Notes under the pieces: generated by a model
What the model saw: only the letters and a program-made list of their open reading frames with translations
Databases searched by the model: none
What the model was told of the DNA's origin: nothing
Part shown: positions 1 through 43,477 of the stretch, one piece after another
Layout: each line of letters begins with the position of its first letter
Numbering within the stretch: position 1 is the first letter of the stretch
Made by a program: the position numbers and the translations under genes
DNA from: Armatimonadota bacterium
Lineage (GTDB): Bacteria > Armatimonadota > UBA5829 > DTLH01
Length of the DNA: 43,477 bases
Assembly: GCA_029551395.1 (NCBI GenBank)
Contig: JAKPFN010000050.1
Location: 1 to 43,477 of the forward strand
Direction of reading: 5' to 3'

Positions 1-175
1 AGTAAACAAAGGGCAACGGTAGCTGATATTACCGAAGGTACAATATATATCAACAAGAGCCAGAAAGAGAACAAACTCAAGAAAGCTTGACTTGGATAAC
101 AGAACAGATTTCCCGGACGAGTGGATAATAGACGGATTTCCAGGATGAGTGATGATTGAGACTCATAACTGGGCA

Positions 176-198
176 TCGGCGCAAAAAGCGTGCGCCGA
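176..198. repeat. Short GC-rich hairpin
   Basis: Perfect 7-bp arms TCGGCGC and GCGCCGA flank a 9-nt A-rich loop. It lies between the first direct-repeat copy and the inverted REP-like pair. No T-run follows on either strand, so it is not an obvious terminator. Confidence 0.4.
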
Positions 199-235
199 AG
201 TATATAAAATGTATGCATCGGTTTGCCAGATATCT

Positions 236-343
236 GGAGTGCGGCGGCTCGACGCCGCTTTGTTTTTCGATTACAGCTAATCTTACATGTTATATAGCTT
301 TACTGTCGGCATAAAACAAAGCGGTCTCAAGCGACCGCACTCC
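236..343. repeat. REP-like inverted repeat pair with two internal hairpins
   Basis: Two 30-bp arms (236-265 and 314-343) are reverse complements with 25 of 30 positions matching, separated by 48 bp. Each arm is itself a hairpin: GCGGCG/CGCCGC in the left arm and GCGGTC/GACCGC in the right. The bases that differ between arms change in pairs, so the small stems are preserved. This is the arrangement of bacterial REP/BIME-type palindromes, although the sequence family itself is not one I can name. Confidence 0.65.
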
Positions 344-705
344 AAACACCTGTTCCCATAAATATCCCAAAAATATCCCCGCTTTTTCCGTACTTTTTGG
401 CTGAGTTGTTGTCTTATAATTATGGACAACAAATATTTCTAATGGTTAGGGATCTACTCACCGAGTAGCATCTCATAACAGAGTCAGGAAAACCTTGTAT
501 ACAGCAGTAAACAAAGGGCAACGGTAGCAAGCAATGCCGAAGGTACTATATCTCACAACAAGATACAGAAAAAGACTAGGTATACAGGAGTAACTAAAGG
601 GCAATGGTAGCTAATATTGCTGAAGGTACGATATCTCACAACAAGAGCCAGAAAAAGAACAGACTCAAGGAAGGCAAGAAGAAGGGAGTGCAATAAAAAT
701 TACAC

Positions 706-781
706 AAAACGAAATGATTTACACGCTCATGAGCCACGATTCCAAGCTCAAATCAAGCTCATTCCATACCCATTTCGTTTT
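706..781. repeat. 11-bp perfect inverted repeat with internal palindrome
   Basis: The arms AAAACGAAATG (706-716) and CATTTCGTTTT (771-781) are perfect reverse complements. A perfect 10-bp palindrome GCTCATGAGC (725-734) lies inside, along with a short direct repeat CAAGCTCA (743-750 and 754-761). It lies downstream of pheA on the minus strand and could be a folded 3' RNA or a small mobile-element remnant. Confidence 0.45.
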
Positions 782-792
782 AGAAAAACTGT

Positions 793-809
793 GGAATTAT
801 AGTAATTCC
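793..809 (-). terminator. Possible weak terminator after pheA
   Basis: A 17-bp palindrome with GGAATTA / TAATTCC arms and a 3-nt loop sits 18 nt past the pheA stop. A T-rich stretch follows on the minus strand a few bases later. The stem is AT-rich and the T-run is offset, so termination here is only plausible. The adjacent TTCCGCATTCCGCA segment belongs to the same repeat family seen inside folC. Confidence 0.35.
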
Positions 810-826
810 GCATTCCGCACTTGCTT

Positions 827-1903
827 TCATTCTGCTTCCGGATAGCTGCCCAGGACACGGACGAACATCGCCTGCTCCGCGAGCTTTGCGAGCGCTTTCT
901 GGACGACCTCGTCCTTCTCATGCCCCTGGACATCGATGAAAAACACATACTCCCAGGGCATCTGTTTAGTCGGGCGGGACTCTATCATCGTCATGTTGAT
1001 ATTTTCGCTGTCGAAGATAGCCAGCGCCTTATAGAGCGATCCCGATTTGTGCGGTACCGAAAAAACGATGGAAGTCTTATCCTTCCCGCTTTGATTCGGC
1101 TTACTGTAGCCGACTACGAGGAATCTTGTGCGGTTATGAGGGTTATCCTCGATGGCTTCTGCAACGACATTCAGGCCGTACTCTCGCGCTGCCAGGCTGC
1201 TTGCAACAGCCGCGCTGGATGGAAACCCCTGGCAGAGCTGTGCGGCTTTAGCTGTGCTCGAAACTTCAAGCACCTCAACGCCTGGAAGATGCATCCGAAG
1301 CCAGTTGCGGCACTGAGCAATAGCTTGCGGCATAGAGTAGACCCGTTTGATCTGATCGAGCTTGGTTCCGGCGGAAAGCAGGTTGTGAGATATCGGCGCA
1401 AAGATTTCAGCGCAAATCCTGAGGTCAGAAAGCAGGAACATGTCGAGTGTATGGCTGACGATCCCCTCAGTAGAGTTCTCGACCGGGACAACGCCGTAAT
1501 TAGCATCTTTCCGCTCGACCATATTAAAAACATCAGGAATAGTATCGACTGGCGCGAATTCCGTCGAATCTCCGAACCTCTGGATGCTTGCTATGTGCGT
1601 GTAGCTTCCAGCAGGCCCGAGATACGCAACCGAGATCGGCTTTTCGAGCGCTCTGCAGGCGGAGATAATCTCGCGGTACACTGCTGCTACGGTTTTGTCC
1701 GCAAGCGGCCCGGAGTTCTGCGCAAGCACCTTGGAAAGCACCTGGTTCTCTCTTTCAGGTGCATAAATGCTTTCGGTCTTCGTTTCTTTGAGCTTGCCAA
1801 TCTCTATCGCGCACTCAGCGCGCCTGTTCAAGAGGTCCACAAGCTCCTTATCGATCCGGTCTATTTCTTTTCTGATGTCGTCAATGCTCAAATTACCAAC
1901 CAA
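827..1903 (-). CDS. pheA: Bifunctional chorismate mutase / prephenate dehydratase (P-protein)
   Basis: This cytoplasmic enzyme should convert chorismate to prephenate and then to phenylpyruvate, in phenylalanine biosynthesis. An AroQ-type chorismate mutase domain occupies roughly residues 5-85 (RKEIDRIDKELVDLLNRR). The prephenate dehydratase domain is about 92-270 (VAYLGPAGSYTH, VPVENSTEGIVSHTLD, TRFLVV). A C-terminal ACT domain carries the ESRP motif that binds phenylalanine for feedback inhibition. At 358 aa the length is normal for the fused protein. The start used is TTG at 1903; no strong Shine-Dalgarno is visible, and a TTG four codons in is an alternative. It is the last gene of the minus-strand run beginning at 4928, after a 128-nt gap. 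The identification is secure. Confidence 0.96.
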   Translation of the reverse strand: MVGNLSIDDIRKEIDRIDKELVDLLNRRAECAIEIGKLKETKTESIYAPERENQVLSKVLAQNSGPLADKTVAAVYREIISACRALEKPISVAYLGPAGSYTHIASIQRFGDSTEFAPVDTIPDVFNMVERKDANYGVVPVENSTEGIVSHTLDMFLLSDLRICAEIFAPISHNLLSAGTKLDQIKRVYSMPQAIAQCRNWLRMHLPGVEVLEVSSTAKAAQLCQGFPSSAAVASSLAAREYGLNVVAEAIEDNPHNRTRFLVVGYSKPNQSGKDKTSIVFSVPHKSGSLYKALAIFDSENINMTMIESRPTKQMPWEYVFFIDVQGHEKDEVVQKALAKLAEQAMFVRVLGSYPEAE

Positions 1904-2031
1904 CCGTCAGCAGCAGGGCTATCTTCCCACTGCTCTTTCTGTAAGTATATTACTCGATTTCGCCGGAGAAGTTCCCTTTTCCTTCCGGCTGGCGCAAACA
2001 ACTGTGTCGAAGGTCACGGGGATTTAAGTAG

Positions 2032-2592
2032 TCAGTTCATCATTTGCTGCACAGCGGAGATGAACCCTTCTCTATCAGCTGGAGAGATGACTATACCTTT
2101 GACGATCCCGCGCGGCCGTTTGAACCGCAGCAGGACAAGCCCGGTCTTACGGGTACAGTAGCAGCCAAAATTGAGGTCATGACCAACATAAACGCCGACT
2201 ATTCCGAATATTCCGACCGCGGAGTTCAGCAGTCTTGCTCCGTGGAACAGTTCAGCATCGTCCGCTGGCCCGATTTCTGCGATGTTATCAAGAGAAATGC
2301 GGAAAATCTTCCTTTTCAGCATCCCGCGCTGGCGAACAGTGACGCCTTTCGGGTCTACAGTATATTCAACAGGCGTAAAAGAGGCAGCGAGCAACAGCAG
2401 CAGGCCAAAAACCGCTCCTGTTGCAAAGTTGAGATAAGCCGTCCGAGGTTGTCCGGCTTTAAGAAACCACACGCCAAGCCCTATCACCGCAAGAGACGCC
2501 GCGACAATAACCGCGCAAAACATGAAAGTCGCACTTTTAACGGCATAAGACCACGGTGCTGGTGCGAATCTGCTTGTAGCATCGTCCATCAC
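2032..2592 (-). CDS. Membrane protein with bacterial PH-like domain
   Basis: This 186-aa protein has two hydrophobic segments (about residues 20-45 and 52-72) followed by a soluble C-terminal domain. The domain pattern (VDPKGVTVRQRG ... FRISLDNIAEI) resembles bacterial PH-type domains of uncharacterised membrane proteins. The function is unknown. GTG at 2592 is directly followed by ATG at 2589. A GGAGG site lies 5 nt before the GTG and 8 nt before the ATG, so either could serve. It lies 30 nt after folC and upstream of pheA, probably in the same transcript, with no clear functional link. The family assignment is tentative; the existence of the gene is well supported. Confidence 0.75.
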   Translation of the reverse strand: MMDDATSRFAPAPWSYAVKSATFMFCAVIVAASLAVIGLGVWFLKAGQPRTAYLNFATGAVFGLLLLLAASFTPVEYTVDPKGVTVRQRGMLKRKIFRISLDNIAEIGPADDAELFHGARLLNSAVGIFGIVGVYVGHDLNFGCYCTRKTGLVLLRFKRPRGIVKGIVISPADREGFISAVQQMMN

Positions 2593-2622
2593 GGAAACCT
2601 CCGATCATGGACAGGTTCGACA

Positions 2623-3993
2623 CTAATGGTCAGGGTTCCTCCTTTTTATTACAGCATCCCGGTCAACCTCGCCGATGGTATAAAAGGAGCCTGTGACAAG
2701 CACCAGGTCGTCTTCTGCGGCAGATTCCATAGCGCTTTCCACTGCTGCCGGAACTGGTTCGATTATCCTGACGTTCTGAGTGTGCTTCAGTGCAGCTTCT
2801 GCAACTTCATGGGCTGGTCTGGCTTTCATCCACTGTGACTTGGTTGCGATTATCTCATCAGCAAGCGGTGCGAGTATATCGAGCACTTCTTCTGCCGAGT
2901 GTGTCGAAAGCATCCCGATAACCAGTATCAGCCGCCGGTAGTTGAATAACTTCGGGATAGACCAGGCAAGGTTTTTGGCCCCATCAGGATTATGTGCAGC
3001 ATCTATAACTACAGTCGGTCGTCTTCGCAATACTTCTAACCGCCCAGGCAGGTAGGCAGAAGACAAACCTCTGTCAAATGCGGAGTGCGGAATGCGTAGT
3101 GCGGAATTTGGTAGATGCGGAATTGGGAGTGATGAAGTTGGGATGGCTGCGACGGCTGCGGCGGCTGTTGCAGCATTGGTGATTTGGAAGTCTCCTGCAA
3201 GTCTGAGCGAAACAGGACCTACCTTGGAATCCGGCAGGTCTATAGTGACTTCTCCATCTTTGCCTTCGAAGTAGACAGCCACATCAGGTGCAGGCGAACC
3301 TGCGGGAAGATCGTATCCTGACTGCATTACCCGCCAGATTTGTTGAACGCCTTGCTGCCTTGCTGTATCGTGGATTGTAGGCCATGCTTCGTCATCAGCA
3401 GCCGTAACAAGCGGCGCACCTGGTTTGGCTATTCCGGCCTTATCCCAGGCTATTTTGGGGATTGTGTCCCCAAGCCGCTCGGTATGGTCGAGCGAGACAT
3501 TGGTTATAACCGAAACAATCGGATGAACCAGGTTAGTTGCGTCATACCTGCCGCCCATGCCTACTTCTATGACGGCGATATCAACATTCTTGCGGGCGAA
3601 ATATAGAAAGGCCATCAGCGTTTTGGCCTCGAATTCAGTCACCTGCCCGAGTTCCGTCTTACCTACGGCTTCTATTACAGGTATCATCTCGCTCATAAGT
3701 GCCGTAAAGTCTTCTTTGGAAATCATGTCGCCGTTTAGCTGGATTCGTTCACGGACATCGTAAACGTAAGGCGACAGATAAGTTCCGACATTATAACCTG
3801 CAGCACGGAGAATCGATGTTATGAATGTGCATGTAGAGCCTTTACCATTCGTTCCACCTACATGCACTGCTTTAAGCTGTTCCTGTGGGTTTCCCATCCT
3901 GCGGCAAAGTTCACTGAATCGCTCAAGCCCGAATTTGATGCCGAACTTGATTAGTCCTGATAGGTAGTCAAGCGCCTGTTCGTATGTAAGCAA
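2623..3993 (-). CDS. folC: Bifunctional folylpolyglutamate synthase / dihydrofolate synthase
   Basis: This Mur-ligase-family enzyme adds glutamate to dihydropteroate and to reduced folates using ATP. The P-loop HVGGTNGKGST is near residues 45-55, followed by TYLSPYV and the SLDHTERLG region. The C-terminal domain holds the DAAHNPDGA motif. The start is TTG at 3993, three nucleotides after the stop of the upstream sanA-like gene. It is 456 aa, somewhat longer than is usual for FolC. The excess lies at about residues 284-312, a Pro/Ser/His-rich stretch encoded by a low-complexity repeat at about 3076-3135 inserted in frame between the ATP-binding and C-terminal domains. The reading frame is intact, so the enzyme is probably functional. 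Confidence 0.95.
   Translation of the reverse strand: MLTYEQALDYLSGLIKFGIKFGLERFSELCRRMGNPQEQLKAVHVGGTNGKGSTCTFITSILRAAGYNVGTYLSPYVYDVRERIQLNGDMISKEDFTALMSEMIPVIEAVGKTELGQVTEFEAKTLMAFLYFARKNVDIAVIEVGMGGRYDATNLVHPIVSVITNVSLDHTERLGDTIPKIAWDKAGIAKPGAPLVTAADDEAWPTIHDTARQQGVQQIWRVMQSGYDLPAGSPAPDVAVYFEGKDGEVTIDLPDSKVGPVSLRLAGDFQITNAATAAAAVAAIPTSSLPIPHLPNSALRIPHSAFDRGLSSAYLPGRLEVLRRRPTVVIDAAHNPDGAKNLAWSIPKLFNYRRLILVIGMLSTHSAEEVLDILAPLADEIIATKSQWMKARPAHEVAEAALKHTQNVRIIEPVPAAVESAMESAAEDDLVLVTGSFYTIGEVDRDAVIKRRNPDH
3076..3135. repeat. TGCGGAAT-type repeat inserted in frame in folC
   Basis: Degenerate units of TGCGGAAT / AGTGCGGAAT occur at least four times in this stretch, followed by GGGAGTGATGAAG. 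The same TTCCGCA unit occurs next to the pheA stop (805-820). A similar ATCACTC / AACTC low-complexity tract lies at 29538-29566. Inside folC the repeat encodes an additional loop, with the frame kept open. Confidence 0.6.
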
Positions 3994-3996
3994 TCT

Positions 3997-4674
3997 TTAG
4001 ATGTCTTCTTTCTCGCCAAGTATTGGAGTTGGATGCAGTATATAGATGTCGAGCACTGCGTTTATTCTGGCCGGGATTTCTCTTATTATACTCTGAGTAG
4101 TTCCCGGATAATCCCCCGGTACGCCGTATGCATCTATACCAAGCTTCTCGCAGAGGAAAAGGGAGCGGTAAAGGTGGAATTCTTGGCTGACCACAATCAG
4201 CCTGTCCTGCCCAAAGATATGTTTTGCCCTATAGACGGAATCATAAGTGCGCCTACCGGCAAAGTCCATTGCCACATCTTCCGGCGGGACACCTTTTGCT
4301 ACTGCGTAGTCCTTCATCCGCTGCGGTTCGTTGTAATGGCTGAAGCGATTATCGCCTGACATCAGCAGCTTGTCAACCTTTCCCAGGTTGTAAAGCTCGA
4401 TTGCTTTATCTACGCGGTCTTTGAGCACTGTAGAGAGCGTTCCATCAGGTAAAACACCGGCTCCAAGCACCAGAGCCACTTTGTGATGCGGTGCTTGCTC
4501 GGCATCACTGATGATTCTGTCCTTACCAACGGCCTTTACCCAGAAGTTCAACGCAAGAGGAAGGATTATGAGGCATACAAAGAGCAATATAAGCCATTTT
4601 CTCTTCCGCCGAAAGAGGCTTTGAGCCGTGCTGGTCAATCTCTTAGTCTTCACTGATGAACTGCCAGTTGTCAT
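3997..4674 (-). CDS. SanA/YdcF-like DUF218 membrane protein
   Basis: The N-terminus is basic and followed by one transmembrane helix (about residues 28-48), then a DUF218 domain (about 65-205). Characteristic segments are ALVLGAGVLPDG, KLLMSGDN, and SQEFHLYRS near the end of the domain. E. coli SanA, of the same family, affects envelope permeability to vancomycin; the biochemical activity is not established. ATG at 4674 overlaps the upstream stop as TGATG, so I prefer it to the TTG one codon earlier. It is followed 3 nt later by folC. Family assignment is good; the specific role is unknown. Confidence 0.85.
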   Translation of the reverse strand: MTTGSSSVKTKRLTSTAQSLFRRKRKWLILLFVCLIILPLALNFWVKAVGKDRIISDAEQAPHHKVALVLGAGVLPDGTLSTVLKDRVDKAIELYNLGKVDKLLMSGDNRFSHYNEPQRMKDYAVAKGVPPEDVAMDFAGRRTYDSVYRAKHIFGQDRLIVVSQEFHLYRSLFLCEKLGIDAYGVPGDYPGTTQSIIREIPARINAVLDIYILHPTPILGEKEDI

Positions 4675-4928
4675 CAAGACTTACCAGTGACTATAGGTTG
4701 AATTGAGCATCGGCTGCATCGGGATGAGTATTCAAGAAGACAATGGTATAGAAGCGAATGCTTTATTTGCCATTTTTTCGGCCACACCAGGCACAATAAG
4801 AGGAGGACGGGGAAGCACACTATACTGTTGTGTATCAAACTTGTAATATCCATTGCGGCTGCTGATGCAATCGTAACTACTACAGCTCCGATAATAAGCG
4901 GATACGGTCGGAAAGATAGTCTTTTCAA
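4674..4928 (-). CDS. Small two-helix membrane protein
   Basis: This is an 84-aa hydrophobic protein with two predicted transmembrane segments (about residues 8-28 and 32-50) and a Cys-containing tail. It has no recognisable family. Translation from TTG at 4928 is supported by a strong GAGGTG Shine-Dalgarno 5 nt upstream. Translational coupling to the next gene through a TGATG overlap also argues that it is real. It is the first gene of the run leading to pheA. Confidence 0.6.
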   Translation of the reverse strand: MKRLSFRPYPLIIGAVVVTIASAAAMDITSLIHNSIVCFPVLLLLCLVWPKKWQIKHSLLYHCLLEYSSRCSRCSIQPIVTGKS

Positions 4929-4974
4929 TTTTTCACCTCAGCAGCATTCAGACCTGGTGTGGCCGTAGGCGTAT

Positions 4975-5003
4975 AGAATATAACTGATTCAAAGGACTAT
5001 CAA
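4975..5003 (-). promoter_or_regulatory. Predicted sigma-70 promoter of the 4928-827 operon
   Basis: On the minus strand TTGATA (5003-4998) and TATTCT (4980-4975) are separated by 17 bp, about 45-50 nt upstream of the TTG start at 4928. Neither box is perfect, but spacing and position fit. Confidence 0.45.
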
Positions 5004-5053
5004 TATTCAATACGCCCGTTTGCCACTATATAGTTCCAGATATTTTTAGCAAG

Positions 5054-6874
5054 TTATGGTCTGACTACCAAAGTCGCCGGATAAGCAGAACCTGCAAGAG
5101 GCATGGTAAGGATTGTAAACTCCTTAGCCTGTCCCGCAGGCACTCGTGTGCTGAAAACCTCGAATTCATTAGGAGGACTTACTACCTTTATCCCTACTAC
5201 CTTGCCGTTTATGACGAACAACCCGGAAGCCGGGCCTGCTGAAGGCTCAAAGACCACCTTAATGGTTCGGTCCTCACCTGATGGGTTTTCGACCCGAACT
5301 TTGATTCTATAAATGACTCCGTAGTTGCCTTGCAGCTCTTTTGCGGATAAAGCGTCGGGTATGGCATATTTACCGATTCTGATAAATGCCCACTGCCCGC
5401 CTACAACGTAATTTGCCTCTACATCTCTGGCAGGAGTTGGATATACATGGTCAGATATTTGAGTCGGGATATGCCAATCGCTGATAGGCGCAGTAGCACC
5501 ACTGGATAGCTGACCAGCTTCAGGCACATCAGCAGAGACTTTGACATATACATCTTCTCCTGATAGCTGCCTGATGTCGATTATTCCGCTGGCAGTGTTG
5601 GTATGCTCCAGATTATCCGCATAAAGCACTCGCTTGGATTTTGGAGGTATACGATGCACTAAGCCTACATTGTCCAGATAGTCGCGAAGGAATTCTCTCC
5701 CTGCAACATAGCCGACAACTACAGTGTCTACCATAGGCCGGGATATTCCGCTGACAGTCTGGACTTTGGCTGTCGTGTTGCCTGCGTTGATTAACTCGAC
5801 ATTGAACCGCACACGCTTACCAAGCATATTCTGATGATGGAAAAACAACCGGCTGCGTTTGTCCAGTTCGAGTTTTCCGGTAAAAAGCACTCCGTACCTG
5901 GTCAATCGTTCAGGGTTGTTGCTGTAGAGCAAGTCATCTGCCGCCTTGTATGAGACTGGCAGATTGATAATATCTACCGGAGCAGCCAAATCTGCAGGAA
6001 TCAGGTTCGGGCCTTTCGTCTTGACTGGGACCAGCACCCTGAGAGTCTTGCCTACTTCCAAAGATTTAGCGGTGAGTTTTGGCGTGCCAAAGCTTGCTGT
6101 TGCCCCAGGTTCCAGTATGATGCTTTCCGAAGCTACACTCTCAGCAGCTTTTGCCAGAATCCATTCAGGAGCCGGATTCCCCGTTACCTCAATGGCGGCA
6201 GGCACTCCAACTTTGGCAGCATAACGCTTTACATTGACCGTTAGAGTAGTCTTGTAACCTTGGCAATCAATTTCTATGGTACTGCGGCCAACGGACTTGC
6301 CCTTAACAACAATCGCCCGCTTAACGTTATCAATGGTAGATGTTGCTACTTCCGGGTTTCCATCACTGGAGACAATTACACCAGTCAAAGCGCCGCCGAT
6401 ATTGGCAGTCCTGTTTTCATTCTCAGGCACTACTATCTCTTTCGGCTCTACCGTTATTGGTGGAAGCGAAAAGTATTCTCTGAGGAGCTTTGCCCAGTTT
6501 TGTGCCAGCGCTTGGGCAGACATCCCGGCTGCTTTTGCATCCGCTGCTGTGGCAATGCAAATCAATTGTTCGCCTACTACTACATTAGCCCGGTTCTTGT
6601 TAACAGACTTGACTGTTATAGACTTCCATCCGCCTGATGATGCAAGCGGCTTAAGCCTCTCAGCAGTAATCCGGGCACGCTCAACGGGACTAAGCCCTCC
6701 GTTTGAAACGCGAAACCTGATTGCAGTCCGCCCATTAACATTTACTACGGCTTGATTGCCTACAGACGAATATTCGACTTTAGGAACGAATTCTGCTGCA
6801 CAAACAGCACCTGCTAAAAAAATGAGAACCGCGCAAGCACCAAGGAGCACTGCACGGTACGACGGATGCGTCAA
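5054..6874 (-). CDS. Secreted Ig-like-domain protein of unknown function
   Basis: It has an N-terminal signal peptide (AVLLGACAVLIFLAGAVCAA, cleavage likely near VCAA). A domain follows with the pattern NGGLSPVERARITAERLKPL (mature residues roughly 45-125). Then comes an Ig-like segment (about 150-215; VEPKEIVVPENENRTANIGG ... KGKSVGRSTIEI). Several further beta-rich segments follow, probably Ig-like repeats. No catalytic motif is visible. The open frame extends to GTG 6889, but TTG at 6874 has GGAGG 8 nt upstream and starts just before the signal peptide, so I prefer it. The gene is isolated; an envelope or structural role is inferred from its export only. Confidence 0.75.
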   Translation of the reverse strand: MTHPSYRAVLLGACAVLIFLAGAVCAAEFVPKVEYSSVGNQAVVNVNGRTAIRFRVSNGGLSPVERARITAERLKPLASSGGWKSITVKSVNKNRANVVVGEQLICIATAADAKAAGMSAQALAQNWAKLLREYFSLPPITVEPKEIVVPENENRTANIGGALTGVIVSSDGNPEVATSTIDNVKRAIVVKGKSVGRSTIEIDCQGYKTTLTVNVKRYAAKVGVPAAIEVTGNPAPEWILAKAAESVASESIILEPGATASFGTPKLTAKSLEVGKTLRVLVPVKTKGPNLIPADLAAPVDIINLPVSYKAADDLLYSNNPERLTRYGVLFTGKLELDKRSRLFFHHQNMLGKRVRFNVELINAGNTTAKVQTVSGISRPMVDTVVVGYVAGREFLRDYLDNVGLVHRIPPKSKRVLYADNLEHTNTASGIIDIRQLSGEDVYVKVSADVPEAGQLSSGATAPISDWHIPTQISDHVYPTPARDVEANYVVGGQWAFIRIGKYAIPDALSAKELQGNYGVIYRIKVRVENPSGEDRTIKVVFEPSAGPASGLFVINGKVVGIKVVSPPNEFEVFSTRVPAGQAKEFTILTMPLAGSAYPATLVVRP

Positions 6875-7071
6875 ACCCTCAACCTCCACATAGAAAAACG
6901 TATATAGTGCGTGCTTTCACTGAATTTGTGGATTTCTTCGGCTGCACCTTCAGAAAAAGTAAAACTAATCCACAATCTTCAGCGAAATCCGCCACCAACT
7001 CTTGATTCTATACATCCTCTTATGACGAGTCAACCAAGCAAGGATTACTTTTGCTATACGAGACTGATGTA

Positions 7072-7100
7072 TTGACATAGTTTTTGCGTAATAGTAATAT
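7072..7100 (+). promoter_or_regulatory. Strong sigma-70 promoter of the marR-cysteine desulfurase operon
   Basis: TTGACA (7072-7077, perfect consensus) and TAATAT (7095-7100, one mismatch) are separated by exactly 17 bp. Transcription should begin near 7107, about 66 nt before the ATG at 7173. Confidence 0.85.
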
Positions 7101-7115
7101 GTAACCTGGTTACAT
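7099..7115. promoter_or_regulatory. Predicted MarR operator overlapping the -10 box
   Basis: A perfect 17-bp palindrome, ATGTAACC-T-GGTTACAT, starts within the -10 box and covers the expected transcription start. The 8-bp half sites with a 1-bp centre are the size and geometry of MarR-family operators. Binding here would block the promoter, so autorepression is the simplest reading. Confidence 0.75.
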
Positions 7116-7172
7116 AACTGCGATTATTGGGTATATAAAGCTCGGCTGCTTAGAGCAATAGAGAATGAGATT

Positions 7173-7709
7173 ATGGATACAGCACGCTACATTGAGAAAA
7201 TCGCCGTGCTTTTCGGAAAGGTCATGACAAGCACTCAATTTGATAGAGAGGCTGAGGATATTGGGCTTACACCATCCCAGCTTCAAGGGTTGTCGTACCT
7301 TTTCCACCATGGGAAGTCATCTGTCGGAGATATGGCGCAAGGGCTTGACATTTCTCACCCAGCAGCAGTGAAACTGGTGAGCCGGCTTGGCAAAAAAGGC
7401 CTTGTGGAACGTAACCCAAGTGAAACTGACCGCCGGGTGTCCATTGTAGGGCTTACTCAGCAGGGAGAGCAGCTCATTCGGAAGGTTCTGACGCATCGGA
7501 CGGAATTTTTGTCTAAAGCGTTGAATAGAATAGACCAATCAGAGCTGGAAACAGTGATGAGAGGGCTGGAATCGCTTCTGGCAGCCGTGCTTACAGACCG
7601 GGAGATAGTTCAATCGGCCTGCCTGAAGTGCGGTGATGATCATATCGGCTGTTGTGTAGTCAACAGGACACATTTTGAGGTAACTGGAAAGGCAATCAGA
7701 GACCATTAG
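7173..7709 (+). CDS. MarR-family transcriptional regulator with C-terminal Cys/His cluster
   Basis: A winged-helix MarR domain spans about residues 5-142: recognition-helix region GDMAQGLDISHPAAVKLVSR, wing with KKGLVERNPSETDRRVSIVGLT. At 178 aa it is longer than a typical MarR protein. The extra tail holds Cys150, Cys153, His157, Cys160, Cys161 and His167, an arrangement that could bind a metal or iron-sulfur cluster or act as a thiol sensor. It is preceded by a near-consensus promoter with an overlapping palindrome, and the cysteine desulfurase gene starts 9 nt after its stop. I infer a self-regulated operon sensing sulfur, iron or oxidative state. The ligand is not shown by sequence. Confidence 0.88.
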   Translation: MDTARYIEKIAVLFGKVMTSTQFDREAEDIGLTPSQLQGLSYLFHHGKSSVGDMAQGLDISHPAAVKLVSRLGKKGLVERNPSETDRRVSIVGLTQQGEQLIRKVLTHRTEFLSKALNRIDQSELETVMRGLESLLAAVLTDREIVQSACLKCGDDHIGCCVVNRTHFEVTGKAIRDH

Positions 7710-7718
7710 GGGGATTAT

Positions 7719-8912
7719 ATGTTTAAAGTCATCTACCTGGATCATGCAGCAACAACACCCACAGACCCTGAGGTAGTTCAGGCAATGCTGCCTTATTTCA
7801 CTGATCGGTTCGGCAGTGCATCTACCATTTACTCGCTTGGAAAAGAGACCCGATCAGCAGTCGAAGCAGCGAGAGAGCAAGTTGCAAAGCTTATCGGTGC
7901 AAGACCGGATGAGATATATTTCACCAGCGGGGGAACTGAGTCTGATAACTGGGCAATAACCGGCGCAGCTTTTGCTAATGAGAGTAAGGGCAACCATATA
8001 ATCACAAGCAAGATAGAGCACCATGCCGTGTTGGAGACCTGTCATTTCCTCGAAAAACGAGGTTTTAAGGTCACTTATCTTCCAGTTGATGCTGATGGTA
8101 TGGTAGACCCCGATGATGTAAGAAAAGCCATCACAGACAAGACTATACTTATCTCTATTATGCACGCAAACAACGAGATTGGGACAATCCAACCGGTAGA
8201 AGAAATCGGCAAGATAGCTCGGGAGCGCAAGATTATCTTCCACACGGACACTGTCCAGACAGTTGGAAGTATCCCGGTAGATGTAAACGCCATTGGATGC
8301 GATGCATTGTCCATTTCCGCCCATAAGCTCTATGGCCCAAAGGGTGTGGGAGCGATGTACCTGCGTAAGGGCACCAAAATACAGCGTTTTATGCACGGTG
8401 GAGGCCAGGAATCAAACAAGCGGGCTGGGACGCACAATGTTCCGGGGATTGTCGGGCTTGGAAAAGCAGCAGAACTTGCTGGAAAATCGATGGATGAGAG
8501 TATCCCTAGGCTCACAGGTCTTCGTGACAAGTTGATTGATGGCATTTTCGAGCGGATTTCTGATGTGAGACTTAACGGGCATCGGACAAAGCGGCTTCCG
8601 AACAACGTGAATGTATCTTTTGACGGGATAGAAGGCGAGTCCATCATTTTGCTTCTCGATATGCATGGAATCTGCGCATCATCTGGCAGCGCGTGTACAT
8701 CAGGCTCGCTGGACCCGTCTCATGTGCTCATGGCGCTTGGTCTGAAGCATGAAGAAGCGCATGGCAGCCTGCGGCTTACGCTGGGCCGGGAAAATACAGA
8801 CTGGGATGTAAAGAATGTGCTGGAAGCTCTGCCGATTATAGTCGAACGGCTGAGGATGATGTCTCCGCTCTACGCAGCGAAGAAGGCGGAGATCGCAGCT
8901 TCGGTTAAGTAG
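7719..8912 (+). CDS. Cysteine desulfurase (NifS/IscS family, class V aminotransferase fold)
   Basis: This PLP enzyme converts cysteine to alanine and passes sulfane sulfur to iron-sulfur or thio-cofactor assembly. Visible landmarks are YLDHAATTP at the N-terminus, TSGGTESDN (PLP phosphate binding), HHAVLETC, the PLP lysine in SAHKLYGPKGVG, and the catalytic Cys loop SSGSACTSG, which is of the group I NifS/IscS type. The 397-aa length is normal. The ATG is preceded by a GGGG site 6 nt away. It is co-transcribed with the MarR gene. No iscU or nifU scaffold lies alongside, so nifS versus iscS cannot be decided from context. Confidence 0.95.
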   Translation: MFKVIYLDHAATTPTDPEVVQAMLPYFTDRFGSASTIYSLGKETRSAVEAAREQVAKLIGARPDEIYFTSGGTESDNWAITGAAFANESKGNHIITSKIEHHAVLETCHFLEKRGFKVTYLPVDADGMVDPDDVRKAITDKTILISIMHANNEIGTIQPVEEIGKIARERKIIFHTDTVQTVGSIPVDVNAIGCDALSISAHKLYGPKGVGAMYLRKGTKIQRFMHGGGQESNKRAGTHNVPGIVGLGKAAELAGKSMDESIPRLTGLRDKLIDGIFERISDVRLNGHRTKRLPNNVNVSFDGIEGESIILLLDMHGICASSGSACTSGSLDPSHVLMALGLKHEEAHGSLRLTLGRENTDWDVKNVLEALPIIVERLRMMSPLYAAKKAEIAASVK

Positions 8913-8994
8913 GCGTATAGCGCTGGTCTATTACAGCATACTTGGTTGAAGCCAACCATGAGTCCCTGACAGAGAGAGGATACCTGGATGTATT

Positions 8995-9012
8995 CCGGTA
9001 TTAGACTACCGG
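8995..9012. terminator. Hairpin between convergent genes
   Basis: A 6-bp perfect stem CCGGTA/TACCGG with loop TTAGAC lies 8 nt beyond the stop of the M48 gene and about 80 nt past the cysteine desulfurase. No clear T-run follows, so it could be a weak bidirectional stop or only a processing structure. Confidence 0.3.
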
Positions 9013-9019
9013 TTACATA

Positions 9020-10144
9020 TTATTTTGCATCCAGATAGTATCCTCCTTTCTTAACGCTGGTTTTCTGCACTTCAGGTTCAGGTGGCGGTGGTACTGGATC
9101 AGGCTCGCGCGGATATACCCCGTCACCTTTTTCTATATCCACATACTCAAACCCAGGCTCCATCTTTACCGAAACCTCTGGCTGTATTCCGGCTGTGAGA
9201 GCAACTCCGCGTGCAATCGGCTTAGGAACCACCGCGCCTTTCTCGTCGTCCCAGAGTGGTTTCATTATCCACACCAACTCATTGACTTCAACTTTGCGGA
9301 TGGCTGCAACCGTAATCAGCATGCCTTCCTTAGCTCTGGCTGTGACCTGACCTATCCTGTCAGGCCTATCTTCGAACCTCAGTTCCAACTGTTCAGGCTT
9401 CAATCCCATGGCCAGACATTCTTCCGTCAGGTAGTTGATGCGGTCTTTAGTCTCAGGGTGAGTAGACAGTATCTTTGGAGGACCGCTGCCGTGCTCTTTT
9501 TCCAGACGCTGAATCTTCTTCATCGCCGTCACCAGTCCCGCCGGATTCTCGCCTGCAGCAGTGACCAGCTTAATGGCAGTTAAATCAGCCTCTTTTTCCC
9601 GTTTTCTGGAGTATTTGAGCGTATAGAGCGAGTTGGCCAAATCCGCAGCCTGCCACCAACCGTCTCCGGCCCCTGTTATAATCATAATCGCTATTGCCCA
9701 AAGGCTGCGCTTCTGGTTTTCACTTATTGTATCGATGGCGTGGCGTTTGTCGATGTGGGCAATCTCGTGTGCCATGACTCCGATACGCTCATCGCGGGTC
9801 AGAAGCCTCCACATCCTCTCAGAAAAGTAGACTCTGCCTCCAGGCAGCGAAAATGCGTCTATCTCTTGCTTGCCGTTTATCTCTTCCTTGATGATTTTGA
9901 ATGTGTAAGGGATTTCTTTGCGTTCTACATGTGGAGTTAACAGCTTTCCGAGCTGCTCGATATCGGCCTGCCACGCCTTATTGCTGGTAACGGGGAACTC
10001 CTTCTCAATCTCAGAAGCAACCTTTTCCCCTATTTCAATCTCGTCTTTGATAGTCGTCTTAGCTGTTACGGGCATAGCCGAAGCCAGTGTGACGACTATC
10101 ATCAACAACACTATGTATATCGTCTGCGGATGCCTACGTATCAT
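9020..10144 (-). CDS. Exported M48-family metallopeptidase
   Basis: A signal peptide or N-terminal anchor occupies residues 1-28. A zinc-peptidase domain follows, with the HEIAH motif (about residue 125-130) and a downstream SRKREKEADLTAIKL segment that supplies the third zinc ligand Glu. STHPETKDRI is also typical of the BepA/LoiP/YggG group of periplasmic M48 enzymes. The C-terminal ~110 residues form a separate domain ending in a Pro-rich linker (DPVPPPPEPE) and a basic tail. A quality-control role in the cell envelope is inferred from the family. Its start overlaps the upstream exonuclease gene by 11 nt, implying coupling. Confidence 0.9.
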   Translation of the reverse strand: MIRRHPQTIYIVLLMIVVTLASAMPVTAKTTIKDEIEIGEKVASEIEKEFPVTSNKAWQADIEQLGKLLTPHVERKEIPYTFKIIKEEINGKQEIDAFSLPGGRVYFSERMWRLLTRDERIGVMAHEIAHIDKRHAIDTISENQKRSLWAIAIMIITGAGDGWWQAADLANSLYTLKYSRKREKEADLTAIKLVTAAGENPAGLVTAMKKIQRLEKEHGSGPPKILSTHPETKDRINYLTEECLAMGLKPEQLELRFEDRPDRIGQVTARAKEGMLITVAAIRKVEVNELVWIMKPLWDDEKGAVVPKPIARGVALTAGIQPEVSVKMEPGFEYVDIEKGDGVYPREPDPVPPPPEPEVQKTSVKKGGYYLDAK

Positions 10145-10991
10145 TTCTTTTCCTCATATTTGAGGACTTAGCCTCCGGTCTGTGAAGCTGATCCGCCAAC
10201 TCTGGCAGCAGTTCAGCCATTGTGACCAAATCCAAAATATTATGCTTGAAGACTGGAAGCAGTGGATCCAGTTCACCCGACTTCACGTAGTCATGATACA
10301 GCCGGGGGATTTCACTTCCCGGAATATCTCCACAGCGATGCCGCCCACATATCAGAGCCTCAAGCGTCTGCAAACGGCAGTCCGGCAGCGATCTCCGCCA
10401 CTTCCGTCTCGCACTTATCACCAAATCATGGTGTACCCCTGGAGGTATGAACTCAAGCCTGTGCAGAGTCATTCGGTCTTTCAAGTATGGCAAATCAAAA
10501 GATTTTCCGTTAAACGTTACTACAGCATCAGACTCCGCAATCATCTGCGAGATAACTGCCAGTATTGGCTTTTCCTCTGAGTAATCCCGCGCAAATAATT
10601 GTCTGACCTTCAAATCATCTTCAGAAAAGGTCATTGTCCCTATCAGGAATAAAGGAACATTAGCCAATCCGCAGGTTTCCAGGTCCAAAAACAGTATTTT
10701 GTGCGGAGCGATACCAATAGACGAGCAAGCCGATGAAAATTTTGCTGCCACATTGTTGATGTCGGTGAGCATTTCACTTGCCCGGTACTCACAGACGAGG
10801 AATGAGCCTAAATCGTTTCGTGACTCGTTTCCTGAGAAGGCGAATTCGAGGGTGTAGTTGGATGGCGCGGGCGGCTCAGGCTCCGGAGGTGATCCGGATG
10901 AGAGCGATTTACCGCGAGCGATTTCCGATAGTCGTCTGCGAAGCTCGGGAGTAAACATTGGTCTGCCGGTTGGAGGGATTTTAGCACTCAA
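10134..10991 (-). CDS. RNase H-fold 3'-5' exonuclease-like protein (YprB type)
   Basis: A ribonuclease H-like domain covers about residues 95-270. Acidic motifs are visible in LFLDLETCG, VTFNGKSFDLPYLKDR and HNILDLVTMAEL, consistent with the two-metal DEDD-type exonuclease centre. The N-terminal ~90 residues include a Pro-rich stretch (SSGSPPEPEPPAPSN) and are less conserved-looking. Its overlap with the M48 gene suggests translational coupling. The start is uncertain: TTG at 10991 has GGAGG directly abutting it, and an ATG lies 11 codons in. Substrate is unknown; DNA or RNA repair/processing is the general family expectation. Confidence 0.8.
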   Translation of the reverse strand: MSAKIPPTGRPMFTPELRRRLSEIARGKSLSSGSPPEPEPPAPSNYTLEFAFSGNESRNDLGSFLVCEYRASEMLTDINNVAAKFSSACSSIGIAPHKILFLDLETCGLANVPLFLIGTMTFSEDDLKVRQLFARDYSEEKPILAVISQMIAESDAVVTFNGKSFDLPYLKDRMTLHRLEFIPPGVHHDLVISARRKWRRSLPDCRLQTLEALICGRHRCGDIPGSEIPRLYHDYVKSGELDPLLPVFKHNILDLVTMAELLPELADQLHRPEAKSSNMRKRNDT

Positions 10992-11060
10992 CCTCCACTC
11001 GGATTATGACATGAAAACAGGTTTCAGGGAAGAGGCAATAAGATGCTGGGGCTTCTCCCT

Positions 11061-11435
11061 TCATCCCTGGCTTTTCTTGGATATCAGCCACTGACCATCG
11101 CGCATCCTAACAAGAACATAGCCACCGGACAGTCTTCGGCCGTGGAGGATAATGTGAAGCTTGGTTGGCGTGCGTTCGGTAAGCGTATAGGTTCCGCTGT
11201 CCCAAATGATGACCTTACCAGCTCCGTACTGGCCTTCAGGGATTTCTCCCTCAAAATCGATATAATCCAGTTGGTGATCTTCTACCGGGACGGCAAGTCT
11301 TTTTACTCCAGGCTCTTCGGGAACTCCCTTTGGCACAGCCCAGCTTTTTAGCACGCCATCCATCTCCAATCTGAAGTCCCAATGAAGATGAGATGCGTGA
11401 TGCTCTTGAATTACGAATCGTGCTTCTTGCGGCAT
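11061..11435 (-). CDS. Stand-alone DNA ligase D 3'-phosphoesterase domain protein
   Basis: The whole 124-aa protein is a LigD N-terminal phosphoesterase domain, normally fused to a ligase and polymerase. The expected metal and phosphate ligands are visible in [14 protein letters not shown] (His, His, Asp, Arg) and VEDHQLDY (His). The structural motif [18 protein letters not shown] is also present. The family removes 3'-phosphates or 3'-ribonucleotides at DNA ends before ligation. No ligase, primase or Ku gene lies in this window, so a free-standing end-cleaning enzyme is likely. Confidence 0.9.
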
Positions 11436-11487
11436 AGTTGGTAATTAGTTAGATAGAGATGGGCTGAAATCCTGCATGAAAAAGATT

Positions 11488-11546
11488 GAGCTGTAAACAG
11501 CAAACGAAGGACATCCCGTTCACACACGTCTTGCTGTTTACAGCTC
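11488..11546. repeat. 16-bp perfect inverted repeat
   Basis: The arms (11488-11503 and 11531-11546) are perfect reverse complements built on GAGCTGTAAACAGCAA, with a 27-nt loop. Each arm contains a near-palindromic GCTGTAAACAGC. It lies just past the stop of the lipoprotein gene (minus strand), between it and the phosphoesterase gene. It could act as a transcript 3' stabiliser or terminator, but there is no adjacent T-run. Confidence 0.55.
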
Positions 11547-11562
11547 GGATGCTAAGAACCGA

Positions 11563-12783
11563 CTACTTATCAGTTCTCAGCACATTTGTCGGCACTATTG
11601 CCCAATTAGCAGCACCAGGCGGCTGCCAGAAGAGCTGAACATAGGAACGGTCCTCGTCAGCGAAGTATTGGGCTTCCAGTTTATACCACTTTCCACCTTC
11701 AAGAGTGATGACTCCGTCTAGCGCCATAGGCCCTGTGAACCAGCCATCCAGCACTTGCTGCATCTTGTTGGCATCATCAGAGATCCACAGTTTGAATCCA
11801 TCATCATAATTAGCACGGAATTTATAAATTCCCTGAGCCTCGCACTTGATGTAGCCTTTCCAGACTACACCGTAGTCGTGACCGTTCTGAATATCGGGCA
11901 ATGTAATTAGCCTGGGATCAGGGGCTTTGCGTCCCCAATCGAAGTTAATGGCAGGATCGATTCTAGTAAAGACCACTTTACCTTTAGACAGGTCAGGATG
12001 AGCAAACACATGATCGTTCTGAATGTAGGCTGCTGACAATCCTGCGACCATTGGAGGCTCTGCTGAACCTGCCACAGCAATGGATATACCTTTTGTGACA
12101 GCAGGATTCTTTCCATCGCTTACTGCAACCGTAATCGTGCAACTGCCTTTATAAGCTGGTGCCTTCCATCCGGCTGTATTTCCGCTTTCAGACTGGATTG
12201 ATCCTCCATTGGCTGTCCAACTGTAGCTGAGAGGATCACCATCCGGGTCTGTTGCGTTTACAGTGATTGTAGATGTGCCGTTCACATCCACAGAAGCCGG
12301 ATTTGCAACCAGGCTATTTATAACTGGCGGATCGTTTTTACCTGGATCAGGTGGATCGGGCTCATCTGCTTTAAAAACAACAAAGCAGCACTGGGCAGTT
12401 GCAGTATGATTGTGTCCGTCACTTACTTTGACTTCGACAGTTGCATTGCATGGAGTTGCAGGGGCTGTAAACTCAACTTCCTGACCAGTACCGACCAATT
12501 TACCCTGATTCACACTCCAAGTGTAAGTCAGAGTGTCATTGTCAGGATCAGATGCAGATACGGTTAATTTTTGCTTACCATTAACCGGAATCCTGACAGG
12601 GCTGCTGGCAGTACCTTGTGGTGAGAAGCTGGTTATAGCAGGTGCCTGGTTGACTCCCGTGTCTGGAGGGTCAATAGGGATAGTACCTCCACCGCCGCTA
12701 CCTCCACCACCACAGCCTGCAAGCAGAGCTATGACGATAATGGCAGCAAATAGCGATATTTTGGTTGTCACGATAGTTTTCAC
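11563..12783 (-). CDS. Lipoprotein with two PKD/Ig-like domains and a PA14 domain
   Basis: I place the start at GTG 12783, preceded by GGAAGGAG, giving 406 aa beginning with a lipoprotein signal ending LLAGC and a flexible GGGGSGGGG linker. Two PKD/Ig-like domains follow (each with SxSDPDNDxLxYxWS-type motifs; DPDGDPLSYSW in the second). The C-terminal ~160 residues match PA14 domains (GLSAAYIQ..., YKFRANYDDGFKLWISD, WYKLEAQYFADEDRSYVQL), which bind carbohydrates in adhesins and glycosidases. A surface-exposed carbohydrate-binding lipoprotein is inferred. The open frame extends to 12900, but the extension places a hydrophobic stretch ahead of the true signal and lacks support. Confidence 0.82.
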   Translation of the reverse strand: MKTIVTTKISLFAAIIVIALLAGCGGGGSGGGGTIPIDPPDTGVNQAPAITSFSPQGTASSPVRIPVNGKQKLTVSASDPDNDTLTYTWSVNQGKLVGTGQEVEFTAPATPCNATVEVKVSDGHNHTATAQCCFVVFKADEPDPPDPGKNDPPVINSLVANPASVDVNGTSTITVNATDPDGDPLSYSWTANGGSIQSESGNTAGWKAPAYKGSCTITVAVSDGKNPAVTKGISIAVAGSAEPPMVAGLSAAYIQNDHVFAHPDLSKGKVVFTRIDPAINFDWGRKAPDPRLITLPDIQNGHDYGVVWKGYIKCEAQGIYKFRANYDDGFKLWISDDANKMQQVLDGWFTGPMALDGVITLEGGKWYKLEAQYFADEDRSYVQLFWQPPGAANWAIVPTNVLRTDK

Positions 12784-13058
12784 GCTCCTTCCTGAAGATT
12801 CCCTGCGTAGCAGGGGGGCAATCAATAGCAGGTAAGCTATACCCAGGCGTATGGCTGCTAAAACATAGATTGTCAAGATATTGGCCGAATTTATGCTCAT
12901 CTATCGACATTAATACGCGGCTGAACAATAAATATGGCAGAGTATTGCCTGTTATAGATAAAGTGTCTACTAATACTTTACAGGTAGTTCAACAATTAAA
13001 CCAAACAATATTCCGATGTTTACCTCATCAATATGCTCTATAACCAACTGTTTTAACC
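12784..13058. other. Divergent intergenic region
   Basis: AT-rich spacer between the minus-strand lipoprotein gene and the plus-strand isomerase. A convincing promoter is visible only for the plus-strand gene (13059-13087). A weak minus-strand TTGAAC...TAGACA pairing exists around 12970-13000. No gene is seen. Confidence 0.5.
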
Positions 13059-13087
13059 TTGACTCAATGCTTCAGCTAACCTATAAT
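13059..13087 (+). promoter_or_regulatory. Sigma-70 promoter of the sugar isomerase gene
   Basis: TTGACT (13059-13064) and a perfect TATAAT (13082-13087) are separated by 17 bp. The expected start near 13094 leaves a leader of about 29 nt carrying GGAGG before the ATG at 13123. This excludes the open-frame extension to 13087. Confidence 0.8.
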
Positions 13088-13122
13088 TGCGCCATCATCA
13101 GACTGATCAACTGGAGGCCATC

Positions 13123-14100
13123 ATGGCAGAATTCAAGTATTCAGCAGGACTTTGGCTATTTGGAAATACCGGAGACCGGTTCAACCTGGCAGGTTACAAG
13201 CATCCAGTGCCTATAAAAGAACAAATCCAAACGGCTGCCAGTGTAAAAGGTATAACCGGAATCGAGTGCCATCAAACAGATTTTGATGAGATCAACCCAA
13301 AGGATTACGCCAGAATTGCAACCGACTGCGGCCTGGTTACTACCAACGTCAATACAAATGTGTGGGGGTCTGCAAAGTGGATGTACGGCGCATTTGCCCA
13401 TCGCAGCCCTGATGTGCGGGCAGATGCCATAGCTGAGGGTAAGCGGTCAGTGGATATGGCGCGGGAAATCGGCAGTCCTTCCGTTGGTCTGTGGCTTGGC
13501 GCTGATGGGTTCGATTACCCGTTTCAAGTGGATTATCTTACCCAGTGGGATTTGCTGGTAGACGGCGTCAGGCAGGTTGCTGATTATGCAAAACCAGATA
13601 TCAGGATAGGTATTGAGTATAAGTTGCGCGAGCCAAGGACCAGGATGACCATCGGTGATGCAGGTAAGGCGCTTGCTTTTGTTCAGGAAGTGGGATTCGA
13701 TAACGTAGGCTGCGTGATTGACTTCGGCCATGCGCTGCAGTGCCGGGAAAGCCCTGCTGAATCCGTCGCAATCTTTGCCAGACACAACAAGCTCTTCAAT
13801 GTCCACTTCAACGACAGCTTCAGAGACTGGGACGACGATATGATTCCGGGCACAGTCCATATCTGGGAGACGCTGGAGTTCCTGTACTACTGCAAAGTCA
13901 CCGGTTATCAGGGCTGGTTCGGACTTGATATGTTCCCCTATAGAGAAGACTCCATATCTGCAGCACAAATGGCTGTCGATAATATCATCGCAATGGCTGA
14001 TGCACTAAATGAACTAGATATCCCTGCACTGAAGAAAGCTCAAGAATCTATGGATGCAATAAAATCACAGAAGGTTATTCGTAGACTCATATTTAAGTGA
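13123..14100 (+). CDS. Xylose isomerase-like TIM-barrel sugar isomerase/epimerase
   Basis: This 325-aa protein has the pattern of AP-endonuclease-2/xylose-isomerase-like TIM barrels. Probable metal ligands lie in GIEYKLREPR (Glu), CVIDFGHALQC (Asp, His) and NVHFNDSFRDWDDDM (His, Asp), with a late Asp in GWFGLDMFPY. It probably isomerises or epimerises a keto-sugar or inositol-like substrate; the exact sugar cannot be read from sequence. The ATG at 13123 has GGAGG 5 nt upstream. It precedes the HzsA-like gene by 86 nt containing a 12-bp hairpin, so co-transcription is uncertain. Confidence 0.88.
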   Translation: MAEFKYSAGLWLFGNTGDRFNLAGYKHPVPIKEQIQTAASVKGITGIECHQTDFDEINPKDYARIATDCGLVTTNVNTNVWGSAKWMYGAFAHRSPDVRADAIAEGKRSVDMAREIGSPSVGLWLGADGFDYPFQVDYLTQWDLLVDGVRQVADYAKPDIRIGIEYKLREPRTRMTIGDAGKALAFVQEVGFDNVGCVIDFGHALQCRESPAESVAIFARHNKLFNVHFNDSFRDWDDDMIPGTVHIWETLEFLYYCKVTGYQGWFGLDMFPYREDSISAAQMAVDNIIAMADALNELDIPALKKAQESMDAIKSQKVIRRLIFK

Positions 14101-14136
14101 ATTTTAGAAGATATGCTCAAATATTTAGTAGTTGAA

Positions 14137-14166
14137 CAGGCCAATATCTTTCTGGATATTGGCCTG
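14137..14166 (+). terminator. 12-bp perfect hairpin upstream of the HzsA-like gene
   Basis: CAGGCCAATATC (14137-14148) pairs perfectly with GATATTGGCCTG (14155-14166) around a TTTCTG loop. No T-run follows. It ends 20 nt before the ATG of the next gene, so it may be an imperfect terminator, an mRNA boundary between the isomerase and the cytochrome genes, or a leader structure. Confidence 0.55.
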
Positions 14167-14186
14167 ACTCAGAATAGGGGTAAGTA

Positions 14187-16697
14187 ATGAAGATAAGCCG
14201 GAGAGCTGTCAAATTTTTACTGTTGATCTCAGTGATTCTGCTGGCAGCATGTGTTCTATTTGGTGCGTTGAGTTCTCCTGGAACAGTCCAGAGGTTAGAT
14301 AACAAGGCAGATAACCTCAGCAGCCCAGAGTATGTAGGATCGATTCTGGATAAAGATAACGCCTGGCTCGATCCTTTGTTGGCAATACTAGGCAGCGAGC
14401 CAGTCGAGGCTATTGCAGAAGCTATCGAAGCACATCCTGAGGCATATACTGAACTGAAGATAATCGAAGAATGGATGGCTCAGGATGGCTTGCTGGATGC
14501 GGGATCGTTTTCACCTGAAGCTGTTAAGCGTCCTTTTGACGAACTGGGTGCAGATGGCAGCGAACTGGCGCTGGAAATGGACAGACTCCTTCAATCAGGC
14601 ACTCCCGTAACTGATCCCCAAGTTATCGAGTTGTATCTCCAGGCTTGTGAGAAGCGACGGGCTAAACGGTTCAGCAAGCACTTACCTGTTCTGAGAAAAA
14701 TCGTCTTTACCAAACATTTTGATATGGGCGGTTCTCATTACGCCTATACTGAAGCCCTGTCAGATGCAAACAGCGAGAGGAACATCACTCCCGGAGCAAG
14801 CCTTTGTGTTCTGGAGTCTGACGGCATATATGGAGAAGTCCGCACGCTGATAGACGAGCCGAATGGAGTAGTCCGCGACCCGGATGTCTCGTACGACGGC
14901 AAGCGTATTCTCTTTTCATGGAAGAAATCGGTCTTGGAGGATGATTATCACCTTTATGAGATGGAAGTTTCCAGCGGGAAAATCCGCCAGTTGACATTCG
15001 GGCTTGGATACGCAGACTACGAAGGGGTCTATCTTCCAAACGGAGACATCGTATTCAATTCGACGAGATGCGTGCAGTCGGTTGATTGCTGGTGGACTGA
15101 AGTGAGCAACCTTTTTACCTGCGATGGCGACGGCAAGTATATGCGCAGGCTGACTTTCGACCAGGTGCATACTAATTATCCGCAGGTAACTCCTGATGGA
15201 AGGATAATCTACACGAGATGGGACTACAGTGACCGAGGCCAGATGTTCGTGCAAGGGCTGTTCCAGATGTTTCCCAATGGAACAGGCCAGACAGAGTTCT
15301 ATGGAAACAATTCATGGTATCCCAATTCCATACTGCACGCCCGAGCAATTCCAGGCACAAACAAGGTTGTTGGCATATTCTCAGGGCATCACACGCTTCA
15401 AAAAGGTTGGCTGGGGATAATCGACCCAACATTGGGCAGGCAGGAAAACAGCGGGGCACAGCTTATCTGCCCGATTCGGCCAGCCGAACCGGTGCCTGAT
15501 CCTGCTAAGAACCAGGACGCACTGGATTATTACGCACAGACTGGAGACCAGTTCCAGTATCCTTATCCGCTTAGTGAGAGAGAGTTTTTGGTCACTTACA
15601 AGCGGGATGGTCAGCCCTGGTTTGTGATTGCCTTTGTTACAGATGACGGCAAGAGGGAAGTCCTGGCTGCCGATCCCGACAATTCCTGCAACCAGCCTAT
15701 TCCGCTGGCTCCTCGTCCTAAGCCCCATATACGACCCAGTTCAGTGGACTACCGGAAGACCGATGGAGCCGTCTTTATGGAGAATATCTATCTCGGGCCA
15801 GGTCTTAAGGGCATCCCTCGCGGAACTATCAAGGAATTGAGAGTAGTTGCTCTGGAGTTCAGGGCTGGTGCTGTCGGTGTAAACGGCAATGTGGGAGAAG
15901 CAGGCTGGTCCGATGTGACTACCCCTATATCTATCAGAGGTGCATGGGATGTCAAGAAGGTTCTGGGCACAACTCCCGTGTTGGAAGATGGTTCTGCGTT
16001 CTTTATAATTCCGGCAAGGACTCCTGTGTATTTCCAGGCGCTTGATGAGAAAGGGCATGTTGTCCAGAATATGCGGAGTTGGATTACACTTCAACCGGGA
16101 GAGACTGCAAGCTGCGTCGGCTGTCATGAGAGCAAGAATACTGTTCCGGTCTCATCGAAGCTTGCCAAAGCAATGGAGGCAGGCCCGCAGCCGCTCAAGC
16201 TCTGGCAAGGCGAGCCTCGCGGATTCAGCTTCGCAAAAGAGATACAGCCGATACTGGATAAGCACTGTGTAAGCTGTCACAACGCTGATCAGGGAGCGGC
16301 ATTGAGTTTTTCAGGCAAAACTACGCCTGATCCTGAAACTGGGCGCAAATGGAGCGATTCATACCTCGCGCTGGCTAATCGGGACTATGTAGACTGGATC
16401 GATCCCCAGTCAGGGCCGCCAATGCGAGCGCCTTACAGCCACGGAGCAGCAAAGAGCAAGCTGGTAGCTATGCTCGAACAAGGCCACATGGGAGTGGAGC
16501 TTTCAAAAGATGAGATGGAGCGCATCTGCTGCTGGATAGACCTTCTGGTTCCTTACTGCGGAGACTATATGGAGGGCTTTGAAGGAGAATTTCTGGAGAA
16601 ATACCAGCGTTTTCTGGATAAGCGCAAACGCTGGGAAGCAGAAGAAGCTCGTAACATCGAAGAACTCATCAAAGTCAGATACGGAGGAGGCCGGTAA
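14187..16697 (+). CDS. HzsA-like diheme c-type cytochrome (hydrazine synthase alpha-subunit-like)
   Basis: This 836-aa exported protein begins with a hydrophobic signal whose ILLAAC sequence is a good lipobox (Cys22). A helical region follows (~45-160). Then comes a TolB/WD40-like beta-propeller (~165-480) with repeated blade motifs such as DPDVSYDGKRILFSW and YPQVTPDGRIIYTRWD. A C-terminal domain carries two haem-binding motifs, CVGCH (643-647) and CVSCH (694-698). This order matches the alpha subunit of hydrazine synthase and the many HzsA-related proteins of non-anammox bacteria. Cys295 lies close to the place of a zinc-ligand Cys that I recall in the anammox enzyme. Four residues after His647 there is Asn, where I recall a haem-ligand Tyr. 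ATG 14187 follows a GGGG site. The gene is coupled to the next by TAATG. Confidence 0.82.
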   Translation: MKISRRAVKFLLLISVILLAACVLFGALSSPGTVQRLDNKADNLSSPEYVGSILDKDNAWLDPLLAILGSEPVEAIAEAIEAHPEAYTELKIIEEWMAQDGLLDAGSFSPEAVKRPFDELGADGSELALEMDRLLQSGTPVTDPQVIELYLQACEKRRAKRFSKHLPVLRKIVFTKHFDMGGSHYAYTEALSDANSERNITPGASLCVLESDGIYGEVRTLIDEPNGVVRDPDVSYDGKRILFSWKKSVLEDDYHLYEMEVSSGKIRQLTFGLGYADYEGVYLPNGDIVFNSTRCVQSVDCWWTEVSNLFTCDGDGKYMRRLTFDQVHTNYPQVTPDGRIIYTRWDYSDRGQMFVQGLFQMFPNGTGQTEFYGNNSWYPNSILHARAIPGTNKVVGIFSGHHTLQKGWLGIIDPTLGRQENSGAQLICPIRPAEPVPDPAKNQDALDYYAQTGDQFQYPYPLSEREFLVTYKRDGQPWFVIAFVTDDGKREVLAADPDNSCNQPIPLAPRPKPHIRPSSVDYRKTDGAVFMENIYLGPGLKGIPRGTIKELRVVALEFRAGAVGVNGNVGEAGWSDVTTPISIRGAWDVKKVLGTTPVLEDGSAFFIIPARTPVYFQALDEKGHVVQNMRSWITLQPGETASCVGCHESKNTVPVSSKLAKAMEAGPQPLKLWQGEPRGFSFAKEIQPILDKHCVSCHNADQGAALSFSGKTTPDPETGRKWSDSYLALANRDYVDWIDPQSGPPMRAPYSHGAAKSKLVAMLEQGHMGVELSKDEMERICCWIDLLVPYCGDYMEGFEGEFLEKYQRFLDKRKRWEAEEARNIEELIKVRYGGGR

Positions 16698-18610
16698 TGC
16701 GCAGGCTGCTCATGTTTATATCCGCAGCATCGATGCTTGCGGTTTTTGTTCCCACAGTTATCAAAACGGCATCAGGAGAAGGTGAAAAAACCGTTATTTA
16801 CAGGTCTCCTTTCTTTGTAGTATCATCTCAGGATGGAAAAAAGCTGTATGCCTCGGATAAAACCGCGGATTGCATCGTCGTCATAGATGCATCGGCTGGT
16901 AAAAAGCTCACCGAATGGCCTGTTGTTAAGGAACCGACCGGGCTTGCACTTTCTGCTGACGGAAAAACCCTCTATGCCGCATCCTTTGCCTCTGGAACTG
17001 TGTCTGCCATCGATACAACCACTGGCAAGGTGTTAAAACAGGCGGAAGTTGGCGTTCGTCCGATGGAAGTCGTCTCAGGCGGGAAATCCAGCCGGTTGTA
17101 TATCTGCAACAGAGCATCGAACAGCGTTTCCGTAGTCGATTTGAAGGATTTTCGCAAGATAGCTGATGTTGCTGTTGACCGAGAGCCTTGTTTTGCCTCA
17201 CTTACTCCTGATGAAAACACTCTAGTTGTGGCAAACGGCCTTCCCACTGACTCAAGCAATGCTCCAGTTGTTGCCGGAACAGTGAGTATTATCGACACCA
17301 AAGCCCTGCGTGTTACGGGGACTGTAAAGCTATGTAATGGCGCTACGAACCTTCGAGGGATTGTAGTTGATCCGAATGGAAACTGGGCTTACTGCGTTCA
17401 CACTATATCCCGGTTCCATCTGCCTACAAGTCAACTGGACAGGGGATGGATGAATACATCGGGCTTGAGCATCATCGATTTACGGTCGAAACAGCTTTAC
17501 ACTACGGTACTGCTTGACAGCGTTGACCACGGCGCGGCAGATCCGTATGCTCTGGCTATCTCTCCCGATAGTTCAAAGCTGTTTGTAAGCCTCGGAGGCA
17601 CGCATGAGGTTCAAGTCGTCGAGATTGCCAGGCTCCATGACCTTTTGATGGGAAGACTTCCAGAGAACCTGCCGGAAAGAATTGGCGATCCAAGCACGGA
17701 TGTATGGAAGCGAATCAAGGAGAACCCAGAAGCCCGACGGGAACTGGTCAATGATCTTGGAGCGTTGGACTGTATGGGGCTGCTCCGAAGGTTCTCAAGC
17801 GGCGGAATCGGGCCGAGAGGTATATGTGTCAATCCGGCAGGGAGTCAGTTGTTTGCAGCTAACTATTTCTCCGGGTCAGTAGCGGCTATTGATACAAAAA
17901 CCGGAGAGCATATTTCGGTTATCAGTGCAGGAAACCAGCCGCCGGAAGATCTGGTGCGTAGGGGAGAGCGGATTTTCCAGGATGCAAGCATCTGCTATCA
18001 GTCCTGGCAAAGCTGCACGACGTGTCATCCTGACGGCAGGAGCGATGGCCTTAGATGGGACCTTTTGAACGACGGCATGGGCAATCCAAAAAAGACCAGA
18101 TCGCTTGTGAAGTCCTTTGAGACCAGTCCGGTTATGAGTATGGGTGTCCGTGCAGATGCAAAGACTGCTGTTCGGGCAGGTTTCCGGTTTATTCTGTTCA
18201 ATGATGGCATAGGGGCAGATATAGAAGCAGTCGATGCATATTTGAAAAGCCTTGAACCTGAGCCAAGCCCGTATCTCGGGAAGAATAACTCACTCAGCAG
18301 CTCGGCAAATAACGGCAGGAAGCTGTTTTTCGACAAAGCCCGGTGTGCCGATTGCCACAAAGGCCCGCTTTTCACAGACCTGAAGCTATATCAAGTAGTT
18401 CCGCCAGCAAGTTTCGACAGGCCAGGTGACACATTCATTACACCAAAGCTGGTGGAAGTCTACCGCTCAGCCCCATACCTTCACGATGGCCGCGCAGCCA
18501 CGCTGATGGACATGCTGACCACGCACAACAAGGATGATAAGCACGGGATGACTTCAAAACTCAGCAAAGAGGAGCTTTCTGATCTGGTGGAGTATCTGAT
18601 GTCGCTTTAA
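16697..18610 (+). CDS. Beta-propeller / diheme cytochrome c peroxidase-like fusion (HzsB+HzsC-like)
   Basis: The 637-aa protein has a signal peptide (about residues 1-28). A YVTN-type beta-propeller follows (about 35-420; blades include SSQDGKKLYASDKTADCIVV and LALSADGKTLYAASFASGT). The C-terminal MauG/CCP-like domain has CTTCH at 440-444 and CADCH at 550-554, plus the typical APYLHDGRAATL segment. The propeller-then-CCP order equals hydrazine synthase beta followed by gamma, which I recall as fused in some anammox organisms. The gene starts inside the stop of the HzsA-like gene, so the two products are probably made in equal amounts and form a periplasmic or cell-surface complex. A YVTN-CCP protein of unrelated function is the main alternative. 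Confidence 0.82.
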   Translation: MRRLLMFISAASMLAVFVPTVIKTASGEGEKTVIYRSPFFVVSSQDGKKLYASDKTADCIVVIDASAGKKLTEWPVVKEPTGLALSADGKTLYAASFASGTVSAIDTTTGKVLKQAEVGVRPMEVVSGGKSSRLYICNRASNSVSVVDLKDFRKIADVAVDREPCFASLTPDENTLVVANGLPTDSSNAPVVAGTVSIIDTKALRVTGTVKLCNGATNLRGIVVDPNGNWAYCVHTISRFHLPTSQLDRGWMNTSGLSIIDLRSKQLYTTVLLDSVDHGAADPYALAISPDSSKLFVSLGGTHEVQVVEIARLHDLLMGRLPENLPERIGDPSTDVWKRIKENPEARRELVNDLGALDCMGLLRRFSSGGIGPRGICVNPAGSQLFAANYFSGSVAAIDTKTGEHISVISAGNQPPEDLVRRGERIFQDASICYQSWQSCTTCHPDGRSDGLRWDLLNDGMGNPKKTRSLVKSFETSPVMSMGVRADAKTAVRAGFRFILFNDGIGADIEAVDAYLKSLEPEPSPYLGKNNSLSSSANNGRKLFFDKARCADCHKGPLFTDLKLYQVVPPASFDRPGDTFITPKLVEVYRSAPYLHDGRAATLMDMLTTHNKDDKHGMTSKLSKEELSDLVEYLMSL

Positions 18611-18730
18611 GCAGACAAACGCCTGGAAACGATAAGCAAAAATGAGTTATCATGAGAACAATAAGGTGTATGAAGTAGCTATAGTTGTTTTTGAGTTTTT
18701 GTCTTTGGGATAAAGTAAGGAGAACCTATC

Positions 18731-19765
18731 TTGATTATCGTCATGCGCCTGCAGGCCACACCTGATGAGGTTCAAAAGGTCGAGCAGGAGATAGAAAGTA
18801 TCGGCCTCAGGCCGTTTATCAACCCCGGAGTGGAGCGCAAAGTCATTGCCGTGCTTGGAGAGGTCGATGTCCATAAAGCAGACCTTGCAGAGCATTTTTC
18901 CATGATGGCAGGTGTTGAGCGGGTAGAACTCATCAGCCAGTTGTGGAAGCTTACATCGAGGTCATACCATCCGGAAGACACGATTGTCGATGTTGCAGGG
19001 GTCAAGATAGGAGGAAAGCAACTGACTATCACTGCCGGTCCGTGCAGTGTCGAAAATGAACAGCAGACACTGGAGGTAGCCGAGGCTGTAAAATCTGCCG
19101 GTGCGCATCTGTTCCGGGGCGGCGCTTTCAAACCGAGAACATCTCCCTACAGCTTCCAAGGTCTGGGTGAAGAAGGGCTGAAAATCCTTGCCAAAGCTCG
19201 TGAAAAAACCGGACTGCCTATCATTACAGAGGTTATGGACACCCATGAGGTTGAACTGGTTGCGAAATATGCCGATATCCTGCAGGTTGGCACTCGGAAC
19301 ATGCAGAATTACGCGCTTTTGAAGAAAGTAGGAGCAACCGGACAGCCTGTGCTGCTCAAACGCGGCCTTGGGTCTAAGGTTCGAGACCTTTTGATGTCTG
19401 CAGAATATATCATGGCTGAAGGCAACAACAAGGTAATCCTCTGCGAGCGGGGAATTACCACATTTGAGGACTCCTGTAGAAATACAACCGACATAAACGC
19501 TATACCAGTGCTTAAAAACTGGACTCACCTGCCTGTAATGGTAGACCCAAGCCATGCGACGGGAGACTGGCGCTATGTCGGCCCGATTGCACTTGCTGCA
19601 GTTGCTGCCGGAGCTGATGGACTGCTTATAGAGGTGCATAATGACCCTAGCCGTGCTTTGTCTGACGGGCCGCAGTCACTTAAACCTAAGCGGTTTGCTG
19701 AACTGATGGGGCAAATATCCAAAATAGCCGAAGTGGTCAACAGGCAGTGCGGCACAGGTAGTTAA
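18731..19765 (+). CDS. aroF: 3-deoxy-7-phosphoheptulonate (DAHP) synthase, type I-beta
   Basis: This enzyme catalyses the first step of the shikimate pathway, PEP plus erythrose 4-phosphate to DAHP. An N-terminal ~70-residue ferredoxin-like regulatory domain ([19 protein letters not shown]) precedes the TIM barrel. Barrel landmarks are [49 protein letters not shown] and [11 protein letters not shown] (metal ligands Cys, His, Glu, Asp). The 344-aa length is typical of the Thermotoga/Bacillus-like form. TTG at 18731 is supported by AAGGAG 8 nt upstream. Together with pheA it supplies aromatic amino acids, though the genes are not adjacent. Its 3' end is partly duplicated 280 bp downstream. Confidence 0.96.
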
Positions 19766-19770
19766 ATTTT
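19743..19770. repeat. Direct repeat copy 1 (3' end of DAHP synthase gene)
   Basis: This 28-bp segment at the end of the coding region, including the stop codon and following TTTT, recurs at 20023-20050 with 25 of 28 identities. See the second copy. Confidence 0.75.
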
Positions 19771-19824
19771 CACACTCACACTCGAGCCCACACTCGGGGC
19801 TGTCTCAAAAGTACTGCTACCCTC

Positions 19825-19847
19825 GGGCTAAATTTGCAATTTAGCCC
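19825..19847. repeat. Perfect palindrome GGGCTAAATT-TGC-AATTTAGCCC
   Basis: 10-bp perfect arms with a 3-nt loop, 60 nt past the DAHP synthase stop. It has the same layout as the GGGATT palindromes nearby (arms, 3-nt centre). It could act as a terminator hairpin, but no T-run follows. Confidence 0.55.
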
Positions 19848-19931
19848 GGAAAGATAGCTGAGGGATTTACAATCCCGATTATTGATATTTAGGATAATCA
19901 TTCGGAATCACAGATTCCTCAGCTAGCAGTC

Positions 19932-19956
19932 CGGGAGGGATTGCAAATCCCTCCCG
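19932..19956. repeat. Perfect palindrome of the GGGAGGGATT family
   Basis: 11-bp perfect arms CGGGAGGGATT / AATCCCTCCCG around a GCA centre. A shorter relative (GGGATTTACAATCCC) is at about 19863-19877, and a near-identical one at 42762-42786. Confidence 0.65.
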
Positions 19957-19959
19957 AGG

Positions 19960-20004
19960 TTCCTCCCAAGTAGGTTCCTCCCAAGTAGCTTCCTCCCGAG
20001 TAGG
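19960..20004. repeat. 15-bp tandem repeat, three copies
   Basis: TTCCTCCCAAGTAGG occurs at 19960-19974, 19975-19989 and 19990-20004 with one mismatch each in copies 2 and 3. A degenerate fourth unit (AATCCCTCTTGAGTAGG) follows. The units share CCTCCC with the adjacent palindrome, suggesting they grew from it. Confidence 0.75.
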
Positions 20005-20022
20005 AATCCCTCTTGAGTAGGG

Positions 20023-20050
20023 GGCAGTGCGGTACGGGTAGCTAAATTTT
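20023..20050. repeat. Direct repeat copy 2 (duplicate of DAHP synthase 3' end)
   Basis: It differs from 19743-19770 at three positions. Read in the DAHP synthase frame it encodes the same terminal peptide QCGTGS and stop, because all three differences fall at third codon positions (GGC/GGT, ACA/ACG, AGT/AGC). Confidence 0.75.
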
Positions 20051-20137
20051 CTGTAAATGGCTAAAATATAGAATATAGCGTGGTATGATAGGCGGCGGTT
20101 GTGATAATCGCCGCTTATATATTGATCGAGGTAAGAG

Positions 20138-20989
20138 TTGGAAGTTGTAAGAACAATCGAAGCACTGCGTGCAGCGGTAGCAGCGGCTAAAAGTGAAGGC
20201 AAGACGGTAGGACTTGTGCCGACTATGGGTGCGCTTCACCAGGGGCATCTTTCGCTTATCGAACGGTCGAAAGAGATGGACAGCTTCACTGTAGTGAGCA
20301 TCTTCGTCAATCCTACCCAGTTTGGTCCTGCGGAGGACTTCACCCGCTACCCTCGCCCGTTTGAAGTTGATGCTGAGAAGTGCCGGAAGGCGGGAGTCGA
20401 TCTGATATTCGCTCCTCTAGTGGAAGAGGTGTATCCTGAAGGCTTTGCTACCTATGTGGAGGTTGGCGGAGTAACGGAGATGCTGGAAGGGGCTTACCGG
20501 CCAGGGCATTTTCGCGGTGTGGCTACGGTTGTGTTGAAGCTCTTTACCGCTGTAGAGCCAAAACGAGCCTACTTCGGGATGAAGGATTACCAACAGCTAA
20601 AAGTCATCCAGAAGATGGTACGGGATCTCAACTTGAATATAGAGATTGTGCCTGTCCCAACGTTTCGCGAGCCGGATGGGCTGGCGATGTCTTCCCGCAA
20701 CGCTTATCTTAATCCTGAAGAGCGGCAGGCAGCGCTGTGCCTCTACCGTGCGCTCAATATAGCTCGTGAAGCAGTCGATGCCGGAGAACGAAACGCCGAA
20801 ACAGTACGGCAAAAAGCCTTGGATGTCATCCAATCCGAACCGCTCGCAAAGCCGGACTATGTTGCAGTAGTCGACCCTGAAACGCTTATGCCGGTTGATT
20901 GTGTTGATGGGCCGGTTCTGGTTGCACTAGCTGTTCGTATCGGCAACACAAGGCTTATAGATAATATGCTCATCGGAGGTCAGAGTTAG
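20138..20989 (+). CDS. panC: Pantothenate synthetase (pantoate--beta-alanine ligase)
   Basis: This cytoplasmic enzyme condenses pantoate and beta-alanine with ATP to give pantothenate, the coenzyme A precursor. Signature segments are VPTMGALHQGHLSLI (HxGH nucleotide site), VSIFVNPTQFGPAEDF, VLKLF, YFGMKDYQQ and REPDGLAMSSRNAYL (KMSKS-like SSRN). The 283-aa length is normal. TTG at 20138 is preceded by GAGG with suitable spacing. No panB or panD is adjacent. The next gene begins directly at the stop, so the pair is likely co-transcribed. Confidence 0.97.
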   Translation: MEVVRTIEALRAAVAAAKSEGKTVGLVPTMGALHQGHLSLIERSKEMDSFTVVSIFVNPTQFGPAEDFTRYPRPFEVDAEKCRKAGVDLIFAPLVEEVYPEGFATYVEVGGVTEMLEGAYRPGHFRGVATVVLKLFTAVEPKRAYFGMKDYQQLKVIQKMVRDLNLNIEIVPVPTFREPDGLAMSSRNAYLNPEERQAALCLYRALNIAREAVDAGERNAETVRQKALDVIQSEPLAKPDYVAVVDPETLMPVDCVDGPVLVALAVRIGNTRLIDNMLIGGQS

Positions 20990-22069
20990 TTGAAAGTTGG
21001 AATAGTCGGCCTGACGCAATCAGGCAAGACAACCCTGTTCAGGGCGATAACACAAGGAAAAGCACCTATTGACGAGTACGGCGGAAAGTCGAACATCGGT
21101 GTAGTAGCCGTTCCCGATGAGCGGATGGATTGGCTGGTCGAGAAAAACAATCCCAAAAAGGTGACTCCTGCGACGATAGAAGTGATTGACAGCGCTGCAA
21201 AGATAGGCGGAGACCAGAAGACGAAGATTACAGCAGACCTTTACCGGGATATTCAGGCTGTTGACGCGCTTATTCACATAGTCCGAGCATTCACCAGCCC
21301 TGCAGGCGAGCCTCCAACTCCAGGCAAGGACGCGCGTGATCTCACAGAAGAATTGATTTTGGCTGATTTGCAGTCGGTCGAGACCAGGCTTACCCGCATC
21401 GAGAAGTCACTGCATGGCGTCAAACAGGGTGCCACTACTCCTCAGACAATGGAGCGTGACCTTCTGCTTCAGATAAAGGACACGCTGGAGGCCGGGGAGT
21501 TCATCAAGTCACTGTCACTAACTCCTGACCAGGAGAAGCTTGTCAAGGGCTACGATTTTATGAGCCAGAAGCCTCAGATTATCGTCGCCAACATCTCTGA
21601 AGAAGAAATCGGACAGCCTGAAAGCGAGGCTGTGAAGGAACTCAGGGCATACTGCGAGGAATCCTCCATACCGATGCTGGTGCTTTCTGCCAAAGTGGAG
21701 GCTGAGATTGCTGAACTGCCGGAAGATGAGCAGAAAGAGTACCTCGAGGCAATGGGGCTTGAGAAACCGGCACGAGACAGGCTGATAGCGGAGACGTATC
21801 GTTCGCTTGGGCTGATAACTTTCTTCACAGCCGGTGAGCCTGAAGTGAGGGCTTGGAGCCTGAGAGTAGGCTCTCCTGTTGTTGATGCAGCGGGAACTAT
21901 CCACTCAGACCTTGCCAGAGGGTTCATTCGGGCAGAAGTGGGCCATTATGATGATGTCAAATCCGCCGGTGGCTGGGAAGAAGCCAAACGCGCAGGCGTA
22001 GTCAGCCTGCATATGAAGGACTACATCGTGCAGGATGGGGATATTCTGTATATCAGGTTCAAGGTGTAG
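20990..22069 (+). CDS. YchF/Obg-like P-loop GTPase/ATPase
   Basis: The protein starts with a P-loop GLTQSGKT (residues 7-14) and contains the NxxE-type specificity motif ANISEEE seen in YchF/OLA1 proteins instead of NKxD. The C-terminal TGS domain is strongly conserved (FFTAGEPEVRAWSLRVG, HSDLARGFIRAEV, KDYIVQDGDILYIRF). At the G3 position the sequence reads VIDSAAKI rather than the usual DIAGLV, an atypical variant. Canonical YchF hydrolyses ATP and associates with ribosomes; that role is inferred. TTG directly follows the panC stop, with GGAGG 10 nt upstream inside panC. Confidence 0.88.
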   Translation: MKVGIVGLTQSGKTTLFRAITQGKAPIDEYGGKSNIGVVAVPDERMDWLVEKNNPKKVTPATIEVIDSAAKIGGDQKTKITADLYRDIQAVDALIHIVRAFTSPAGEPPTPGKDARDLTEELILADLQSVETRLTRIEKSLHGVKQGATTPQTMERDLLLQIKDTLEAGEFIKSLSLTPDQEKLVKGYDFMSQKPQIIVANISEEEIGQPESEAVKELRAYCEESSIPMLVLSAKVEAEIAELPEDEQKEYLEAMGLEKPARDRLIAETYRSLGLITFFTAGEPEVRAWSLRVGSPVVDAAGTIHSDLARGFIRAEVGHYDDVKSAGGWEEAKRAGVVSLHMKDYIVQDGDILYIRFKV

Positions 22070-22158
22070 GTCTTTTAACTCCCTGCAGGAAACATTGGAA
22101 GCTGTCCATAAGTGTCAATTGGCTCCTAATTCATTATTATTAGAAAGGCCATTTTTTG

Positions 22159-25100
22159 ATGCTTAACGAGAGGTTGGAAGACCTTTATCTGCGGAAAATC
22201 AAGCAGCGGTATGAGGAAATCGGCCGCTATCTTTACTCCAACATCACTCCCATCGAAGGAATCGAACTTAGGGAAACGTTGGAGTTCGAGAAATATCAGG
22301 ATGCAGTAACCTCCGAAGGTTATCGGCCTATCAAGGTCGGAGAAAACTGGGGTGGAAACGGTAAGAGCGGATGGTTCAAGATTAGATTCGCTCTACCGCC
22401 TTCATTTGCCGGAAAACCATCTGCGGCATTAATCAACATCGGTTTCGAGGGCTGTGTTTTCGTCGATGGCGCGCCTCACCAGGGTGTTGACCGCTGGCAT
22501 GAAGAGGTTTTGCTTGCTGAGAAGTCGGAACCAGGCGCCAAGTATGAGCTTGTAATCGAGGCCATGTCAGGGGAATACTGGCAGAACCGCACGGAGCCTG
22601 CTGTTTTCAAGCGAGCAGAGATAGCCACCATCAATCGTGAGGTCAATGACTACTGGTATGCCCTTGGTTTCCTTCTGCAGCTTGCGGAAACGCTTCCTGA
22701 GAAGAGCGTACGCAGGGCAAGGTTGATTCGGGGGCTTAATAAATCCGTAAACTCGTTCGATTTGGACAATACTGATGAGGATTCCCTCAGGCAATCGGCT
22801 ATAGAGGCTTACGATAAGCTCAAACCGCTCCTTGAGAAGAAAGCAGAGCCAAGCGCGCTCAATCTTACCTGCACAGGGCACGCTCACATCGATGTTGCCT
22901 GGCTTTGGCCTTATGCCGAGACCATCCGCAAGTGCTCCCGAACCTTCTCGACAGCTATCCGCTACATGGAACAGTATCCTGACTACGTTTTTAGCCAGAG
23001 TCAACCCCAATTATACGAGTTCTCCAAGGAGCATTATCCCAAGCTCTACGAGCAGATAGTCAAGAGGGTAAAGGAAGGCCGATGGGAACCGGTCGGCGGC
23101 ATGTGGGTCGAATCAGACACCAACTTGCCTTCTGGTGAGTCCCTTGTCAGGCAATTGGTTTATGGCAAACGGTTCTTCCAAGATGAATTCGGTATTGAAG
23201 TAAACAATCTCTGGCTGCCGGATGTGTTCGGCTACTCAGGTGCGCTTCCACAAATCCTGAAGAAAGTTGGTGTAGAGTATTTTACAACCATCAAGCTCAT
23301 CTGGGGCAACCAGTTTAACAAGATTCCATATTCCAGCTTCTGGTGGCAGGGGATTGACGGCACGTGCATCCTTACGCATATGCCTCCTCATGGAGATTAC
23401 AATTCGCAAATCAGGCCGGATATTCTCCGCAAAGCTCAGGATGACTACGCCGAGAAAGACCGTTCAGAGCATGTGCTCTATCAGTTCGGTTGGGGTGATG
23501 GAGGCGGCGGCCCTGACAAGACCCATCTGGAGCGGTTGAAACTGGCTAAGGACCTGGAAGGGCTGCCGAAATGCATCCAAAGGCCATCGGCTGAGTTCTT
23601 TGCAGACCTTAAAAAAGAAGCCGACTCCTTCCCGACATGGCGAGGCGAGCTTTACTTCGAGCTTCATCGCGGCACTTATACATCTCAGGCACGGACAAAG
23701 AAAAACAACCGAAAGGCTGAGTTTGCTCTTAGGGATGCCGAAATCCTGTCTGCAGCAGCAATGACCTTTGGAGCATCGTATCCTGCGGCTGACCTGGAAA
23801 AAGCCTGGAAAACTGTGCTCAAAAACCAGTTCCACGATGTCATTCCAGGCAGTTCGGTTGGCGATGTCTATATCGATGCGGAAAAAGACTATGCTGAGGT
23901 CTTTCAAATCACAGGCCGGGCAGCGCAGGATGCTGAGACATGCATTACCGACAAAATAGACACAACCGGACCAGGCCAGCCTATTGTTGTGTTCAATACG
24001 CTCTCATGGGATAGAGATGTTGTTGCTTCGGCTGAGATTACCAGGTTTGGAAGGTATCAGGTAGTCGATTCCATGGGCGTTCCAGTGCCGTCGCAGATAT
24101 CTAAAGACGGCAGCAGGTTACACTTTATGGCGCATGTCCCGGCAATAGGTTACGCTGTTTATCACATAGTCAAAGAAGAAGTCGACCAACTGCCTGAGTC
24201 CGGCTCTGGAGTTACCATAAGCCCAACACATCTCGAAAACCAATTCTTCAGCATCGAGTTAGATGACCAGGGATTGATAACATCCATTTTCGACAAACGC
24301 ATCGGGCGAGACTTAATCCCCGTAGGCGCTGCGGCTAACCTGTTCCAATTGTTTGATGACCGCCCGCTGGATTGGGAAGCCTGGGATATAGACTTCTTCT
24401 ATAAAGAGAAAGAGCAAGAAATTACCGGCATCGAATTTATTGAAATCGACGAACTTGGGCCAATTCAAGGTTCATTGAAACTGGTTCGGAAATTCGGCAA
24501 CTCTACGGTCGAGCAGAAGATAGTCATTTATTCGGATATTCCACGGATAGATTTTGTCACTGACATAGACTGGCAGGAGAACAAGAAGCTGCTCAAGGTT
24601 GCGTTTCCGGTAACGGTCAACTCACCTACGGCACGGTACGAAATCCAGTTCGGAAACCTGGAACGGCCGACTCACTCAAGCACAAGCTGGGACTTTGCCA
24701 GGTTTGAAGTCTCAGCTCATAAGTGGGCCGATCTCTCAGAAGGCGGCTACGGAATAAGCCTCCTGAATGATTGCAAATACGGTTATGATATCCATGACGG
24801 AGTGATGAAGCTCACGCTTCTGCGTGCTCCGACCATTCCTGATCCTGTTGCTGACCGCGGCAAGCATAGTTTTACTTATTCTCTCTATCCGCACGAAGGA
24901 AACTACACCGCCGGAGGCACTGTAAGAGCCGGATACGAACTGAATGTGCCTGTCAGGGTTGTCTCAGCAAGTGCACATCCGGGTCAACTTCCCAAGAGCA
25001 TGTCCCTGTTCCGGCTGGACTCGGATCATGTAGTTCTGGACACGGTCAAAAAGTCGGATACCGATGACTCGGTCATCCTCAGGTTCTACGAAGCACACAA

Positions 25101-25263
25101 CAAACGCGGTCGAGTCAACCTGCTCACGGATATTCAAATCAAAGATGCCTGTGAGTGCGACCTATTAGAACGAGAAATCGGCAAAATAGACCACAGCGAA
25201 GGCGTTATCGGCTTCGATATCGCTCCATTCGAGATAAAGACAGTCAAAATCTCTGTTAGATAG
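22159..25263 (+). CDS. GH38 alpha-mannosidase
   Basis: This large cytoplasmic glycosidase, just over 1030 aa, has no signal peptide. The family 38 catalytic domain starts at GHAHIDVAWLWP (His and Asp zinc ligands, about 241-245). It contains WLPDVFGYSG with the nucleophile Asp at about 355, and the FHDVIPGSS motif. A three-helix middle domain and C-terminal beta-sandwich domains follow, as in the Ams1/EC 3.2.1.24 type. It should cleave alpha-mannose from glycans or oligosaccharides taken into the cell. ATG 22159 lies 10 nt after AAAGG; a TTG one codon earlier is possible. No transporter genes adjoin it. Confidence 0.95.
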   Translation: MLNERLEDLYLRKIKQRYEEIGRYLYSNITPIEGIELRETLEFEKYQDAVTSEGYRPIKVGENWGGNGKSGWFKIRFALPPSFAGKPSAALINIGFEGCVFVDGAPHQGVDRWHEEVLLAEKSEPGAKYELVIEAMSGEYWQNRTEPAVFKRAEIATINREVNDYWYALGFLLQLAETLPEKSVRRARLIRGLNKSVNSFDLDNTDEDSLRQSAIEAYDKLKPLLEKKAEPSALNLTCTGHAHIDVAWLWPYAETIRKCSRTFSTAIRYMEQYPDYVFSQSQPQLYEFSKEHYPKLYEQIVKRVKEGRWEPVGGMWVESDTNLPSGESLVRQLVYGKRFFQDEFGIEVNNLWLPDVFGYSGALPQILKKVGVEYFTTIKLIWGNQFNKIPYSSFWWQGIDGTCILTHMPPHGDYNSQIRPDILRKAQDDYAEKDRSEHVLYQFGWGDGGGGPDKTHLERLKLAKDLEGLPKCIQRPSAEFFADLKKEADSFPTWRGELYFELHRGTYTSQARTKKNNRKAEFALRDAEILSAAAMTFGASYPAADLEKAWKTVLKNQFHDVIPGSSVGDVYIDAEKDYAEVFQITGRAAQDAETCITDKIDTTGPGQPIVVFNTLSWDRDVVASAEITRFGRYQVVDSMGVPVPSQISKDGSRLHFMAHVPAIGYAVYHIVKEEVDQLPESGSGVTISPTHLENQFFSIELDDQGLITSIFDKRIGRDLIPVGAAANLFQLFDDRPLDWEAWDIDFFYKEKEQEITGIEFIEIDELGPIQGSLKLVRKFGNSTVEQKIVIYSDIPRIDFVTDIDWQENKKLLKVAFPVTVNSPTARYEIQFGNLERPTHSSTSWDFARFEVSAHKWADLSEGGYGISLLNDCKYGYDIHDGVMKLTLLRAPTIPDPVADRGKHSFTYSLYPHEGNYTAGGTVRAGYELNVPVRVVSASAHPGQLPKSMSLFRLDSDHVVLDTVKKSDTDDSVILRFYEAHNKRGRVNLLTDIQIKDACECDLLEREIGKIDHSEGVIGFDIAPFEIKTVKISVR

Positions 25264-25272
25264 CATCTATAT

Positions 25273-25300
25273 GGCGGGATGCTGGAAAATGTGTCCCGCC
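25273..25300 (+). terminator. Terminator-like hairpin after the alpha-mannosidase gene
   Basis: GGCGGGA (25273-25279) pairs with TCCCGCC (25294-25300), 10 nt past the stop codon. The following AATCCCCTTTTC has only four Ts and these are offset, so termination efficiency is uncertain. Confidence 0.5.
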
Positions 25301-25360
25301 AATCCCCTTTTCACTGGTTTCAATCGCTATTTGCTGGGTAGATAACCCAAGTGTAAAGCG

Positions 25361-26869
25361 ATGAATAACCAGAGCATGATACTTCTAACAGATCTCTATG
25401 AGCTGACTATGATGGCAGCTTACTACAAGGCGGGGATACAGAACACAAGTGCTGTGTTCGAGTATATATTCCGCAGACTGCCGCATAACACAGGCTTTTG
25501 CATACTCGCAGGGCTGGATCCTCTGCTGGACGACCTGCAGGACCTTCATTTCTCAACAAACGATTTGGAGTATCTCCGTTCACTGAGGCTGTTTTCAGAG
25601 GAATTTTTAGACCAGATAAGTGATTTCCAGTTTGAATGTGATGTCTACTCAGCCCCAGAGGGCAGCCTTGTGTTTCCTAATGAGACAATCCTTAGAGTGC
25701 ATGGGCCGCTTGCTCAGGCTCAGATAATCGAAACGCTGGTGCTTAACCGGTTGAATTATCAGACTCTGGTAGCCACAAAGGCAGCCAGATGTGTTGCAGC
25801 AGCAAATGGCGATCCCATCGTTGAATTCGGACTAAGAAGAGCGCAAGGGCCAGATGGAGGCATCTCCGGTTCCCGTGCTGCGTTTATCGGAGGCGCTAAA
25901 TCGACTTCAAATGTCATGGCAGGCAAGCTTTTTAACATTCCTGTAATGGGAACGCATGCACACAGCTGGGTCATGGCGTTCGACAGCGAGCTTGAATCTT
26001 TCCGCGCTTATGTGAGAGCGTTTCCGAAGAACGCTGTGCTGCTTCTTGATACTTACGACACTCTTGAAAGCGGACTGCCGAACGCTATCATCACTTTCAA
26101 GGAATTAAGGGAGCAGAATCCAAATGTCCGTGCTGGAGTAAGGCTCGATTCAGGTGATATTGCCAAGCTATCGAAGGTCGTTTATTGCAAGTTTGAGGAA
26201 GCAGGGTTCAGAAATCCGCTTATTGTGGCATCCAATGAACTTGATGAACACCTGATTACGGACATAAAGCGCCAGGGGGCTAAAGTCAACTCATGGGGAG
26301 TCGGCACGAAGCTTGTCACAGGAGGAAATGAACCTGCGCTTGGAGGTGTCTATAAACTTGCGGCTATCTCAGCAGACGGCGGTTGGGATATCAAGATGAA
26401 GCTCTCTAACAATCCTGAAAAAACAACAGATCCCGGTGTGAAGATGCCTTACAGGTTCTACTCGCCTGATGGTGAGATGTTGGGAGATGTGATGTTCTTG
26501 GAAAACGGCGATGTAATGCCTCATGGACATGTTATATCTCATGACCGGATGGTTTTTGAGCGGACAAGAGTATTCAAAGAAACTGCTCCCCGCATACCGC
26601 TGCTTGAGATGGTTATGAAGCATGGCAGGCGAGTGTATCCGAATAGATCGGTTCAGGAAATCCAGGCTTATGCCCGGCAGCAGCTAACGACGCTTCCAAA
26701 GGAGATGCAGCGGTTGGTGAACCCGGAAATCTACTGGGTAGGGCTGAGCGAAACACTTGTCAAGAAGAAACGTGAAGAAATGCAGGCATTCTGGGCAAGC
26801 AGAGAAGCCGCTCCTACCGAACCCAGCGCACCAATAGCAGGCAGGGAAAATATAGGGGGCGAAAGTTAG
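25361..26869 (+). CDS. pncB: Nicotinate phosphoribosyltransferase
   Basis: This enzyme converts nicotinate and PRPP to nicotinate mononucleotide in the Preiss-Handler NAD salvage route. Landmarks are LLTDLYELTMMAAYYKAG at the N-terminus, EFGLRRAQGPDGG, the MGTHAHSWVMAF segment, and VRLDSGDIAKLSK followed by NSWGVGTKLVTGG for phosphate and PRPP binding. The 502-aa length fits the longer bacterial form. ATG 25361 has no strong Shine-Dalgarno. Its stop overlaps by 4 nt the end of the convergent methyltransferase gene. Confidence 0.95.
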   Translation: MNNQSMILLTDLYELTMMAAYYKAGIQNTSAVFEYIFRRLPHNTGFCILAGLDPLLDDLQDLHFSTNDLEYLRSLRLFSEEFLDQISDFQFECDVYSAPEGSLVFPNETILRVHGPLAQAQIIETLVLNRLNYQTLVATKAARCVAAANGDPIVEFGLRRAQGPDGGISGSRAAFIGGAKSTSNVMAGKLFNIPVMGTHAHSWVMAFDSELESFRAYVRAFPKNAVLLLDTYDTLESGLPNAIITFKELREQNPNVRAGVRLDSGDIAKLSKVVYCKFEEAGFRNPLIVASNELDEHLITDIKRQGAKVNSWGVGTKLVTGGNEPALGGVYKLAAISADGGWDIKMKLSNNPEKTTDPGVKMPYRFYSPDGEMLGDVMFLENGDVMPHGHVISHDRMVFERTRVFKETAPRIPLLEMVMKHGRRVYPNRSVQEIQAYARQQLTTLPKEMQRLVNPEIYWVGLSETLVKKKREEMQAFWASREAAPTEPSAPIAGRENIGGES

Positions 26870-27615
26870 CCAGCAAGCTTCTCTGACAGGAGTATCATCC
26901 GTTCTGTTTCAGGTGTGAACCTGGAACCTTCGAAATCTCCCCAGGCGGAAATAGTGGTGAGTCCGGCTGATTTTAACATGCGGTCGAGTTCGTTATAAGT
27001 ATAGAGCCGGATGGAGTGGCCTGTTTCCTTCCTGCGGCCATCAGGATAGATACAGATTTCTCGGCAGTTTATTCTCCCGCTTATCGGGTCGAAACATCGG
27101 TAAGCCAAAAGTATTCTGCCATCAGCAGTCTCCTCCCAGTGCCGGGGGATGAACTGCTTCATCAAAGCATCCCGGTTTTGCACATCGATAAGGAACCTGC
27201 CGCCAGGCTTGAGCGCTCGCGCAACAGCATTCAGCACCTTCTGGTCCTCTTCATCAGTCTCAAGATAGCCGAACGATGTGAACAGGTTTATCACAAGGTC
27301 GAATTCGGAGTCGAAATCGATTTCGCGCATGTCGCAGGTAATCAATCTCAGATAAATGCCTTCCAGGGCAGCGAACTCCCGGCACTTACCGAGCATAAAT
27401 TCTGAAAGATCAACTCCAACTACATCATAACCGCGACGGGCAAGGTCGATCAGGTGCCGTCCCTGTCCGCAGCAGAGGTCAAGTATTCGAGCGCCTGGAG
27501 AAATCTCTGTCTTATCGACCAGAAAATCGACTTGAGCACGGCTGTTATCGTTTTCCAGATACATCTCAGCCCGTAATGGGTCTTCTTCGATGAACTGCTC
27601 TACATACCACTGCAT
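26866..27615 (-). CDS. Class I SAM-dependent methyltransferase
   Basis: This 249-aa Rossmann-fold methyltransferase has motif I ILDLCCGQGRH (about residues 40-50), motif II acidic residue in VVGVDLSEFML, motif III ITCDMREIDF, and post-motif ALKPGGRFLIDV. The substrate is not evident. ATG 27615 is preceded by AAGGTG. It is separated from pckA by a strong terminator only about 20 nt upstream of the start, so it needs its own promoter or depends on read-through. It converges with the nicotinate phosphoribosyltransferase gene with a 4-nt tail overlap. Confidence 0.9.
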   Translation of the reverse strand: MQWYVEQFIEEDPLRAEMYLENDNSRAQVDFLVDKTEISPGARILDLCCGQGRHLIDLARRGYDVVGVDLSEFMLGKCREFAALEGIYLRLITCDMREIDFDSEFDLVINLFTSFGYLETDEEDQKVLNAVARALKPGGRFLIDVQNRDALMKQFIPRHWEETADGRILLAYRCFDPISGRINCREICIYPDGRRKETGHSIRLYTYNELDRMLKSAGLTTISAWGDFEGSRFTPETERMILLSEKLAG

Positions 27616-27636
27616 AATTACACCTTGCCCAAAACT

Positions 27637-27661
27637 AAAAAGGCGGGGTATATGCCCCGCC
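27637..27661 (-). terminator. Rho-independent terminator of pckA
   Basis: On the minus strand GGCGGGG-CATATA-CCCCGCC is followed directly by TTTTT. It starts 13 nt past the pckA stop. This is a textbook intrinsic terminator. Confidence 0.9.
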
Positions 27662-27674
27662 CTTCGTAACGCTA

Positions 27675-29309
27675 CTAGAACTCTGCTGCTTTAATTATTG
27701 CCGGGTCCAACCCTGGGAACCTGGCCATATATTCAGCTCGTTCTCGCCTTAACTCGTTTATTAAATAATCGCTTTGCTCAGAATCGTAGAATTTATCGAG
27801 GCTGAAGCGGTCAATATCGCAGCCTTCCACGACTTTGGGCACATTGACCATCCAGTTCATATCTTCATGCCATTCGATAGTACCTCGCGCGATTCCTCTG
27901 ATAATCGAAGACATCTCGGGAATCTGCACCCGCGTTACCCGTCTCTTTACATGCCGCGTGCCATCCAGGTCTCGCGTAATCACCTCGCCAATGCCTCCGG
28001 TGTTCAGCATGAAGCACTGGATCTTGTCCTGGTGGGCTTTTACAAACTCGTAGAATATATTGCCTTCCTGAGACTCATCTCCAATGATAAACGGATTGGT
28101 TCCAACTTCTCGTACAGATTCTCCGGCACGCTTTGGATCAGACCCAGAGCTTTCTACGGACTCACCAAGCATAAAGGCTGCAGCAGCCTGCTCCGGGGAG
28201 AGTTTTGAAGCTATCGGAACCACCGTATTTCGTCTAACAATAAACGCCATGATAAGCCCGTCCAGTTCGTCTATCGGCGGGAGATTGATGGTCTCGCTCA
28301 TATATTCGCCCAGGTCGGTTCTCTGAATGATTCCACGTCCGTTGCCTGTCAGAGTCTGGTCTGAAAAATCGACATTGCCCTGATAGTCCACCATAACATT
28401 CTCAAGGATGGCATCCGGCCGAGTAGCTGCATAGTAAAGCAAAGGCTGAATTTCAGGGTCCAATCCTTCTGTTTTGATATAGAACCCTCGTTCAGTACCA
28501 TAGGCCGAACCGTCTTTGTGCCAGAAAACTACATCGTCCTGAACGATTTCTACGCCTTCATCATCTCCATTAAGGTCGTGACTATGGCAGGAGTGAGTAG
28601 TCTTGCCGGTTGCCGTGAGGCCGAATATGACCATTCCCAGGCGCTGAAGTTTGCCACCCTTATTACGGGCACGGATGATTTTTGTACCGGCATGGAGCCC
28701 TAGCATCCCCTGTTGTTTGGCGTGCCACATCCCCATGCGGAGGAACCCCTTTTTGGCTTCTCCATAATAGTCCGAACCGAGGACATACGTTACCCCAATC
28801 TCCGGGAAGACCAGAATCTGCCGGTCTTTTTCCTGCCATTCAGGTATGAAGATGATGTTAAAGTCCGGACCGGGTTTATTAGCGGACGGAAATAGAGTCT
28901 GGTTGACCATGTGGGCAAGGCGGACCATCTCCTTGCGGTAGGTCGACATATAGAGGGTACATTTTGGCGAGAAGACATCATTATCGCCCATAGTGGCTTT
29001 TACCTGGACAAATGGCGCCTTCTTCATATAAGAATGTACCAACCTCAATGTCTCCGGCAGACTGTTAAGAATCTCCCTGCGCTTTTGAGTAAGCGTTGTA
29101 TGCGCTACCCCAGGGCCTCCCACATATACTGTCACACCTGCACTGCGGTTTTTAATAGACGAAACGAAGCTATAGTTACCGAACTGCGTTTTTAGTCCGA
29201 AAGATTCTGCTGCTCTTCGAATTTCATCTGCCGACGGCCGCGATACGTTGGGCTGTGATGCCAATTCGGTCACTGCCGCCTGAACCTGGCTGAGGATGTT
29301 TTGCTCCAA
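27675..29309 (-). CDS. pckA: ATP-dependent phosphoenolpyruvate carboxykinase
   Basis: This enzyme interconverts oxaloacetate and PEP with ATP, at the entry to gluconeogenesis. The P-loop GLTATGKTTHS is near residue 230, the kinase-2 motif VQDDVVFW follows, and the N-terminal half carries YVGGPGVAH. The length (544 aa) fits the ATP-type family. The start is TTG at 29309, with GGAGG 6 nt upstream. The open frame runs 15 codons further, but that part contains the Shine-Dalgarno. A promoter at 29423-29451 leaves a leader of roughly 107 nt, long enough for regulation. A clear terminator ends the transcript. Confidence 0.93.
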   Translation of the reverse strand: MEQNILSQVQAAVTELASQPNVSRPSADEIRRAAESFGLKTQFGNYSFVSSIKNRSAGVTVYVGGPGVAHTTLTQKRREILNSLPETLRLVHSYMKKAPFVQVKATMGDNDVFSPKCTLYMSTYRKEMVRLAHMVNQTLFPSANKPGPDFNIIFIPEWQEKDRQILVFPEIGVTYVLGSDYYGEAKKGFLRMGMWHAKQQGMLGLHAGTKIIRARNKGGKLQRLGMVIFGLTATGKTTHSCHSHDLNGDDEGVEIVQDDVVFWHKDGSAYGTERGFYIKTEGLDPEIQPLLYYAATRPDAILENVMVDYQGNVDFSDQTLTGNGRGIIQRTDLGEYMSETINLPPIDELDGLIMAFIVRRNTVVPIASKLSPEQAAAAFMLGESVESSGSDPKRAGESVREVGTNPFIIGDESQEGNIFYEFVKAHQDKIQCFMLNTGGIGEVITRDLDGTRHVKRRVTRVQIPEMSSIIRGIARGTIEWHEDMNWMVNVPKVVEGCDIDRFSLDKFYDSEQSDYLINELRRERAEYMARFPGLDPAIIKAAEF

Positions 29310-29422
29310 TTCATACCTCCGTCTAGGAATCTTTCCAGGATAAGAATTGCACAATAAGAATCACTGCCTGGAAAGAAGCAGCTGGAGTTCCGGCTGCTGT
29401 GTTGAGTGGCCTATAAAACAAG

Positions 29423-29451
29423 ATTGTACCAATTTACTGCCTACCCGTCAA
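29423..29451 (-). promoter_or_regulatory. Sigma-70 promoter of pckA
   Basis: Minus-strand TTGACG (29451-29446) and TACAAT (29428-29423) are separated by exactly 17 bp, each with one mismatch to consensus. Transcription should start near 29416. Confidence 0.7.
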
Positions 29452-29580
29452 CGAAGTAAGCGTAAAACCTGTGTAAAACTGCTTTTTATCACATGAAAAG
29501 AACAGAAGCGCGAAGAGAAAGGGCGCATACTTATTTTGCTCATCACTCATCACTCGCAACTCGAAACTTTTTGTTGGGAA

Positions 29581-29609
29581 TTGCCATAAGTCATTTGCCG
29601 TAGTATAAC
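29581..29609 (+). promoter_or_regulatory. Promoter implying a leaderless permease mRNA
   Basis: TTGCCA (29581-29586) and TATAAC (29604-29609) have 17-bp spacing. The ATG at 29617 is 8 nt after the -10 box, at the expected transcription start. No Shine-Dalgarno precedes that ATG. Confidence 0.55.
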
Positions 29610-29616
29610 TAATACT

Positions 29617-30495
29617 ATGAACTCAGCAGAAAAGATTATGGCTAAGAAAGAAGCATCAAGAAATAGGGCTAGGAATCGATTTATAGGGCCGGCGCTGACA
29701 TATCTGTTACTTACAGCAGGTGCGGTTATCTTTGCGCTGCCGTTTTTGTGGATGATTTCGATATCGCTCAAAGAACCGGCAGAGGTAGCCCTGCCTGGAT
29801 TGAACCTGCTACCGAAAAAGGCCATTTGGGCCAACTACCCGAAGGCTCTGACCATTATGCCGTTCCATCTTTATCTGCTGAACACGCTCAAGGTCACGTT
29901 TTTGTCAGTAATCGGCACTTTGCTATCAAGCTCGATTGCAGCATACGCCTTTGCAAGACTTAGAGCGCCTGGCCGGGAAGTGCTGTTCTTCGTAATGCTG
30001 GCAACAATTATGCTTCCGGCAGAGGTTATGATGATCCCCAGGTTTGTGATTTTCAGAGGTCTTGGGTGGTATGATACGCTGCTGCCGCTGATTATCCCGG
30101 CGTTCTTCGGAAGCGCGTTTTACATCTTTTTAATCAGGCAGTTCTTCCTGACTATCCCAAGTGATCTCGAGGATGCTGCAAAGATAGACGGCTGCTCGGC
30201 TTTTCGGACTTACTGGCAGATATTCATGCCGCTTTCGAAACCAGTGCTTGTCACGGTGGCAGTATTTTCGTTTGTGGCGCACTGGAACGACTTTATGACA
30301 CCGTTGATTTACCTCAATTCGGTCGAGAAGCGGACTCTGGCACTGGGGCTTGCTACTTTTCAGGATGTGTGGGGTGTGGATATAGTCTCCCTGATGGCTG
30401 CCTCGACGGCTGTACTCATCCCGGTGCTTGTAATCTTCTTCCTTGCCCAGCGATACTTCGTACAGGGCGTAGTAATGAGCGGAATTAAAGGCTGA
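29617..30495 (+). CDS. Carbohydrate ABC transporter permease (MalG family)
   Basis: This 292-aa inner-membrane protein has six predicted helices. The cytoplasmic EAA loop reads EDAAKIDGCSAFRTYWQIFMP, through which it would contact the ATPase. The C-terminus MSGIKG is typical of MalG-type permeases. Partners (binding protein, MalF-type permease, ATPase) are not in the window, so this is an orphan copy relying on subunits encoded elsewhere. The start is either ATG 29617, probably leaderless, or ATG 29638 at codon 8. The cargo is presumably a sugar or oligosaccharide, by family. Confidence 0.92.
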   Translation: MNSAEKIMAKKEASRNRARNRFIGPALTYLLLTAGAVIFALPFLWMISISLKEPAEVALPGLNLLPKKAIWANYPKALTIMPFHLYLLNTLKVTFLSVIGTLLSSSIAAYAFARLRAPGREVLFFVMLATIMLPAEVMMIPRFVIFRGLGWYDTLLPLIIPAFFGSAFYIFLIRQFFLTIPSDLEDAAKIDGCSAFRTYWQIFMPLSKPVLVTVAVFSFVAHWNDFMTPLIYLNSVEKRTLALGLATFQDVWGVDIVSLMAASTAVLIPVLVIFFLAQRYFVQGVVMSGIKG

Positions 30496-30534
30496 AGCTG
30501 TTAGAATCCAGAACTGCTTTAGAAGAAGATTACA

Positions 30535-31158
30535 TCAGGCAGGCGGATTTTGTGATTCACTGCGGAGTTTGTTTACCAACTCGTAGACATAATCGGCGGC
30601 TCTTATATCGTGAAAAGCAATCAAATCCAGAGCATCGAATCCTGATGAGCAGTTTATACCCGTATTGCTGCACCAGGATGCCATAAAGTAAGACCTGCCA
30701 AAAGTTACCGTGCCAATTCCATTGCTGTGAATAAATCTGCGGACATCAGGCAGGTCGCTTATCAATTCCGCAAATACTTTTTTAGGCCATGTGTTGGTAA
30801 CAGCCAGTACTTTTTGATCTGTGACAGCATAATATGTGCGGCGTTTACGCCAGTTTTTGTAGACAAACCTTCCGAGCGTCACATAAAGGCCGACCATCAC
30901 CATTGCAATTCCTTCGGTAAAGACTAAGAAGGTTCCTACCGGACTTCCAGCACCAGTGAGAGATTTTTCAAGATACTCCAACCCCCAACTCAAGGTATAT
31001 ATGCCAAGCCATAGGCTTATTGGTACAAGGAGAATATCTGCGCGTGTCAGAACGATGGATGTATCAGGTTGACCAATCCATAATATCCGCTCACCTTCAT
31101 GGAGGTGCTCTCTTAATGCATCAACTGCATCTCGTGAAATCACTGCAGTAAACCTCAT
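30535..31158 (-). CDS. Membrane protein with PH-like domain
   Basis: This 207-aa protein has a short N-terminal segment ending LHEGERILWIGQPD. Two hydrophobic segments follow (about residues 40-60 and 75-98), then a C-terminal PH-like domain (RRTYYAVTDQKVLAVTN, VTFG). This architecture is common among uncharacterised bacterial PH-domain membrane proteins. The start may be ATG 31158 or, better spaced from TGAGG, GTG 31143. It faces the permease gene convergently. No function can be assigned. It is the second PH-like membrane protein in the window (compare 2032-2592), but the two are not close copies. Confidence 0.7.
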   Translation of the reverse strand: MRFTAVISRDAVDALREHLHEGERILWIGQPDTSIVLTRADILLVPISLWLGIYTLSWGLEYLEKSLTGAGSPVGTFLVFTEGIAMVMVGLYVTLGRFVYKNWRKRRTYYAVTDQKVLAVTNTWPKKVFAELISDLPDVRRFIHSNGIGTVTFGRSYFMASWCSNTGINCSSGFDALDLIAFHDIRAADYVYELVNKLRSESQNPPA

Positions 31159-31269
31159 TATCTATGGGCCGCGCACCCCCATTATCGGCGTCCACATGAA
31201 TAACGTACCCAAGTGAACGAACAAACGAACCGTTCCATAACAGAGGAAATGAAGTGCGGTTTTGAAGAT

Positions 31270-31295
31270 GTGGCCCGGGCTTACTGCCGGGCCAC
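31270..31295 (-). terminator. Stable hairpin after the zinc-ribbon gene
   Basis: GTGGCCCGG and CCGGGCCAC form a perfect 9-bp GC-rich stem with an 8-nt loop, about 17 nt past the stop. The T-run is lacking on the minus strand, so it may stop or stabilise the transcript. Confidence 0.5.
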
Positions 31296-31312
31296 TGTAA
31301 AGGTTTTAAAGC

Positions 31313-31963
31313 CTATTCAGTCTGTTTGGCTCCGCACTCAGCGCAGAACTTAGCTCCTGGATTAAGCTTTGCCCCACATTCAGTACAGAAAGCAGTTCCT
31401 TTTAGCTTTTCACCACATTCCGGGCAGAACTTGGCATTGGTTGCAAGAGGAGCTTCGCATTTAGGACAAGAAGCCCTGATTGTCTCTCTCCAATTCTCTT
31501 TGGCGAGCTTTTTATCTTCTTCAGCCATTGCAGCGTGTGCCCAAACTTCTTCAACCGAACGGCTGGCCTGAGCAGCAGACATTTCCACGCCAAGGTCTGG
31601 AGCGCATTCTTTGCACAGCCCTCGCTTGGTATTCCAGCAGCTTTTTCTGCACACCCAACTGGAACACCTTGGACACTGAACAAACATCGGCTTTATTTCT
31701 TCCCATGCTGCCTGGAAGGCTTTGTCGTGTGCTTTTTCCCAGGCTGCATCCCGGACTTTTTCTCCAACATTGGACGCCTGACCAAAAATCCCGCCAAACA
31801 GTCCGCCTGCAGTATCCAGTATGCTTGACATAGTGCCAACTGCCGAAGCCTTGAACTGTGTACGCAGACCAGTTCCGCACCTTTGGCAGATAAACTCAAA
31901 TTGGAAACCACGATCAGTGCTCAGGTCATTGTAGTTTCCACCAAACTCTATTGCACTACTCAT
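31313..31963 (-). CDS. Multi-zinc-ribbon protein
   Basis: This 216-aa soluble protein contains an N-terminal CQRCG knuckle, a Gly-rich amphipathic stretch (SSILDTAGGLFGGIFG), and a central CPRCSSWVCRKSCW...CKEC cluster. Two C-terminal zinc ribbons follow (CPKC/FCPECG and FCTECG/FCAECG). At least four metal sites are likely. The lack of signal peptide and of enzyme motifs suggests a scaffold or nucleic-acid/protein-binding role; function unknown. ATG 31963 has AAGGAG 8 nt upstream. It follows the large gene ending at 31990 by 26 nt, so co-transcription is likely. Confidence 0.8.
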   Translation of the reverse strand: MSSAIEFGGNYNDLSTDRGFQFEFICQRCGTGLRTQFKASAVGTMSSILDTAGGLFGGIFGQASNVGEKVRDAAWEKAHDKAFQAAWEEIKPMFVQCPRCSSWVCRKSCWNTKRGLCKECAPDLGVEMSAAQASRSVEEVWAHAAMAEEDKKLAKENWRETIRASCPKCEAPLATNAKFCPECGEKLKGTAFCTECGAKLNPGAKFCAECGAKQTE

Positions 31964-31989
31964 ATAATACTCCTTGATTGAGAAATGCT

Positions 31990-34900
31990 TTATTTAATAC
32001 GAACAAGATGCACTGGGATGGCTGCGCCGGCAGTTACTGGCACTCGTATTCCGGCAGCACACTCGTCTGATGTGAAAGTTCCTATATCAGTATAATTGGC
32101 GCTCAGCGTGTAGCTGCCTTCAGGAAGCCCTCTGACAATCAGTTTGTCTTCGTTATCTTTGCCAAGAGTCTCACGCAGTAGAAGCGACAACTTCTTACCG
32201 CCATCTTCTGCATCTACACGATTAATTTTAACCGCATGAGATTCAATAAACAAGCCAAACGGGGCTATTCTGACTCGCCGCTGGACTCCATCGTGAGGGA
32301 TGACCGATATATGTCCGTCTATGCTGCCCTCGACATCGCATCCGTAGCCGACCAGACCAAAAGCAGGATCATCTACTGCGTATGAGCAGGCCATAAGGTA
32401 GGTGAAATACAATCCCGTACCCATTTCGCTGGTCCAGGGGTCATAAGTCATCCTCTGAGGCTCCCAGGTGTAAAGGTTCCTTGCAACGCCATCAGGCCTT
32501 ACCAGACACCAGTTGGCAGTGAACGAGCCGTAGCCAATCCTGAGGTCATCTATCTCGCCTGTTTCGTGGTAAAAGTCCAGAAGACAGCGGCCATTTTGAG
32601 GAACCATGTAGTTCATACACAGTTCGTCGTGGTAAGGGTATTTGGAAGCGCCCCATCCCCATCTGACATCGCCGCCGAACCAGGGCCAGGATGGCTGCCG
32701 GCCGCGTGTCGCGCGCAGCATACTCACTACCGGTATTGCTCCATCTATTCCGCCGCCGAATTTCTTAAAGTAATATGCATCAGAGTAGCCCGTAGTGTCG
32801 AACGCATACTCAGAAAGATACGGATGTGGCTGTGGAAGGAAATGGTCTGCCTTTCTCTGCAGATGCACTTGCAGTTCATCGGCTTCGTCTGTATAGCCTT
32901 TTGCTCTGAGAGTATTCATCAGGTCGAAATATAACGACTCACCGAAATTACCGCACGCCAGAGCGTTGTTTTTATACATCGGCAGTGTGAAATATGCGAT
33001 TGCCGTGCGGTAAGCCATTAGAAGATAACCATCTGAGTCACGGAAGCGAGTCAGGCCGTAATACTCGGCAATTTTAGACATCGCAAAGTAGATATTGACT
33101 ACATGCGGGTAGTTGAATGAGCGGTTATAGGCCTGCTCATCATCATAACTATCTCCAACTCCCGTGGATACTGCGTAAGTCTCCTTTTGCTGGACTTTTC
33201 CATACAGGAAACGCTCTATGTAGTATTCCATCGTCTCGATTTCATCGGGATTCGGGTCAACTACATTTTTCCAAACCAAAGACAACGGTTCTGCGAGACC
33301 ACATTCGTCCGAACCTCCGGACATATGCCCATGACGTGGTTTCATGACCATTCGCTCTTCTTCAGCATCATACATGAAGAACTGACCGTCGCGGAAAGAT
33401 TTGGGGTCACGATACTGCTGGTCTCGTGCTATATGTATTGCGTGCGCTTTAGCCAGCTTTTCTATCGGCTCGATTGCCAGGAAGTGCAGGTTGGTGACTT
33501 CTCCATCTACATCGGTTATTGTCAGATTATGCTGCCCTGTCCTGCCGAATTTGAAGCGATAAACTGATGATGTGCCATCAGAAGACACCTTTTCGATGGT
33601 TGTGTAGTCATCTCCGGTAACGCTAAATTGCTTCTTGCTGGATACGCGCAGGTGACCGGTCATATCGGTCGGCAGCACCATAGCCGGAGCGACATCTACA
33701 GCCACCTTGCCATCAGCAAAGAGCGTTTCATTTATCTCTTTATAATCCTGAATGAACTTGATGCCAAAGTTGAGTACCAGTTCTTCTCCAGGAAGAATTA
33801 CGGCCTGGGAATGGTTGTTGTACCACTCGTACCAGTTTCGAGTCTCCCTGCTCGCTTTTGAGTACGGAAAGACATTTATCAGGCCTTCCCATCCGTCGGG
33901 ACGCTGACCGTACTCATCGACATGCGCTATTGCCTCAAGCTTTGTGCCTTCTTTGGCCCAGATTAACAGATAAGGCGGTATTCCAGCGAGAGGTGCGGCA
34001 AGAATCCACGAGGAAGCGCCGCCGATGAACGAATGCAGCATCACTCTCCGCTCATAAATCTCGCTCATATCGGTCTCACCGGCAAAGCAGGTATTGAGCG
34101 CAAGCGGCATGGCAAGCTCTCCGAGCACCATCCCTGCCTGACTCCTGTTCTTTATCCTGATTTTCCAGTTGAGGCTGTCACCCTCTACGGTGAAGCGTTC
34201 GCTTATCATAGGCTCTGTTGCACCGAGCTGCTCAGGCGGGCCTGGGTCGTAAACGACAACAACCGAGTCTTCCTGCCCGAGTACCCTGCGTATCTCAGAA
34301 GAATTGGCGGTTGTCATACTCCGCCAGGTTATATCGCCATTGAACCGGTATTTAAGGACTAAATCTCCCAGCCACCTGTGATCAGGTGTCGCAACTGCCG
34401 GAAGGTTGTCAGGATTGCCTGCGAACTGAACCTTTGTATTGCTAGAGGAATCGTAAAGTCCCCAAACCGTGCCAGTGCCCTTGTCAATCTCAGCAACAAG
34501 GTTTGGAGTACGAAGTTCCCACATCCAGTGACGGTCTGCCGGGCCAGATTGGGCAGTTTCCGGGACTATAAAGAACTCACGGCTGAGAGAAGTGAGAGTC
34601 TCGTCTCCTTGAGCGATGTCCACTCCGGCGACATACTCACCTGGGCTGAGGTCATTTGTCCCAAGCGGAAGCTCCACTGTAAACTGCTGCCCTGGGATGA
34701 AGGATGTGGTGGAAACAACACCTCCGGCTGGAGTTCGCGCTGTCAATGTAATGTCCAGAGCCTTCCATGCCTTGCCGGTTATAGCTGCCCGGATGCTGCT
34801 GCCTTCGCTTATTACTACGCTGTCCTTATAATGACTGCCAAGGTATCCAGCCCCTTTAGGAACAGCGGGATTATCCGAAACAATGCTGAGTTTTGCGACA

Positions 34901-35571
34901 AACGGAGCTGAGATGTAGTTGAATGCGTTTCTTACAAGCGTAACAAAATTTTCTGATGGCTCAGTATCAAATCTGAAGTTATGCATTCCGAACGCGATAA
35001 CCTGTCCTGCACCAAGGTCCCATTCGACAATAACTCGTTCGTCTTCTACAAAACGAGCGCCCCAGTTGGCAATACCAAGCACTCGACCGTTCTTCGGAGG
35101 AGATTCAAGCCATCTGGCATTTACAAACGGCTTCAATACGGCGTTATCTGCAACGAAGAAGCCTCTGGGAAGGTTCTCGAATACCGGATGTGGTTCCAAT
35201 GCAACATAACCGTTCCAGTAGAAGAAGCTTTCTTCTTTCCATTCAACAGCATCAGGAGCATTGTCTATGCCCAGCGTATCGACATACTTAGCTGCAATAA
35301 GGGCAAGGAGCAGCTTGCCTCCACTTTTGACATAATCTCTAACCTTCTCCGCAGCATCAACTGCGGCAGCAGGGAGTTCTGAAGACTCAGAATAATACCA
35401 ACAGGCACCATCAAACTCCTTCAGCTTTCCAGCATCCGAAAAACTGACAAGCTCTATCTGCCAGTCATTCTGTAATGAAAGCCAGTCGAAAGCAGCCTTG
35501 TCAAGCACTGACAGAAACTGCGGGTCCTGATGGTGAGACAAAAAGGCAATCCGCCTCTTGGCCGAAGTCAT
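31990..35571 (-). CDS. Large cytoplasmic putative carbohydrate-active protein (DUF5695-like)
   Basis: This 1193-aa protein has no signal peptide. The N-terminal ~220 residues look like a glutamine-amidotransferase/ThuA-like alpha-beta domain (VRDYVKSGGKLLLAL, GAGQVIAFGMHNFRF). Beta-rich domains follow to about residue 720. The C-terminal part (~740-1080) is helix-rich and aromatic, with PRHGHMSGGSDECGLAEPLS and SYDDEQAYNRSFNYPHV, resembling an (alpha/alpha)6-barrel glycosidase or lyase. It ends in a small beta domain. I recall similar proteins as DUF5695, but cannot confirm it. With the GH38 enzyme it suggests intracellular glycan processing. It is followed by the zinc-ribbon gene. Confidence 0.7.
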   Translation of the reverse strand: MTSAKRRIAFLSHHQDPQFLSVLDKAAFDWLSLQNDWQIELVSFSDAGKLKEFDGACWYYSESSELPAAAVDAAEKVRDYVKSGGKLLLALIAAKYVDTLGIDNAPDAVEWKEESFFYWNGYVALEPHPVFENLPRGFFVADNAVLKPFVNARWLESPPKNGRVLGIANWGARFVEDERVIVEWDLGAGQVIAFGMHNFRFDTEPSENFVTLVRNAFNYISAPFVAKLSIVSDNPAVPKGAGYLGSHYKDSVVISEGSSIRAAITGKAWKALDITLTARTPAGGVVSTTSFIPGQQFTVELPLGTNDLSPGEYVAGVDIAQGDETLTSLSREFFIVPETAQSGPADRHWMWELRTPNLVAEIDKGTGTVWGLYDSSSNTKVQFAGNPDNLPAVATPDHRWLGDLVLKYRFNGDITWRSMTTANSSEIRRVLGQEDSVVVVYDPGPPEQLGATEPMISERFTVEGDSLNWKIRIKNRSQAGMVLGELAMPLALNTCFAGETDMSEIYERRVMLHSFIGGASSWILAAPLAGIPPYLLIWAKEGTKLEAIAHVDEYGQRPDGWEGLINVFPYSKASRETRNWYEWYNNHSQAVILPGEELVLNFGIKFIQDYKEINETLFADGKVAVDVAPAMVLPTDMTGHLRVSSKKQFSVTGDDYTTIEKVSSDGTSSVYRFKFGRTGQHNLTITDVDGEVTNLHFLAIEPIEKLAKAHAIHIARDQQYRDPKSFRDGQFFMYDAEEERMVMKPRHGHMSGGSDECGLAEPLSLVWKNVVDPNPDEIETMEYYIERFLYGKVQQKETYAVSTGVGDSYDDEQAYNRSFNYPHVVNIYFAMSKIAEYYGLTRFRDSDGYLLMAYRTAIAYFTLPMYKNNALACGNFGESLYFDLMNTLRAKGYTDEADELQVHLQRKADHFLPQPHPYLSEYAFDTTGYSDAYYFKKFGGGIDGAIPVVSMLRATRGRQPSWPWFGGDVRWGWGASKYPYHDELCMNYMVPQNGRCLLDFYHETGEIDDLRIGYGSFTANWCLVRPDGVARNLYTWEPQRMTYDPWTSEMGTGLYFTYLMACSYAVDDPAFGLVGYGCDVEGSIDGHISVIPHDGVQRRVRIAPFGLFIESHAVKINRVDAEDGGKKLSLLLRETLGKDNEDKLIVRGLPEGSYTLSANYTDIGTFTSDECAAGIRVPVTAGAAIPVHLVRIK

Positions 35572-35658
35572 CCGTTCACCTCTCTCGGAAATGATTTACC
35601 AGAATAAACTTCGGCAAACAGGTACAAGTAACCTGCGCAAGTAATGGAAAAATAAGTG

Positions 35659-35687
35659 AAAAGGCCGCAGCTATATTTACTGCGGCC
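35659..35687 (-). terminator. Intrinsic terminator of the anchored acidic protein gene
   Basis: Minus-strand GGCCGCAG and CTGCGGCC form an 8-bp perfect stem with a 9-nt AT loop, followed by TTTTCACTTATTTTT. It starts 31 nt past the stop at 35719 and separates that gene from the 1193-aa gene. Confidence 0.8.
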
Positions 35688-35718
35688 GAAACAGTTTCTT
35701 CAAATTAGCTGTTATGGT

Positions 35719-36345
35719 CTACCTCTGCCGTCTGGTTGTGCTGCCCTGGGACTGAGTATCGACCTGATATGGTATATATACGTCTGAGTCATCATCGAGC
35801 CTTAAGTAGAGCATGTTTCGAGGTTCTTCAGTGCCTCTTCTGTAGTAAATTGTATGCCCATCTACCTGCCTGCCAGTGGATACGAACTCGGTTTCATCAG
35901 TAGAGCGTACAGGTCTTCCAGGTTCAATAATGTATGTTCTGCCGTTTGATTGGAATCGAGCGGGTACATCGACTCGCCTGTAGTCATCAGCCGAGATTTG
36001 AGACTCTCTCGGAACCACTACTATGTTGCTCGTGTCATCATCTTCTGTCTCAGCGGCATCGTCTTCAGTAGTTTCCTGATATACATAGACCGGCTGTTCA
36101 CGGACGACTTCCCGCACGCGTTCCCGGTCTCGGATTATCACTCGTTCAGGCTGATGGTCCCGGTCAGTAGTTGGTTGTTCCGGTGGCTGTTCTTCCTCTA
36201 CAGTCACTTCATCAGGCGTTCTGGCTTCATCCTGGCCTGGAGGTCCTGCTGCAACAAGCCACACTATGACCAAAAGCGCAATTGCGACGATTCCGACAAT
36301 TATAACCCATACCCACGGGGCTGTCCTGTTTCTGTAGACTTCCAT
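35719..36345 (-). CDS. Membrane-anchored acidic low-complexity protein
   Basis: This 208-aa protein has a single N-terminal transmembrane helix (about residues 12-34). An acidic, Pro/Glu/Asp/Arg-rich region of low complexity follows (about 38-110). A short beta-rich C-terminal domain comes last (VPARFQSNGRTYIIEPGRPV, FVSTGRQVDGHTIYYRRG). No known family is recognised. It is well supported as a gene by GGAGGG before the ATG and by a terminator after it. The C-terminal domain is probably outside the membrane. Confidence 0.65.
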   Translation of the reverse strand: MEVYRNRTAPWVWVIIVGIVAIALLVIVWLVAAGPPGQDEARTPDEVTVEEEQPPEQPTTDRDHQPERVIIRDRERVREVVREQPVYVYQETTEDDAAETEDDDTSNIVVVPRESQISADDYRRVDVPARFQSNGRTYIIEPGRPVRSTDETEFVSTGRQVDGHTIYYRRGTEEPRNMLYLRLDDDSDVYIPYQVDTQSQGSTTRRQR

Positions 36346-36548
36346 TTCAACCCTCCTCTCACACAGGAGCAGTAGTCAATCGGTTTCTTATTGAAATCAG
36401 CGATTATTCGCCATAGCTTTACCCTGCAGGCTTATGGGCAAAACTCTTCCGGATCAATGCCTGAAACTCAATAAACTTACGAGAGTCAAGTGGATAGAAG
36501 TAGAAGAGGTAAGGCCAGGACAGAGGTGTTTGGTGAGGTAGTTCAGGT

Positions 36549-37277
36549 TTATTCCTGACAAGCAGTGCAGATTGCATCAGAAAGGCACAAAGCGCCAGTG
36601 TAAAGGGCTTTACCCAGGATGACACCCTCAAGACCTTTACTCTGCAATGGCATAAGCCGTTTGATGTCATTTATTGATGCCACGCCGCCGGAAGCGATAA
36701 CCGGTATCCCAACAGCATCCAACATGCGCTGTATAGCAATGGTATTTACACCTCTCAGCATTCCATCCCTGGAGATGTCTGTGAAAATAATGCGTTTAAC
36801 ACCGAGAGTAAGCATGCGTCGGGCGAAATCGATGGCTCGTTCTTCTGTTCTAGCCTGCCATCCACGGACTGCCACATATCCGTTAAGCGCATCGACACCC
36901 AGCACAGCCTGTTCTTTAAGCTCTCCGAACATTGTTTCAGCAGCATTATTGTCAAGAGCAGCCGAAGTGCCGATAATCACGCGTTGCACACCGGTTTGCA
37001 GCACTTTTTTAGCTGTTTCCAGGGTCCTGATACCGCCGCCTATCTGCACCGGGATTCCCACAGACTGGACTATCTTCTGCACTACATTCAGATTTTGAGG
37101 ATAACCTGTACGTGCGCCATCCAAATCAACTACATGGAGCCTTGTTGCGCCCTGTTGCGCCCATTGTTCAGCCATTTCTACCGGGTTATCTGAAAAGACG
37201 GTTTCCTGGTCAAAATTTCCTTGCACCAGACGGACACAACGTCCTGCAATGATATCTATTGCTGGTATAACTTCCAC
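36549..37277 (-). CDS. hisA: 1-(5-phosphoribosyl)-5-[(5-phosphoribosylamino)methylideneamino]imidazole-4-carboxamide isomerase
   Basis: This histidine-biosynthesis TIM-barrel enzyme isomerises ProFAR to PRFAR. The catalytic Asp is in IPAIDIIAGRCVRL at the N-terminus. Phosphate-binding motifs IGGGIR and ASGGVAS, with VVDLDGARTG and VKRIIFTDISRDGML, are the expected barrel strands. The 242-aa length is normal. It starts three nucleotides after the hisH stop, so the pair is one unit. No hisF or hisB follows here, which means the histidine genes are split in this genome. Confidence 0.96.
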   Translation of the reverse strand: MEVIPAIDIIAGRCVRLVQGNFDQETVFSDNPVEMAEQWAQQGATRLHVVDLDGARTGYPQNLNVVQKIVQSVGIPVQIGGGIRTLETAKKVLQTGVQRVIIGTSAALDNNAAETMFGELKEQAVLGVDALNGYVAVRGWQARTEERAIDFARRMLTLGVKRIIFTDISRDGMLRGVNTIAIQRMLDAVGIPVIASGGVASINDIKRLMPLQSKGLEGVILGKALYTGALCLSDAICTACQE

Positions 37278-37280
37278 TTT

Positions 37281-37913
37281 TTAATCTCCTGATCTTATGG
37301 CTGAAAAATTTTCGAGCATACGCAGGCCGACTGCGCCGCTTTTTTCCGGGTGGAACTGCACAGCGTAAACGTTATCCCTGTGGATTATCGAACAAAACTC
37401 AGTGCCGTAGTTGGTAGTTGCTGCGATAGTTTCTTTTGGAGGCTCGGGGTAGAATGAGTGAACGAAGTAAACGCTTGTATTGTCGGGGATGCCATTAAGG
37501 AGCGGACAATCGGACGTTTTACGAAGAGTGTTCCATCCCATGTGAGGGATTTTCAAACCATTTGCTGAACCACAGTTGCAGGATTTGGAGAATTTGACAA
37601 CCTTTCCAGGTATTACATCCAATCCTCGGAACTGCCCCTGCTCCTCGCTTTCAGAAAGGAGAAGCTGCATCCCGAGACAAATCCCCAAAAACGGTTTTCC
37701 AGAGCGAATAAACTGGCGAATCGGCTCGATTAACCCCAATCTTTCGAGGTTTGTCATAGCCGCGCCAAACGCACCAACACCAGGGAGAATCAGTTTTTCG
37801 GCATTCAGGATTTCATCTGGATTCTGAGTGAGTACAGCCTGGCAACCGACGCGCTCGAGCGCTTTCTGTACGCTGCGCAGGTTTCCCATACCGTAATCGA
37901 CAATCCGTATCAA
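37281..37913 (-). CDS. hisH: Imidazole glycerol phosphate synthase glutaminase subunit
   Basis: This class I glutamine amidotransferase supplies ammonia to HisF in histidine synthesis. The nucleophile Cys is in FLGICLGMQLLL, and the His/Glu pair is in VQFHPEKSG. The GMGNLRSV and LPGVGAFG motifs are characteristic. TTG at 37913 has GGGAG 7 nt upstream. It is the first gene of the hisH-hisA pair. Its partner hisF is outside the window. Confidence 0.96.
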   Translation of the reverse strand: MIRIVDYGMGNLRSVQKALERVGCQAVLTQNPDEILNAEKLILPGVGAFGAAMTNLERLGLIEPIRQFIRSGKPFLGICLGMQLLLSESEEQGQFRGLDVIPGKVVKFSKSCNCGSANGLKIPHMGWNTLRKTSDCPLLNGIPDNTSVYFVHSFYPEPPKETIAATTNYGTEFCSIIHRDNVYAVQFHPEKSGAVGLRMLENFSAIRSGD

Positions 37914-38197
37914 ACTAATACTCCCTGTAACACTGAGTACCTTATAGTATAGCAGAGGCTGCAGGTTATATGGAATAGTTTATCCCGATTTTTTATGCCG
38001 CGCATATTCCTTCTGCATTGCATAACTTGATAGTTGTCACTGGAACTACTAATAATTGTATTTGCGTCATATAATTGTAGAGGTAGAGCAAAACACTGCT
38101 GTTTGTTATACTGCAGTGCTGTGGGCATTATTCGTGCCCAGCCTCGTCTACAGTAGTTAGTGATATATCGACTTCGCAAGAGGAATTGGAGTACGAC

Positions 38198-39412
38198 TTG
38201 AAAGAGCGATTCTTACCCCTGTTGGTTATTTCCGTCATTCTGGCGCTATTGACAGGCTGCGGCGGCGGTGGCGGATCTGCAACTGATAAGTTCAAAGGTG
38301 ACACAAGCGGCAGTTGGACTGTTCTCATCTTCCTGAACGCAGATAACGACCTGGAACGGTTCGGTATCCTGAATATGAACCAGATGGAGAAAATCGGATC
38401 GACCGACCAAGTGAAGATTGTCGTTCAGATGGACAGGTCGCCCGGTTATGATTCGTCAAACGGCAACTGGACAGGCACAAGGCGTTATCTCGTCACCAAA
38501 GACAATGATACTGATACAATCAACTCTACCATGCTTGAAGACATGGGAGAGGTTGATATGGGCGACCCGGATGTATTGAGGGAGTTTATACAGTGGGGAC
38601 AGCAGAACTATCCTGCAGACCGTTACTGCCTGGTTCTCTGGAACCACGGGTCAGGATGGCGCACTGCTGCCCAGACAAAGGCGCTCTCAAGAAATATCTC
38701 ATTTGATGATACAAGCGGAACGAGCATCCAGACTACAGACCTGGCTTATGCGCTCGAAGCAGCATCTCCAAGAATCGATTGCGTAGCGTTTGACGCCTCT
38801 CTCATGCAGATGATTGAAGTAGCCTACGAGATGAGAAACAGCGCTGAGATACTTGTTGGGTCAGAAGAAAGCCCGCCAGGAGACGGTTATGTTTACGATA
38901 GGTGGCTCGGAAGACTTGCAGCATCTCCTGGTATGAACTCCAGGCAGCTCGGTCAGGTCATTGCCGATGAATACGTCGATTCCTACACAGGCAAGTATGA
39001 TGTAACGCAGTCTGTGCTGGTGCTTGCGAATGTGGATGCAGTTGCAAGAGCTGCGGATGACTTTGCTGCAGCCGTCAGACCTCACGCTGCGTCGAATGCA
39101 TCGGCTCTGAGGACCGCACGAACCAACGCGCAATCCTATGCGTTCGATTATTATAAAGATTTGCTGGATTATGCATCGCTGGTCAATCAGGTTATTCCCG
39201 ACCCGGCAATCTCAAATGCATATACCAGGCTGCAGTCTGCCATGTCTTCTGCTGTTGTCTATGAGAGGCATACCGGGACAAGAGTAGAGCGCAGCCACGG
39301 GCTGTCTATCTATATGCCGTCACCCTGGGAGTATCTGACCCGCTACGAGGACATCGGATTTTCTGCAGAATATCCGAATTGGGCGGAACTGATTAAAGCC
39401 CAGACCCAGTAG
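38198..39412 (+). CDS. Clostripain-family (C11-like) lipoprotein lacking the catalytic Cys
   Basis: A lipoprotein signal (ending LLTGC) with a GGGGGS linker precedes a caspase-fold domain matching clostripain. The family's catalytic His is in LVLWNHGSGW (His150). At the position of the nucleophilic Cys the sequence reads CVAFDASLMQMIEV, with Ser201 where active members have Cys. The rest of the fold, including ILVGSEESPPGDGYVYDRWL and HGLSIYMP, is intact. TTG at 38198 has GGAG 6 nt upstream and starts directly at the signal peptide; a TTG at 38186 is less well placed. It is probably a pseudoprotease or binding protein at the cell surface. Confidence 0.85.
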   Translation: MKERFLPLLVISVILALLTGCGGGGGSATDKFKGDTSGSWTVLIFLNADNDLERFGILNMNQMEKIGSTDQVKIVVQMDRSPGYDSSNGNWTGTRRYLVTKDNDTDTINSTMLEDMGEVDMGDPDVLREFIQWGQQNYPADRYCLVLWNHGSGWRTAAQTKALSRNISFDDTSGTSIQTTDLAYALEAASPRIDCVAFDASLMQMIEVAYEMRNSAEILVGSEESPPGDGYVYDRWLGRLAASPGMNSRQLGQVIADEYVDSYTGKYDVTQSVLVLANVDAVARAADDFAAAVRPHAASNASALRTARTNAQSYAFDYYKDLLDYASLVNQVIPDPAISNAYTRLQSAMSSAVVYERHTGTRVERSHGLSIYMPSPWEYLTRYEDIGFSAEYPNWAELIKAQTQ

Positions 39413-39425
39413 TTGAATCAAAATG

Positions 39426-39445
39426 ATTAACCTGTTCTGGTTAAT
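39426..39445 (+). terminator. Weak AT-rich hairpin after the clostripain-like gene
   Basis: ATTAACC/GGTTAAT, 7-bp perfect arms with a 6-nt loop, begins 14 nt past the stop. No T-run follows. Confidence 0.35.
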
Positions 39446-39471
39446 ATAAACTGGCTCCATAAAAAATCCAA

Positions 39472-39525
39472 GAACGCGATGTACAGCCGTCCCTCCGGTA
39501 CACCGCGTTCAATTAATGTCGGAGG
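39472..39525 (+). promoter_or_regulatory. 5'-UTR hairpin with an anti-Shine-Dalgarno loop
   Basis: GAACGCGATGTAC (39472-39484) and GTACACCGCGTTC (39498-39510) pair with one A-C mismatch. The 13-nt loop contains CCTCCG (39492-39497), the exact complement of the Shine-Dalgarno CGGAGG at 39520-39525. The loop could pair with the ribosome site as a pseudoknot or switch, affecting translation of the Tricorn-like gene. Confidence 0.5.
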
Positions 39526-39538
39526 TAAATATCCCTTC

Positions 39539-42500
39539 ATGAAGAGAATAGTTCTCTGCCTGGTGCTGCTTGCGAGTGTTCTTTTTGTCAGCAGCAATGT
39601 TTACGCCCAGCTTCCTGTTCCCAATCCTAAAGCCATAATCGGCGGGAGGATGCCATCACTTTCTCCTGATGGTAAGAAACTGGCGTTTGTCTACAAGGGT
39701 GATATCTGGGTAGCTGATTCATCCGGTGGTCATGCGAGGACTTTGACGCGGAACACTGAGATGGATGCATATCCGCAGTTTTCGCCGGATGGCAACTGGA
39801 TTGCATTTTCGAGCACACGAAACGGCAACTGGGACATTTTCCTGGTACCTGTAACAGGCGGTTCAGTGAAACAGCTAACCAATCACTCATCCAGTGATGT
39901 AGTCTCCGGCTGGAGCCCCGATGGAAAAAGTGTAATATTCTGCAGCACAAGAGATACACAGGACCCTGTTCTCTTCTCACTGGATGTCCAGACCTTGCGG
40001 CTCAGGAAGCTTTCTCAGGATTTCACGGCGATGAATTATTCCAAGTATTCGCCTGATGGTAAATACATTGTCTATTCCCGCAACGGATTCTTCCACTGGA
40101 GTCGTCCGCGTTATTCCGGCTCGGGAGCTTCTCAACTCTGGCTTCTGGATGTCCAAAACGGGACACGACAGCAGATAACAAGCAACCCATTTCAACATTT
40201 ATGGCCGCACTTTACACCGGATGGCAAGGCAATCATTCATGTTACAGTAGGAGAAAAGACACCATCAGCCGTTAACCTGAATGCGCGAGGCAGTAAGTAT
40301 GTAGATACCCCCTTGATGACGCCTAATCTCTGGATGCACAGACTGGATGGCAAGAGCAAACAGTTGACATTCTTTACCGGCGGGTCTGTCAGATTCCCAA
40401 CAGTAGCCGCAAAGACGGGCGATATTGTCTTCGAGTATGAAACAGACCTTTGGATGCTTAAAGCAGGGTCTACCAAGCCTGAGAAAATCACACTTTTTGC
40501 ATCAGAAGATGAGACGCAAAACTCAAGAAGACACGAAATATTGAAATCCGGCGTTACCGAGGCTGAACCATCACCTGATGGAAAGTATTTTGCATTCGGA
40601 ATTCGCGGAGATATATGGTCAATCCTGATTGACAAGCCAAAGGGAGTTGCTGCAAAACAGGCCGAGATTGCCAAGCGATTGACAGACTGGGCAGGAGATG
40701 ACTCTGACTTTATTTGGTCTAAAGACGGCAAACATCTTTATTTTACCTCTGACCGGCAGTTCAATACCCGTTTATATGAGCTGGATGTTGAAACGCTCGA
40801 TGTGAAATCGTTGTGGGACCGACCAGAGGATGTTTCCAAACTGAGGTTATCGCCGGATGGAAAAGAGTTGGCATTCTGGGTAACCGGCCCTGAAGGCGGA
40901 TTGTATTCTTTATCTGTCGAAAACGGTGGTTATCAGCGACTGGTCAGGCTGCCAGGAATACATACTTACTGGCATGGAGGAGGCGATTTTGCCTGGTCTC
41001 CCGATATGCAGTGGATTGCATATACCTTTGGCGAGGAAAATGGCGCGTGGAATGTGTGGATAAAACCGACTGCCGGAGGCGAAGCTGTTAATGTGACCCG
41101 GTTGAATGCATATCACAGCCAGCCAGTGTGGTCTCCAGATGGTAAGTATCTATTCTTCCAGAGCGACCGGGACGGCAATGGACTATATGTAATTCCATTA
41201 ACAGTAGAGCCGGCCAGGACTTTGGAGACTGACATCAAATTCGAAAAACCGAAGGACCCGGTTGAAGTAGTAATAGATTTTGATGACATATCGCGCAGAG
41301 TCCGCAAACTGTCTTCACAAGCACCTCAGAGCGACCTGACCATAACATCTGAAGGCAAGATACTGCTGATTTCAGGCGGAGATATCTGGTCTATCTCCTA
41401 TGACGGAAAAGACAGCAAGAGATTGACATCAGGAGGCAATTGCAGCGCTTTAAGAGCGTCCGCTGATGGCAAAAAAGGTTATCTCATCCGTAATGGTGAG
41501 CTTTGGACGATTGGAATCGAAGACAGCAAGCTGGAAAAAGTGGAATTCACCGCTGATTGGGAACGAGATATCCGAGCTGAGCGGAAAGCAGCCTTTACAC
41601 AGCTATGGCGGTCTTATAACCGGCTTTTCTATGATGCGAATATGCATGGAAGAGACTGGGAAGCTATCCGCACCCGTTATGAGCCGCTTTTAGATGCTGT
41701 AGAGACTCGTGAGGAGTTCGCCACGCTGCTTGGTATGATGGTCGGCGAGCTTGAGGCATCTCATGCTGAAGTCGGACCGGCTGGTGGAGGCAATCCAAGC
41801 CCTGTGACTCCTCATCTTGGATTCACATTTGATTATTCCTACGAAGGTCCTGGGATAAAGGTCGATAAGGTTCCGCCTAAAGCGCCTGGTTCATATGCTC
41901 AGACAGAGATAAAACCCGGTGAGTATGTTGTTGCAATAGACGGGCAGGATGTTACTCTGGATGAGAACCTGTTCAAGCTGATAAACAACAAGCAGAACCG
42001 GATGATGACATTCCTGGTCAACTCAAAGCCGACCCGCGAAGATGCCAGAACAGTGCAATACACAAGCCTGACCTGGGGTGAATGGACCAGTCTTCTTTAC
42101 CGCAATCGGATAGAGCGGCTTCGAAAGTATGTGGACGACATTAGCGACGGCAAGATTGGTTATGTTCATATCTCTGGTATGGGTGAAGCGAATCAACAAC
42201 AGTTCGACAGAGAGTTTTATGAGTATTCGCTTGATAAGAAAGCGATGATTATAGATGTGAGGTTCAACGGAGGCGGTTATATATCGGATGGCCTGGTAGA
42301 CTGGCTTGAGCGCAAACCTCATGGGTTTAATCGGACTCGAGATGAGGCACCAAGGCAGACACCCGGAAAAGCTTGGGACAAACCAATCGTAGTCCTGATA
42401 AACGAACAAAGCTACTCGAATGCGGAGATGTTCCCATATGCAATGAGGGCTAGAGGTTTGGCTAAAATCGTAGGTATGCCGACTCCGGGATATGTTATTG

Positions 42501-42700
42501 CTACCTATGATTTGCCGCTGGTCGATGGCACACGCGCCCGGATGCCATTTGTCGGTGTTTATCGGTTGGATGGCAGCCCTCAGGAAAATGATGGCGAAAA
42601 ACCGGATATTATCGTGCCGATGACTCCTGAGGATTGGCTGTCCGAACGCGATCCTCAGTTGGATAAGGCTATAGAAGTACTGACGAAACAAGTCAGGTAA
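39539..42700 (+). CDS. Exported Tricorn-like S41 peptidase with beta-propellers
   Basis: This 1053-aa protein starts with a cleavable signal peptide (LASVLFVSSNVYAQ). PD40/TolB-type propeller repeats follow, in two groups (about residues 25-330 and 345-640), with motifs such as PQFSPDGNWIAFSSTRNGNW. The peptidase part has a core with ELEASHAEVG (Ser741-His742), a PDZ-like domain (about 755-850), and an S41 domain with the nucleophile in NEQSYSNAE (Ser960). Archaeal Tricorn has a Ser-His pair and Ser-Asp at the matching places. Tricorn is cytosolic, whereas this copy is exported and probably degrades peptides in the periplasm. ATG 39539 has GGAGGT 13 nt upstream, a long spacing. Confidence 0.92.
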   Translation: MKRIVLCLVLLASVLFVSSNVYAQLPVPNPKAIIGGRMPSLSPDGKKLAFVYKGDIWVADSSGGHARTLTRNTEMDAYPQFSPDGNWIAFSSTRNGNWDIFLVPVTGGSVKQLTNHSSSDVVSGWSPDGKSVIFCSTRDTQDPVLFSLDVQTLRLRKLSQDFTAMNYSKYSPDGKYIVYSRNGFFHWSRPRYSGSGASQLWLLDVQNGTRQQITSNPFQHLWPHFTPDGKAIIHVTVGEKTPSAVNLNARGSKYVDTPLMTPNLWMHRLDGKSKQLTFFTGGSVRFPTVAAKTGDIVFEYETDLWMLKAGSTKPEKITLFASEDETQNSRRHEILKSGVTEAEPSPDGKYFAFGIRGDIWSILIDKPKGVAAKQAEIAKRLTDWAGDDSDFIWSKDGKHLYFTSDRQFNTRLYELDVETLDVKSLWDRPEDVSKLRLSPDGKELAFWVTGPEGGLYSLSVENGGYQRLVRLPGIHTYWHGGGDFAWSPDMQWIAYTFGEENGAWNVWIKPTAGGEAVNVTRLNAYHSQPVWSPDGKYLFFQSDRDGNGLYVIPLTVEPARTLETDIKFEKPKDPVEVVIDFDDISRRVRKLSSQAPQSDLTITSEGKILLISGGDIWSISYDGKDSKRLTSGGNCSALRASADGKKGYLIRNGELWTIGIEDSKLEKVEFTADWERDIRAERKAAFTQLWRSYNRLFYDANMHGRDWEAIRTRYEPLLDAVETREEFATLLGMMVGELEASHAEVGPAGGGNPSPVTPHLGFTFDYSYEGPGIKVDKVPPKAPGSYAQTEIKPGEYVVAIDGQDVTLDENLFKLINNKQNRMMTFLVNSKPTREDARTVQYTSLTWGEWTSLLYRNRIERLRKYVDDISDGKIGYVHISGMGEANQQQFDREFYEYSLDKKAMIIDVRFNGGGYISDGLVDWLERKPHGFNRTRDEAPRQTPGKAWDKPIVVLINEQSYSNAEMFPYAMRARGLAKIVGMPTPGYVIATYDLPLVDGTRARMPFVGVYRLDGSPQENDGEKPDIIVPMTPEDWLSERDPQLDKAIEVLTKQVR

Positions 42701-42742
42701 TAATAATCATCGAATGAACTGATTAAAAGGCAGGCTAAGCTC

Positions 42743-42786
42743 TCGGGAGGGATTACTGGCTCGGGAGGGATTTACAATCCCTCCCC
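42743..42786. repeat. GGGAGGGATT-family palindrome with an extra half copy
   Basis: A half unit CTCGGGAGGGATTAC (about 42742-42756) precedes a full palindrome CGGGAGGGATT-TAC-AATCCCTCCCc at 42762-42786. The arms are nearly identical to those at 19932-19956, 23 kb away, so this is a dispersed repeat. It lies at the edge of the transposase debris. Confidence 0.65.
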
Positions 42787-42815
42787 TGGACTTTGGCACT
42801 TTTTGAAAGAAAAAA

Positions 42816-42885
42816 GGGTTGTTTTATTACTGTTAACAGCTTTAGAACCGTATAACAGGTGTGATTAACATAACTAAAACAACCC
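42816..42885. repeat. 11-bp inverted repeat around the transposase start
   Basis: GGGTTGTTTTA (42816-42826) and TAAAACAACCC (42875-42885) are perfect reverse complements. A CTGTTAACAG palindrome (42829-42838) lies between them, and the right arm lies inside the first codons of the transposase remnant. It may be an insertion-sequence end or a leader hairpin that limits transposase translation. Confidence 0.5.
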
Positions 42886-43334
42886 GTAATAGTAATACCG
42901 ATATTGCTCTTAAGAGATTCCCTCTGCTGTATACTTTTTTCAAGTTCTGGGATGGATGCAGCGAAGCTTTTGTCCAGAAGCGAACACATCAACTAGGACA
43001 AGACATCGCTTTAGGTCTGTTGACTGCCTTTGGGAGAAGAACCATCACAAGAGGCATCTGCGCCATCGCAAGGCAGTTTGTCGACTGGACTAAATACTAC
43101 CGCTTCTTTTCCAAAGACAAGTGGTCTCCAATCATACTCAGGCAAAAGCTTCTTGAGTATCTTTCTGTCCATCTGACTCAGCTATTTGTCCGGGGGAATT
43201 GCAAATTTACGATTACGATTGACGATACGATTGCCCGGCCCGCCTCCCGATTGCCCGGCCCGTCCTCGCGCCGGGCAATCAAAAGATATTCCGCAAGTCC
43301 CCGTACGGAAGCAATGATTATTAGGAGATGCTGA
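42861..43334 (+). pseudogene. Truncated DDE transposase (IS4/IS701-like)
   Basis: The N-terminal ~120 residues look like a DDE transposase (FFKFWDGCSEAFVQKRTHQL, RTITRGICAIARQFVDW, YYRFFSKDKWSP). They end with FTITIDDTIAR, where the first catalytic Asp would lie. Just after this point (about 43228) a GC-rich repeat begins and the remaining frame has no transposase character. The rest of the catalytic domain is missing. The start is probably GTG 42861, without a good Shine-Dalgarno. The gene is inactive, a relic of an insertion broken by a second event. Confidence 0.7.
43228..43280. repeat. GC-rich direct and inverted repeat interrupting the transposase
   Basis: CGATTGCCCGGCCCG occurs at 43228-43242 and again at 43248-43262. 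The reverse complement GCCGGGCAATC at 43270-43280 pairs perfectly with 43249-43259. The segment is far richer in GC than the transposase around it. Confidence 0.65.
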
Positions 43335-43384
43335 AACAAGTTCACTACCATCCCACAGGCTGAGGAGATTTGCATAAAGAAACA

Positions 43385-43439
43385 GGTTCATTGTATCCTT
43401 GTCTTCAAGCCAAAAAAGAGAGGATATGAACAATGAACC
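43385..43439 (+). promoter_or_regulatory. Inverted repeat covering the ribosome site of the terminal transposase gene
   Basis: GGTTCATTGTATCCT (43385-43399) pairs with AGGATA (43421-43426) plus CAATGAACC (43431-43439) around a 4-nt bulge. The right arm includes the Shine-Dalgarno AGAGGAT edge and the ATG at 43433. A read-through transcript would bury the start codon, a known device in insertion sequences. Confidence 0.5.
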
Positions 43440-43477
43440 CGTCAAAACACAGTCTAACAGTATTAGCGCAGATTTTC
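43433..43477 (+). CDS. Start of a second transposase gene (partial, runs off the window)
   Basis: Only 15 codons are visible, reading MNPSKHSLTVLAQIF, which resembles the N-terminus of IS4-family transposases. An AGAGG site lies 9 nt upstream. A second ATG at 43426 in another frame is less convincing. Assignment depends on sequence beyond the window edge. Confidence 0.4.
   Translation, partial: MNPSKHSLTVLAQIF

Follow-up and report, generated by a model that had tools for sequence, protein, structure and literature searches.

The window, by which we mean the whole stretch of 43,477 nucleotides analysed here, is contig C6 of an Armatimonadota genome of 3.58 Mb that is divided among 165 contigs and is 98.7% complete. 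Two genes of the window, here called alpha-like and betagamma-like, form an overlapping pair (Table 1). The TAATG at 16695-16699 contains both the stop codon of the alpha-like gene and the start codon of the betagamma-like gene, and a GGAGGAG sequence is located just 5' of the second start. An earlier note on this DNA had called both reading frames, their four CXXCH motifs and the TAATG overlap, and all were found as described. Both proteins are predicted to be exported, based on their hydrophobic N termini and covalent-haem motifs, and the genome carries cytochrome c maturation genes. In the 86-nt gap 5' of the alpha-like gene, a 13-bp hairpin (CAGGCCAATATC...GATATTGGCCTG) was observed with no run of T residues 3' of it, and the gap had a folding energy of -26.1 kcal/mol (z -3.7).

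Table 1. Coordinates of the gene pair, its sites and other features mentioned in the text (window positions unless a locus is named)
Feature	Position	Strand	Protein residues or length	Basis
Alpha-like gene	14187..16697	+	836 aa	ORF call
Betagamma-like gene	16697..18610	+	637 aa	ORF call
GGAGGAG ribosome-binding site and TAATG overlap joining both genes	16683..16699	+		sequence
Alpha Cys301	15087..15089	+	301	alignment of homologues
PF18582 HZS_alpha middle domain	15822..16130	+	546-648	
CVGCH, haem alphaI site	16113..16127	+	643-647	aligned with Kuenenia C583/C586/H587
Asn651 in place of HZS haem ligand Tyr591 (H+4)	16137..16139	+	651	alignment
CVSCH, haem alphaII site	16266..16280	+	694-698	aligned with Kuenenia C685/C688/H689
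YVTN propeller, beta-like part	16802..17926	+	36-410	NCBIfam profile and Foldseek
CTTCH, haem gammaI site	18014..18028	+	440-444	PDB sequence match and alignment
CADCH, haem gammaII site	18344..18358	+	550-554	PDB sequence match and alignment
His616, equivalent of gamma His332 (distal ligand of haem gammaII)	18542..18544	+	616	alignment
Hairpin 5' of the alpha-like gene	14137-14166			
Xylose-isomerase-like gene	13087-14100	+		
ORF without Pfam match	5054-6889	-	611 aa	
Fused alpha-betagamma ORFs	L097:9794-14239; L098:9779-14224		1481 aa	
RidA/FkbO-Hyg5-like genes	L042:11198-12205; L055:10698-11840; L205:1967-3442; L045:11144-12301; also L071, L073, L075, L197			
Octahaem HAO-family gene (G248)	L053:6419-8044			
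Multihaem gene cut by contig end (G249)	L052:10139-11046			

The genes surrounding the pair were mostly housekeeping genes. Directly upstream, on the same strand, lies a gene for a xylose-isomerase-like TIM barrel that resembles L-rhamnose isomerase and is possibly unrelated to the pair. A GH38 mannosidase gene lies 3.5 kb downstream, and these two genes are the only hints of sugar metabolism near the pair in the window. Elsewhere, a reverse-strand ORF had no Pfam match at E 1e-4. Enrichment analysis of Pfam families among neighbours in relatives found none that was strong, and sulfatases, sugar kinases, esterases and Gfo/Idh/MocA enzymes each occurred at a few loci. Eight alpha/betagamma loci from several lineages also encode a RidA/FkbO-Hyg5 chorismatase-like protein (about 335-490 aa), in most cases no more than three genes away. 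A second pair was found on contig C161 of the same genome, with a RidA/chorismatase-like gene between its members, and it adjoins FAH-hydrolase and LarA-like genes.

Anammox bacteria have as their key enzyme hydrazine synthase (HZS), which, to our knowledge, was long held to be without homologues. The earlier note had proposed that the pair is homologous to the alpha and beta/gamma subunits of HZS. The alpha-like protein is composed of an N-terminal hydrophobic segment, a helical domain (approximately residues 55-168), a propeller, the HZS_alpha middle domain and a C-terminal cytochrome c domain. A Pfam profile search matched PF18582 to the middle domain with 110.3 bits (cut-off, 26.6; E 7e-32), and the single match in a PDB sequence search was HZS alpha (5c2v_A). 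An AlphaFold model of the protein (pLDDT 86.8) had 5c2v_D as its best PDB match by Foldseek, with an E value of 1.8e-29 and a TM score of 0.56 over about 790 columns. Moreover, hhalign comparison of a profile of window-type alphas with a profile of anammox HzsA gave 99.6% probability over 575 columns.

Similar evidence was obtained for the betagamma-like protein. Its best NCBIfam match was hydrazine_BC (181 bits, E 2.6e-53), hydrazine_beta and hydrazine_gamma matched separately, and PDB sequence search returned 5c2v_B over residues 36-324 and 5c2v_C over residues 417-559 and 579-637. The AlphaFold model (pLDDT 80.1) had 5c2v_B as its best Foldseek match in the PDB (E 1.1e-30; target TM score, 0.87). 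5c2v_C was absent from the top 50 PDB matches because the gamma part of the model, which was built with no haem and from 23 sequences, folds poorly; homology to HZS gamma is thus indicated by sequence profiles and PDB sequence matches. The CCP_MauG Pfam model also matched, at 27.2 bits against a cut-off of 25.6, and that domain contains two CXXCH motifs. Compared with HzsABC of Kuenenia (PDB 5c2v), the window proteins have the same alpha/beta/gamma domain order and folds, with 22-32% identity in the aligned parts, and the fusion of beta to gamma is as in HZS of Scalindua japonica. The gene order differs in that alpha is downstream of betagamma in Kuenenia and upstream in the window. We conclude from these matches, which are far beyond chance, that homology of the pair to HZS alpha and HZS beta plus gamma extends over the length of the proteins.

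Homology did not extend to the scores that define HZS. The profile searches for PF18582, HzsA and HzsBC that the earlier note had called for found matches in both proteins, and those to the NCBIfam HZS models were far below the cut-offs. NCBIfam scores were 58 against 800 for alpha and 181 against 1250 for betagamma, further scores against HZS equivalog or exception cut-offs were 134.6 against 560 and 97.3 against 625, and full-length anammox alphas scored 1351-1642. No anammox HzsA over the cut-off was present in 291 genomes of the phylum, which is therefore not the one that contains the anammox bacteria.

To compare residues, anammox HzsABC references were taken from genomes passing the equivalog cut-off, and positions follow Kuenenia numbering as in reference L189 (CXXCH at 583 and 685 in alpha and at 102 and 225 in gamma), with roles as described in PMC12607021 and PMC12758564. 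All four CXXCH sites of HZS are retained. Also kept is the bis-His pair of haem gammaII, H229/H332, of which His332 is the distal ligand (PMC12607021); it corresponds to His554/His616 and was conserved in 23 of 23 betagamma homologues, with His332 also present in 7/7 anammox sequences. Alpha His767 is one column off the HZS distal His772 of haem alphaII in a MAFFT alignment and in register with it in hhalign, and the CXXCH of that haem is kept.

In contrast, the window has no counterpart of Tyr591, Cys303, gamma Cys165 or gamma His144. Asn651 takes the place of Tyr591, the iron ligand of haem alphaI in HZS. In an alignment-free check, a tyrosine four residues after the histidine of the first alpha CXXCH was found in none of 125 homologues but in 10/10 anammox sequences, and the anammox Tyr591 fell in a gap when alpha profiles were compared by hhalign. 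The zinc ligand Cys303 is replaced by Asn375, and this cysteine is also missing from Scalinduaceae (PMC12758564). Cys165, the third thioether of haem gammaI, was missing from the window and from all 23 aligned betagammas. Gamma His144 aligned with Ser481 and was His in 0/23; Trp, the residue conserved at this place in MauG/MbnH/CCP dihaem enzymes, was found in 3/23, although sequences align weakly over gamma 136-180 and the position is uncertain. Residue 301 of alpha, in the propeller, was Cys in 71/71 non-anammox homologues and Glu in 10/10 anammox HzsA. A genome titled 'Candidatus Anammoximicrobium' (L146) carries the non-anammox type of alpha, which has no tyrosine at the Tyr591 place. Judged from its residues, the pair lacks those needed for hydrazine, and we conclude that it is not a hydrazine synthase.

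Gene pairs of this type are already published. Co-localised alpha and fused betagamma homologues were reported from non-anammox Planctomycetota and Desulfobacterota as clades I-IV, with key HZS residues not conserved (Hagglund et al. 2025; PMC12758564). The window pair shares the co-localisation, the fusion and the missing residues, and our results agree with that work on residues. Residues were described for clades I-III, and compared with these descriptions the window pair, which has two haems in alpha and two in betagamma, matches none of them; the pair may belong to clade IV, whose residues the paper leaves undescribed. In 2023, hzsA-like and fused hzsBC-like pairs were reported in Phycisphaerae UBA1845 (PMC10732223), with hzsA-like genes directly upstream as in the window and with beta and gamma parts that match Kuenenia at bit scores similar to those of the window. 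Those pairs were read as possible novel anammox, whereas two Phycisphaerae pairs analysed here (L078 and L083) lacked the HZS residues, like the window. The residue test is extended here to these pairs and to the lineage of the window. We add the Armatimonadota host, single-chain fusions, co-occurrence and copy-number asymmetry, all of which go unmentioned in the main texts of PMC10732223 and PMC12758564. A literature search found nothing useful on the function of YVTN-MauG fusions or of Armatimonadota HZS homologues.

The relationship between alpha and betagamma was surveyed across genomes, all of which were metagenome-assembled. Alpha was found in 30 of the 291 phylum genomes and betagamma in 24, every one of which was within the alpha set (hypergeometric 7e-30, kinship ignored), when at most four betagamma candidates were scored per genome. 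Betagamma was also found in 20/20 alpha-bearing genomes tested, 14 of which were reached via named loci of several phyla. Within the order of the window's host, 2 of 19 genomes, from different families, hold either gene, and both hold both. At least 16 of the 24 betagamma genomes of the phylum have the gene next to an alpha, and adjacency recurs in both gene orders and in many families. Among loci of the closest alpha clade, which contains the orthologue of the window, betagamma was directly adjacent in approximately 10 of 80. Two more loci, L097 and L098 of Phycisphaerae, encode alpha and betagamma as a single chain with four CXXCH motifs (653, 705, 1283 and 1391) in the order of the window. 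The two fusions are 92% identical to each other, and residues 70-883 and 878-1481 match the window alpha and betagamma at 53% and 40% identity, respectively. Neither outcome that the earlier note had named as refuting its proposal was observed: profile matches were found, and the two genes co-occur and adjoin in relatives, even to the point of fusion. We conclude that the fusions provide strong evidence that alpha and betagamma act as one unit. The single multihaem unit that the note had envisaged is therefore strongly suggested, and the complex itself is one that we infer.

Alphas outnumber betagammas. When every candidate was scored, G047 had 18 alphas, G248 and G249 each had 15, and G009 had 9; these four genomes and G258 each had a single betagamma, and the genome of the window had two. 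PF18582 gave 2-26 matches per genome (matches, not curated genes), and a scan of genome contigs found 302 relatives of the window alpha. In the alpha tree, all anammox HzsA sequences group in a single clade with a very long branch, and the clade of the window is common to Planctomycetota, Hydrogenedentes and Armatimonadota; near relatives were also found in Verrucomicrobiota and Lentisphaerae. Accessory domains on 48 alphas included F5/8 type C (14/48), FGE-sulfatase-like (8/48), NPCBM (3/48) and CBM6 (1/48) domains, and the window alpha itself has no carbohydrate-binding domain.

We lean, by a little, toward a reading in which the pair belongs to the HZS superfamily and forms a tetrahaem redox complex in the periplasm that makes no hydrazine, with a shared betagamma serving substrate-facing alphas. 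Alpha and betagamma would form an alpha-betagamma complex resembling HZS. The gamma part would work as a dihaem enzyme of the peroxidase/MauG type, with bis-His haem gammaII as electron carrier and His-ligated haem gammaI offering an open site for a small ligand, such as peroxide, O2 or NO. The substrate would be held by alpha, whose haem alphaI would have an ordinary His ligand. Betagamma is probably a redox module that the alphas share, with substrate specificity residing in the alphas, because many alpha paralogues accompany usually one or two betagammas and because carbohydrate- or galactose-binding-type domains are often found on alphas. The predicted substrates are organic and probably carbohydrate linked.

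One alternative is that betagamma is a maturase. The targets of MauG and MbnH are proteins whose genes lie close by, and by analogy the dihaem part would oxidise residues of alpha to build or repair an active site, leaving alpha alone to catalyse. The dihaem domain shares two CXXCH motifs and a PYLHDG-type motif with MauG, MbnH and bacterial cytochrome c peroxidase, and besides HZS gamma it matched MbnH-family models in 14/23 betagammas and MauG models in 10/23. A single betagamma with many alphas would also fit. The window protein differs from these enzymes, however, by its YVTN propeller fusion and by an HZS-type His332 as the distal ligand of gammaII. These features, the GLxWDL and D-x-HG-x-TS-x-L motifs and the single-chain fusions resemble HZS, in which gamma belongs to the catalytic complex. 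We consider a maturase unlikely.

A second alternative, which we consider improbable, is that the pair acts on another nitrogen compound, for example in reduction or detoxification of NO or hydroxylamine, rather than in hydrazine synthesis. HZS ancestry is consistent with such a role, and the HAO family (PF13447) is present in 13 of 24 pair genomes. Moreover, an octahaem HAO-family cytochrome (nearest PDB entry, 4qo5) is encoded directly 3' of the alpha orthologue in G248, a close relative, and a multihaem gene cut by a contig end occupies the same place in G249. Anammox genomes also have an HAO-family gene downstream of hzsA. HAO adjacency was dropped as a general clue, as it was limited to G248 and the partial gene in G249 and was found in 0/80 other alpha loci. 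Furthermore, PF13447 had no match in the genome of the window or in 10 other pair genomes, while anammox controls had 12-14 matches, and Cys165 and His144 of the HZS NO site are missing. The earlier note was right that there is no other sign of anammox here, but its suggestion of N-compound oxidation or radical coupling finds support neither in the residues, given the absence of Tyr591, gamma Cys165 and gamma His144, nor in the context, as the genome yielded no HAO-family gene.

It is very unlikely that alpha and betagamma are two independent haem proteins merely encoded side by side: alpha orthologues often have no adjacent betagamma, but the reading frames overlap in the window, the chains are fused in two genomes, co-occurrence is strict, and adjacency arises repeatedly in both gene orders and in many families. 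Least credible of all, to the point of near exclusion, is a genuine hydrazine synthase in an unrecognised anammox bacterium, as all three HZS subunits are represented and beta is fused to gamma as in two anammox genomes (L192 and L194) and Scalindua japonica (PMC12758564), but both proteins score far below the cut-offs, Tyr591, Cys165 and His144 are missing, no gene of the HAO/hydrazine dehydrogenase family was detected, and anammox HzsA is a clade of its own on a long branch.

Beyond the shared tetrahaem complex that we favour, a broader view is offered tentatively and may well prove wrong. The HZS superfamily could be an enzyme class that is large and for the most part uncharacterised in Armatimonadota and PVC bacteria. 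A single betagamma peroxidase module would there be shared by as many as two dozen substrate-specific alphas, sometimes within one chain. Its haem site would differ from that of HZS, maybe with involvement of the invariant propeller Cys301, and anammox HZS would be a specialised offshoot. In genome surveys, a claim of anammox from hzs-like matches should await a check for Tyr591, Cys165 and His144. For expression, the fused 1481-aa version offers a target encoded by a single gene. The pairs show a role of the HZS scaffold outside anammox, and the combination of few betagammas, many alphas and single-chain fusions points to a sizeable enzyme system.
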